This document shows, piece after piece, positions 1-41,116 of a DNA stretch of 41,116 nt; position 1 is the first letter of the stretch, and each line of letters opens with the position of its first letter. The DNA comes from Phragmitibacter sp. (GTDB lineage Bacteria > Verrucomicrobiota > Verrucomicrobiia > Verrucomicrobiales > Verrucomicrobiaceae). Made by a program: the position numbers and the translations under genes. Location: the NCBI GenBank assembly GCA_025361865.1, contig JANYJH010000377.1:1-41116 (forward strand), written 5' to 3'. The notes beneath the pieces are model-generated. The model did not search any database, was not told the origin of the DNA, and saw nothing but the letters and a program-made list of their open reading frames with translations.

Positions 1-121
1 ATTGACGGCCTGATCGGCGGCCTGATCGGCGGCCTGTTCGGTGGCCTGTTCGGTGGCCTGATTGACGGCCTGATAGACGGCCTGACGGGTGGCCTGATTG
101 ACGGCCTGTTCGGTGGCCTGT
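1..121. repeat. Terminal direct repeat, left copy (assembly overlap)
   Basis: These 121 bases are identical, base for base, to 40996-41116. Joining the ends through this overlap keeps the 12-bp repeat register and the reading frame of the gene that crosses the junction, giving exactly 568 codons including stop. That is what a circular assembly graph cut open with a k-mer-sized overlap looks like. A true short terminal redundancy inside a coding repeat is less likely but is not excluded. Confidence 0.9.
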
Positions 122-441
122 TCGGTGGCCTGACGGGTGGCCTGATAGACGGCCTGACGGGTGGCCTGATTGACGGCCTGTTCGGTGGCCTGATTGAAGG
201 CCTGTTCGGTGGCCTGTTCGGTGGCCTGACGGGCGGCCTGATTGACGGCCTGATAGACGGCCTGATCGGCGGCCTGACTGGTGGCCTGATTGACGGCCTG
301 TTCGGTGGCCTGTTCGGTGGCCTGATAGACGGCCTGACGGGTGGCCTGATTGACGGCCTGTTCGGTGGCCTGATAGACGGCCTGATAGACGGCCTGATCG
401 GTGGCCTGATTGACGGCCTGATTGACGGCCTGACGGGTGGC
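1..441. repeat. 12-bp tandem repeat array, left part
   Basis: About 37 head-to-tail units of GGCCTG followed by six variable bases drawn from a small set (ATTGAC, TTCGGT, ACGGGT, ATAGAC, ATCGGC; rarely ATTGAA, ACGGGC, ACTGGT, ATCGGT). The array continues at 40807-40995 across the circle junction, about 52 units in all. On the minus strand it is coding: each unit gives x-x-Gln-Ala. The constant half CAGGCC shows no synonymous change anywhere that I could see, which points to recent homogenisation. Confidence 0.95.
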
Positions 442-702
442 ATCACCAAAAGTCTTACGCAGATACCAGCCGCACGCCGCGAATCCCGCAGCGAATATGG
501 CGACAAAAGGAGATGGGACGAAAACAACCCTGCCATGCCAAGGAAGGTTGGCAGCTTCGTATTGTCCCTTCAAGGTGGCGACCATCACGTCGCGATCAAC
601 GCTATCCATTGGATCGGTGCTCATGGCATTGGCGATCCATTTGTCAGCCCAAGGCTTAAGTTGCGCGCGATGCTCTTCTGTAAGTGTGTATTCTTTGCTC
701 AT
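1..702 (-). CDS. QA-tetrapeptide repeat membrane protein, N-terminal part (continues at the other contig end)
   Basis: N-terminal part of one gene that reads from 702 down to 1 and then from 40995 down to 39994 (567 residues when the circle is closed). Residues 1-87 are a non-repetitive domain beginning MSKEYTLTEEHRAQLKPWAD, with a hydrophobic segment at about 59-80 followed by basic LRK, so probably one membrane span. About 210 residues of x-x-Q-A repeats follow (VNQA, TEQA, TRQA, VYQA, ADQA). It lies 32 bases downstream of the RQGDVLL gene in the leftward early operon. I recall proteins with this kind of N-terminus, a variable repeat and a DUF6745-like C-terminus from other phages and bacteria; their function is unknown. 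The ATG at 702 is the first start in the frame. Confidence 0.85.
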   Translation of the reverse strand, partial: MSKEYTLTEEHRAQLKPWADKWIANAMSTDPMDSVDRDVMVATLKGQYEAANLPWHGRVVFVPSPFVAIFAAGFAACGWYLRKTFGDATRQAVNQAVNQATDQAVYQAVYQATEQAVNQATRQAVYQATEQATEQAVNQATSQAADQAVYQAVNQAARQATEQATEQAFNQATEQAVNQATRQAVYQATRQATEQATEQAVNQATRQAVYQAVNQATEQATEQAADQAADQAVN

Positions 703-734
703 AATAGTGTGTTCTTGAATTGATAAAAAAAGGC

Positions 735-1058
735 TTAGTCCGCTACGTTGCGGATGGCTTCCGGCGTGTATTCGCGCTGGCGAATCCCTAGATAGATACC
801 CGGGGGGATTGGGATAGCGGTATGCTCCTGATGCTCCAGAGAGGAGCCTGGTTTTACTTTTACAACCAGTCCACCGCCAGCATCGGAGTAGTCACTGGCT
901 TTGGAGCGCGGGAAGCTATGATGATGCCCCGTCGCTTCTCCATGAGCGAGGATGACACGGCCCTTGGTCGTGCGGACTTTAAGGCCATCGGTGGATTGCT
1001 CCGTAGCGATAAGCAGGACATCGCCTTGGCGATAAGATGGTTTGGCTTTGGTTTTCAT
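735..1058 (-). CDS. Conserved RQGDVLL/GEATGH-type small protein
   Basis: 107 residues. The family is recognisable by RQGDVLL near the N-terminus (10-16), GEATGHHH (40-47), a middle ending LEHQEHTAIPIPPGIY (74-89) and the C-terminus IRQREYTPEAIRNV (92-105). Proteins of this pattern occur widely in phages and bacteria, and as I recall often next to DUF6745-type repeat proteins, as here. No biochemical function is known to me. The frame is open further upstream, but that part overlaps the preceding gene; the ATG at 1058 begins MKTKAKPSYRQGD just after that gene stops at 1079, so I chose it. The His-rich GHHH plus HQEH could bind metal; that is a guess. Confidence 0.75.
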   Translation of the reverse strand: MKTKAKPSYRQGDVLLIATEQSTDGLKVRTTKGRVILAHGEATGHHHSFPRSKASDYSDAGGGLVVKVKPGSSLEHQEHTAIPIPPGIYLGIRQREYTPEAIRNVAD

Positions 1059-1078
1059 ATGATTTGAACTGAACTGAG

Positions 1079-1456
1079 TTACTGACAGGCAAGGCATCGC
1101 TTGCACTTTGGCTGGAAGGTTGTAGCCGCCATCCATGCCGCGAACTTGGGGATTTTAGCCCCACAGGCTGAGCGTCCTTTAATGATCAAATGCGCGGTTT
1201 GAGTGTAGGTGATGCACTCCATCCATTGGGGTTTCATCGTGGCGCGCCAGATCACCAAGCTTTCTGGCGTTAACAGGTCAACCGTTGGATAAACCCGAGC
1301 AATGAACCGATTGAGAGCATCCAGCCGCACCCTCTGCCCTCGGCCACTTCCCACCGTGCGCAAGTGCGCCCGATGCCGCCGAATCGTCACCGGATTTTTG
1401 CGCACATAGGCGGAAACCTCAGCGAGCGTTAGATACGTTTCGAGTTCAGAGGCCAT
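1079..1456 (-). CDS. HTH DNA-binding protein with C-terminal zinc-ribbon-like tail
   Basis: 125 residues from the ATG at 1456. Residues 10-35 (LTLAEVSAYVRKNPVTIRRH) look like a winged-helix excisionase/HTH_17 domain: a helix-turn-helix beginning with a typical LAEVSAYV, then VRLDALNRFI. The C-terminal half carries H89, C98, C118, C121 and C124 (TAHL, SACG, KCKRCLAC), a pattern seen in small phage zinc-binding proteins. It is the third gene of the leftward early operon, so it could be an excisionase or an early regulator. The DNA-binding call is fairly firm; the zinc role is inferred from spacing only. The frame stays open upstream to 1534, but that part is proline-rich overlap with the previous gene and was left out. 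Confidence 0.7.
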   Translation of the reverse strand: MASELETYLTLAEVSAYVRKNPVTIRRHRAHLRTVGSGRGQRVRLDALNRFIARVYPTVDLLTPESLVIWRATMKPQWMECITYTQTAHLIIKGRSACGAKIPKFAAWMAATTFQPKCKRCLACQ

Positions 1457-1463
1457 CGGCGGA

Positions 1464-1682
1464 TTAATGGTTGAGCAGTTGCTTGGCGATGGCCAAGGCG
1501 ATGGCGGCGAACCCACCCCAGATAAACACCCCAAGATTGACCGCGTGAGTTGGTCGGCTCTCGTCGCGCAAATAACGGCGGCGATTACAGCCGTTGATTC
1601 CTGGGTCAGGGAGAACCAGCTTCCGGCTGGCGTTGTTTGCCCGCGCGATGTGCAGGAGTGGATTGTATTCGTGTTTGGACAT
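1464..1682 (-). CDS. Small single-TM protein of the early operon
   Basis: 72 residues, starting MSKHEYNPLLHIARAN. The N-terminal 45 residues are polar and basic (GCNRRRYLRDESRP), followed by one hydrophobic segment at about 49-66 (LGVFIWGGFAAIALAIA) and a short tail. No family recognised. The start is set by coupling: TGATG, where the stop of the upstream RHH gene (1682-1684) shares a base with this ATG (1680-1682). As a tail-anchored early protein it could act at the membrane in exclusion or replication; nothing in the sequence decides that. Confidence 0.6.
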   Translation of the reverse strand: MSKHEYNPLLHIARANNASRKLVLPDPGINGCNRRRYLRDESRPTHAVNLGVFIWGGFAAIALAIAKQLLNH

Positions 1683-1822
1683 CATTTCGTGAGTTGAGGT
1701 TTCTTGAGAGCTTCCTCGATCCAAACATTCATCTGGGCTGAGAGGGAGCGACGTTGCTCTTTTGCTTTTGCACGCGCCTTATTAAGGAGCGGCGGCGGGA
1801 GTTTGATTGTTACATTGGCCAT
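1682..1822 (-). CDS. Small ribbon-helix-helix (CopG/Arc-like) regulator
   Basis: 46 residues, MANVTIKLPPPLLNKARAKA onward, ending KKPQLTK. The pattern is a short beta strand (VTIKL, 4-8), a Pro break, helix A (LLNKARAKAKEQ), then RSLSAQ and helix B (MNVWIEEALKK), the ribbon-helix-helix fold used by Arc, Mnt, CopG and antitoxins. It is the first gene of the leftward early operon, reading away from the divergent RHH gene at 1919. Two perfect palindromes lie between them. It is probably an autoregulator of the leftward promoter. ATG at 1822; no Shine-Dalgarno. Stop and next start overlap as TGATG, so the downstream gene is translationally coupled. Confidence 0.75.
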   Translation of the reverse strand: MANVTIKLPPPLLNKARAKAKEQRRSLSAQMNVWIEEALKKPQLTK

Positions 1823-1852
1823 ATAGAGATGGGTTGTCTGTGTTATAGATTA

Positions 1853-1869
1853 ACACTGTAATACAGTGT
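1853..1869. promoter_or_regulatory. Perfect 17-bp palindrome, operator candidate O1
   Basis: ACACTGTA-A-TACAGTGT, eight-base arms around one central base. It sits in the likely leftward promoter, about 31 bases upstream of the small RHH start codon. RHH dimers typically bind such short inverted half-sites. Confidence 0.75.
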
Positions 1870-1894
1870 AGGCAAGTTTTTTAATTGATTTATT

Positions 1895-1909
1895 TATTAC
1901 ATTGTAATA
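1895..1909. promoter_or_regulatory. Perfect 15-bp palindrome, operator candidate O2
   Basis: TATTACA-T-TGTAATA, seven-base arms around one central base, ending nine bases before the ATG of the rightward RHH gene. It shares the TGTAAT/ATTACA core with the neighbouring 17-bp palindrome (which contains TGTAATA), so both could be bound by one protein or by two related ones. Confidence 0.7.
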
Positions 1910-1918
1910 TAGTTGGGT

Positions 1919-2233
1919 ATGAAGACCCCACAAAAGAAGATGACTCAACGCGCAACAGGGAAGACGGCTACCAGCATTTCCATGTCCGAAGAGACCTTGA
2001 AGCAAGCCAAAGCAGCAGCGGAAGCGGACGGAAGAACCCTATCAAACTGGCTTGAGCAGTTGATACGAAATGCAGTCAAGATGGTCATCATCTCCCTCCT
2101 CCTTCACTCTGCCTACGCCTTTACCCAGCGCCCCGATATGTCGCAACGTGGCATTGAGCGGGCCGTATCCGTAGGAGCCAAGATGATGCACCGTAACGTC
2201 CTTGCCCTAATCCGCGACATCCGATCCGCTTAG
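1919..2233 (+). CDS. Ribbon-helix-helix repressor candidate with unusual hydrophobic C-terminal half
   Basis: 104 residues from the ATG at 1919. Residues 15-52 (KTATSISMSEETLKQAKAAA, then DGRTLSNWLEQLIRNAVK) are a classic RHH domain: strand TSISM, helix A, GRT turn, helix B. From residue 54 the protein turns hydrophobic (KMVIISLLLHSAYAFTQ, 54-70) and then basic to the end, which is not typical of RHH repressors. Codon starts at 1913 (TTG) and at MTQR (1940, with AAAAGAAG upstream) are alternatives. Being the only rightward gene of the switch and lying next to the integrase makes it the best candidate for the lysogeny repressor in the absence of a CI-type gene. Confidence 0.7.
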   Translation: MKTPQKKMTQRATGKTATSISMSEETLKQAKAAAEADGRTLSNWLEQLIRNAVKMVIISLLLHSAYAFTQRPDMSQRGIERAVSVGAKMMHRNVLALIRDIRSA

Positions 2234-2355
2234 GACTAATTACAAACACGATCATGACGACAGGCTATCATGCCAGCTTCACGACAAGCCATAGTGTAAA
2301 CACCCTAGTCTGAACAGGTTGACAATCGCATTTACGCGCGATAAAACGTCCCTAT

Positions 2356-2370
2356 CTTATTGATAATAAG
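2356..2370. repeat. Inverted repeat between convergent genes
   Basis: CTTATT-GAT-AATAAG. It sits in the 180-base gap (2234-2413) between the rightward RHH gene and the leftward lipoprotein gene, where a bidirectional terminator would be expected. The stem is AT-only apart from the ends and has no T-tract, so the terminator role is weak. I see nothing else in this gap. Confidence 0.35.
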
Positions 2371-2413
2371 CTCTTTATAAAGGCGGCAACAGCGGGAGAA
2401 AGAGCTTCACGGA

Positions 2414-2926
2414 TCAGCGTAGATAAAGAGTTCCGTTTCGCTCAGTGGTCGCTTGAGTCTTCGGCTCCAAAGTAGCGACAGAAGGCTTTGCTGGGGCGGC
2501 TGCGGCAGACCTCTTGCGTTTCTCCACCGCGAATTTATACAAAGGCCCGCTACACCCTTGAACAGCGCCAATCTGACCACCCCAACTAGACCCTTTCACA
2601 ATGCCAGCTTCATTGGTGAGAATCTTGATGTTTGCCGAGTAGGAAGTTGGGATGATTTCCGTGTAATTGGTTGTGATCGTAACAGGGGTAAATCCAACCA
2701 AGCCCGTGCTAACCGCTCGCTGAGGGATGAAATCCACCCCCGAACCATTCATTGACCAAGAGTAAAGCGTATCGCTGCCCATGCTCATGCGAGAGGTTGG
2801 GTATCCCAGCACTTGAAATGCCGCGCTGACAGGCTCTCCTTTAAGGGCTTTAAGGCCCTCATTAACGTGAGTAGTTACGCAGCCAACAAGGAATGCTGAA
2901 ATCAGCAGAAAAAAACCATATCTCAT
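2414..2926 (-). CDS. Predicted outer-membrane/periplasmic lipoprotein
   Basis: 170 residues. Start MRYGFFLLISAFLVGC: short basic N-region, hydrophobic core and lipobox LVGC with the lipidated Cys at 16, so a signal-peptidase II substrate. The mature part has a small SmpA/BamE-like feel (LKALKGEPVSAAFQVLGYPT, then YSWSMNG), a domain common in outer-membrane lipoproteins, and ends in an Ala/Pro/Lys-rich tail. Lying alone between the repressor and the integrase, opposite to both, it looks like a lysogenic-conversion gene, perhaps for superinfection exclusion; that role is inference. A start eight residues upstream (2947) exists but would add charged residues ahead of the signal. Confidence 0.7.
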   Translation of the reverse strand: MRYGFFLLISAFLVGCVTTHVNEGLKALKGEPVSAAFQVLGYPTSRMSMGSDTLYSWSMNGSGVDFIPQRAVSTGLVGFTPVTITTNYTEIIPTSYSANIKILTNEAGIVKGSSWGGQIGAVQGCSGPLYKFAVEKRKRSAAAAPAKPSVATLEPKTQATTERNGTLYLR

Positions 2927-2991
2927 CCGTCGATCTTGCCAAAGCAAAACAATAGCGCAACAATAAAGCGCAGTTACCGAACAGTTGCAGC

Positions 2992-3009
2992 GCCCGAAAA
3001 CTGCCCGAA
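2992..3009. repeat. Two GCCCGAA repeats 11 bp apart upstream of the integrase gene
   Basis: GCCCGAA at 2992-2998 and 3003-3009. The same heptamer recurs four times at 3189-3226. One-turn spacing suggests protein binding on one DNA face; integrase arm sites are the obvious guess. Confidence 0.5.
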
Positions 3010-3070
3010 AGCCTCGCCATCCCTTGCTACGTATGCATTCCCACAGGCCTTACAATCCTGATGGCTACTA

Positions 3071-3091
3071 TCGCAACCCGTAGGGCTGCGA
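3071..3091. repeat. Hairpin/inverted repeat upstream of the integrase gene
   Basis: TCGCAACCC and GGGCTGCGA flank a three-base GTA loop; eight of nine positions pair. There is no T-tract, so it is not a normal terminator. It lies in the 221-base gap 2927-3147 between the lipoprotein and integrase genes and could belong to the phage attachment site. The att core itself cannot be identified without the host junctions. Confidence 0.35.
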
Positions 3092-3147
3092 GCGCATGAA
3101 AGCCTCTTGCGCCTTGATAGAGTGCGCTTTCCGTGCAAATAGAGTGC

Positions 3148-4311
3148 ATGAACCGTGCATTAAAGAAACATTCCAGAGTTGAGCTAGCGCCCGAAGAGCG
3201 CCCGAAATTGCCCGAAGCTGCCCGAAACTACGTTTCCCATGAGGGGCGTAAATTCCCGCTCATCCGTGACAATGGGGGACTGTGGCGGATGCGCTCACGC
3301 TCGAAGTCTCACGCGGTTGATGTAGGCTTGGGCACAACGAATTTATCGGCAGCAAAGATCATCGCGAAAGCGGCTTTAGAAAACCGACCTGAAAAGCATC
3401 GGCGAGGAGCGAAGACGTTGGAAGATTTGGCAAAGTTCTATCAGTCGCAGGCTCCACGGCGATGCAATGATACGACCGCAGCGAACAATATAGGACGGCT
3501 GCGAACGGTAGTCAGAACGGCATTGAAGAAAGAATTGGCGAATGTTCGAGACTCTGAACTCACCTGCTCTTTATGGCCAGCGTTCGTCGCCGTGAAGCAT
3601 AATGGAAAGGCTGACTTCGCTACAAGACGACCTGAGAATGAGGCGATCAATGCGGCGATGCGCACCGCAGCGGCGCTGTTTACGGAAAGGTTGCTGCCGA
3701 TCTATAAGGAAGCAGGCTTCCAGCTTGCCGCAAGCGTGGGAACCGTGCAGTGGCTCCCTATCATGGCGCATTCACCAAAGCCCGCTGATGATGAAGCGCT
3801 TATCGAAGCATGGGAGGATATGGAGGAGGATGATCTTCGACGCCCTTTGTGGCTCGCTATCGGCTTGGCACGGTTCGCTGGGTTGAGGCGTTCGGAGATC
3901 GAGCACGCCCGAAGGTCTTGGCTGGTAGAGCGTAAGGGCAGGCCCTACATTGAGCTAAGGGATAGACCGGAGGAAAACTACCTCACCAAGACGGGGAAGC
4001 CCTACCGCGCTCTCATCCTTTCAGACGCTCTTGCGGAGAAGCTTAAAGCGGTGCCGGACGGGGAATTCCTAGTGCCCCTGCCCACTCACTCACGTCATAA
4101 TTGGTTCGTTGCGGAACCGCAAGCGTGGGTGGCTCAATTCACCAGCGCCCCGCATCCGTTGCATCGCCTGCGTGGGCTTTATGCGGATCAGATCAAGGAA
4201 CTGACGGAAGATGCTGTTGCGGCCCATTTGGCGGGGGTCAAAGCGGCATCCAATGCGCTTGGGCACACGAACACGAAAACGACGGTCAACCACTACCTTT
4301 CAGGAGACTGA
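3148..4311 (+). CDS. int: Tyrosine-family integrase
   Basis: Site-specific recombinase that would insert and excise the prophage. Numbered from the in-frame GTG at 3133 (392 residues; I place the start at the ATG 3148, five codons on). The catalytic domain shows R252 in AGLRRSE, a TKTGKPYRALIL beta-hairpin with K286 or K289, H344 and R347 in HRLRGLY, H378 in LGHTNTKTT and the nucleophile Y388 in NHYLS: the full R-K-H-R-H-Y set, so it should be active. The N-terminal 90 residues contain an APEERPKLPEAAR stretch produced by phased GCCCGAA repeats in the DNA. It is the largest rightward gene, alone between the lipoprotein and the lysis end of the late operon, and its last 12 bases overlap the convergent endolysin gene. 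Confidence 0.92.
   Translation: MNRALKKHSRVELAPEERPKLPEAARNYVSHEGRKFPLIRDNGGLWRMRSRSKSHAVDVGLGTTNLSAAKIIAKAALENRPEKHRRGAKTLEDLAKFYQSQAPRRCNDTTAANNIGRLRTVVRTALKKELANVRDSELTCSLWPAFVAVKHNGKADFATRRPENEAINAAMRTAAALFTERLLPIYKEAGFQLAASVGTVQWLPIMAHSPKPADDEALIEAWEDMEEDDLRRPLWLAIGLARFAGLRRSEIEHARRSWLVERKGRPYIELRDRPEENYLTKTGKPYRALILSDALAEKLKAVPDGEFLVPLPTHSRHNWFVAEPQAWVAQFTSAPHPLHRLRGLYADQIKELTEDAVAAHLAGVKAASNALGHTNTKTTVNHYLSGD
3189..3226. repeat. Four helically phased GCCCGAA repeats inside the 5' end of int
   Basis: GCCCGAA at 3189, 3200, 3210 and 3220: spacings of 11, 10 and 10 bases. The spacing changes by a base, so the reading frame differs between copies (PEE, RPK, LPE, ARN); the DNA motif, not the peptide, is what is conserved. 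With the two copies at 2992 and 3003 this makes six sites around the integrase start. Confidence 0.65.
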
Positions 4312-4857
4312 GCCGAGAAACTTACGCAAGTCAGCGTCACGTTGTAACCAGCCGAGAAGGAAGCGCTCATCATTCGCGTAATGGCTCGCCAAGAATCGGA
4401 ACCGCGTATCACGCTGCCCGATAAATAGCGTCACCATCTCATTCAGGTTTGCCGAAGCCAAAGCCGCAAGACTGATGGGGCCTAACACGCCATCCTCTTT
4501 CAGGAAGGGTTTGTTGCCATGCGACGGCGCGATGTTGTAGGCGTGTTGCAACCAGAGGTTGGCGTTGCCACCGTTCACCCACACATCGAAAGCGCAGATG
4601 GCCAGCTTATCTGGCAGCGCGTCCAAGTTATGCGCATCCCAGTAAGTCTTTCGGTAGATGCTTACGGCTTGCGATTTCGTGAGATGGACAATGTCCACAT
4701 CGGGATGTGACCTTTGATCAATGCCATACTTCGTTAGTCCGCCTGCGTCGCCAGATACATTCTCGACGACGACGTAGTTTTCATCTCCCCAATGTCCTCG
4801 AGCGTAGGCGTTCTCATGCGGAAGCACGAAGGCGATGGCGCGGTCAAAAGGTGTCAT
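4300..4857 (-). CDS. Endolysin, GH108 N-acetylmuramidase type
   Basis: 185 residues. It cleaves peptidoglycan at the end of infection. The N-terminus FDRAIAFVLPHENAYARG with E15, followed by GDAGGLTKYGI (36-46), matches the glycoside hydrolase 108 signature, where the Glu of HE(G)G is catalytic; here Asn-Ala replaces the usual Gly-Gly. The region after KTYWDAHNLDALPDKLA and the segment DGVLGPISLAAL, ending in a Trp/Asp-rich tail, fit the PG_binding_3 domain that usually follows. No signal peptide, so it needs the holin encoded just upstream, with which it overlaps by four bases (ATGA). Last gene of the late operon, convergent with int. Confidence 0.88.
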   Translation of the reverse strand: MTPFDRAIAFVLPHENAYARGHWGDENYVVVENVSGDAGGLTKYGIDQRSHPDVDIVHLTKSQAVSIYRKTYWDAHNLDALPDKLAICAFDVWVNGGNANLWLQHAYNIAPSHGNKPFLKEDGVLGPISLAALASANLNEMVTLFIGQRDTRFRFLASHYANDERFLLGWLQRDADLRKFLGSVS

Positions 4858-5150
4858 GGTTCAATGATCGCTTTAGGCGCGGCGTGAGCGGCGAAAAAAC
4901 TCTGGGTAAACTCGATACCCAGCGTCAGCGCGGCGACGATGCCAGCCGTTACCGTGGGGATGAGGTTGGTATCATCTGGATGGATGTGGTTGGCTAGGTA
5001 GGTGCCCGCCATCGCAGCGGCCATGCCTGCGTATTTGAGCCCCTGTCGCCGAGCCCAGCCGGAGGAGATGAAGACATTCAGGATGCCGATGTAGAACGCT
5101 GGTTCAGACGAGTCCTTTGGCTGGGTGGGAATCATGAGGTTCGCAGGCAT
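4854..5150 (-). CDS. Holin candidate
   Basis: 98 residues with up to three hydrophobic stretches: about 18-30 (AFYIGILNVFISS), 40-56 (YAGMAAAMAGTYLANHI) and 66-90 (PTVTAGIVAALTLGIEFTQS onward). Charged residues lie between them. Size, membrane content and position directly ahead of the endolysin, with ATGA overlap, fit a holin that opens the inner membrane. No family recognised by sequence. Confidence 0.7.
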   Translation of the reverse strand: MPANLMIPTQPKDSSEPAFYIGILNVFISSGWARRQGLKYAGMAAAMAGTYLANHIHPDDTNLIPTVTAGIVAALTLGIEFTQSFFAAHAAPKAIIEP

Positions 5151-5158
5151 AATCAGGG

Positions 5159-5563
5159 CTAGACTGAGGTGTTCAAGACTTGCTGGAGGATGGAAGGTGG
5201 CGGTGTTAGCGGCACCGCATTCACAAAAGGGCTGGATACCAGACGGGTAGCTGCCTCCGTGACTGCGGTTTGCGCGACTTCCTCAATCTGTTGCTCGAAA
5301 GGTTTCAAGACCTCTGGCGTCTTTGCTTGCAGGTTCGTGAAGACGATCTTTACCAGCGCGTGAGCTATTGCCTCGCCGATCTTGAACAGGCTGGCGATGA
5401 TGCCCGCGACGAGGAAATGCTTCTCGCTCCCGCTCTTGTCCGCAGAAACGGGGTCAAGATTGACGAGAGCTATTTGTCCTTCAATGACGGAGGTCACGGA
5501 AGGAGTGAGGAGCTTATGATACTCCGCTGTGATGCTGGCTTCGAGGCGTTGGAAGAAGTTCAT
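5159..5563 (-). CDS. Lysis-region protein of unknown function, one amphipathic/hydrophobic segment
   Basis: 134 residues. After a polar N-terminus (MNFFQRLEASITAEYHKLLT) there is a moderately hydrophobic stretch at about 50-75 (FLVAGIIASLFKIGEAIAHALVKIVF), then a coiled-coil-like Glu/Gln-rich part and a Pro-rich end. The ATGA overlap with the upstream spanin-like gene (5560-5563) fixes the start. It may assist lysis (pinholin or antiholin) or may be a tail-associated membrane protein; I do not recognise it. Confidence 0.6.
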   Translation of the reverse strand: MNFFQRLEASITAEYHKLLTPSVTSVIEGQIALVNLDPVSADKSGSEKHFLVAGIIASLFKIGEAIAHALVKIVFTNLQAKTPEVLKPFEQQIEEVAQTAVTEAATRLVSSPFVNAVPLTPPPSILQQVLNTSV

Positions 5564-5808
5564 AATCCGATAAATACCGAGGCTTTACTGAGAATTCCCG
5601 CGAGGCTTTCCCCGAGGTTGGTGAGGATGTTCGTGGGTTGCTCCCGCTGGATTTCGACGACAAACGTAGGGCCATCTTTCACCGTGTAGTTCACGATGTG
5701 GGGCGGTAGCGGCGTGCTCGAACAGCTTGCCAGAAAGAAGCTGAAGAGAAAGAGAAGCTGGCCGGGCAATCTGACTTTTGCCGTGTGGCCCCGCAGGCCT
5801 TTAACCAT
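5560..5808 (-). CDS. Possible internal in-frame start: o-spanin-like lipoprotein
   Basis: 82 residues if translated from the internal ATG at 5808 (MVKGLRGHTAKVRLPGQLLF). It has a textbook lipoprotein signal: five basic or polar-basic residues, a hydrophobic core, and LASC with the Cys at residue 29, followed by SSTPLPPH. Upstream on the minus strand is GGCAAAGAACTG, a poor ribosome site, so internal initiation is uncertain. Alternatively the segment is just a third membrane span of the longer protein. Confidence 0.4.
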   Translation of the reverse strand: MVKGLRGHTAKVRLPGQLLFLFSFFLASCSSTPLPPHIVNYTVKDGPTFVVEIQREQPTNILTNLGESLAGILSKASVFIGL

Positions 5809-6126
5809 CAGTTCTTTGCCGTAACCTTCAAAACAGAGTGTCTGTGTTTTTGTTGCGGCGGTAATGTTATCAATCGCCACCGTGACTTTATCAATCGTGC
5901 TGCAAAGTTGCTGCTCCCGTGCGACTTGCTGCGTCTTGTTCTCTGTGCGCTCTTTGCTTTGCTCGCGTAGCAAGTAAGCGATGCAGGCAAGCATAAGACC
6001 TTTGACAGAAAGGTCTTCCCAGCCCTTGGGTATTTCCAGTGTGGCCTCTGCCAGAAAAGCGCTGGTAGCCACAAAAGAAACCGTGAAGGTCTTCCAATAC
6101 ATGGAGATGAGAGCAGGTTCCGTCAT
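5560..6126 (-). CDS. Possible fused spanin: inner-membrane N-terminus plus lipoprotein-like C-terminus
   Basis: 188 residues. The start ATG at 6126 is fixed by a four-base ATGA overlap with the small gene before it. Residues about 12-28 and 41-53 are hydrophobic, followed by a charged coil (REQSKERTENKTQQVAREQQ, 54-73) to about 95: an i-spanin-like half. Then M107 begins VKGLRGHTAKVRLPG, a hydrophobic run (LLFLFSFFLA) and a lipobox ending at C135 (FLASCSSTPLPP), an o-spanin-like half with Pro after the lipobox. Rz/Rz1 pairs are usually two genes; here both halves are in one frame. The second half could be made separately from the internal start. Confidence 0.6.
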   Translation of the reverse strand: MTEPALISMYWKTFTVSFVATSAFLAEATLEIPKGWEDLSVKGLMLACIAYLLREQSKERTENKTQQVAREQQLCSTIDKVTVAIDNITAATKTQTLCFEGYGKELMVKGLRGHTAKVRLPGQLLFLFSFFLASCSSTPLPPHIVNYTVKDGPTFVVEIQREQPTNILTNLGESLAGILSKASVFIGL

Positions 6127-6278
6127 GGCTTCGAGCATTGCGGGCATTCACAGTGTTTCGCGGACAATGTATCTTTTTGACCCTCTGCGTCAGACCAAAG
6201 TTTCAGGAGTGCGTAGAATCCAGTGGCGATGAGCGCGATAGCCAGCCAAGAAATAATGATGATAAAACAGGATTTCAT
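6123..6278 (-). CDS. 51-residue membrane protein with CECPQC tail
   Basis: MKSCFIIIISWLAIALIATG begins a single N-terminal membrane span (about 4-26), followed by LKLWSDAEGQKDTLSAKH and a terminal CECPQCSKP. Too short for most gene callers, but both ends overlap neighbours by ATGA (6275-6278 and 6123-6126), strong support for a real gene in this coupled chain. The Cys pair could bind a metal or form a disulfide in the periplasm. No family recognised. Confidence 0.65.
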   Translation of the reverse strand: MKSCFIIIISWLAIALIATGFYALLKLWSDAEGQKDTLSAKHCECPQCSKP

Positions 6279-6739
6279 GGGGTTAAGACCGCTTTCAGAT
6301 TGTTGAAATCATAGTTCGTGGGATAGCGGGACTGAAAGATGATGCGCGACGGATCATTATGGACCATGACGCTATCCGCATCAGATGGGGCGTGCTCTAA
6401 GCCAAGCGCGTGACCCATCTCATGGCAGGCGATGGCAACCATATTCTCCGCACCGAAGGTGAACATGTTCCGCCAGCCTGTGGCGAGGCTCCAGCTTGCG
6501 TTTTGATTGAAGCAAATTGGCACGTAGTTTGCGTCTTCCGAAGAAAGCGAAGTGTGCGCCGCTACGTTTTCGCCCAGAGAAGCAAAAGAGAAGCAGACTA
6601 ATCTCTCCCCTTCATAGGGATCAAACTTAACCAAACCGCTCTTTTCCCAGCGAGCCATCGCCTCCCGCAAAGCAGGCATAGCGTCACGACCGTTTGGCGT
6701 GGCTAGGACATGCACAGGAAGGTAGCGAACGGTAAGCAT
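6275..6739 (-). CDS. Matrixin-type zinc metalloprotease
   Basis: 154 residues. HEMGHALGLEH at 106-116 is the complete zinc signature HExxHxxGxxH of metzincins, with E107 as the general base. A Met follows at 125 (DSVMVHND), right for the Met-turn. The N-terminal part (VRYLPVHVLATPNG, then REAMARWEKSGLVKFDPYEG) fits the matrixin/M10 core strand-helix. There is no signal peptide or visible propeptide. It sits between the glycine-rich adhesin and the lysis genes in the late operon, ending in an ATGA overlap with the small membrane protein. Likely roles: a virion enzyme digesting surface protein or S-layer, or maturation of the neighbouring adhesins. The fold call is firm, the target unknown. Confidence 0.85.
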   Translation of the reverse strand: MLTVRYLPVHVLATPNGRDAMPALREAMARWEKSGLVKFDPYEGERLVCFSFASLGENVAAHTSLSSEDANYVPICFNQNASWSLATGWRNMFTFGAENMVAIACHEMGHALGLEHAPSDADSVMVHNDPSRIIFQSRYPTNYDFNNLKAVLTP

Positions 6740-6771
6740 AGGTGATAAACTGTTTTTCTAAGGTGTTACAA

Positions 6772-7884
6772 TCAAGCGACAAATGCCCCGTTGATGATAC
6801 AGCCCACGATAATGTTCGTGCCGACCGAACCGTTTCCGCCGGAGTTTCCGGGGCTCCCCGGAGTATTCCCCGCCCCGCCTGCGCCCCCCATGCCACCAGC
6901 GCCAAGGGTGTGTATCACGCTGATCACACAATCCGTAAACGTGCAGGGCAGCACCGCGCCGCCGTTACCACCGTTGCCCCCAGGGCCACCGTCGCCCTGG
7001 GGAGTGTCATCTGTCGCAGGGGAGCCAGCCCCGCCAGCCCCGCCAGCCCCGCCAGCACCGCCAGCACTAACCACCTGACCAACACAGTGAGTCATGGTCA
7101 CGGCTGAGGATCTGCCGCCGTCCCGGCCCACGTCGCCACTGCCAGCATTCCCCGTGTTCCCCGTGCCACCTGTGGAGTTCACGGTGATAAAAACAGATTT
7201 ATCCGATTCCAGCATAATGACTGGCGCATCTGGGTAGGAGCCTGAAGGCCCGTTAGCGTAAACCGTTAAATTCGTCTTGCTCTCGCCCTCACCGAAGACG
7301 GCCAGCGGCGCACTCATACCGACGCCGATCTGAACGGTAAAGTTACCCACGCCGAGCCGCCACGAGGAAAACCCGCCGACCTCATAGGCCTTCTGCGCGG
7401 TCGCATACGGCTTAGTGGGCGAGCCGTCCCCGGTCGTATCGTCCCCGTCTGACTGGATGTGCGCTACGCCAGGGGAGGTGGCCCGAGGGCTCGCCAAAAT
7501 ATTCACCCGTGAATGCTCCACGAATTCACAAACGCCGCCATCGTTAGGCGCGCCAGTTGAGAATCTAACAAACTCACCGACGTTGATAGTAATGATACCG
7601 CTAGATACCGTGTCTTTGATATTGATGCCATCGTTTGCCGTGTTCCACACAGCTATGGCATTTCTCGCCCCGTTTACAATAGGGAGTGCCTCATCCCCGT
7701 TTCCGGTGTAGATGTAGGTCTTGTAGTTCTCCACCAAGGCCCAATCCATATCGGCTGTAATACGTGGCACCTTTGTGTTTGCACTAAACTGCGCAGCATT
7801 GGCGGCATCTCGCGCTGTTTGATCAGTGCCTAATCCACCGCCTCCTGATCCGCCGCCCGCAATGAACATGTTCCGCGTTTTCAT
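6772..7884 (-). CDS. Glycine-rich tail adhesin / fibre tip
   Basis: 370 residues. The N-terminus MKTRNMFIAGGGSGGGGLG is a flexible linker. A middle domain (about 35-230) has beta-helix-like content (SDGDDTTGDGSPTKPYATAQ, then NFTVQIGVGMSAPLAVFGEG) typical of phage tailspike and fibre modules. From about 235 on it is built of Gly-rich blocks (GGTGNTGNAGSG, GGAGGAGGAGGAGSP, GGPGGNGGNGG, GAGGMGGAGGAGNTPG) alternating with short hydrophobic strands holding Cys. That resembles the polyglycine-II sandwich of T-even gp38-type adhesins, although no homology is evident. It probably sets host range. ATGA overlap with the gene upstream (7881-7884). Confidence 0.65.
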   Translation of the reverse strand: MKTRNMFIAGGGSGGGGLGTDQTARDAANAAQFSANTKVPRITADMDWALVENYKTYIYTGNGDEALPIVNGARNAIAVWNTANDGINIKDTVSSGIITINVGEFVRFSTGAPNDGGVCEFVEHSRVNILASPRATSPGVAHIQSDGDDTTGDGSPTKPYATAQKAYEVGGFSSWRLGVGNFTVQIGVGMSAPLAVFGEGESKTNLTVYANGPSGSYPDAPVIMLESDKSVFITVNSTGGTGNTGNAGSGDVGRDGGRSSAVTMTHCVGQVVSAGGAGGAGGAGGAGSPATDDTPQGDGGPGGNGGNGGAVLPCTFTDCVISVIHTLGAGGMGGAGGAGNTPGSPGNSGGNGSVGTNIIVGCIINGAFVA

Positions 7885-8174
7885 GAGTATCGCATTTCCG
7901 CTTGCACGGTGACTTGAGTTGCTGAGCCGTCCTTACGTCTCACTTTGATTTCTGACGGACGCATAATCGACATGGGGTAAAGCTCCCCATTCAGCAGGTC
8001 GAGCACGCCACCTGCGGCATCACTCGCGTAGGTAATCTGGAGGGTTACACCCGTGTTATTCTTTACCCAAATTTCGAGAGCGCAGTTACCAATGACCGCG
8101 CCGTCAGAATCGGCAAAGACCGCCCACGCTGAGCCACCAGCGGCGGGAGTTTGAATGGAAATAAATTTGCTCAT
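7881..8174 (-). CDS. Small beta-rich protein between two fibre genes
   Basis: 97 residues, MSKFISIQTPAAGGSAWAVF onward; mostly beta strand prediction (EIWVKNNTGVTLQITYAS, EIKVRRKDGSATQVTVQ). No family recognised. Its place between the collagen-like fibre and the glycine-rich adhesin, with coupling to the latter, suggests a fibre connector or adaptor. Confidence 0.6.
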   Translation of the reverse strand: MSKFISIQTPAAGGSAWAVFADSDGAVIGNCALEIWVKNNTGVTLQITYASDAAGGVLDLLNGELYPMSIMRPSEIKVRRKDGSATQVTVQAEMRYS

Positions 8175-8188
8175 AGTTTGTAGAAAAA

Positions 8189-9283
8189 TTAACTATCATT
8201 GATGACAAGGCCTTGGCTCGTCATCCATGTGCGGACAGCTAGGAGTTGTTGAGTTAGCGTGACGACTTGCGCGCGCAAGTCGTCAACCTTGGCAGCATCC
8301 ACTGTGTCAGATCCAGACATGCTAGCCTCAGTATATTCGTTCAGTGCCGAAGCCTTATTCCCCGAGGAACCAAGCGCGCCCCAACCATGTTCGACTGTAA
8401 GAACATAGGAGTCGCCCTTATCGCCCTTATCGCCCTTATCTCCTTTGTCGCCCGCACTGCCCGCTGGTCCTTGAACAGTAGAGTTTGTGCCGTTGGTTCC
8501 GTTGGTTCCGTTGGTTCCGTTATCGCCCTTGTCGCCCTTGTCGCCTTGATCACCTTTGTCGCCCGCACTGCCCGCTGGTCCTTGAACAGTAGAGTTTGCG
8601 CCTTGATCACCTTTGTCGCCTTGATCACCTTTGTCGCCTTTATCGCCTTTATCGCCTTTATCGCCCTTGTCGCCCTTATCGCCCTTGTCGCCCTTATCGC
8701 CTTGATCACCTTTTTCTCCGATGTCGCCCTTCGCGCCTGTGCTGCCAACGGTAGTAACCAGTGACCAATCTCCCATAGTGGTGGAGTTAGAAACCCAAAG
8801 CTCCGTGAGAGCATCAAGCTGGATGCCAAGCTGGCCTTTACGCTTAGGCTTTACGGCGGTTCGAGCCGCAGCGTTTGCCCAGCTTGCGACATCCTGCACA
8901 GCAGCGCCCGCGCCCGCGTCAAAGATGCCGTTGCCGAGAGCACGAGCAATTTGCTGAGCCATCATCACGACGAGATCAAGCGCGGTCTCATGCGAGGTGG
9001 AGGGGAAAGCCCCGCCTTCGGGGTAAGAAATAAGCTGCGTCAGCGGCACCTTCCGATAAATAACCACGGTTTGACCGCTGGTATAAGCCGCTGATGTTTT
9101 CACCACGTCTGGCGAGCGAGTGACGAGCCATGCACCATCCGCAAGCGGAACCAGCGCCCCACTCACGAGCAAGGCTACTTTGATATGATTCGCGTCGTAA
9201 AACGGAAACGGGATGGCGTAGCCAACGGACGTTGAGCCGTTGCCTGCATACCGGATTTCGCAAACCTCGCTGTCAATCGCCAT
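8189..9283 (-). CDS. Tail fibre with T7-type N-terminus and collagen-like stalk
   Basis: 364 residues from the ATG at 9283. Residues 1-125 (VCEIRYAGNGSTSVGYAIPF, later YRKVPLTQLISYPEGGAFP and SHETALDLVVMMAQQIARAL) match the T7 gp17 N-terminal domain that joins fibre to tail. About 180-291 are Gly-X-Y triplets, mainly GDK and GDQ, with NGT repeats and two copies of NSTVQGPAGSAGDKGD: a trimeric collagen-like stalk. The rest ends in a coiled-coil-like DDLRAQVVTLTQQLLAVRTW trimeriser. No chaperone or enzymatic domain is visible. A TTG start at 9307 would add eight residues; the ATG fits the family better. Confidence 0.85.
   Translation of the reverse strand: MAIDSEVCEIRYAGNGSTSVGYAIPFPFYDANHIKVALLVSGALVPLADGAWLVTRSPDVVKTSAAYTSGQTVVIYRKVPLTQLISYPEGGAFPSTSHETALDLVVMMAQQIARALGNGIFDAGAGAAVQDVASWANAAARTAVKPKRKGQLGIQLDALTELWVSNSTTMGDWSLVTTVGSTGAKGDIGEKGDQGDKGDKGDKGDKGDKGDKGDKGDKGDQGDKGDQGANSTVQGPAGSAGDKGDQGDKGDKGDNGTNGTNGTNGTNSTVQGPAGSAGDKGDKGDKGDKGDSYVLTVEHGWGALGSSGNKASALNEYTEASMSGSDTVDAAKVDDLRAQVVTLTQQLLAVRTWMTSQGLVINDS
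8442..8598. repeat. 46-bp direct repeat inside the collagen-like fibre gene
   Basis: 8442-8487 and 8553-8598 are identical over 46 bases, 111 bases apart, which is a whole number of codons (37). They encode the STVQGPAGSAGDKG module twice. Slippage or recombination between them would delete or add 37 residues of stalk without breaking the frame. Confidence 0.85.
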
Positions 9284-9322
9284 TGAAAGACGGGGAAGAA
9301 TGACCAAGGCGATGTCAACGAG

Positions 9323-12300
9323 TTATTTCTTCTGTTGCGCCTTTGGGACGGTGGCGTTTTCAAAGAGATGAGCGAAATAGCCGAACATACGCAAAGCCAC
9401 CGAAGGAGCGGCCCCCATGGCAGGCGAGAACGCGCCCACTGTGCTAGTGCCGACTTCAGCCGCCGCCTTGCTGACGTTCTCCACACTGGACTCTTTGGCA
9501 GCCTTGCGGAAAGCGGCGATCACATCCCCGGCGGCATCACGTTCTGGCATGTGCTTTGCGCCCAACAGACTCCAGAGCGCATCTTTCGCAAGTTCCCCAA
9601 ATCCGACTACTCCAGTCAGCGGCCCCAGAAACATCGCTTCTGCGTAGTGCTCAGGGCTCCATGCCGCCTCCGCATCGTCCTTAGTAAAGGCGAAGCGGTA
9701 GAGCCCCATGATAGTCTGCTCCATTAAACCAACGGCCAGATGGGTAACGAGCACTGTCCTTGTCGCCCGCCATGCTGCTTTGCCCTCTCCTTTGAGAACG
9801 GCGTCCACCGCACGCATCCCCGCTTGGATTTCCATGGAACTCCATTTAACAGCAGGCGTTTTGAACATGCCCATCAGAGCTAAGTTCATCCATTTGTTGT
9901 TTTGCAATCCAGTCCGCGAAGCAAGGTCTTCGGGAACGGCGGTATGATAAACGATGGAATCCGCGTGATCCATCGCCCAAGCGTCCGCTTCTGCGGGGTG
10001 CATCCCAGATTTCTCTGCCACGCCTTTGTAATAATCGTAAGCAATGGCGGCTCCCCAACCGTTTGATTTGGCGTCCGCATATCGGATGCCGGACATCCCC
10101 CAATGCATCCCCTGCTCCAGTTGACCCGTGGCGGAATCCCCAAACCCGCCCGCTACGCGCTGCTCCGGCGTGATGCCCGCTTCCATGCGAGAGCGGATGG
10201 TTTCCGAGTTCATCACCCGATCCACCGCGCCGTTTCGGTGCAACTCACCCGAGAGCAGCTTCCCATAACCCATCGCCAGCGAAGACGAGGGTATTTCCTC
10301 AGTCGTGGCGACCTTGAGCACATTGGTCATGTGCTTCATAATGGTGCCAAGATTGGCCGCGAGCGCTGAGTAAGTCCGCGCTTTCATGGTGTTGCCCGCG
10401 ACGTTGTTAAGCCAGGCGATTTGCGCAGCGGCCCGTTGCCCGGAGCCTTCTTCAGAATTAATACGCTCGCGCAAAGCATTAACTCCCTGTTTTCCATGAA
10501 CCGCTTCCACGGCGGTAATGACATCAGGCGCGAGCAAGACGGCGCGCATGTCGCGAATCTTTTCCACATGGGCTACCCATTGCGAGAGCTTCGCATAATG
10601 ACCGAAAACCTTTGAAAGCGCGTCCGTGGCTACGAGCGTAGCATTGTGCTTCACGCGCTCCTTCTGCGCTCCAAAGCTCATTCCAGCCGCAGGCGTTAGC
10701 GCATCCAGCGCGGACACGCTTTCGTCCACGGCCCGCCCGGCGATGTTTCCTACCATCGTCGTATAATTCTCATTGCGGGCCATCGTCATGTGAAAGACCC
10801 TTTCAGCGACAGGATTAGCCAGCTTCCAACCGTGATCGTATGAGTCACGAATCCAGCCCTCAAGCTGCTTTGTTTCAGGCCGCAAGAAACCGCTCAACTG
10901 CTTCGCACTGTTATCGTCCCAGCCTTGACGCTCCATAAGCTGGCGGGAATCCTTCTGTCTCCAAAGCATGAGCCAGTCGAGCCCCTCAAGCTGGGACATG
11001 GGCATTTCACGCGGTTTGCCCGCATCAAGGACGCGCTCAAAGCGCAACACCTTCTGCTTACCGCTCGCGCCATCCATCGCAGCTTTGATGCTGATGAGAT
11101 CATTCGCATCATACCCATAGGCCGAGCCGTCCCCGGACTTGAGAATACCCTCTGCGATGTCACGATCAACGCGCAGGCTTTCGACCTTGCGGCCTTCTTG
11201 AACAAAGACGCCTGTGGTTTCCTGATGCTGCTTCATCTTGGACAGTTCACGCACGGCTTTAAGCAGTTCACGCGGCCCCTGTTTGCCGCCTGTGAAGACA
11301 TCCGCTAACGCCTGCCGATAGGAATCATTCAGGTGAATCTCAATGTCCTTTGCTTTATGGTTGGCTCTTCGCGCCATTTCATCCCCAAAGGTTTTGGTAA
11401 TCGCGGAATCTCCCCCAAAGATGCGCGTGAGGATGTCATTCGTCGTTGAAAGCGTGGAGTCCAGAACGCCATTCATAAACTGTCCCGCTTTGTTTTTGAA
11501 CTTACTGTCAGCGCCACGCTTCGCCATTAAGTCCGCAGCCGTCACCTTATCACTGATGCCGAGAGCGGCTAAGCCATCATCACGGAGACCTTGCAGATTC
11601 GCCTTGCGGGCAGCGTCCGCCATTTTTCTAATGCCGCGCTCGCCCTGATACATGCGCTGCAATTCTGCGTCCGCATGGCTCAGGCTTTCAGCATCCATGC
11701 CATCAAGATTACCAAAGTTAGCCGCGATGCCGAGCTCGCGAAAAAGCCTGTCTTGAACATCGGTATCCGTAGCGGAGGCCAGCGCGGATTCCAAGCCTAT
11801 CACATGATCCGTTATGGCCTCTTCATTCATCCCCGCGACCTTGTGAACGGTATCAAAGAAATGCTGTCCTTCTGCATTGAACTTGCCCGAGACGCGCACA
11901 CCTGAACCGTTTTTCGTGGAGCTCGTTTTGTCCAAAAGATCATCAATCTGCTCTCGATAGAAGTCCTTGAAATGCTGCTCCAGAATCGGGCCGATCTTCT
12001 CTACGCGCCGTTCAATCTCAGAAATGCGGGCGGCGTCCGTAGTCAGGCTGGCCAGCTTGATGAACCCGCCGACTTTCGCTCGTAGCTCAGGAGGCAAGAC
12101 GGACACGGCCCCATCCAGCGTGCGCATGGAGGCCACAAGGCGCTCTCTGTCCGCAGGCTTGCCGATGGCCCGCTTGATAGCGTTGTCATGCCAAGTTTCC
12201 GCGTCTGTCTTTGCGGCGGTTCTCGCGTCTTTCTGAACCCCGCGCATGGCTTCATTTGCCGCCTTGAGTTGATCACGCATCTTGGAGGTGGATTCGATGG

Positions 12301-15300
12301 CGGATGAAAGCGCGCTCCACATCGTATCAGGATGGGCATCGTTGATGAGGCCCATATCATAGAGTTCCTGCGCTACTTGATCCGGCATTCTTGTTCCACC
12401 GTAGAGCCAAGCAGGCAGGCTTGGCTTGCCGTCATAGTCACCCGCTTTGAGGCCATCACTCACGAGCTTACCTTGCTTCATGGCTTCCGTCTCGCTCATG
12501 AGCTTTCCCACCTTTCCGAGGATGGCTTCCACGAGGGGATGGTTTTTCAGCTTCGATTCATCGGCGGAATCCAATGCCGCTTGCATGTCTGGCGAAATCC
12601 GCGCTTCCGTCAAATCCGCCTCATGCTTAGAGAAGGCGTCCGCTTCACGGGAAGCGCGCTCTTGCGCCAGATTGGAGAGCGTGCGCTTGTTTTCGATCAA
12701 TGGCGTCCAGTTAGCCGCGCCATCCCTGAACTTGTCTTTGGCCTTTTGCAGAATGGCGCGACGCTCTTCAGGATCACGCGTGGACTTGCCGAGCGCATTG
12801 GCGATAGCTTCGAGCCGATCATGGGGGGCGAGGGAGAAGGACGCGCCGGACGGCTCCTTAAACTCATACAGCTTCACGAGCTTGGTTCCAGTGTCTCGAT
12901 AAACCGTCTTGCCCGTTTCGATGGCCACCATTTCAAGCGCTGCCTTTTGTTTGCCAGTGAAGCTCTTAGCGCCATATGTCACATAGACGCCATTAGGAGT
13001 GTTAGTTAGTCGCGCAAACCCCTTATCATAAGCCTGTTGATAGTCTTCGGGTTTCGTGACCTTGATCTTAGCCAGAGGCTCAATGACATCGGCATGACCG
13101 AAGGTATCATTAACCTGAGCGACGCGGCCATCATCAGCAATCCATGCCCCGTGACGCCCGCTTAAACTGAAAGAAGTTGAAGGGAAACCAAGCTCTTTTT
13201 GAAGCTCCTTTTTACGAGTTTCAGAATCATTTTCAGCCATAACTACCTTACCATTTTCAGCCCGATTTTCAAGGCTAAATGCCGAATTGCTCGCATCCAA
13301 ATCGAGCCCTCGCGAGGCCATGTCTTTCACGAAATCTTCCACCCCTTTTGCGTGCGCGTGCTCTTCACTGAGCCCAACGGATTCCATGAGGTATTTCTCA
13401 ATCTCTCCCAGATCACCGGATTTCTTCGCCTTCATCACCCCGGCCACACGCTTAAAGACTTCCTGCCAATGCTGCGCATATTGCTTGAGCTTCTCAATGA
13501 GAGGTTTTGCCCCTTCATCACCAGCAGCCTTATTGAGCCGTTCCCTCTGGCTACGGTCTGAGTTTATCGCATCTCTCAGCTTTCGCCCATTTCTCACTTG
13601 CTGAGCTTGATCGTTTCGCGCAGCATCGCTGACTTCACCCGACTTGATGCCCGTGACATAGAGCCGCGCCAGAGATGAGTAGGCTTCGATCACGGCAAGT
13701 TCACCTTCTCCTTTTTGATACTTGTCTCCTGTGGCTAGCTCCACCTTTTGAATCATTTGGCCCATTTGTTCAGGCGTGATGCGACCCGTATCAAACCAGC
13801 GCTTCACGTCCCCTTCTGCCTTCTCTTCGACGTGATCTATGGCCGTGCCTCGCTTGGAGAGAATGGAACGGTAAACCTCGCTGGCATCGTTCGCGACGTT
13901 CTCGCGGAATTCCACCACGCTTTGACCCAGCACATTGAGACCATCCAGCATCTCCTCTGGAGTCGCTTCATCCTGCGAAACCCGTTGAAGCCCGGCCCGC
14001 TCACGTTCGATGTTAGCCCGTTCCCAAATATCAGCCAAGCCTTTGGCGTCGCCCGCTTTTTCGGCGGAATCCCAATAATCCAGCAGCGATGCGTCACGAC
14101 CCGTCAGCGTATGTGCCTCGCCATCCGCTGCGCCTCGCGAGAACGCTTCAAACGTCTGCATGAGGTTGGTGTCCGCCTTCAGTTCCAGAGCGTCAGCATG
14201 AGCTTTGAAAGCCGTGAAGGCGTCCTCATGGCTGTCAAACTTGGCTTCACCGCCTTCTTTCGTTTTAACGGCCCATTGATCACCTACTTTGTCAATGGTG
14301 ACGCCCGCTTTGCGCATGTCCATGAACAGCGCTTTCGCCTCAAGATCACCGTCTTTAGCCAAATCTTTCACCGCATCCAGATTGGCCGGGCCGCGTTTCT
14401 GAAAGCCGTCCTGCCATGCTGTCGAAGCGGTGTCCAGATCACCCGCGCGCATGGCGTCAGCGGCTGCCTTCGCGCTCTCCGCAGGTATCCCGAGAGCGAC
14501 GCCGCGTTTCTCCATGCCTTTCACGTCTTGCGTGCGCTGGATGTCTGCGGAGGTAACGCCCCTCGCGCCAAAAAGCGCATAAGGCAGAAGCGAGAGCGCC
14601 GTTTCAAAGTTCTGCCCGCCATCCGTAAGCTCCCCATACAGTTTACCCCAATCCGTTCCGGGCACGTCTTTATTCAAAGCCGAGGCGAGCGATTGCACCA
14701 GTGGCGTTACGACCTCCGTGGCCTTCATGGTGCCCAGCCCAGCGCCGACATCAACCGCAGTGCGAGTAGCGTAGCGAGTCGCAATGCTGCCAAGCGTAGC
14801 TTTCACATCCGTTTGAAGAAACTTATTCAGCCAAGGTAGCTTGCCCAACATAGCGCCTGCATGAAACTCAAAGGCGAGCTGCTGAACAGGTGCTGAAATG
14901 CTCGCCAAGCTGGCCGCGTCATCTCGGCTCATAGTCGGATAGGCTTCTCGCATCTTGTGATAATTCTCTTCCGCGAACGACGGCATCACCACGCTCCAAG
15001 CGGCCCCTGGAATCACGGTTGCGCCGATCATGGGAGCCATCTTCGCGGCATCATAGAAAAGGTTTTCCACCGCGTTTCCGCGTTTGATTGGATCGACCGT
15101 GCCCTCAGCTATTGAGCGGATTTGATGCTTAAGGTCCAAAGCATCAAGGTTTCGGCTGATGACATCGCGAGCCGCTCCCGTTTCATCCGGTGTAAGCTTC
15201 CGAAAAAGTTCAGGATTACCGAGGGCATAGATAGCAGGATTCCCGCCAGATTTCGCAGAGGCATTGAAGTCATTCAGATAACGCACTACGGCTTCTGGCC

Positions 15301-16255
15301 CTTGAGCGATAACGTCAATAGGGGCAGATTCCGAGCCGCTGGCAAGGCTTCGGTGAGTCATGGTAAGTAGATCGCGGTCCGTTGCATTCACGGCTCCAGA
15401 CACCAACCCCTCAGCGCCCCGCGCCACGGATTCGCCCAACTGTTTAACGAACCCCTTGCTGTCAGCGCCTTGAGCCTCACCGCGAGCAATGAGCGCCCGA
15501 ATAACAATGCCCCGATCCGCTTCAGGCACATCAAGCAAGCGCTGCGTCATCGCGCCAAAGCTTGAGGTGTCGTCACCCTTTGCGATTGGCTTACCATCCT
15601 TCTGCACACCATAGGACTTTTGCAGGTCGGTAAGGGTGGATTGAATGGTTTCGTCGTAGGGCGCGATCTGTGCGGAGATGTCCGCGTGCTGCTTCTGCCA
15701 TTGGGGAAGGCTGGACGCAGAAAACCCCGGCTTCTGTGAAGCGCCGAACTGCCAACGGCCCAAGGCTTCCGTGGGTAGTTCCCCCCGGAGCGCGGCGTCA
15801 GAAGCATCATTCAGGTTTGCATCCATGAACTTCAGCCTGTCCCGCGTCGCTCCGTAGAACGCCGCGTCATTCATGCCGTCTGGCGCGCCGTAATTCGTTC
15901 GAGCGAAGTCATCTCGCAAGACGGGGTATTGACTCAAGGCCTGCTCATGCGTGATGCCCATACTGCGTGCTATGTAGCGAGAGTTTGCCAGCAAGTATTT
16001 ATCACCCTGCGGATCAGAGGAGCCGCGTAGCTTCACGTTCATGGCTGCGGCCTCCTCTGGCTTCAGTCCCAGCGTGTTAGGGTCAGAAAAGTAACCTGCA
16101 ACGCGGGCACCATCCGCTTGGTCTTGCGCCTGATAGGCGGGCAGTCTGTCCGCGTGCCACTCTGCCAGCTTCGCTTTGGCCTGAACCTGCATTTCTGGCG
16201 GGAGCCCGCCGTAAGCGGCTGTGAGCTTGGCGGCGTCGTCGTCTGTGATAGGCAT
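9323..16255 (-). CDS. Giant internal virion protein (T7 gp16-like position), 2310 residues
   Basis: By far the largest gene, in the place of T7 gp16, which is ejected into the cell to build the DNA channel. The N-terminal half is helical, with a hydrophobic stretch around 400-450 (MIGATVIPGAAWSVVMPSF). The middle has three SFSL-like motifs at about 993, 1029 and 1140; between the last two is a compact beta/alpha segment (HGAWIADDGRVAQV to TGTKLVKLYEF) of the kind embedded in phage polyvalent proteins. The remainder is helical, and near the end a hydrophobic segment (VTHLAVGLMEQTIMGLYRF) may insert in the membrane. I see no transglycosylase motif. Start ATG at 16255 lacks a Shine-Dalgarno; an intergenic terminator-like hairpin precedes it. 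Confidence 0.85.
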   Translation of the reverse strand: MPITDDDAAKLTAAYGGLPPEMQVQAKAKLAEWHADRLPAYQAQDQADGARVAGYFSDPNTLGLKPEEAAAMNVKLRGSSDPQGDKYLLANSRYIARSMGITHEQALSQYPVLRDDFARTNYGAPDGMNDAAFYGATRDRLKFMDANLNDASDAALRGELPTEALGRWQFGASQKPGFSASSLPQWQKQHADISAQIAPYDETIQSTLTDLQKSYGVQKDGKPIAKGDDTSSFGAMTQRLLDVPEADRGIVIRALIARGEAQGADSKGFVKQLGESVARGAEGLVSGAVNATDRDLLTMTHRSLASGSESAPIDVIAQGPEAVVRYLNDFNASAKSGGNPAIYALGNPELFRKLTPDETGAARDVISRNLDALDLKHQIRSIAEGTVDPIKRGNAVENLFYDAAKMAPMIGATVIPGAAWSVVMPSFAEENYHKMREAYPTMSRDDAASLASISAPVQQLAFEFHAGAMLGKLPWLNKFLQTDVKATLGSIATRYATRTAVDVGAGLGTMKATEVVTPLVQSLASALNKDVPGTDWGKLYGELTDGGQNFETALSLLPYALFGARGVTSADIQRTQDVKGMEKRGVALGIPAESAKAAADAMRAGDLDTASTAWQDGFQKRGPANLDAVKDLAKDGDLEAKALFMDMRKAGVTIDKVGDQWAVKTKEGGEAKFDSHEDAFTAFKAHADALELKADTNLMQTFEAFSRGAADGEAHTLTGRDASLLDYWDSAEKAGDAKGLADIWERANIERERAGLQRVSQDEATPEEMLDGLNVLGQSVVEFRENVANDASEVYRSILSKRGTAIDHVEEKAEGDVKRWFDTGRITPEQMGQMIQKVELATGDKYQKGEGELAVIEAYSSLARLYVTGIKSGEVSDAARNDQAQQVRNGRKLRDAINSDRSQRERLNKAAGDEGAKPLIEKLKQYAQHWQEVFKRVAGVMKAKKSGDLGEIEKYLMESVGLSEEHAHAKGVEDFVKDMASRGLDLDASNSAFSLENRAENGKVVMAENDSETRKKELQKELGFPSTSFSLSGRHGAWIADDGRVAQVNDTFGHADVIEPLAKIKVTKPEDYQQAYDKGFARLTNTPNGVYVTYGAKSFTGKQKAALEMVAIETGKTVYRDTGTKLVKLYEFKEPSGASFSLAPHDRLEAIANALGKSTRDPEERRAILQKAKDKFRDGAANWTPLIENKRTLSNLAQERASREADAFSKHEADLTEARISPDMQAALDSADESKLKNHPLVEAILGKVGKLMSETEAMKQGKLVSDGLKAGDYDGKPSLPAWLYGGTRMPDQVAQELYDMGLINDAHPDTMWSALSSAIESTSKMRDQLKAANEAMRGVQKDARTAAKTDAETWHDNAIKRAIGKPADRERLVASMRTLDGAVSVLPPELRAKVGGFIKLASLTTDAARISEIERRVEKIGPILEQHFKDFYREQIDDLLDKTSSTKNGSGVRVSGKFNAEGQHFFDTVHKVAGMNEEAITDHVIGLESALASATDTDVQDRLFRELGIAANFGNLDGMDAESLSHADAELQRMYQGERGIRKMADAARKANLQGLRDDGLAALGISDKVTAADLMAKRGADSKFKNKAGQFMNGVLDSTLSTTNDILTRIFGGDSAITKTFGDEMARRANHKAKDIEIHLNDSYRQALADVFTGGKQGPRELLKAVRELSKMKQHQETTGVFVQEGRKVESLRVDRDIAEGILKSGDGSAYGYDANDLISIKAAMDGASGKQKVLRFERVLDAGKPREMPMSQLEGLDWLMLWRQKDSRQLMERQGWDDNSAKQLSGFLRPETKQLEGWIRDSYDHGWKLANPVAERVFHMTMARNENYTTMVGNIAGRAVDESVSALDALTPAAGMSFGAQKERVKHNATLVATDALSKVFGHYAKLSQWVAHVEKIRDMRAVLLAPDVITAVEAVHGKQGVNALRERINSEEGSGQRAAAQIAWLNNVAGNTMKARTYSALAANLGTIMKHMTNVLKVATTEEIPSSSLAMGYGKLLSGELHRNGAVDRVMNSETIRSRMEAGITPEQRVAGGFGDSATGQLEQGMHWGMSGIRYADAKSNGWGAAIAYDYYKGVAEKSGMHPAEADAWAMDHADSIVYHTAVPEDLASRTGLQNNKWMNLALMGMFKTPAVKWSSMEIQAGMRAVDAVLKGEGKAAWRATRTVLVTHLAVGLMEQTIMGLYRFAFTKDDAEAAWSPEHYAEAMFLGPLTGVVGFGELAKDALWSLLGAKHMPERDAAGDVIAAFRKAAKESSVENVSKAAAEVGTSTVGAFSPAMGAAPSVALRMFGYFAHLFENATVPKAQQKK

Positions 16256-16689
16256 CCGTTAAAGGGTGGAGCACGGAGGCGGAAGTCAAACAAATCACTT
16301 GCAACTTTCCAGAGTGTTCCATCTTATCTAAGCATCCCGAAAGGGCCGCTCTGACTTGGAATTCAGAGGAATCTGGATTTCGTTAGGGCGACCTCACTAA
16401 AAGCCGCATTCTGTTTCCAAGTCCAGAGTGCGGCTTTTTCGTGTTCGGGATTCTTGACCTACCCCCGCCAACAGAGGTCAGCGAAACGGAGACGTAAGCA
16501 GCGCGAACATGCAGGCCGTGAGATAGCCATTGCTAAGAGCCGCGCCAAACGCTCTAGACTCGCTGGAGGCCGGATTCATCATCTGGTTGCGCACGCGAGG
16601 ATAAACAAGGTTCGCAAGGTTACCCCTTTTGATCTTCACTGGTTTTTCCAGTGGGGAGAGGAGGGGTTTTGCTGAGATGATGATTCTAA
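16256..16689. other. 434-base gap in the late operon with structured elements
   Basis: This is the only long gap in the late operon. It holds a strong hairpin at 16399-16438, a second inverted repeat CACTGG-TTTTT-CCAGTG at 16637-16653 enclosed by CCCCT/AGGGG arms, and a possible 71-codon leftward frame. I find no tRNA. A promoter for the giant gene would have to lie between 16256 and 16398; no convincing -10/-35 pair stands out. Confidence 0.6.
16399..16438. terminator. Strong bidirectional terminator-like hairpin
   Basis: AAAAGCCGCATTCTG (16399-16413) pairs with CAGAGTGCGGCTTTT (16424-16438), one G-T wobble, ten-base loop. A T-run follows on the right (to 16439) and the A4 on the left gives a T4 on the minus strand. 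On the leftward late transcript it would end or weaken transcription before the giant virion gene. Confidence 0.75.
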
Positions 16690-16693
16690 TCAC
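16478..16693 (-). CDS. Doubtful 71-residue frame after the gp15-like gene
   Basis: Starts at a GTG that overlaps the upstream stop as GTGA, and encodes MIRIIISAKPLLSPLEKPVK onward, ending NGYLTACMFALLTSPFR. There is no ribosome site, no recognisable family, and it covers an inverted repeat that suggests RNA structure. I list it because of the coupled start only. Confidence 0.2.
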   Translation of the reverse strand: MIRIIISAKPLLSPLEKPVKIKRGNLANLVYPRVRNQMMNPASSESRAFGAALSNGYLTACMFALLTSPFR

Positions 16694-18540
16694 TTTAGAA
16701 TATCCTGAACCTGACGGAACAGAGAGGGGTCTAACCCGCCGACGCCAACCCCATTGGGAGAAGCCATTGCGGGCGCGTCCGATGTGGCGGGAGTAGCAGG
16801 GGTGGCGGGTGTAGCAGGCGCGGCTGGCTTATCCAACGATTTGGAACGGAAGGATTTCGTGAGTTCATTGAACTTGTTGAGAGCCGCTTCAGGGTCCGTG
16901 TTCTGGTTCTTTTTACTCCAGTCCTGATACTGACGCATGACGGCTTGATAATTCTGGAAGGCTTCGGAATAAGCACCGTAGCTTTCTACCTTCTCCATCA
17001 TCGGAACCTGAATCTTGGTCTTGATGGCGTCGTCAATTGTTCCTGGCCTTCCATCCACCCATGTGGAAGGATGGAAGAAGTCACGTTTTGTCTTCGGAAT
17101 TTCAAGCTTCGTCGCTTGATTGTAAAGCGGCTGGCCTGTCTTTGGGTCGGTTGCTTGAACCTTCTTCGTGATGTCGCCGAAGGCTCCATCACGGAACATC
17201 GCACCTCCCAACGCCACCACTGGCTTGTTGGCACTGGCTATCAGTTTATCTTCATCTGAGCCGTCGTAATGATCGTTAAGCTGCTTGAGTAAATCCTTTT
17301 GAGCAGGCTTGTTTCCAATCGTGGAAATGAAGTTTTCCGCACGAACGCGGGCGATTTTATCATCAACGGGCAATCTGTTAATGCTATCCGTGACATTGGT
17401 ATATTCGGATTCATTAAACGGGGTTCCAGCGATGTTATCTTCCCAGCGTTTCATCAAGTATGGAGACGTTTTCGCACCCACGAGCTCACGAGCCTGCTCC
17501 GGCGTCTTAATCCCGCCCGTGGCTATCCCATTCTCAATAGCAGCCCCGCTTTGGCGGTCACTGTCATTTACGGCGGACTCTGCCAAATCCAGCATTTGCT
17601 TGCGCTGGTAGGGCGGCATGTCTGGCTTAAAAGTAGGATTACCATCAACGTCTGCCTGATTGATAATATCGCGGGCATGGAAAGGATTTGTCGCCACCAT
17701 TTGTTTGATTTCGTTCTCGTTCTGAGCCGAATCAATGCCGTTCCGAACGAGTTGAGCGTGAGGCCCGCGAATCAAACCCTGATGTTCCAAGTCGTCAGCC
17801 ACACGCTGAGCGCTGGCGTAGTCCGGCTTATCTGAAGTCGTTAAAATCTTAATGTTAGCCATCCCGTCTCCGAGCTTGGCTTGCTTCTCCACTTGGTCAA
17901 TGGAGGCGATGTGGAGCGCCGCCTTGTCCGGCGGAATAACGCCTTCTTCGACGCCATGCCCGTAAAGGCTTCGCGCCTGCCCATAATCACCTTGTTCAGC
18001 CGCATTGATGGCGTTTGCGTGAATCTGTTCTCCCAAAAGCTGCCGTTGACGGTGAACACTGCTCACTTGAGCGGACGTGTTCATATCTCCCTGCCAACGC
18101 ATGGTGCTTAGGCCAATGGCGTCCCGCGCATCCGGGGATAAGCTCTTGTCAGACAGAAGCATCTTCGCGTGCGCATCCGTCCCTTGCTTCGCAATGTCCG
18201 CCCACTTGGAAGGGTCAGGCTCATTCGCAATCTGTCCCGCAATGTCCGCCTGAGCTTGTTGCATGGACATGTGAGCTTGCAAAACCTTTTGCTGGTTCGC
18301 CATCTCATTGCGCTTCTGCACCATTTGCATCAAGCCATGCGAGACGCCACCGACGGCCCCGCCGATGTCACCTTGCGCCAGATCCTCCGCGACGAACCCG
18401 CGCGCATCAATCATGGGGATGGCCGCACCGCTGAAGTCGTTATTGACTCGAAAGCCTCGCTGTTGCCCGCCGACGACGCTCAGCCCTGTCGTGGGCAGCT
18501 TTGGCGTAGGCATGTCCTGTGCTTGAATGAATTGTCCCAT
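16690..18540 (-). CDS. Internal virion protein, T7 gp15-like position
   Basis: 616 residues, almost wholly helical and polar, with many Gln/Asp/Ala and no membrane span. Repeated HQRQR/NAINAAEQGDYGQA-type segments (SLYGHGVEEGVIPPDKAALH) resemble the helical repeats of T7-like gp15 ejection proteins. The C-terminal 60 residues are a linker of PATPATPAT repeats and a short acidic-hydrophobic end (DPSLFRQVQDILK). It lies between the gp14-like and giant gp16-like genes, the T7 order, and starts one base after the gp14-like gene stops (18540/18542 on the leftward strand). Identification rests on order and composition. Confidence 0.7.
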   Translation of the reverse strand: MGQFIQAQDMPTPKLPTTGLSVVGGQQRGFRVNNDFSGAAIPMIDARGFVAEDLAQGDIGGAVGGVSHGLMQMVQKRNEMANQQKVLQAHMSMQQAQADIAGQIANEPDPSKWADIAKQGTDAHAKMLLSDKSLSPDARDAIGLSTMRWQGDMNTSAQVSSVHRQRQLLGEQIHANAINAAEQGDYGQARSLYGHGVEEGVIPPDKAALHIASIDQVEKQAKLGDGMANIKILTTSDKPDYASAQRVADDLEHQGLIRGPHAQLVRNGIDSAQNENEIKQMVATNPFHARDIINQADVDGNPTFKPDMPPYQRKQMLDLAESAVNDSDRQSGAAIENGIATGGIKTPEQARELVGAKTSPYLMKRWEDNIAGTPFNESEYTNVTDSINRLPVDDKIARVRAENFISTIGNKPAQKDLLKQLNDHYDGSDEDKLIASANKPVVALGGAMFRDGAFGDITKKVQATDPKTGQPLYNQATKLEIPKTKRDFFHPSTWVDGRPGTIDDAIKTKIQVPMMEKVESYGAYSEAFQNYQAVMRQYQDWSKKNQNTDPEAALNKFNELTKSFRSKSLDKPAAPATPATPATPATSDAPAMASPNGVGVGGLDPSLFRQVQDILK

Positions 18541-18541
18541 A

Positions 18542-19282
18542 CTAGGAAGTGGCTAAGTTAGAGGCCGTGCGAGGAGTCGAGCGATAGAGTGAATAAGCGG
18601 AACCAGCGATACCCCCAGCCGATGAAATCAAGCCTGCGTTAGCCTGCGTGCTCATGGCATTGGATTGAGCCCGTGCTCCGTAGAGATTAAGCCGAGACTG
18701 TGAAATACTCGAAAGCGCCCTACCCTGAGCGGCGTAGCCTTGAGACATCGCCGAGAGTGCCGAGATGCCCGAAAGTTTGGAGTTCCGCGTTTCATTGTCC
18801 GCTTCGTGAAATAGAGATCGACGCTGCGTTTCGTCCTGATAACGATACGTATCAACGGTTCGCTGCTCCTGTTCCGCCGTCTGCGTCATCAAGTCCAAAG
18901 GGGAGCCCGTCGTATCCACCACACCGCTGGAGGCAGCCTGCACGCGCTGAGCAGCCAGCATTCGAGAGAAGTCTTCACGGGTTTTCTGGACGTTGATTTG
19001 CGTGGCAGAAGTCCCTGCCTCAGCCTCTTGCTTGTAGCCGTCCACATTGGCAAGGGCCGCTCGCCGCTCGCCATCCGCGATTTGTGAATTAATCTGAGCC
19101 TGCATCATGCCCAGCTTGCCTTGCTGGTTTGCCTCTTGGCTCGCCGCTTGCGCGTTCATCAGCGCCAGATTCGACTGGTCCGCTGATGCCGATTTCGCCG
19201 CCGAGTATTGAAGACCAGCCCCTACGGCTGAACCTACGAGGGCCATGATACCAATGACTTCTGTTACGCCAAAATCAGCCAT
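18542..19282 (-). CDS. Internal virion protein, T7 gp14-like
   Basis: 246 residues from the ATG at 19282. MADFGVTEVIGIMALVGSAV starts with one hydrophobic segment (GIMALVGSAVGAGLQY), then a long Ala/Gln-rich helical coil (KSASADQSNLALMNAQAASQ). This matches gp14-type ejection proteins that insert in the outer membrane first. A second hydrophobic patch (GLISSAGGIAGSAYSLY) lies near the end. The frame extends upstream to 19432, but those 50 residues are basic shadow overlapping the acetyltransferase-like gene. Confidence 0.75.
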   Translation of the reverse strand: MADFGVTEVIGIMALVGSAVGAGLQYSAAKSASADQSNLALMNAQAASQEANQQGKLGMMQAQINSQIADGERRAALANVDGYKQEAEAGTSATQINVQKTREDFSRMLAAQRVQAASSGVVDTTGSPLDLMTQTAEQEQRTVDTYRYQDETQRRSLFHEADNETRNSKLSGISALSAMSQGYAAQGRALSSISQSRLNLYGARAQSNAMSTQANAGLISSAGGIAGSAYSLYRSTPRTASNLATS

Positions 19283-19283
19283 A

Positions 19284-19700
19284 TTAGATCGCCTTAATGA
19301 AGTGTTTATATTCCTCGTCCGAGGTCTTGGAGAAACCCATGCGCAGCAAGACCTTAGCAATGGCAGGAGCCGCGAAAACCCGAAGCTCTCCAAAATCTCC
19401 ATGCGACTTTGCCAGCGTGGCGCAAGCCTCAATGGCCAGCTTCATCACGCGCAAACCAAGGCCCGCTGAAATCTTAGGCTTTGTGATGGGGAACTCAAGG
19501 AAGCAGACGCCGATACCGTAGCATTCAAAACACCAGAGCGCGCCGAGCGCCACGCCTGCACGCTCTACGATCACGCCAATAGGCGGTAGCTGAGTCTCTT
19601 GAAAAGGCCGTTCATGGCGCTCCATCCACCACTGATTGACAAGCTGGTAATCACCCAGCTTTTCACCGTAGAGTCGGAGTTGAAGAGGTTCAGTCGCCAT
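19284..19700 (-). CDS. GNAT-like acetyltransferase-fold protein, T7 gp13 position
   Basis: 138 residues. Central LGALWCFECYGIGVCFLEFP strands, then ISAGLGLRVMKLAIEACATL, a helix like that following the acetyl-CoA pyrophosphate loop, and the closing VFAAPAIAKVLLRMGFSKTS, typical of GNAT proteins. The canonical Q/RxxGxG/A loop is degenerate (KISAGLGLRV), so activity is uncertain. Located between the gp12- and gp14-like genes, exactly where T7 has gp13; a virion-assembly role is as likely as enzymatic modification. It overlaps the gp12-like gene by 11 bases. Confidence 0.65.
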   Translation of the reverse strand: MATEPLQLRLYGEKLGDYQLVNQWWMERHERPFQETQLPPIGVIVERAGVALGALWCFECYGIGVCFLEFPITKPKISAGLGLRVMKLAIEACATLAKSHGDFGELRVFAAPAIAKVLLRMGFSKTSDEEYKHFIKAI

Positions 19701-22350
19701 ATATCTGCAAGCTGGGAATCACTGACAGAACATTCAAGGGCAAAGGCGAATCCGTTTGCAGAACGAACTCCGTTTGATCACGATGAATTGCTGACATGTT
19801 GACTCGTTTCACGCCTGAAAACAAAGGCGCGGCTTGATCTTCGCTCATCGCTGCGGTGCGGAAGGGCAGCTCGTAAACCTTGGATTCGGGGCCGTCCGAA
19901 TAAGAACACGCGCCTGTCTGGAAAAGGCGCAAGGCCATCTCCGCCACTCGAAACTTTCGGCCTTGGCTGGTTCCCGTGTCGATAGGAATCTCGATAGGCA
20001 TGGGCTGCAAAATGCTGGCCATTGAAAGGCCAACAGCGGCGTGTGTTGTTCCATGTGGAACAGTTACAGTTCCACCTAACACGATCACATCATCTTGCGT
20101 CGCTCCATTGGCGATCACCCTCACTGATTTGCCTTCCAGATGCGAGATGCCAGTGACGGAAGTAAAAGGCGTAGCGGAACTCTGCACGATGGCTGCGTCT
20201 AGGTGATAGATCACGCCCCCGGCACCTTCGAGCCGTTGGAAGTGGTAAGGATCAAGACGCTCAAGCGAACGCTGACCGTATCGGCTGACGACCAACCACA
20301 CTTCATCCGAAGCATTGGCGGCGCCGTTGACGATAGCCAGCGACTCGACAAGGCCGTCTTTCATCGGATGGCGCGCCCAAGCAATCACCTGTTCATCACG
20401 GTGGTAGGTGCAGCTCAATAACTGGCCGTCATTTGTGACTACCCAGATCAAGCCTTCCGTATTCTGAGCCCATCCAAAGCACCGGATGCCACTGGTCAGC
20501 ATGTGTCTAACGAGTTGCGAGACGTTGGGTGCGACGAAGGTTTGCGCATCCCACTGGTAAACGTATTCCAGCAAGGACTGCCCGCCGCGCCGAACGAAAA
20601 GCGCCACCGCATTGACAGCTTGAGCCTGAATGGGCTCGCTGCCATATCGGCTTTGGCGTTTGATGCTGACATTCGACGGCGTAATTCCGGTATCGCCACC
20701 GGACATGAGCCACTCGTCACCATAGGTGCCAAGAATCAAGCCTCCGTGAGTGGAAACCATCCAAGTGATGGGGTTCGATTCTTGCGCGGCGATGGTGTAA
20801 GAAAATCCTCCGTCGTCGTAGCCTGTCCGTTGGAAGTTGCGCAAGTCACCAATGGTGCTTGCCCATATCGTAAGCGGATCGGTCTTCGTGCCTGCAAACA
20901 TGAGCCGCTGTTCATGCAACGTGACGGAATGCGGGAAGCCTCGTTCGGTTGACCATGCGCCTTCATACCAGTCTCCCGTTACCGCTGTTGACCAGAGGGG
21001 CTTGATCACATCAACAACGGCCTGCGTCGCGCTATACACCGCAGTAACCTTTACCAGCCCATACACGCGACCATCGAGCACGGACAGAACGAAGCGAGGA
21101 TAAGCGATGTCAGATGCAGATGCCGCCGCAACGTTGGATGTCCGAAGCCTGAGAACTCCTTCAACAATCACCGCTGAGCCCGCCGTTACGTTGTGATCCA
21201 ATGCGCCCGTGAATTTACGAAGCACATCCCAGCCGCCAGCGCCGTTTTGCTGCTCAAGGAAGATGTCGCCCGACCAGCGGCCCACGGTGTAGAATTCCCA
21301 TTTCCCATTAACACTAATAGGCGGAGAAGTGCTCGCGTAAGGACCACCAGGGCCATACGTGATTTCGCTGGTCAACGTCTCGCGAAAGTGCCCTATTTGA
21401 AAGTATGCTCCCACATGACCAGCTTTAAAAAAGGGCGCGGAGGTATTCAGATTATGTCCCGTTCCTGTGGTGCCATTGCAGACTATCTGAATTTCGCCGA
21501 CTGGCACAACCGTAGCTACCGTGCTTACAGGTGAAACGGTGCCCGTGCCGCTCGTTCGAGCGACGATGAGGCGGAAGTAAGGATAGGCATGATAGAATTC
21601 GCTGCGGAGTAATGGGGCGCTGCTTGCGCTGCCTGATAAAACTCCAACCGTCGCCCACACCGTTCGATCCGTTGACCTTTGAATGGTAATAGTGCCAACC
21701 CATGTTCCACTGGAATAAATCCTCACGCCCCCTGGCAACGTCACACCCCCTGGTAAAAGCTTGTAAGCGCCAAGCGCAGGCCCAGGCAAACCGCTGATGG
21801 AATGCACATATTCAGTGGTTGAACTTGCGCCAAGCGTCAAATCACCCATTGGAGTTTCCGCGAATGATGAAAGCGCCACGCCTGAATCACGCATGGCGGG
21901 CCACAGCCAAGGAAGCGGATTGATCGTCCATGAAAACTCAGCTACACGCTGCAACTCCTGCGGATGGTAATCAGGATGTGTAAACCACATCACATCGTTT
22001 ACTTGCGCGAACTGAATGGCATCCAAGGCTTCAGATGGCCAAGGCGTTGCCACAGTAGCAGCCACGACGTTAGCCTGTGATCCATCCCAGAACCGAGCCG
22101 TAAAGTTCCCAAGTTCAATGATGTATTTCGTCTGAGTAGAATAGATAAAAGGGATGAGCCGGGCGTGGTAAGTCGGCGTTGAGGCCATCGCGATATGCAG
22201 GGATGGCGGGCGACGAAACGCGCCACCGAACACGCGAGGAATAAAGTTCTCCATTCGCAAGCACGCCTTGTGCAGAGAATCTAGATCCACACGCCCCGCG
22301 AGCATCGGGGTTAGCTCTCCCCCATTAAAGCAGTTAAGGAGCGTTTTCAT
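19690..22350 (-). CDS. Tail nozzle protein, T7 gp12-like (tail tubular protein B)
   Basis: 886 residues. The opening FNGGELTPMLAGRVDLDSLH and ENFIPRVFGGAFRRPPSLHI is the hallmark of podoviral tail tubular protein B (gp12), which forms the nozzle below the connector. The body is beta-rich with many Trp and Gly, including IWASTIGDLRNFQRTG and RRGGQSLLEYVYQWDAQTF, as in this family. Length is close to the usual 800-900. It directly follows the gp11-like adaptor, six bases apart. Confidence 0.9.
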   Translation of the reverse strand: MKTLLNCFNGGELTPMLAGRVDLDSLHKACLRMENFIPRVFGGAFRRPPSLHIAMASTPTYHARLIPFIYSTQTKYIIELGNFTARFWDGSQANVVAATVATPWPSEALDAIQFAQVNDVMWFTHPDYHPQELQRVAEFSWTINPLPWLWPAMRDSGVALSSFAETPMGDLTLGASSTTEYVHSISGLPGPALGAYKLLPGGVTLPGGVRIYSSGTWVGTITIQRSTDRTVWATVGVLSGSASSAPLLRSEFYHAYPYFRLIVARTSGTGTVSPVSTVATVVPVGEIQIVCNGTTGTGHNLNTSAPFFKAGHVGAYFQIGHFRETLTSEITYGPGGPYASTSPPISVNGKWEFYTVGRWSGDIFLEQQNGAGGWDVLRKFTGALDHNVTAGSAVIVEGVLRLRTSNVAAASASDIAYPRFVLSVLDGRVYGLVKVTAVYSATQAVVDVIKPLWSTAVTGDWYEGAWSTERGFPHSVTLHEQRLMFAGTKTDPLTIWASTIGDLRNFQRTGYDDGGFSYTIAAQESNPITWMVSTHGGLILGTYGDEWLMSGGDTGITPSNVSIKRQSRYGSEPIQAQAVNAVALFVRRGGQSLLEYVYQWDAQTFVAPNVSQLVRHMLTSGIRCFGWAQNTEGLIWVVTNDGQLLSCTYHRDEQVIAWARHPMKDGLVESLAIVNGAANASDEVWLVVSRYGQRSLERLDPYHFQRLEGAGGVIYHLDAAIVQSSATPFTSVTGISHLEGKSVRVIANGATQDDVIVLGGTVTVPHGTTHAAVGLSMASILQPMPIEIPIDTGTSQGRKFRVAEMALRLFQTGACSYSDGPESKVYELPFRTAAMSEDQAAPLFSGVKRVNMSAIHRDQTEFVLQTDSPLPLNVLSVIPSLQIYGD

Positions 22351-22356
22351 CGTTGA

Positions 22357-22944
22357 TCAAAATGGACCTTCCCGAGCCTTTAACCATGCGCTGTCAGACA
22401 TGGCGCTGATGGCCCGTGGGCGTGTCTCCAGATTGTCAGGCCCGTAAGCGACGGCCATAAGCTGCGCTGACTCTTGACGCAGGGACTGCGCTACGCCCGT
22501 AGCGGTCGTCAGTGCGGGAGCAATCGCGGCAGCAAGGGCAAGCGCGAAGGCTTTGCAAAAGGATGGGTCCCAACTTTGCACGGAAACCACACGCTTAACG
22601 TATCTTATTTGTGCGGTAATCGCATTGCAGAGAATGGTGGAGCCTTCCAAATCGCATTCCGTCTGGCCAGTGCCCAACGGCTGACCGTTCAACTCAATGC
22701 CGAGGATGTAATCCGATGGTAGCTCGTAAGCGTGCAGATAGCCAAACGCAGGCGGGGGCGAGACTTCCGAAAGCTCAGCGCGAGCCAAGGCGAAATTCCA
22801 ATGACGCTGGCGCAGCATGTCATCACGAACGATGTCCCACATTCGGCGACAATGCTCAGCGGACGGCGAGACCTCATCAAGGCTCATGATTTGAGCCGAT
22901 CCGAGATGGCCCAAGGCTACGTTGGCGAGTTCCGTTTGCGTCAT
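22357..22944 (-). CDS. Head-tail adaptor, T7 gp11-like (tail tubular protein A)
   Basis: 195 residues, MTQTELANVALGHLGSAQIM onward. The LANVALGHLG start, CRRMWDIVRDDMLRQRHWNF and the later YELPSDYILGIELNGQPLG are typical of tail tubular protein A, which sits under the portal. The Ala-rich helix KAFALALAAAIAPALTTATG is also family-like. It precedes gp12-like and follows a terminator after the head genes. Confidence 0.9.
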   Translation of the reverse strand: MTQTELANVALGHLGSAQIMSLDEVSPSAEHCRRMWDIVRDDMLRQRHWNFALARAELSEVSPPPAFGYLHAYELPSDYILGIELNGQPLGTGQTECDLEGSTILCNAITAQIRYVKRVVSVQSWDPSFCKAFALALAAAIAPALTTATGVAQSLRQESAQLMAVAYGPDNLETRPRAISAMSDSAWLKAREGPF

Positions 22945-22959
22945 AGCTTAAAAGAGAAA

Positions 22960-22990
22960 GGCGGCTGGAATCACGAGGACGCCAGCCGCC
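22960..22990 (-). terminator. Terminator after the head genes (leftward)
   Basis: GGCGGCTGG (22960-22968) and CCAGCCGCC (22982-22990) form a perfect nine-pair GC stem. Read leftward it is followed by TTTCTCTTTT. It lies in the 83-base gap between the decoration-like gene and the gp11-like adaptor and would lower tail-gene expression relative to capsid. Confidence 0.75.
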
Positions 22991-23027
22991 AGTTTGCCAA
23001 GGGTGAACACACTACCCCCAAGGACAA

Positions 23028-23525
23028 TTAGCAGCCGATGGAATCATAAGAGATTTCCACGATCAACTTGCCAGCGGTTGGCAGCGCGACAGTGCTTGCG
23101 CCCGTTGAGAGGTAGAGCCGAAGCTCATCATCAGCGTTGAGCGCGATGGTGTCGCTTGCACCGGAAAGCGAGGCAAACGTAATCGGCACCGTTGTTGCGG
23201 CCACCGTAGCGGTCACAGCAGAAAGCGCCGTGATGACCGGAGTGGCCACGTTGGTTGCCTTCTTAAGCTGGAACTTCACGTCCGGCGTTCCGGCGATGTC
23301 GCTGGAGAAGCGAATGCGGCATCCTTCGGGGATGATGCGCGCATTCTTCGATTCCAAGCGACCCAAGACGACGTATTCGCCGTTCGCCTCAGTGCCCACT
23401 GGGGTTACGAGAAACCGGGCCTTGTTGTGCTCGTAAGCCAGCAAGTCGCGGTTCGGTGCCGCCGTCCGGCTGCCAGCGGCAGCAAGATCAACGGCAATTT
23501 TCCAATCAGATTTGTATGTAGCCAT
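23028..23525 (-). CDS. Probable head decoration/stabilisation protein
   Basis: 165 residues, beta-rich: VVLGRLESKNARIIPEGCRI, then VTATVAATTVPITFASLSG and GKLIVEISYDS. The mid-part Ala/Thr/Val strands look like an immunoglobulin-like or jelly-roll fold. Directly downstream of the major capsid gene with a short spacer and a good Shine-Dalgarno (AGAGGA), which suggests high expression. No named family recognised; a tail or head-fibre role is possible. Confidence 0.55.
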   Translation of the reverse strand: MATYKSDWKIAVDLAAAGSRTAAPNRDLLAYEHNKARFLVTPVGTEANGEYVVLGRLESKNARIIPEGCRIRFSSDIAGTPDVKFQLKKATNVATPVITALSAVTATVAATTVPITFASLSGASDTIALNADDELRLYLSTGASTVALPTAGKLIVEISYDSIGC

Positions 23526-23556
23526 ATTAAGTTTTTCCTCTGGTCAAAGTTTCGGC

Positions 23557-24501
23557 TTAGGCGTTGTAGCTTGGGATTTCCAAGACCATTTCATCAAAGA
23601 CGCGGAAGACGCCGAAGTTGGCGTAAGCGCTTACGGTGATGGCGTGACGAGTGTCCGCATTGCCTTCATCAATGCGGGTATCCACACCGCTGATGGGTGC
23701 CCAGCAGAACGCACGCTTGACGAAAGCCAAGCAAGTCGTGATGCCGCTCACAATCGGAAGTCGTGTCGTGGTGATAACGCGGAAGTTGAACAACTTCGCC
23801 TCCATGTCGCCGCTGGAGCGCTTCATGAACCAGTCGAGAACGACTTTCGCCCACGCCTCGTTTGGAGCCGCTTCCGCCGAGAGCATGAGATAAGTCTCAT
23901 CATCAGGGCTGATGGCGAGCACCATATCTTCGCGGTCAAAGTCAATCTGCAAATCTTGAAAGCGCTTTCGGGCGTTCAGAATCTTCCAGATGTGCAAGCC
24001 GCTATTGCTTCCAAGGCTTGCGCCGGGCTTGACGTAGTTGACAGGGATCACCTGCGTTGCAGGGAAGGCCGTAGGCGTCACGTAGGGATCAGAGCCGCCG
24101 AGGCTGTCTGCCATCGCCGCAGTAATGAACAAGTCATCACGGAGACGGTTCAGCGCCTTCATGCTGTCTTGAATCACCTCACCCGTGGGAAGCGAGATGG
24201 TATCCAGCAACTTTTGATCACCACGATCAAACTTGACCGGACGCATATCAAGGGACTGCCAGAAGCCGGAGCGGAAGCCAGCTTCAAATTCTTTGGCCGT
24301 GTTGGAGCCGAATCGGGCATTGTTCACGAACCACTCTTGAGTGTCGCGCATCCGTTTGACGTATTGCTTCGCGGTCCATTTCGGATCGACGTTAGTGACA
24401 GACGCGAACTTGGCGTCATTTTGCTGGATGGCAGCTTCAAAGCTGTCTTGAAACTGCCTCCGCGTATGTTCGGGAATTGTGTAAGTAGGTCCAAAAGACA
24501 T
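23557..24501 (-). CDS. Major capsid protein
   Basis: 314 residues, MSFGPTYTIPEHTRRQFQDS onward. It has the helical N-terminal arm, then FITAAMADSLGGSDPYVTPT and YLMLSAEAAPNEAWAK, and ends in a strand-rich part with VSAYANFGVFRVFDEMVLEI, the closing segment common in HK97-fold capsid proteins of podoviruses. Position (after scaffold, before adaptor) and size fit. No N-terminal maturation cleavage is obvious. Confidence 0.85.
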   Translation of the reverse strand: MSFGPTYTIPEHTRRQFQDSFEAAIQQNDAKFASVTNVDPKWTAKQYVKRMRDTQEWFVNNARFGSNTAKEFEAGFRSGFWQSLDMRPVKFDRGDQKLLDTISLPTGEVIQDSMKALNRLRDDLFITAAMADSLGGSDPYVTPTAFPATQVIPVNYVKPGASLGSNSGLHIWKILNARKRFQDLQIDFDREDMVLAISPDDETYLMLSAEAAPNEAWAKVVLDWFMKRSSGDMEAKLFNFRVITTTRLPIVSGITTCLAFVKRAFCWAPISGVDTRIDEGNADTRHAITVSAYANFGVFRVFDEMVLEIPSYNA

Positions 24502-24679
24502 GAGAATCGAGAGTTATGGGCTGAGCCCGGTTTTGCGATTCGCTGGCCTTTCGGTAAGCCGCGTGTGCGGGCCGAAGCGTAGCGGTGGGAGCATTGGTAA
24601 GCGCTCAACAGAGCGGCCTTGCCTTCACAAGAAAACCCGTGGTGAATGCTTCACCCGTTTGCAAGTGATTTGTTAGGCT
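24502..24679. promoter_or_regulatory. 178-base gap upstream of the capsid gene
   Basis: No gene found. It contains two small hairpins: GGTGAA-TGC-TTCACC (24641-24655) and CGCTC-AACA-GAGCG (around 24603-24616). Read leftward the first is followed by ACGGGTTTTCTTG and may be a weak terminator after the methyltransferase gene. A gap this size before the most expressed gene suggests a separate promoter, but no clear hexamers are visible. Confidence 0.4.
24641..24655 (-). terminator. Weak leftward terminator candidate
   Basis: GGTGAA-TGC-TTCACC, six pairs and a three-base loop, followed on the minus strand by an interrupted T-run (GGGTTTTCTTG). It lies just after the methyltransferase stop. Confidence 0.4.
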
Positions 24680-25174
24680 TCATAGCCGTGGGCGGTAGAT
24701 CACGACGGCGACGGGAAACGGAGCGGAGGCGTCCGCACCTGCGAATTTCACGCGGCCTTTCGGGAATCGCACTTCACCCTTGGCGGCGTAGCGATGCCAC
24801 CACTCGGTATCCACGCGGGCAGGCACGAAGCACACGACGAGCGCGCCGTTGTCGCGGGCTTCCTCGTATGCCTTTTTCATCCACGTTCCGAGTTCGCGGC
24901 CATAGGGCGGGTTCATAAACACCCGCTCGTCTTGCCAGCTTTGAGCGAGGCCGTTTTCTTCTGGCGTGTAGTGCTTTTTACACTTCGCCGTTTCGTGGTG
25001 GCAGCAAGGATCGAGAGTGAAGTCGAACTCAAGATCGAGGTAGCAGAACCACTCTTGAGGCGTGGCCCACGTCATGTCTTTCGAGAAGGACATCACGCGC
25101 CGCGAGTGCTGCGAAGAAGCAGAACCAGGCGCTGCACCCAATGAGTCGGGCGGTGGAGTTTCAGTTGTATTCAT
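24680..25174 (-). CDS. Phage DNA N6-adenine methyltransferase (Dam family)
   Basis: 164 residues. W-A-TP at 36-39, FTLDPCCHH at 52-60, NGLAQSW, VFMNPPYG with the catalytic NPPY at 88-91, and VCFVPARVDTEWWHRYA followed by GRVKFAG: the ordered motifs of the short phage N6-adenine methyltransferase family (Dam, PF05869 type). It probably methylates phage DNA, giving protection from host restriction or marking replicated DNA. Such genes usually sit with replication genes; here it is in the head module between scaffold and capsid, coupled by ATGA to the small gene before it. Confidence 0.88.
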   Translation of the reverse strand: MNTTETPPPDSLGAAPGSASSQHSRRVMSFSKDMTWATPQEWFCYLDLEFDFTLDPCCHHETAKCKKHYTPEENGLAQSWQDERVFMNPPYGRELGTWMKKAYEEARDNGALVVCFVPARVDTEWWHRYAAKGEVRFPKGRVKFAGADASAPFPVAVVIYRPRL

Positions 25175-25515
25175 AGGTCTTTTGCGCCCGCCTCATTGAC
25201 TGAGCGTGTCATAAAATCGAGCAAAGCCTTAAACATCTTCACTTCCTCGCGGCATTTGACGGCGATTTGCCCATGCCTCAACGAAGGTTCCTTCATGTCT
25301 TTGATTTCTGCTTTGCTCAGTCGCCTGCCCTTAGTGACACGCGCTCCAGGCGTCTTTGACAAGCGCTCGAATTCTTCGGGGGAGATAGGCTTGACGGCTG
25401 CCATCGCTTCACGGCACCGCAGCGATTGCTCGGAAACAGCTAGCTTGGCTCGAACGAAGGCGAACATGGCGCGGCTGCCATCCTTCAGGGCGGGAGTAGT
25501 CGTTTCTGTATTCAT
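25171..25515 (-). CDS. Hypothetical protein coupled to the methyltransferase
   Basis: 114 residues, helical and strongly charged; contains PISPEEFERLSKTPGARVTK and KAEIKDMKEPSLRHGQIAVK. No family recognised. ATGA overlap with the methyltransferase start and only three bases from the scaffold stop (25519). It could be a partner of the enzyme or a head-assembly protein. Confidence 0.6.
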   Translation of the reverse strand: MNTETTTPALKDGSRAMFAFVRAKLAVSEQSLRCREAMAAVKPISPEEFERLSKTPGARVTKGRRLSKAEIKDMKEPSLRHGQIAVKCREEVKMFKALLDFMTRSVNEAGAKDL

Positions 25516-25518
25516 ATA

Positions 25519-26391
25519 TCATTTTTGCGGATACGCCGTAGCATAAGCGCGGTTGAACCGCTCAACCGTAGCAGGGTCTTGACGATCCAGCGCGGCCCGA
25601 TCCGTATGCTTGGGGTCGCTCATCACAGCTTTGGCCCATGACAGTTCTGAAGAAGCCCCGCCGCCACCACTGGCTCCACCGCCGCGATGATCTTCACCCG
25701 AAGCGCGAGCCGCCCATGAGGCGAATTCAAGGGCGTCATTGCCCCAGTAGCCCGTGGAATTAGGATCAAACGCGCCTGATGCCGCCGCTTTCTTCAACGA
25801 CTCAGGAACACCACGAGCATTTACGAGCGAGCCAGCGCTGACGACGGCCTTGTCCACTTCCCCGCCGAAGCGTTTGGCCAAGTCTTCTTTTTCCATCTTC
25901 AAAGCTTGGTCCATCATCACTTGATTTGCGGCAGCTTGCGAGCCGACATACCCGACTTGAAACTCTTTCACCTTCACGGCTTGGCTCGGCGTCAACCCGA
26001 TGGCGTGAGCGACCTTCGAGAATTCCTTACCCATGTTTTCATCCCAATTAATGCCGTCTGGCATCTTTTCCGGCGCTGCCATGTCGTAGGCTTCTGGCGC
26101 GTCTGGACGGCCCAGCGCTTTATAAAAGGCGTCGAAGTCTTCCGGCTTGGCATCGGCACCCGGCATCTTGATCATGCCTTCCGTCTTCTGACGGGCTGCG
26201 GTCATGTTGTCGCGAATAAAGCCAGCCAATGGAGCGGGCGCTTTATCCAGCCAAGACGCAGGATCAGCGAGGCTTTCGGCACCATCCACGCCTTTAGAGA
26301 TGATGCCTTCGTGCCATGCAGGAGCAGGAGCAGCGCCGCCGCCACCACCTTGGCTTTCGCCTTCAAATAAGGGTGTTCTGAGTGTGATCAT
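25519..26391 (-). CDS. Scaffolding protein
   Basis: 290 residues, acidic and helical. GRPDAPEAYDM (about 96-106), AAPEKMPDGINWDENMGKEF and KVAHAIGLTPSQAVKVKEFQ match the consensus of podoviral scaffold proteins (GRPdkPEgYe, LgLt..Qa..). The end has a Gly/Ser linker (HRGGGASGGGGASSELSWAK) and a short basic C-terminus (YATAYPQK), which may bind capsid. It precedes the capsid, as expected. Confidence 0.82.
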   Translation of the reverse strand: MITLRTPLFEGESQGGGGGAAPAPAWHEGIISKGVDGAESLADPASWLDKAPAPLAGFIRDNMTAARQKTEGMIKMPGADAKPEDFDAFYKALGRPDAPEAYDMAAPEKMPDGINWDENMGKEFSKVAHAIGLTPSQAVKVKEFQVGYVGSQAAANQVMMDQALKMEKEDLAKRFGGEVDKAVVSAGSLVNARGVPESLKKAAASGAFDPNSTGYWGNDALEFASWAARASGEDHRGGGASGGGGASSELSWAKAVMSDPKHTDRAALDRQDPATVERFNRAYATAYPQK

Positions 26392-26410
26392 AATTTGAGT
26401 GGTGATGTGT

Positions 26411-26656
26411 TTACTGACGTGATTTCCAGAGCGCCCATTCTGGCGTCAACTCGCCTAAACGGGGGTTTTGCTCAGGCTCAGGATCGTTGGAGACGAGGCG
26501 GAACTCTGAAAATTCAACGTCCGCTTCTGCAAGCGCGGTCTTGATTTGACCCTTGATGATGGGTGGAATCGGCGCGGAATGCGTGACGATGCCGCCTTCG
26601 ATGGATGCGATGACAGTCTCGTCTCGCATGATTTGATTTCCTTCAATGATGATCAT
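26411..26656 (-). CDS. Small hypothetical head-region protein
   Basis: 81 residues, MIIIEGNQIMRDETVIASIE onward, with beta-strand start and a Pro-rich end (EPEQNPRLGELTPEWALWKS). No family recognised. The first ATG is used; an internal MRDE start is possible. It lies between the Bbp19-like gene (two bases) and the scaffold gene. Confidence 0.6.
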   Translation of the reverse strand: MIIIEGNQIMRDETVIASIEGGIVTHSAPIPPIIKGQIKTALAEADVEFSEFRLVSNDPEPEQNPRLGELTPEWALWKSRQ

Positions 26657-26658
26657 GG

Positions 26659-26955
26659 TTATTCAATGGGTGGATGTGTCCTTTTCGCGGCCCAGCCGTA
26701 GCGCCACAAGAGCGCGACTACCTCTTTCCGACCACGATCAACAAGCGCGTCATCCGAGGGTAAGGGCGAGTGATCTAAGGGATGCGCCGTGGCGCACAGG
26801 GCGCAAATGATGCGTTGTCCCGCTGGCGTCTGGAGCACGGTCTCACAGTCACGGGCAAAGGACGTGAGCGCTTCCTCTTGCGTGATGCCCTCAACCATCA
26901 AGGCTTGCTGTTCCGCAGCGGCGAGAACGCCACGTTCAAAGGGTTGTAAAATCAT
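26659..26955 (-). CDS. Small head protein, Bbp19-like
   Basis: 98 residues. FARDCETVLQTPAGQRIICA (52-ish) and VDRGRKEVVALLWRYG follow the pattern of the Bbp19 family of short podoviral proteins encoded just after the portal. Function unknown. ATGA overlap with the portal stop. Confidence 0.55.
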   Translation of the reverse strand: MILQPFERGVLAAAEQQALMVEGITQEEALTSFARDCETVLQTPAGQRIICALCATAHPLDHSPLPSDDALVDRGRKEVVALLWRYGWAAKRTHPPIE

Positions 26956-28625
26956 GATGCGTCCTCCTGCGGTTGTTGCTGAGCTTGCGCCTGTGCGGCA
27001 CCCGCAACCTGCTTCACAATCTCAGGATTCTTAGCGGCTTCCATCATCGCTTGTTGCTGTTGCTGCGCTTGTTCAGCCTGCGCTCTGGCTTGCCGTAGCT
27101 GCGTAACGGTATCCTCATCTTTGAGGTAGTCCGAAGGGATGCCAGAGCCGCGCGCAATATCGCGAAAAGCTCGATCATCATCCAAGTTATCCAGTGCCTT
27201 GGAGCCCGTCTGAATAAGCGGCGTGAACAGGCCGATGAGGTCGGAAAGACCTTGTTGCTTCGCCTTCTGCATGGCCAGCGCCATACGATTTGTCTGAACT
27301 GAGCGAGGGAAAAGCATCATCGGTTGCCCCGCCGCATTCTGGACAAAGGCCTCACGAGGAGCTTTGGGGAACCGACCGCTACGGTAAAGCACCATGAAGA
27401 CGCGCTCCAGAATCGGATTGATAAGGTCCGTGGTTAGCGCCGTGAAAGCAGGCGAAAACCGCGCCAGCTTCTCCGCTTCCAAAGCTTGGACGTGGGGAAT
27501 GTTCAACTGTCCATTCCGCTGATTGAACATCTCAAACAGCGAGCGATGGAAGGCCTCGTTGATGGCTTTTTCCTTTCGCTCGATCAACGTAACGCCGATG
27601 TCGAAACGCCCCGCCGCTGCCCATTCATAAGGACTTTGCTCACGCGAAAGCCCGCCATAGGTGATGCCGCCCGCTCGTAAATCTGGCACGCCTTGCACGC
27701 CTTGAGGCATGATGATTCGTGGATTAACCGTAACCTCTGCCAGTGTGGCCAGAAGCATTTCCAGATAATTCACGCCCCGAATCTCCGCGAGCGCCCGCAT
27801 GGCAGGACTCACGCCGTAAGCGGACGCTTCCGACCACTTGAGATACCGCGTGACGAAAGCCGGAAGCTCTTCAAAGCCTGATTCTTCCACCATTTGCTTC
27901 GATGCGATGTGGATATAAATGGAAGCTATCGGCATCGCTTTAGGGCCAACGCCTCCGTGCTTCGCTTCACGGGGGAAAAGACAATGCAGGAACCGATGCT
28001 TACTGTTGAGCCGATTGGCCGCGAGATCGTTCTGAATGACGGGCGGCAGGTTGCTAAACCGCTCTGATGCCTGCGAAGCGGTGAATTCGCGCTCGCGAAA
28101 GACCACGTCCACGTTCCCCTCCTCGTTCTCTTGGATCACGTAGGTGCCTACGTCCCACGTCCGAAAGTTTAGCGGGGCCGTCTTGCCAGCTTCGCACCAA
28201 AGAGATGCCGTGCCGAAGGTGGAGCGATCTTGCAAGGCTTCGTGTGCCCGACTGTAGAAGTTGCTTCCGAAGAGCGTAGCCAGCGCTATCTCCGTGCAGC
28301 TTTGCAGCCATTGCTCAAGCGCATCATTTCCCGCCTGTTGCGGTGCGGGCTTCCACACAAACCACGGAGTCTCGCTGGGCATGATCCAAGCCATGCAGCC
28401 AGCGGCCAGGACTTCGTTTGCTTCCACGGCTACCGAGTTCAGCAACCGAGTGTCCGGCGCGTAGTTGTCCGTGGTTGTCGAGCGCGACGTCGCAGTGATG
28501 AGGCTGGAGATTTTTCGAGTGAGGCACATTCGCCCGCACTCACTCCAAAGATTCATCATCCCGCTCGCGTCAGTGCGCAGGCGCTCGTTTAGTTGAATCA
28601 AAGCTGATGGGCTGGTGTCCATCAA
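26952..28625 (-). CDS. Portal protein (head-tail connector, T7 gp8-like)
   Basis: 557 residues. Forms the ring through which DNA enters and leaves. RTWDVGTYVIQENEEGNVDV (about 150), FVTRYLKWSEASAYGVSPAM and TALTTDLINPILERVFMVLY are typical of the T7-type head-to-tail connector family. The C-terminal Gln-rich coil (AQAEQAQQQQQAMMEAAK) is also usual. ATGA overlap with the gene before it (28622-28625). Confidence 0.92.
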   Translation of the reverse strand: MMDTSPSALIQLNERLRTDASGMMNLWSECGRMCLTRKISSLITATSRSTTTDNYAPDTRLLNSVAVEANEVLAAGCMAWIMPSETPWFVWKPAPQQAGNDALEQWLQSCTEIALATLFGSNFYSRAHEALQDRSTFGTASLWCEAGKTAPLNFRTWDVGTYVIQENEEGNVDVVFREREFTASQASERFSNLPPVIQNDLAANRLNSKHRFLHCLFPREAKHGGVGPKAMPIASIYIHIASKQMVEESGFEELPAFVTRYLKWSEASAYGVSPAMRALAEIRGVNYLEMLLATLAEVTVNPRIIMPQGVQGVPDLRAGGITYGGLSREQSPYEWAAAGRFDIGVTLIERKEKAINEAFHRSLFEMFNQRNGQLNIPHVQALEAEKLARFSPAFTALTTDLINPILERVFMVLYRSGRFPKAPREAFVQNAAGQPMMLFPRSVQTNRMALAMQKAKQQGLSDLIGLFTPLIQTGSKALDNLDDDRAFRDIARGSGIPSDYLKDEDTVTQLRQARAQAEQAQQQQQAMMEAAKNPEIVKQVAGAAQAQAQQQPQEDAS

Positions 28626-29038
28626 GCCAGCGTCGAATTGCTTCCCAGCATGGACATTCCGCCGAGGCTGTTTCCCGTATTCCCTGCCAAAGACGTAGAG
28701 CCGAAACCGAAGCGTCGCTTGTTTGCGCGCACCTGATCACGCCCAGCCTCAACAGTATCCATTGAGGTCATAGACTGCGGGGATGGTGGTGGCGCAGGAG
28801 TGTAAGTGGGGAGCTCCACGTTTGCGCTCTGCTGAGCAAGCGAAAGCTGCTTGTTCATCAGGCTTAGTTGCTGCCTGAATTGAGATTGGGATTGTTCCCG
28901 TGACTTTTGCTGCTCCTTCAAAGCGGCTTGCTGGTTATTGCCCCCACCCTTGCCAAGCACGGGAGATGCGCCAAAGCCAAAGCCACTACGCGCATAAATG
29001 CACGGCCCGTCGCTGCAATCGTCGAGTGAATTTTTCAT
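28622..29038 (-). CDS. Gln-rich coiled-coil protein before the portal (gp7.3-like position)
   Basis: 138 residues from the ATG at 29038. An FGFGASPV start, then a Gln-rich coil (NNQQAALKEQQKSREQSQSQ) and a Gly/Ser-rich, unstructured end (SLAGNTGNSLGGMSML). T7 gp7.3, a tail assembly factor of similar size, precedes the portal; similarity here is by position only. A GTG at 29050 with GAGG upstream and a TTG at 29077 are alternatives. It overlaps the next upstream gene's end by about 53 bases. Confidence 0.55.
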   Translation of the reverse strand: MKNSLDDCSDGPCIYARSGFGFGASPVLGKGGGNNQQAALKEQQKSREQSQSQFRQQLSLMNKQLSLAQQSANVELPTYTPAPPPSPQSMTSMDTVEAGRDQVRANKRRFGFGSTSLAGNTGNSLGGMSMLGSNSTLA

Positions 29039-29357
29039 AACAAAGCACACGGGATTGATTACCTCGTTCAAATGCAATGTGTTTTTTTGGAAACGGCAAC
29101 CAGCTTACGGTTTCCGCCACATCTCCCGACAGAAGCCAAATCCACCAGCAATCCCCATCCGCATCTATCCGCCACGGTTCTCGAAGCCATTCCATCGGCC
29201 AATCACTGCGGACGATTCGCACCATTGCGAAGGCTGTTGGAGTGCAGACGACGTAACCATGCTGGAAATGATGCCAGAGGTCCTCTTCAAAAGACCGTGC
29301 GCATGGCTCTCGATCATACACCGCGCGGGCTTGCTCGTAAATGCTCGTGGTGTTCAT
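28986..29357 (-). CDS. Conserved small phage protein between terminase and portal
   Basis: 123 residues, MNTTSIYEQARAVYDREPCA onward, rich in Trp (SDWPMEWLREPWRIDADGDC, then WWIWLLSGDVAETVSWLPFP) and ending RRLQRRAVHLCA. The pattern is familiar from podoviral genomes, where such a gene often lies at this place; some such proteins are called acetyltransferase-like. I assign no function. ATGA overlap with the terminase stop supports the start. Confidence 0.6.
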   Translation of the reverse strand: MNTTSIYEQARAVYDREPCARSFEEDLWHHFQHGYVVCTPTAFAMVRIVRSDWPMEWLREPWRIDADGDCWWIWLLSGDVAETVSWLPFPKKHIAFERGNQSRVLCYEKFTRRLQRRAVHLCA

Positions 29358-30958
29358 AGCCGCATCCCCATTGTGGCTCTGACTGCCTTCACCTGCACAT
29401 CACGGGCAAAGCGGCCTGATTTATCTTGGTTGAAAGGCGTCGTAAGTGACCCTGCGCCTGCGATAGAGTCCACCATGCCTAAAGAATCAGCCTCGCCGAA
29501 GGTGCGCAAGGCATCGGCTGTGTGGCAACAGAGGTCTTTGTGAACCAGTCCGCGGTCGTTCTTTCGATAGCCTTCCAGCCGCCCAATTCCTGACGGCAAT
29601 TCAGTCTCGCCTTGCCTCACATTCACGTCGCAGCGTGATGCAAACCACATGCGCGTCATACGTCGCCTTACCTCGCCCACACCAACCCAGACATCAGGTG
29701 TTCGCGGAACTACATAGACCATGGACGCAGGCAGCATCCCCGGCTCGATCATCTGTGTGCGGAATGATTTACCTGATCCCTTGTCCCGAATATCCGCATC
29801 GTGCGGAACAAATACAGCCGCCACGGGACCAAGCTCTTGAGCCCATCGCCGAACAATATCTACGGCCCCGACTGCGCCAACTCCATCACCAGATGACCAA
29901 GCGTGAACTAGGATGTCCATAGGCATCTTTTGGATGGCCCACGCAGCAAGGCCATCTTCCGTTCCGAGGTCAAAATACACGCATAAGGGATAGCCTCGCT
30001 CAACGGGGAATTGTCTCACACGGCCTTCCATGCGCATCCTTGCCAGCTCTGGATAAATAGCGCCTGACACCATTGCTTTGTCGCACTCATCAATGATTGA
30101 CGGATACTCTTGGAGCATCTTGTCGCCCTGCTCCCGTTGCTTGACCTCATACCAAGCTTGTTGCTCATGAGTCGCGACAACACCAATCTTGGCCAAGTCT
30201 TCAAAATATCGTATAACCCCGCCATCATTAGGCTTGTGGCCTGATAGACGGTAGTCTGGATGGCCCAGCCAAGAAAAGAAATGAAGTCTCCAATCAGCCT
30301 TAGTTTGTGGCGCTGCTCCTGATCGTTTTGCAAGTCTAAATAAACGAGCGCAAGCCCCAACCTGACCTGCGCGCATTGTGGTTTCCACATCCACAATATC
30401 GTCGGGTAAGACCGCATTCATGGAGCCTTGCATGATGGACTCTCCTTTCATCTCGCTCTCGTCGCATATCGGCCCGAACTCCGAGATGTGGAGCCGTTGA
30501 GGCGTGCGTCCCGTGAAGGAAACACCCCCCTGAAAAAGGCTCCCGTTGCTCCATTCAAGCTCTCCACTGTTGTCTGTAATCAATGGATTTGCCTCGTGGA
30601 TGAGCGCCCATAATGCGGCAATCACAGGATTAGGATGCTTGGGACCATTGAGCCAAGCAAAACGGAATATTTCGAGTTTCTCAAAGGCGTCCGGAGCCGT
30701 CCGGTCGATGATTGCAGCTTTGAAATTGGGATTGAACGCGCAGTCATCGCCGTTTTCTAAAACGATCTCCGTTGAGATGCCCAATTTGCGGGCCTTTGGC
30801 GTAAAATTCCGTGTATGTCGATTGTTTCTGAAATCGAGCTGTTCCTTTCGGGCAATGAAGGGGGTTGCCTTGCCTCTCACCAGGATAAGATAGAGGTTCT
30901 CAAGCCGCCACTTGCGGTCCTTCAGCCTACCCAATGCTGACGCAAGTTTAACGTCCAT
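29354..30958 (-). CDS. terL: Terminase large subunit
   Basis: 534 residues; ATPase and nuclease that package DNA. KARKLGIST at 55-63 is the modified Walker A, and RLHISEFG at 155-162 the Walker B/catalytic Glu region. The nuclease half shows YFDLGTEDGLAAW (328-340), FVPHDADIRDKGSG (383-396) and HTADALRTF (479-487), the acidic triad of the RNase H fold. Good Shine-Dalgarno (GGGAGG, seven bases before ATG). It overlaps the small subunit gene by 11 bases. Confidence 0.93.
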   Translation of the reverse strand: MDVKLASALGRLKDRKWRLENLYLILVRGKATPFIARKEQLDFRNNRHTRNFTPKARKLGISTEIVLENGDDCAFNPNFKAAIIDRTAPDAFEKLEIFRFAWLNGPKHPNPVIAALWALIHEANPLITDNSGELEWSNGSLFQGGVSFTGRTPQRLHISEFGPICDESEMKGESIMQGSMNAVLPDDIVDVETTMRAGQVGACARLFRLAKRSGAAPQTKADWRLHFFSWLGHPDYRLSGHKPNDGGVIRYFEDLAKIGVVATHEQQAWYEVKQREQGDKMLQEYPSIIDECDKAMVSGAIYPELARMRMEGRVRQFPVERGYPLCVYFDLGTEDGLAAWAIQKMPMDILVHAWSSGDGVGAVGAVDIVRRWAQELGPVAAVFVPHDADIRDKGSGKSFRTQMIEPGMLPASMVYVVPRTPDVWVGVGEVRRRMTRMWFASRCDVNVRQGETELPSGIGRLEGYRKNDRGLVHKDLCCHTADALRTFGEADSLGMVDSIAGAGSLTTPFNQDKSGRFARDVQVKAVRATMGMRL

Positions 30959-31421
30959 GCGTCGCCTCCCTAATGAGGACTAGCGCATTAGCAAGCTCGC
31001 TGTTCGCGCCAGCCTCAGCCCCATCAACGGCGAGGTCATTGTCAAGCTGGATGGCCTTGAGCTTGCAGGGCAGCTTTACCCGAACGCTCGTCTCTTCAGC
31101 GCCTTCGATGTAGGTCCGTTCTTGGCAAAGATCACTGTTATGATCCACCAAACCTATCGGAGTGCGGACCAGCCGCGCAAGAAACTCTCTTTTCTCAACG
31201 ATGGAGAGCACGGCTTTTTTATCCATGATTGCATCAGCTTTTTTCTTTAGCTCTGTAATCCTGTCTTTCACCTGCCCTAATCTTGCCATTGCAGGCCCTT
31301 TGCTCTCATAGGTCACGCGCTTAGCGGCTGGATAGACCTTTCGATAGGCAGCGGCGGCAGAAAGCCCGTTGGCCATTCCTTGCGCAAAGGCTTCTTTTTT
31401 TGGCTTTTCGAGCACTGGCAT
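30948..31421 (-). CDS. terS: Terminase small subunit
   Basis: 157 residues. FAQGMANGLSAAAAYRKVYP is the DNA-binding helix-turn-helix typical of TerS (the usual SAtkAYe/A-Y pattern), followed by GPAMARLGQVKDRITELKKK, a coil for oligomers. It selects the DNA for packaging. First gene of the late operon; no Shine-Dalgarno. Confidence 0.85.
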   Translation of the reverse strand: MPVLEKPKKEAFAQGMANGLSAAAAYRKVYPAAKRVTYESKGPAMARLGQVKDRITELKKKADAIMDKKAVLSIVEKREFLARLVRTPIGLVDHNSDLCQERTYIEGAEETSVRVKLPCKLKAIQLDNDLAVDGAEAGANSELANALVLIREATHGR

Positions 31422-31550
31422 AATGACAAGTGCTGACTAATTCCAGCGCTGTCAAGGCTTGTGAAATCAAGGCTTTCCCAGCCGTGGTGCTGGCAGGGTT
31501 TTTTCATGCCCAGAAATAAAAATGAATAATAATTAAAGTATTTAGTTGCA
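31422..31550. promoter_or_regulatory. Divergent intergenic region: late promoter candidate
   Basis: 129 bases between terS (leftward) and a rightward gene; AT-rich at the right end (AAATAAAAATGAATAATAAT). On the minus strand a perfect TTGACA lies at 31455-31450, 29 bases before the terS ATG, but no good -10 follows at 16-18 bases. A short CCAGC/GCTGG hairpin (31478-31493) is followed by GGGTTTTTT on the plus strand. All late transcription probably starts here; the exact promoter is not resolved. Confidence 0.45.
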
Positions 31551-32000
31551 ATGTCTTCAACTAGGCCTATACTTCAGTTGTCAGCCATTCAAACCAAACC
31601 CGCCGAGGCGGTCAAACCTCGAACTCAAAATATGAAAGCAGTCACTTGGAACCGTCACGGAGCTGCGACTTATGCAAAGTCGTTCGAGGAGATTTTTAAA
31701 ATCGTGGGCCGAAATTACGAGGGCGATCCGACAGATGGATTCTATTGCCAGGCAGGTGGAATAGCCTATCGAATCACGGTAGAACCTAGAGCCCTAAAGA
31801 CGACAACTCTCGAAAATCGAGGCAGAAGGATCGAAGTTGCTACTCAAGTAGATGTGAGCGAAGAGCATCTTAAGATCACTCCGGTGGAAAAACGCGGATT
31901 CCAACAAAGGAAATTTATCAAAGAAATCCTCCAGTGGATACCTGAAGCGACCACTGAAGATTTTGGCGCAGCTCTCCAGCTTCGCAACATCCGCGAATAG
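31551..32000 (+). CDS. Unrecognised rightward gene between early and late blocks
   Basis: 149 residues from the ATG at 31551; an internal ATG at 31632 (MKAVTWNRHGAATYAKSFEE) would give 122. Alpha/beta in appearance with many charged residues: GDPTDGFYCQAGGIAYRITV and VDVSEEHLKITPVEKRGFQQ. No membrane span, no family recognised. One of the few rightward genes, so perhaps expressed from the prophage or as a regulator opposing the leftward operons. No Shine-Dalgarno at either start. Confidence 0.55.
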   Translation: MSSTRPILQLSAIQTKPAEAVKPRTQNMKAVTWNRHGAATYAKSFEEIFKIVGRNYEGDPTDGFYCQAGGIAYRITVEPRALKTTTLENRGRRIEVATQVDVSEEHLKITPVEKRGFQQRKFIKEILQWIPEATTEDFGAALQLRNIRE

Positions 32001-32041
32001 GTCAAATCCTCGACACAAAGATCACTCGGTGGTAATAATTT

Positions 32042-32224
32042 ATGCCCGCTCCCAAGAATAACCAATATGCCCGCAAGGACGACGGGGAGCGCGTAGCCTT
32101 TCCTGTCAATGTCCGGGGCACGGAAATAGAGCGTCGCGCCTGGCGCAAAGCTTCCGCTGGGCAAAAGTGGAACGAATGGGCGCGGACAGTGCTGAACGCC
32201 GCCGCTATCCGTGCCGCTGACTGA
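32042..32224 (+). CDS. Small MPAPKNNQ-type protein
   Basis: 60 residues, MPAPKNNQYARKDDGERVAF. The MPAPKxNQYA start is shared by many small phage and plasmid proteins that carry a short RHH-like domain; here VAFPVNVRGTEIERRAWRKA and WNEWARTVLNAAAIRAAD fit strand-helix-helix. A possible DNA-binding regulator. GGTGG 12 bases before the ATG is a usable ribosome site. It ends 18 bases from the convergent early operon. Confidence 0.55.
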   Translation: MPAPKNNQYARKDDGERVAFPVNVRGTEIERRAWRKASAGQKWNEWARTVLNAAAIRAAD

Positions 32225-32242
32225 GCTCACCCTGGGAGCGCC

Positions 32243-32404
32243 TCACCCTCGTTTACGGCGGTTGCGGACGCTAGGCGCAGAGTGCCGACGAACTGTGCCC
32301 ACGGTCACGCCACAGTGAGCGGCGATTTCTTTCACTGTCAGTGGGGTTTTGCTGAGCCGATAGATTTCTTGGCTGATAGCGGGGTCGAGTTTATTGCTGT
32401 TCAT
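32243..32404 (-). CDS. 53-residue helix-turn-helix protein, last gene of the early operon
   Basis: MNSNKLDPAISQEIYRLSKT, then PLTVKEIAAHCGVTVGTVRR and HSAPSVRNRRKRG. The middle is a clear homeodomain-like helix-turn-helix (VKEIAAHCGVTVGTVRRH), the end is basic. Too short for most callers; supported by an ATGA overlap with the zinc-ribbon gene (32401-32404). Being promoter-distal in the early operon, it is well placed to switch on late genes; that is inference. Confidence 0.7.
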   Translation of the reverse strand: MNSNKLDPAISQEIYRLSKTPLTVKEIAAHCGVTVGTVRRHSAPSVRNRRKRG

Positions 32405-32730
32405 GGCGTCTTGTGGCTCAAGTTCTTGGTCTTAGCCGGAGCCATCGGAAGGGTCCTACGCTCGCGGTGTTCGCAGTCTATGCACATCCTATCCTGTTCG
32501 CTTTCCCATAGTCGCTGCCAGCTTGTGAATCGGTGTGGCGACCCATTTAAGCAGTCCGCTTTTCTGGGCGAGTAATAATAGCTCACCGTCGTGTGGACGA
32601 TAAAGTTCTTCCCGCACTCGCCGCAGCTCAGTTCATGATCTTTTTCCTCAGCGTAGCACTGGCCATCTTCGTGGCAGAGTTTGATTATGGCATTGCAATA
32701 GGGGCATTCGGGGCATTCGAGGTCGTTCAT
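32401..32730 (-). CDS. Zinc-ribbon protein
   Basis: 109 residues. CPECPYCNA (6-14) and CGECGKNF (36-43) give two Cys pairs, followed by VHTTVSYYYSPRKADCLNGS and PHRF, a pattern I know from many small phage proteins (CPYC, then GKxFxxxxSxxYYY, then ADCLNG). Function unknown; probably nucleic-acid binding. Confidence 0.75.
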   Translation of the reverse strand: MNDLECPECPYCNAIIKLCHEDGQCYAEEKDHELSCGECGKNFIVHTTVSYYYSPRKADCLNGSPHRFTSWQRLWESEQDRMCIDCEHRERRTLPMAPAKTKNLSHKTP

Positions 32731-32750
32731 AATTCAAAGGGGCTAAGTGT

Positions 32751-33326
32751 TTATGCTTGTTCGTCATATTCCTTGCGATACTTCAGGTTCTCCACATCCA
32801 TTTTTAAGAAATGATGATGTGCGTCTTTGCACGCCTGTTCTGCCGCTTGCCATGCCTTATATGCTGTGTCCGCCAGCGCTTTTAGCTGGGACAGCTTATC
32901 TGCGGCGTGTGGGGTTCCGCGCTCGATCTCTTCATAGAGGTTATCATAGGCCTCCGATGCCTTACATCTTGCATCACTAGCGGCGGCTTTGGCCTCATTG
33001 TAGGCGAAGCCCGCCGACTTAAATCTGATGTTTGCTCTGTAAGCATTCCAAAATGCTTCATACCGCACTCTCTCCCTCTCCTTTGCCTTTGAGGTATTAG
33101 GATACTGTGTGTGGTCCATAATCTTCGTGGCCTTGTCCATCTCCGCGATGGCTCGTTTCAAATAGATGGCTTGATCAAGGGTTTCTTCGTAAGCGTGCTG
33201 GAGCCACGCCTTGAGAGGTAGCGGATTCTCCGTGACGGTGACGCCGTATTTGATGAGGCCTTTTTGCTGGCGCGCGGCGATGTCTAGGCAGACATCGGCT
33301 TCGATGCCGGATGGGATGGTGTTCAT
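32751..33326 (-). CDS. MazG-like N-terminus fused to a helical tail
   Basis: 191 residues. Residues 1-65 (QQKGLIKYGVTVTENPLPLK, then AWLQHAYEETLDQAIYLKRA) match small phage proteins with a MazG-like EExxD helix that may hydrolyse nucleotides. The rest (70-191) is a long Ala/Lys/Glu coil (NEAKAAASDARCKASEAYDN) that the small family lacks. The enzymatic call rests on one helix motif. Alternative: a structural coil protein. Confidence 0.55.
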   Translation of the reverse strand: MNTIPSGIEADVCLDIAARQQKGLIKYGVTVTENPLPLKAWLQHAYEETLDQAIYLKRAIAEMDKATKIMDHTQYPNTSKAKERERVRYEAFWNAYRANIRFKSAGFAYNEAKAAASDARCKASEAYDNLYEEIERGTPHAADKLSQLKALADTAYKAWQAAEQACKDAHHHFLKMDVENLKYRKEYDEQA

Positions 33327-33338
33327 GGTGTTAGTGAG

Positions 33339-33581
33339 CTAATTGTTCTTTTTCTTTCCCTTCTTCGTTCGAGGCGTCTGCCCCCCAGCCCCAACCAAGG
33401 ACTTCCGTTTCGCGAGCCGCTCGAAAATCGCGGCCATTACCCAATCCGGCGGGACGCGCTTTTCGGCCTCGATGTCCTGATACGTCCGATGCGGCATCTT
33501 CCAGAGAAACGATTCCATTTCGCCCTGCGTGAGACCTAGCCGCTCACGCTCGGCCCGCAGTCGGCTCACCACGCCTGCCAT
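33339..33581 (-). CDS. Small helix-turn-helix regulator (XRE-like)
   Basis: 80 residues from the ATG at 33581. RLRAERERLGLTQGEMESFL (7-26) is the start of an XRE-type helix-turn-helix, followed by WKMPHRTYQDIEAEKRVPPD as recognition helix and turn. The C-terminus is very basic (KKGKKKNN). The frame stays open far upstream (to 34310), but that part is antisense or off-frame to other genes. It overlaps the 60-residue gene before it by 16 bases. A 21-bp palindrome lies just upstream of the pair, a natural operator for it. Confidence 0.7.
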   Translation of the reverse strand: MAGVVSRLRAERERLGLTQGEMESFLWKMPHRTYQDIEAEKRVPPDWVMAAIFERLAKRKSLVGAGGQTPRTKKGKKKNN

Positions 33582-33748
33582 CCTTTCCGCTCCATTTCGT
33601 CGAACCATTCGCAGGTTTCCGCGAAGGTTTCCTGCGGCACGATTACGTCCCGACCGGTTGGCGTTGTCCCGACATATAGACGGACGCCGAAATACTCGGT
33701 TGAACGAATTTGCTGGCCGCGTTTGTTGTTTTCTTGAGTGGTTGTCAT
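33566..33748 (-). CDS. Small hypothetical protein coupled to the XRE-like gene
   Basis: 60 residues from the ATG at 33748: MTTTQENNKRGQQIRSTEYF, ending DEMERKGWQAW. Beta-rich middle (FGVRLYVGTTPTGRDVIVPQ). No family recognised. First gene after the palindrome cluster at 33757-33783. Confidence 0.55.
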   Translation of the reverse strand: MTTTQENNKRGQQIRSTEYFGVRLYVGTTPTGRDVIVPQETFAETCEWFDEMERKGWQAW

Positions 33749-33937
33749 GCGTAGATAATGCACGCAATGCGTGCATTGCGCAAGAGGTATTTTGAATTAT
33801 TGTTGAGGGGTCTTTTTCAACCGCTCCGCACCTGCCTTCCACTCCAATTCCACGAGCGACGGTTGGCTCTAATCCGAACGAAAAAGAACCAGTCATCGCA
33901 GCGAACAGCCGCGCGCGTCGTTCGTGAAATCGAAGGC
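33749..33937. promoter_or_regulatory. 189-base regulatory gap in the early operon
   Basis: No convincing gene. At one end is the palindrome cluster 33757-33783. GAACGAAAAAG (33876-33886) recurs inverted as CTTTTTCGTTC (33959-33969), and that second copy is part of a palindrome TTTCGTTC-TCT-GAACGAAA (33962-33980) in the end of the upstream gene. This looks like an internal promoter controlling the last five early genes. Confidence 0.5.
33757..33777. promoter_or_regulatory. Perfect 21-bp palindrome with overlapping palindromes
   Basis: AATGCACGCA-A-TGCGTGCATT. A second palindrome, CGCAATGC-GT-GCATTGCG (33763-33780), overlaps it, and TTGCGCAA (33776-33783) follows. The set starts nine bases from the ATG at 33748, so bound protein would block the start of that transcript. 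Best guess: operator for the XRE-like protein two genes on. Confidence 0.7.
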
Positions 33938-34249
33938 TCATGGTCGGCTGTCGCTGACCTTTTTCGTTCTCTGAACGAAAGCGGTGGCGTATATGGCAGG
34001 CACGCAGGCAGAGCACGCGTAGTATTCGGCCTCCTGTCTGCCATCCCCATAAGACATCATCACCCAGATTAATTCTTCCTCTTTTGCGTTGGAGCACACA
34101 TCGCAGTCGTGGGGATGGGTGGCCCAGTAGTCGCAACATTTCAGACCGAGCGCTGTAGCCATTTGGGCCACAGTCAGAAAACACGATTCTAGGGACAACT
34201 CTTTTTCGCTTTTGCTCACGTTGGGCACGGATGTAATAAGTTCGCTCAT
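33938..34249 (-). CDS. Cys-rich hypothetical protein
   Basis: 103 residues. Cys at CCDYW, HDCDVCSNA and YYACSACVPA suggest a zinc site (CDVC, CSAC). The start MSELITSVPNVSKSEKELSL is polar. No family recognised. ATGA overlap with the small gene before it. Confidence 0.55.
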   Translation of the reverse strand: MSELITSVPNVSKSEKELSLESCFLTVAQMATALGLKCCDYWATHPHDCDVCSNAKEEELIWVMMSYGDGRQEAEYYACSACVPAIYATAFVQRTKKVSDSRP

Positions 34250-34440
34250 AGGGTTGTTTCAGCTTGGTTGTTAGGCTTCTGCAAAGAAAATGCCATGCGC
34301 GGGAGAGCATCTTCGAGCGCTGCGGCTAGTGCCGTCGCTTCATCCCGCGTCAGGGTTGGGATGGGCGGACCGTCCAGAAGCTCAATCGTAACGAGTTGAG
34401 CGGATGGGTTTATTTCGATGTTGAAACGATGGTTTGTCAT
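34246..34440 (-). CDS. Small hypothetical protein
   Basis: 64 residues, MTNHRFNIEINPSAQLVTIE, with two strands then a helix LTRDEATALAAALEDALPRM. No family recognised. Coupled to the Cys-rich gene by ATGA. Confidence 0.5.
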   Translation of the reverse strand: MTNHRFNIEINPSAQLVTIELLDGPPIPTLTRDEATALAAALEDALPRMAFSLQKPNNQAETTL

Positions 34441-34460
34441 AGAGTGATAAAGTTAGGGTT

Positions 34461-34796
34461 TTAGGCAGCGCTTTCTCCCGTGCCGTTCGCGTGATTGAGC
34501 GGTAGCACCCAACGTGCTGCAAGCCCCGCTTCCGTTTGCACCACCACCATGCGCGCGCCAGGTTGAGGGGTATCGAAGACACGCGGCGAGTTCTCAGGCG
34601 CATGAAGGCGAGTCCACTGCTCCATCAACTCAATGCGCCGCCGATTTTGCTTGTCCCGCAGGATGCTTAACTGCTCCTGCACTCGATCAATCTCATCCTG
34701 CGCATGACGGATGGACTCAGCGAGGTATTGCATTTCCAGCTCCGGCGTCGTTGAGACGGGCAAGGGGGTTTCTTTGGTGTCATTCATAAGGTTCAT
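34461..34796 (-). CDS. Coiled-coil hypothetical protein
   Basis: 111 residues. A long charged coil (EMQYLAESIRHAQDEIDRVQ, then EQLSILRDKQNRRRIELMEQ) and a beta-like end (GARMVVVQTEAGLAARWVLP). A start three codons on (MNDTKETPL) is equally good. It follows the DnaC-like gene by 12 bases; could be a helicase-loader partner, but nothing shows it. Confidence 0.5.
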   Translation of the reverse strand: MNLMNDTKETPLPVSTTPELEMQYLAESIRHAQDEIDRVQEQLSILRDKQNRRRIELMEQWTRLHAPENSPRVFDTPQPGARMVVVQTEAGLAARWVLPLNHANGTGESAA

Positions 34797-34808
34797 CTAT
34801 TTTGATAA

Positions 34809-35573
34809 TTAAGGCACTAACGAAAATTCCTTGAGCCGCCGCACCAGCGCAGCCCCGCGCGTCTTGTGGCGCAGCGCTAGCGCGTCTGCTCCCAAGTTGC
34901 TCGTCCAGAGGATGGGCTTCTTCCGTGACGTTCGATGCTCAATCAGGCTGGCGAATGCTTCACTGACGGCTTCGCTGGGTGACTCTTGACCGATGTCATC
35001 CAAGCACAGGACGCGGCAGGCTTTCGCGGCAGCTAGCTTTTCGCTTGCGGCTTTGGCTACACCCCAGTCATCAGACCATTGCTCACGCACGGCAGAGGCG
35101 TATTCGGTGGCTGGAAGGAAGATCCATGTGCAATCGAGACGCGAAAGGATGCCTCGCACGATCAACCGAGTCTTGCCTAATCCCGTGTTGCCCATCAATC
35201 CGATGCCTGTGGCGCTGGGTTGCCATGCTTTCACCGTGGCGATCACCCCATCTGGCAGCTTGGAGAGTTTCGGGTTGAACTCTTCCCGATAGGTTGCGGG
35301 AATGGCTCGCCAGCGGCTTTCGCGGAGAGCTTTCACTTCCGCTTCGTGCTCTTCCCGCTCCTGCTTTTCCATTTCTGCAATTTCAGCCTCTCTGCGCTTC
35401 CAAAAAGCATCTTGGCTGTCCTCACCCTCGCTGATGATTTGGACGCCCTGAACAGCGCTTAAAAACGAATTAAGCGGTATTCTAGCTGGCGGTCGCAGGT
35501 AGCATTCCAGTTCATGGCCTAGCCAAGGCTGGCCGCATTTCTTGCAATTTCCGGTTGGAATTAATGCCTCCAT
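34809..35573 (-). CDS. DnaC-like helicase loader ATPase
   Basis: 254 residues from the ATG at 35573, which has GGAGG 13 bases upstream. A small zinc-binding start (C10, C13, H20, C24), a charged coil (FWKRREAEIAEMEKQEREEH), then the AAA+ core: Walker A GNTGLGKT (128-135), Walker B LDDIG (191-195), and the WTSNLGADAL sensor region near the end. Such proteins load the host DnaB helicase at the phage origin. It overlaps the DUF1376-type gene by 13 bases. The frame stays open to 35693, but that overlap is not needed. Confidence 0.85.
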   Translation of the reverse strand: MEALIPTGNCKKCGQPWLGHELECYLRPPARIPLNSFLSAVQGVQIISEGEDSQDAFWKRREAEIAEMEKQEREEHEAEVKALRESRWRAIPATYREEFNPKLSKLPDGVIATVKAWQPSATGIGLMGNTGLGKTRLIVRGILSRLDCTWIFLPATEYASAVREQWSDDWGVAKAASEKLAAAKACRVLCLDDIGQESPSEAVSEAFASLIEHRTSRKKPILWTSNLGADALALRHKTRGAALVRRLKEFSLVP

Positions 35574-36352
35574 GATGCTTGAATTTCCTCCGTGGTAGGT
35601 TGATTTTGCGCGGGTGTTCCCTCGTCTTCCCATCGGCGCTGGTTCAGCCATGTAGCGGGCTGCGGGATGAATTGGCCGTTGTTTTTTTGCCATTGTTCCG
35701 AGGATTTAGCTCGTGTTAAAGCCGCAAGCAAAACGTCAATCTTTGGGCGAGCTTTAACACGGTTCCAGCTTTGCGAAGCCGCGCCTTTGCCTTCGCGTTT
35801 CGGGTAGGCATTCCAGAATTCGAGAAAGGATGCCGAGTAGGTAAAACCTTCCCCGTCCGGCAAGGGGGTTAAGGGGGTTGATACCGAAGGTATCATATTG
35901 GTTATTGGTTTATGGTTTATGGTTGGTTGACGTTCCGTTGACGTTCCGTTGCCCATTCCGTTGGTAGGGTCGTTGCGTTTCCGTTGCAACGGAACGTCAA
36001 CGGTCGTTGAACGGTCGTTGCGTTTCCGTTGCCTCGATTCAGCACTTGCTTTGCCTGCGCGGGAAGCGGTTTCAATCTGGTTTTTGTAGCTTAAAATCTC
36101 GGCGTCAATTCGCTTATGACGAAGACCTTCAGGCGTGGGCAGGAAAAAAGCAGATGATACCTTTTGAACCGCGTCACGCTCGACTTTCGAGACGGCTCTA
36201 ACAATTCGGCAGAGCGTAGCCTGATTGCTTGGTAATGCCTCTCCAGTAACATAGTAGCAATCCATCAGCAATCGGTAAGCCCCGTGCTCAGCAAGGCTCA
36301 AATGAGCCGTATCGCGGTTGTAGTCGCCAATATGATGTGAATAGTAATGCAT
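35561..36352 (-). CDS. DUF1376-type replication protein with origin inside the gene
   Basis: 263 residues. The N-terminus MHYYSHHIGDYNRDTAHLSL, then AEHGAYRLLMDCYYVTGEAL, is the DUF1376 domain of phage replication initiators, with a winged-helix character. The middle is low-complexity and basic (QRKRND twice), produced by repeated DNA at 35929-36032. The C-terminus (FLEFWNAYPKREGKGAASQS, then FIPQPATWLNQRRWEDE) is a common phage replication domain that may contact the helicase. Arrangement is like lambda O: initiator with iterons in its own gene, followed by the helicase loader. No Shine-Dalgarno. Confidence 0.85.
   Translation of the reverse strand: MHYYSHHIGDYNRDTAHLSLAEHGAYRLLMDCYYVTGEALPSNQATLCRIVRAVSKVERDAVQKVSSAFFLPTPEGLRHKRIDAEILSYKNQIETASRAGKASAESRQRKRNDRSTTVDVPLQRKRNDPTNGMGNGTSTERQPTINHKPITNMIPSVSTPLTPLPDGEGFTYSASFLEFWNAYPKREGKGAASQSWNRVKARPKIDVLLAALTRAKSSEQWQKNNGQFIPQPATWLNQRRWEDEGTPAQNQPTTEEIQASWRH
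35880..35928. other. AT-rich block next to the iterons (possible unwinding element)
   Basis: It begins with a small hairpin, GATACC-GAA-GGTATC (35880-35894), and continues with repeated TTATGG/GGTTTAT words, clearly AT-richer than the flanks. Adjacent to the repeats at 35929-36032 it fits the site where an origin opens. Confidence 0.5.
35929..36032. repeat. Iteron-like repeat cluster, probable replication origin
   Basis: GACGTTCCGTT at 35929 and 35940 (tandem, 11 bp), and inverted at 35988-35998. AACGGTCGTTG at 35999 and 36010 (tandem, 11 bp). The 20-bp GGTCGTTGCGTTTCCGTTGC at 35968-35987 and again at 36013-36032. All are exact, and most repeat at one helical turn. They lie in the coding sequence of the replication protein, as lambda's do. 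Confidence 0.75.
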
Positions 36353-36355
36353 TAC

Positions 36356-36712
36356 TTAGGCTTCTTCCGTGATTGTGATTTCGACTCGCGGATGGGCCGC
36401 ATCTTTGAAAAACTGTGGGCGCTCAGGCCATAAGCCTTTATCATCCCTGATGATTCCTGCGTCTTGTAGCCCATCTTCAGCGGCTTTCAGTGAGGCCATA
36501 AAGTTCCCCGGATCAGGGAAACGGGCGGTCTTGAAATAGGCTCGCGCTTCCATTCGAGCTTTAGCCCAGCGTGGCGGGACAGGCGCGGCAAGCCTAGCTG
36601 CATAGCAGGCTTGCGCCCTATAAGCCTTGGTTGCTTTCGCCTTCCGCGCCCAATGAACGCGGGCGTTAGGCTTTACAGCTGCGGGCGGGAGAGGTAGGGA
36701 AATCGTGAGCAT
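36356..36712 (-). CDS. rusA: RusA-family Holliday junction resolvase
   Basis: 118 residues. PLPPAAVKPNARVHWARKAK start; then FPDPGNFMASLKAAEDGLQD and AGIIRDDK hold the acidic and basic residues (D67, N70, K76, D80, D90, D91) characteristic of RusA. Cuts branched DNA, working with the RecT/nuclease/SSB set upstream in the operon. Usual length for the family. Confidence 0.88.
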   Translation of the reverse strand: MLTISLPLPPAAVKPNARVHWARKAKATKAYRAQACYAARLAAPVPPRWAKARMEARAYFKTARFPDPGNFMASLKAAEDGLQDAGIIRDDKGLWPERPQFFKDAAHPRVEITITEEA

Positions 36713-37144
36713 TCAAGGCTGGAGATATGGTGTTGCCGACCCTTCCCCGTCCAGATACTCAAACTCAATGCGGACGATCATGGTTTTCTTCGTGGTTTTC
36801 TTCGTGGTTGGCTTCTGCTTATTGGCATGAGCGCGGATGAAGAAATTCACAAATTCATCATGGGACATTTCGGGGAACCCCTCACGGATGACTTCCCGCC
36901 GCCCGTAATCCGGAAATTCCAGCAGCTTATCCAGCCGCTCAAACCGCGCAGAAGTGACACGTATGAGCCCCATCATTTGCATCTTCTCGCCCGCTTTAAG
37001 CCCGTGGCAGTTCTCGCAGGCTTTGATAATGGGACGCTTGCCGCGCGCGCAGGCTTTGACCAGACCATGCCAGCCAAGCCTGCGAGTGACCGTCTTCGTG
37101 CGATCACGGAACTGCGGGAGTGTGAGATGAAAGGAAATGTTCAT
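36713..37144 (-). CDS. ASCH-like phage protein
   Basis: 143 residues. FHLTLPQFRDRTKTVTRRLG, then GLKAGEKMQMMGLIRVTSAR and EREVIREGFPEM-type residues (here RREVIREGFPEMSHDEFVNF) follow the phage ASCH-like family, whose fold resembles RNA-binding PUA domains. ASCH proteins bind RNA or nucleotides; the exact role here is unknown. A Lys/Thr-rich stretch (KPTTKKTTKKTM) inserts before the final strand. ATGA overlap with the small gene before it; one base from rusA. Confidence 0.75.
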   Translation of the reverse strand: MNISFHLTLPQFRDRTKTVTRRLGWHGLVKACARGKRPIIKACENCHGLKAGEKMQMMGLIRVTSARFERLDKLLEFPDYGRREVIREGFPEMSHDEFVNFFIRAHANKQKPTTKKTTKKTMIVRIEFEYLDGEGSATPYLQP

Positions 37145-37380
37145 GGTGCTTCGCTTTCAAAGATGAGCGCTTCGATGCGCTCCAGAGCATTGATTTCTTG
37201 GAGGAAATCATAGATGTCCTCGCCCTTCGGCGTGTGGACGGCGGAGATTTCGATTTCAGCCCCGCTGGGTGGTTCTGAGTCTTCAATGGTATTCCCGAAA
37301 CGCCCCTTGGTGCCGGGGGTGTAAGTGAAAGTGACGGTGAAGCCGTGAAGCTGATGCTCTTCTGAGAGTCGGTTTGGCAT
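37141..37380 (-). CDS. Small hypothetical protein between SSB and the ASCH-like gene
   Basis: 79 residues from the ATG at 37380, MPNRLSEEHQLHGFTVTFTY, then SGAEIEISAVHTPKGEDIYD and a helical end. No family recognised. The longer open frame upstream is off-frame to ssb and was dropped; the chosen start is 14 bases after ssb stops. Confidence 0.6.
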   Translation of the reverse strand: MPNRLSEEHQLHGFTVTFTYTPGTKGRFGNTIEDSEPPSGAEIEISAVHTPKGEDIYDFLQEINALERIEALIFESEAP

Positions 37381-37393
37381 ATAGATGAGGTGT

Positions 37394-37834
37394 TTAAAAT
37401 GGAATATCATCGTCTGACATCGCATCCGCCTGTTGGCGGATGCTTTGGCGTTCGGGTGGAGCCTGTTGGCTGCGCTCTCGCGATTCACTGGAGCCTTCCT
37501 TCTTCCCGCCGAGGAACTGCATGGATTCACCGACGACACGGAGCTTGCTACGTTTCTGCCCCGTGGCCTTGTCTTCCCAAGAATCCAGTTGGAGACGCCC
37601 TTCGATGTAGAACGGAGCTCCTTTTGTAAGGTATTTCCCCACGAGTTCCGCGAGCTTTCCCCACAGCGTCACGTCAACGTAGGTCACTTCCTCGCGCTTC
37701 TCGCCATTATCCGCAGTATAAACGCGGTTCACGGCGATGCTGATGTCTGCGACGGCACTGCCTTTGGGTGTAAAACGCACTTCGGGGTCTCGCGTGAGAT
37801 TGCCGATGAGCATGACTTTATTCAGTGATGGCAT
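37394..37834 (-). CDS. ssb: Single-stranded DNA-binding protein
   Basis: 146 residues. MPSLNKVMLIGNLTRDPEVR is the standard SSB start, an OB fold to about 110 (ISIAVNRVYTADNGEKREEV, WGKLAELVGKYLTKGAPFYI), a Gln/Arg-rich linker, and the acidic tip DDDIPF that recruits partner proteins. Protects single strands during replication and RecT-driven recombination. Overlaps the nuclease gene by 17 bases. Confidence 0.95.
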   Translation of the reverse strand: MPSLNKVMLIGNLTRDPEVRFTPKGSAVADISIAVNRVYTADNGEKREEVTYVDVTLWGKLAELVGKYLTKGAPFYIEGRLQLDSWEDKATGQKRSKLRVVGESMQFLGGKKEGSSESRERSQQAPPERQSIRQQADAMSDDDIPF

Positions 37835-39044
37835 ATTCTTGAGATGGTAATTGTTCGATCACGCTTGTTTTGTCAGCCTTGCGAGCGTGCGCTCCCGCAG
37901 CTTCAAGGGCGACATTCAGCGCGCTCTTGGCCTCGGCTCCAGTCATGTTATAAATGGGCCGTTTACCTTCCTTCTTGATGCCGCTCGCCTTACGAATGGC
38001 TTCCTCAAGCGGACCGATAGACACCGAACCGGCGGCGAGCATATCCGCCTCCGTAACCCCAAGGGGGGCCAGCGCAGCGAATGCCTTCTGCGCATCCGTA
38101 ATCTCACGGTTGCCGGGCTTCGTTTCGATGGCCCAGCCAGGAATTTCCCCCGATTCAACGCGAGATTTGAAAGATTGCTCGATTGCATCCACGTAGCGTC
38201 CCACCATCGCAAGACCGCGATAAGCGGCGATGTGACGTTCCGGCGTCAAATATATAGCTCGCGCAAACATCGCGGATCGTTGCAACTTGGCATCAAGGCC
38301 TGCAATAGTCATCGGCTCGACAGCCTCAAGCTCTTGCAGTGCGCTCCGTTGCAGCGCAGGGCAGGTGTGCGCGGCCTTGCACCACTTACACCAGTCCCCA
38401 GCTTTCAAATCTGACTCGCTCGCGTTCTCAGCAGCTTCGAGAGCTGAAGCCAGCCAAGATTTTGCCAACACCAAGGCATCAGGGCCGTAGTCGCAGATCG
38501 TCGGCTTGCCCGCCCACGGCTGAACGATGGCCACACGAACGCTCTTGACGCGAAAACGCCCAGCGACCAAAACGGCCAGAGCCGCAAGTTGCGCGTTTTC
38601 TTGAGCAACGGGCGTGTCTCCGCGCCCGGTCTTGTAGTCAATGACTAACGCACGATCCTTATCAACGTAGATAACGTCCGCCTGTCCCGTGAAACGGAAG
38701 TCAGCCTGACAATCCTCCGTTACATCAAGGACAGTGCCAAGTTGCGTTAGGCCCAGCCGTTCCTCAAAAAGCTCAATGGGCGTGTTTTCTGGAATGATCC
38801 ATTCAGCGTGAATGGAATCGTTTTGCTGCTCGCACATGTCGCACGTTTCAAACTCCGCCTGCGTGAGAGTTGCGTATTCAGCGAGCCCCGCCAGAACGGC
38901 ATGAATGCGCGTTCCGCTGGCAGCAGCTTCGCTTTCTGAATCAACACCATGCGTTGATTCCATTTGCCAAGACGCAGGGCATTGAACCAACCGCTCCATT
39001 CCGCTAGCGGAGGGAACCCCGCGCCTTTCATCCGCAGCAATCAT
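37818..39044 (-). CDS. PD-(D/E)XK nuclease, Cas4/AddB-like with four cysteines
   Basis: 408 residues (DUF2800-type phage exonuclease). Catalytic residues read H48 (GTRIH), D123 (GQADVIY), D136 and K138 (VIDYKTG), and Q in QLAALA. One Cys near the start (C22, QCPASW) and three at C219, C222 and C228 (DWCKWCKAAHTCPA) form the one-plus-three set that holds a 4Fe-4S cluster in AddB and Cas4 nucleases. It probably resects DNA ends for RecT next door, with which it overlaps by ATGA. A long helical C-terminal part (300-408) follows. Confidence 0.85.
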   Translation of the reverse strand: MIAADERRGVPSASGMERLVQCPASWQMESTHGVDSESEAAASGTRIHAVLAGLAEYATLTQAEFETCDMCEQQNDSIHAEWIIPENTPIELFEERLGLTQLGTVLDVTEDCQADFRFTGQADVIYVDKDRALVIDYKTGRGDTPVAQENAQLAALAVLVAGRFRVKSVRVAIVQPWAGKPTICDYGPDALVLAKSWLASALEAAENASESDLKAGDWCKWCKAAHTCPALQRSALQELEAVEPMTIAGLDAKLQRSAMFARAIYLTPERHIAAYRGLAMVGRYVDAIEQSFKSRVESGEIPGWAIETKPGNREITDAQKAFAALAPLGVTEADMLAAGSVSIGPLEEAIRKASGIKKEGKRPIYNMTGAEAKSALNVALEAAGAHARKADKTSVIEQLPSQEYAITE

Positions 39045-39958
39045 TTTCCTGCCCCCTTCCCAATCAAGGCAACCAAGGCCGTCCAGTTAAGGACTGCTTG
39101 GCTCAGCGTCTCTTCATCGGCGTCTTCATGCGTGTCAGAGCTGCTTTCCGTAACGCCATTTCTAACCAGCATTTCATTGATGGCTGGCCATTTCAACTTA
39201 TCCCGCCTCAACAACGCGCTGACCTGCTCCACGAGGGAAACAGGCGCGACTTCAAGCAGGTTTTGGGACTCCTCAACTATCGCCGATTTCTTTGGCTCAG
39301 GGAGCGCTTTAGGCTGAAACAGTTTTGGCTCACTCGCCGTAGCCGTCACATCCCGCTCGCGCGGCATGTCCATTGCTTCCTCCGTGTTGCGGAAGCCTTT
39401 CAAGGCATCCCCGAAGGAGTCACGCAAAGCAAACGACCGTGCCCGATTGCGCAACATCCGAAAAGGGTATTGCGTCCACGGCCCCGACTTACCCCATAAG
39501 CTCGCCCGCTTGGCGTCAGCGACGCTGAAGGCGCTCTCCACTTCCCCGCCATTCAGCCGCTTGATGCGACAGACAGCGGCGGTATCATCCTTGTATTCCG
39601 AAGGATTGCGGGAGGTCCGAGCCCCGCCGACCTCAAACCATTCCTCGAAGGCTTCCATTTCACCTGTCCCACGACAGACAGCGAGTTGAGCGTCTCCCCA
39701 AATGGTTGGACGGCCATTCACAACAGCGATGTTTTGCAGCGCAGCCATTGGTGAAAGGCCCACTTCCAATCCCATTTGGACGGCCACAAAAATTGACTGT
39801 GGGGACTCCATCCCCTTAGGAGCAAGGCCGGACTTGGAGACTGTTTCAGCAAACCGCACGAGATCATCATATTGGTTGATGACGATTCCCCTGTCACCGA
39901 AAGCGACGGGTGCGCGTGATGGGCGCGCTTCTTGAGTAGAAATTGTTGATTCTGACAT
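39041..39958 (-). CDS. recT: RecT-family single-strand annealing protein
   Basis: 305 residues. LAPKGMESPQSIFVAVQMGL, then EVGLSPMAALQNIAVVNGRP and IWGDAQLAVCRGTG are the conserved RecT core; AKRASLWGKSGPWTQYPFRM and LRNRARSFALRDSFGDALKG complete it. Anneals complementary strands in phage recombination with the nuclease and SSB genes downstream. The C-terminal 90 residues are a variable tail. 35 bases after the repeat-protein stop. Confidence 0.92.
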   Translation of the reverse strand: MSESTISTQEARPSRAPVAFGDRGIVINQYDDLVRFAETVSKSGLAPKGMESPQSIFVAVQMGLEVGLSPMAALQNIAVVNGRPTIWGDAQLAVCRGTGEMEAFEEWFEVGGARTSRNPSEYKDDTAAVCRIKRLNGGEVESAFSVADAKRASLWGKSGPWTQYPFRMLRNRARSFALRDSFGDALKGFRNTEEAMDMPRERDVTATASEPKLFQPKALPEPKKSAIVEESQNLLEVAPVSLVEQVSALLRRDKLKWPAINEMLVRNGVTESSSDTHEDADEETLSQAVLNWTALVALIGKGAGK

Positions 39959-39993
39959 GATGTTTTATATGGTGAATATTGAAATAGTCGTGA

Positions 39994-41116
39994 TTAGCTC
40001 TCGATGAGTGGCGCGTATTCTTCGCCACGAAGACCAAAGGTTGAAGCCACTGCATTATGAGCCGTCATCTCTTGGGGCCGTTGCTCGCGCATCCAAGCCT
40101 CTTGCTTCTCGCGAGGCCACGCCCCATCAGGAAGCGGACGAAGATCAAGAGCCACACGCAGGAAGAATTCCTTGCGTGAGCCGTCCGGTTCCTCCGTGGA
40201 ATTGATGACGTGGACCATGACAAGGTCTTCGTCGCCACTCATGCGCTTACGGTAGAGCGTGCCCGCTTTGTCTTGATGAATCTGCTCTGCTCCCGCTTCT
40301 TTGATGAAGCGGTCAAGACCATACTTTTCGACCATGACCCGCCTGATTTCAGCGTTGGCTTCGGCTTCGATTTTTGATACCGTAATGTCTTCCGGTTTCA
40401 AGATGATCCAAGCAGGGACACGGACGCCATGAACGGAGAACAGCGCCGAGCCGTCCGACCACTGGCAGAATGGGCCGTCGATGCAGTGCGGCCTGTTTTG
40501 TTCATCGACTTTCAGGATGACTGGCCTATCGGATACCACGCAGAACTCTGAATGCAGGTATTGAGGCCCAGCGTGAATGGAGCCTTTTTCGTAATGATCC
40601 CACTTAGAGTAATCAATGCCGTGACTCTCTCCCAAATTAGCAACATGTCTAAAAAAGGAAATATAAGCAGCCCATCCGCTCCATTGGTTCCCGCCCCGCC
40701 ACATATACCAAGCAGCATGTGCGCAGCGCAGGCCCAATTTACCGACTTTGAGACGGGCAGCTAAAGCCGTCCAGTCACAATCTACCACAGCCCATGTGGA
40801 TAAATCGGTGGCCTGACGGGTGGCCTGACGGGTGGCCTGATAGACGGCCTGATTGACGGCCTGACGGGTGGCCTGATAGACGGCCTGACGGGTGGCCTGA
40901 TTGACGGCCTGTTCGGTGGCCTGTTCGGTGGCCTGACGGGCGGCCTGATTGACGGCCTGACGGGTGGCCTGATAGACGGCCTGATCGGCGGCCTGATTGA
41001 CGGCCTGATCGGCGGCCTGATCGGCGGCCTGTTCGGTGGCCTGTTCGGTGGCCTGATTGACGGCCTGATAGACGGCCTGACGGGTGGCCTGATTGACGGC
41101 CTGTTCGGTGGCCTGT
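39994..41116 (-). CDS. QA-tetrapeptide repeat protein, C-terminal part with DUF6745-like domain (partial at contig end)
   Basis: Continuation of the gene that begins at 702; 40996-41116 repeats 1-121, so the real coding part is 40995-39994. After about 16 more x-x-Q-A units the repeats end at about 40807 (ATDLSTWAVVDCDW) and a 270-residue domain follows: GGNQWSGWAAYISFFRHVAN, KWDHYEKGSIHAGPQYLHSE, FCVVSDRPVILKVDEQNRPH, EIRRVMVEKYGLDRFIKEAG and, at the end, HNAVASTFGLRGEEYAPLIE. These are the marks of the DUF6745 family as I remember it. The GTG at 40788 is only an internal codon. Function unknown; next downstream is recT. Confidence 0.85.
   Translation of the reverse strand, partial: QATEQAVNQATRQAVYQAVNQATEQATEQAADQAADQAVNQAADQAVYQATRQAVNQAARQATEQATEQAVNQATRQAVYQATRQAVNQAVYQATRQATRQATDLSTWAVVDCDWTALAARLKVGKLGLRCAHAAWYMWRGGNQWSGWAAYISFFRHVANLGESHGIDYSKWDHYEKGSIHAGPQYLHSEFCVVSDRPVILKVDEQNRPHCIDGPFCQWSDGSALFSVHGVRVPAWIILKPEDITVSKIEAEANAEIRRVMVEKYGLDRFIKEAGAEQIHQDKAGTLYRKRMSGDEDLVMVHVINSTEEPDGSRKEFFLRVALDLRPLPDGAWPREKQEAWMREQRPQEMTAHNAVASTFGLRGEEYAPLIES
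40807..41116. repeat. 12-bp tandem repeat array, right part
   Basis: The same GGCCTG-plus-six units as at 1-441, about 16 of them before the 121-base overlap that begins at 40996. In phase with the left part when the circle is closed. Confidence 0.95.
40996..41116. repeat. Terminal direct repeat, right copy
   Basis: Identical to 1-121. Removing one copy gives a 40,995-base circle with an unbroken 568-codon gene through the joint. Confidence 0.9.

Follow-up and report, generated by a model that had tools for sequence, protein, structure and literature searches.

A turnover-prone tetrapeptide array between the conserved domains of a phage DUF6745 protein with a small partner

The array gene and its neighbours

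The window, by which we mean the whole stretch of 41,116 nucleotides that was analysed, is a circular phage contig, since its last 121 bases are an exact copy of its first 121. The array gene runs across this junction on the minus strand, from position 702 to 1 and then from 41116 to a stop at 39994, and the joined protein of 567 residues consists of a conserved N-terminal domain, an array of four-residue units ending in Gln-Ala and a C-terminal domain of the DUF6745 family (Table 1). All 52 units of the joined protein are perfect xxQA, and the Pfam match to DUF6745 covers residues 374-518 (E=1.6e-46, 158.6 bits against a gathering cut-off of 27), so that both the roughly 52 repeats and the DUF6745-like end claimed in an earlier note on this DNA hold. 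The break of the contig falls within the array, and the 121-bp overlap has a length that resembles an assembler k-mer; the figure of 52 units is therefore that of the assembly and as such unproven. The pentapeptide repeat PF00805 is absent among the Pfam matches of the array protein, in which the period is four residues. Weak Pfam and NCBIfam matches on the array (FlgT, DUF445, translocon proteins and others) were set aside as composition effects.

Table 1. Positions of the array gene's parts, its neighbours and other features of the window.
Feature	Position	Strand	Remarks
N-terminal domain, residues 1-88 (88 aa)	439..702	-	ATG at 702; conserved in 15 aligned sequences
xxQA array, first part	1..438	-	TRF; bases 1-121 are also the contig's final 121
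xxQA array, remainder	40810..41116	-	TRF; joined total 52 units, residues 89-296
C-terminal domain, residues 297-567 (271 aa) plus stop, DUF6745 (PF20530)	39994..40809	-	Pfam
Partner gene, 107 aa, RQGDVL...GEATGHHH...RQREY family (phrog_27831)	735..1058	-	ATG at 1058; 32 bases upstream of array gene
RecT-like ssDNA annealing protein	39041..39958	-	phrog_561, E=1.8e-32; next gene downstream; context, membership in the module not implied
Exonuclease (DUF2800/PDDEXK)	37818..39044	-	Early operon context
Tyrosine integrase-like gene	3133..4311	+	By eye (RLRGLYADQIKE...GHTNTKTTVNHY); strand opposite to early genes
Gene with collagen-like GDK/GXY repeats in its second half	8189..9307	-	Period-9 DNA repeats
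Very long open frame, 2310 aa	9323..16255	-	
Primosomal/replication-initiation-like gene	35561..36352		Holds the 11-bp repeat
11-bp direct repeat GTTGACGTTCC, 3.4 copies	35926..35963		

The gene sits in an early DNA-metabolism operon, ahead of recT, exonuclease and ssb, and the earlier note was right to place it beside recT. It had also asked whether repeat change might be driven by the annealing protein that the phage encodes. We do not favour this, because the copies in M. abscessus prophages vary strongly and have no annealing-protein gene in the annotated stretch; the closest relative of the window copy (L134) carries a Sak4-like annealing protein beside its array gene. Elsewhere in the window, the integrase-like gene suggests that the phage is probably temperate, the product with collagen-like repeats is probably a tail fibre, and the 11-bp direct repeat is possibly iteron-like and thus a candidate origin.

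The small gene on the other side of the array gene recurs with near constancy. In 58 loci it adjoins the DUF6745 gene in the same orientation, upstream in 28 and downstream in 30, and a further such locus (L137) had been misfiled by our distance rule since the frame had been taken from stop to stop. It is present in 59 of the 60 testable relatives, a single one (L056) missing it; 24 further loci could not be assessed. It also lies beside bacterial DUF6745 genes, so that the pairing extends over phages, plasmids and chromosomes. When the partner itself was used as query, all nine plasmid records matched had a DUF6745 match or annotation close by, and the Microcystis phages that were matched had the DUF6745 gene adjoining. 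Invariant residues in the partner alignment are Q, G, D, three H, E and D, and the protein has no significant match in Pfam, NCBIfam or the PDB.

Structure prediction with AlphaFold2 separates the end domains from the array. In the model of a relative (L140), the N-domain (pLDDT about 90) and the C-domain are confident and the array is helical at low confidence; in a 373-residue part of the window's own protein, the array helices have a pLDDT of mostly 48-72 and the C-domain is confident, at more than 90 over most of its length. The single long helix that had been proposed thus stands to the extent that helices are modelled, and a pLDDT of about 40-70 over the array helices of both models makes it a faint suggestion. 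In a straight alpha-helix, the fixed pair would circle once per about nine units, because a four-residue unit advances 40 degrees. A membrane link through residues 59-80, also proposed before, is doubtful: this stretch lies inside the conserved N-domain, its hydropathy of 2.08 in the window protein compares with 0.66-1.71 in the 14 relatives compared, and its equivalent in L140 is a strand plus helix within the confident domain. Foldseek with the L140 model gave no PDB match at E<=0.001, and its matches in BFVD were exclusively DUF6745 or unnamed phage proteins; a sequence-profile search of the DUF6745 C-terminal domain against the PDB likewise gave no match.

Composition and turnover of the array

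Relatives were collected in several ways. An IMG/VR profile scan with an alignment as query returned 80 loci, and the same scan with the window's own C-domain as single query gave no match. A scan for the Gln-Ala DNA pattern yielded, among the matches listed, mostly unrelated repeats and few true relatives (for example L056, L072 and L075), and a genome scan with a conserved stretch yielded five relatives. In 66 of the 80 viral loci, a four-residue array precedes DUF6745 and, wherever the contig extends that far, follows a similar N-domain. It was undetected in the other 14, of which five are cut at the 5' end by the contig end, and the DUF6745 gene of the Microcystis phages has none; since it is missing in some relatives, the array is dispensable for the core pair. 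Complete arrays span 7 to 76 units, with the proviso that those from draft assemblies may be partly mis-assembled, and the contig ends within the array in 31 of the 66 array-bearing viral contigs, as expected if arrays defeat assembly or vary within a sample.

The fixed pair differs from phage to phage (AT, SV, QV, QL, SL, QA, NL and others), and a common register nonetheless emerges, [A/S/Q/N]-[T/V/L]-[variable]-[D/A/Q/S/G], in which the first residue is small or polar and the fourth is mostly D, A, Q, S or G. The column entropies average 0.09, 0.22, 1.83 and 1.00 bits in a set of 61 arrays to which Tweety gp54 belongs, and the variable residues are drawn mostly from G, R, W, D, E, Y, S, N and H.

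In the window array, both halves of which are detected by TRF, the units are VN (12), TE (12), TR (10), VY (9), AD (4), AR (2), TD (1), TS (1) and FN (1). As the earlier note had observed, Gln-Ala is coded by CAG and GCC throughout (52 of 52 units), and no column holds a synonymous codon: the other two residues use only ACC, GTC, GCC and TTC followed by AAT, CGT, GAA, TAT, GAT and AGT. The order of the units, by contrast with the lack of obvious order claimed before, is non-random. Twelve unit triples are repeated against 4.9 in shuffles (p=0.0005), as are six quadruples against 0.8 (p=0.002), and this excess of triples indicates that larger blocks are copied; autocorrelation by lag over the unit order gave no single higher-order period. 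A diversity-generating retroelement seemed an improbable cause, since the units come from within the array.

Near-identical phages reveal how fast such arrays change. Three M. abscessus prophages (L129, L195 and L198) have no differences over the 249 nt of the N-domain and zero or one over the 645 nt of the C-domain, and their arrays of 46, 19 and 62 units differ in order; a fourth (L197) has the same C-domain and a truncated array of at least 20 units. Two other relatives (L136 and L153) are identical over 750 nt 3' of the array and differ in 10 of 27 aligned units, always nonsynonymously. A further pair (L181 and L182) differs at 2 of 720 nt and has 19 versus at least 35 units, and another (L141 and L142) differs at 0 of 723 nt and by a few gapped units, one of the two arrays being cut. 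The neighbouring kilobases are 99.3-99.9% identical in these near-identical pairs. Only L198 departs from this, with 93.5-97.1% identity to L129 and L195 over blocks in which array sequence is included.

Array length changes as a rule in in-frame 12-bp steps among near-identical relatives. The exception is the xxQV array of Nocardia farcinica plasmid 3 (L131), which has two frame changes, possibly a sequencing error or real decay, versus the in-frame 15-unit array of its near-identical relative L203. The rapid unit turnover that had been predicted is thus borne out in relatives of the same architecture, which keep neither repeat number nor order, and, of the signs that would argue against a selected, fast-evolving array, frame-breaking indels were seen in this one exceptional array. 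We found no near-identical relative of the window copy, and our confidence in the anatomy and in the turnover, the latter shown in relatives and not in the window copy, is high.

Selection for variety at the variable residue fits the codon data. In the hypervariable column, 15 of 188 single-step changes are silent where 39.7 are expected (P=9e-7; 54 arrays), in a test that tallies the types of codon in an array under a uniform mutation model; in the three other unit columns of the same arrays, silent changes are near expectation. The hypervariable column is the same one in phages with different fixed residues. Selection on a few chemistries, as suggested in the earlier note, gains support.

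Possible roles of the array

We propose, as a full explanation on which our judgement is evenly poised, that the two genes form a conflict module tuned through the repeat array, a function for which we argue from the precedent of Tweety gp54, the pattern of selection and the location among early genes and on mobile elements. The module would comprise the small RQGDVL/RQREY protein with its invariant histidines and the DUF6745 protein, whose tetrapeptide array would be the adjustable part between the N-domain and the DUF6745 domain. In the relatives, whole 12-bp units are gained, lost and rearranged between almost constant flanks, presumably through recombination or slippage, and changes at the variable codon are biased to amino-acid replacement. 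Unit number and kind may then set the spacing or a binding surface between the end domains, which could allow the phage to readjust how it contacts a partner that itself changes; the likeliest such partner is a defence protein, encoded by the host or by a resident prophage. Least certain of these steps is that the constant pair of DUF6745 and partner would be the active part. The anti-defence function that had been raised as a possibility remains a live option through gp54 (PMC9262239).

The direction of the conflict might instead be reversed, with the module protecting the phage or lysogen from other phages as a prophage-encoded immunity or exclusion system and the array sensing or binding invader proteins. 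This is a doubtful reading in our estimation, although the pair occurs in prophages, plasmids and chromosomes, chromosomal DUF6745 proteins carry fused leucine-rich repeats and are encoded beside STM4014/STM4015-type genes, a repressor lies upstream in two relatives (L173 and L178) and the integrase-like gene recognised by eye suggests a temperate phage: the position of the window gene ahead of recT, exonuclease and ssb, in an operon for early DNA metabolism, fits use during infection, and PADLOC has no matching model for the module.

It is unlikely that the array is a tolerated unstable linker, slipping freely with only frame and crude solubility preserved. Such a linker would accommodate arrays of anything from 7 to 76 units, the occasional missing array and the low AlphaFold2 confidence; it sits poorly with two nearly fixed columns, with variable residues taken mostly from a small set, and with a column that is hypervariable despite different fixed residues and depleted of silent changes. 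That the repeat matters at the DNA level, perhaps by binding proteins or by promoting recombination, with the encoded protein incidental, is very improbable: 12-bp units are near one helical turn and recT adjoins in the window, but it is the amino-acid pattern and not the DNA that is conserved between phages, conserved domains lie in frame on either side, and silent changes are depleted at the variable codon alone.

Comparison with Tweety gp54 and bacterial DUF6745 proteins

The closest precedent for the tunable array is gp54 of phage Tweety, which has 48 AAxx units and counterparts of 26 units in Che8 gp57 and 15 in PMC gp51, with ends more than 95% identical (PMC2884959). These repeats are 12-bp units with two fixed and two variable residues and invariant third codon positions, which the authors read as selection for variation (PMC2884959). 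According to two later reviews, gp54 mutants with more or fewer repeats escape the gp29/gp30 defence of prophage Phrann, and gp54 is described as a counter-defence tunable via repeat number (PMC9262239; PMC8549241).

Like gp54, the window protein has an in-frame array of 12-bp, four-residue units with two near-fixed and two variable residues, and relatives of its architecture vary in repeat number between conserved flanks. Unlike in the window, the gp54 units are AAxx and no RQGDVL partner lies in the 4-kb stretch around gp54. The ends differ as well (hhalign probabilities of 0.2% and 0.1% when the N-terminal part of Tweety gp54 was compared), and gp54 has neither DUF6745 nor any other Pfam match. 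On sequence grounds, then, the window protein appears to resemble gp54 at the level of the array, which does not in itself place it in the gp54 family; because gp54 lacks DUF6745 and its N-terminal part is unrelated, the function of gp54 is not transferable by homology. Another phage repeat whose copy number varies between isolates, VR2 of Bordetella phage BMP-1 bbp36 (described in PMC2884959), is set apart as a 24-bp element in a different gene.

Bacterial and plasmid DUF6745 proteins share the C-terminal domain and the adjacent small partner with the window, and in most of those read the array is replaced by leucine-rich repeats, membrane segments or plain sequence; several lie near STM4014/STM4015-type genes, and the xxQV array of N. 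farcinica plasmid 3 is exceptional. Among the chromosomal and plasmid genes at hand (L002-L006, L225, L130, L132 and L236), several have leucine-rich repeats and one (L130) plain sequence, the partner adjoins where checked, and several are near ATP-grasp or STM4014/STM4015-type genes. The cluster of DUF6745, ATP-grasp and STM4014/STM4015 genes is uncharacterised, and our literature search found no paper naming DUF6745.

These results link a domain of unknown function with a small gene that almost always accompanies it and with an array whose rapid change can be measured. Nearly identical prophages whose arrays range from 19 to 62 units offer a natural experiment on whether repeat number or content determines specificity. 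We tentatively extend the proposal to a widespread two-gene phage module in which the hypervariable array might serve as a recognition domain that can be swapped, equivalent in phages to the leucine-rich repeats of bacterial DUF6745 proteins, with units recombined to track defence partners; we regard this extension as possible rather than probable. The comparison suggests that the Tweety repeat is one case of a general phage strategy and not a mycobacteriophage curiosity.
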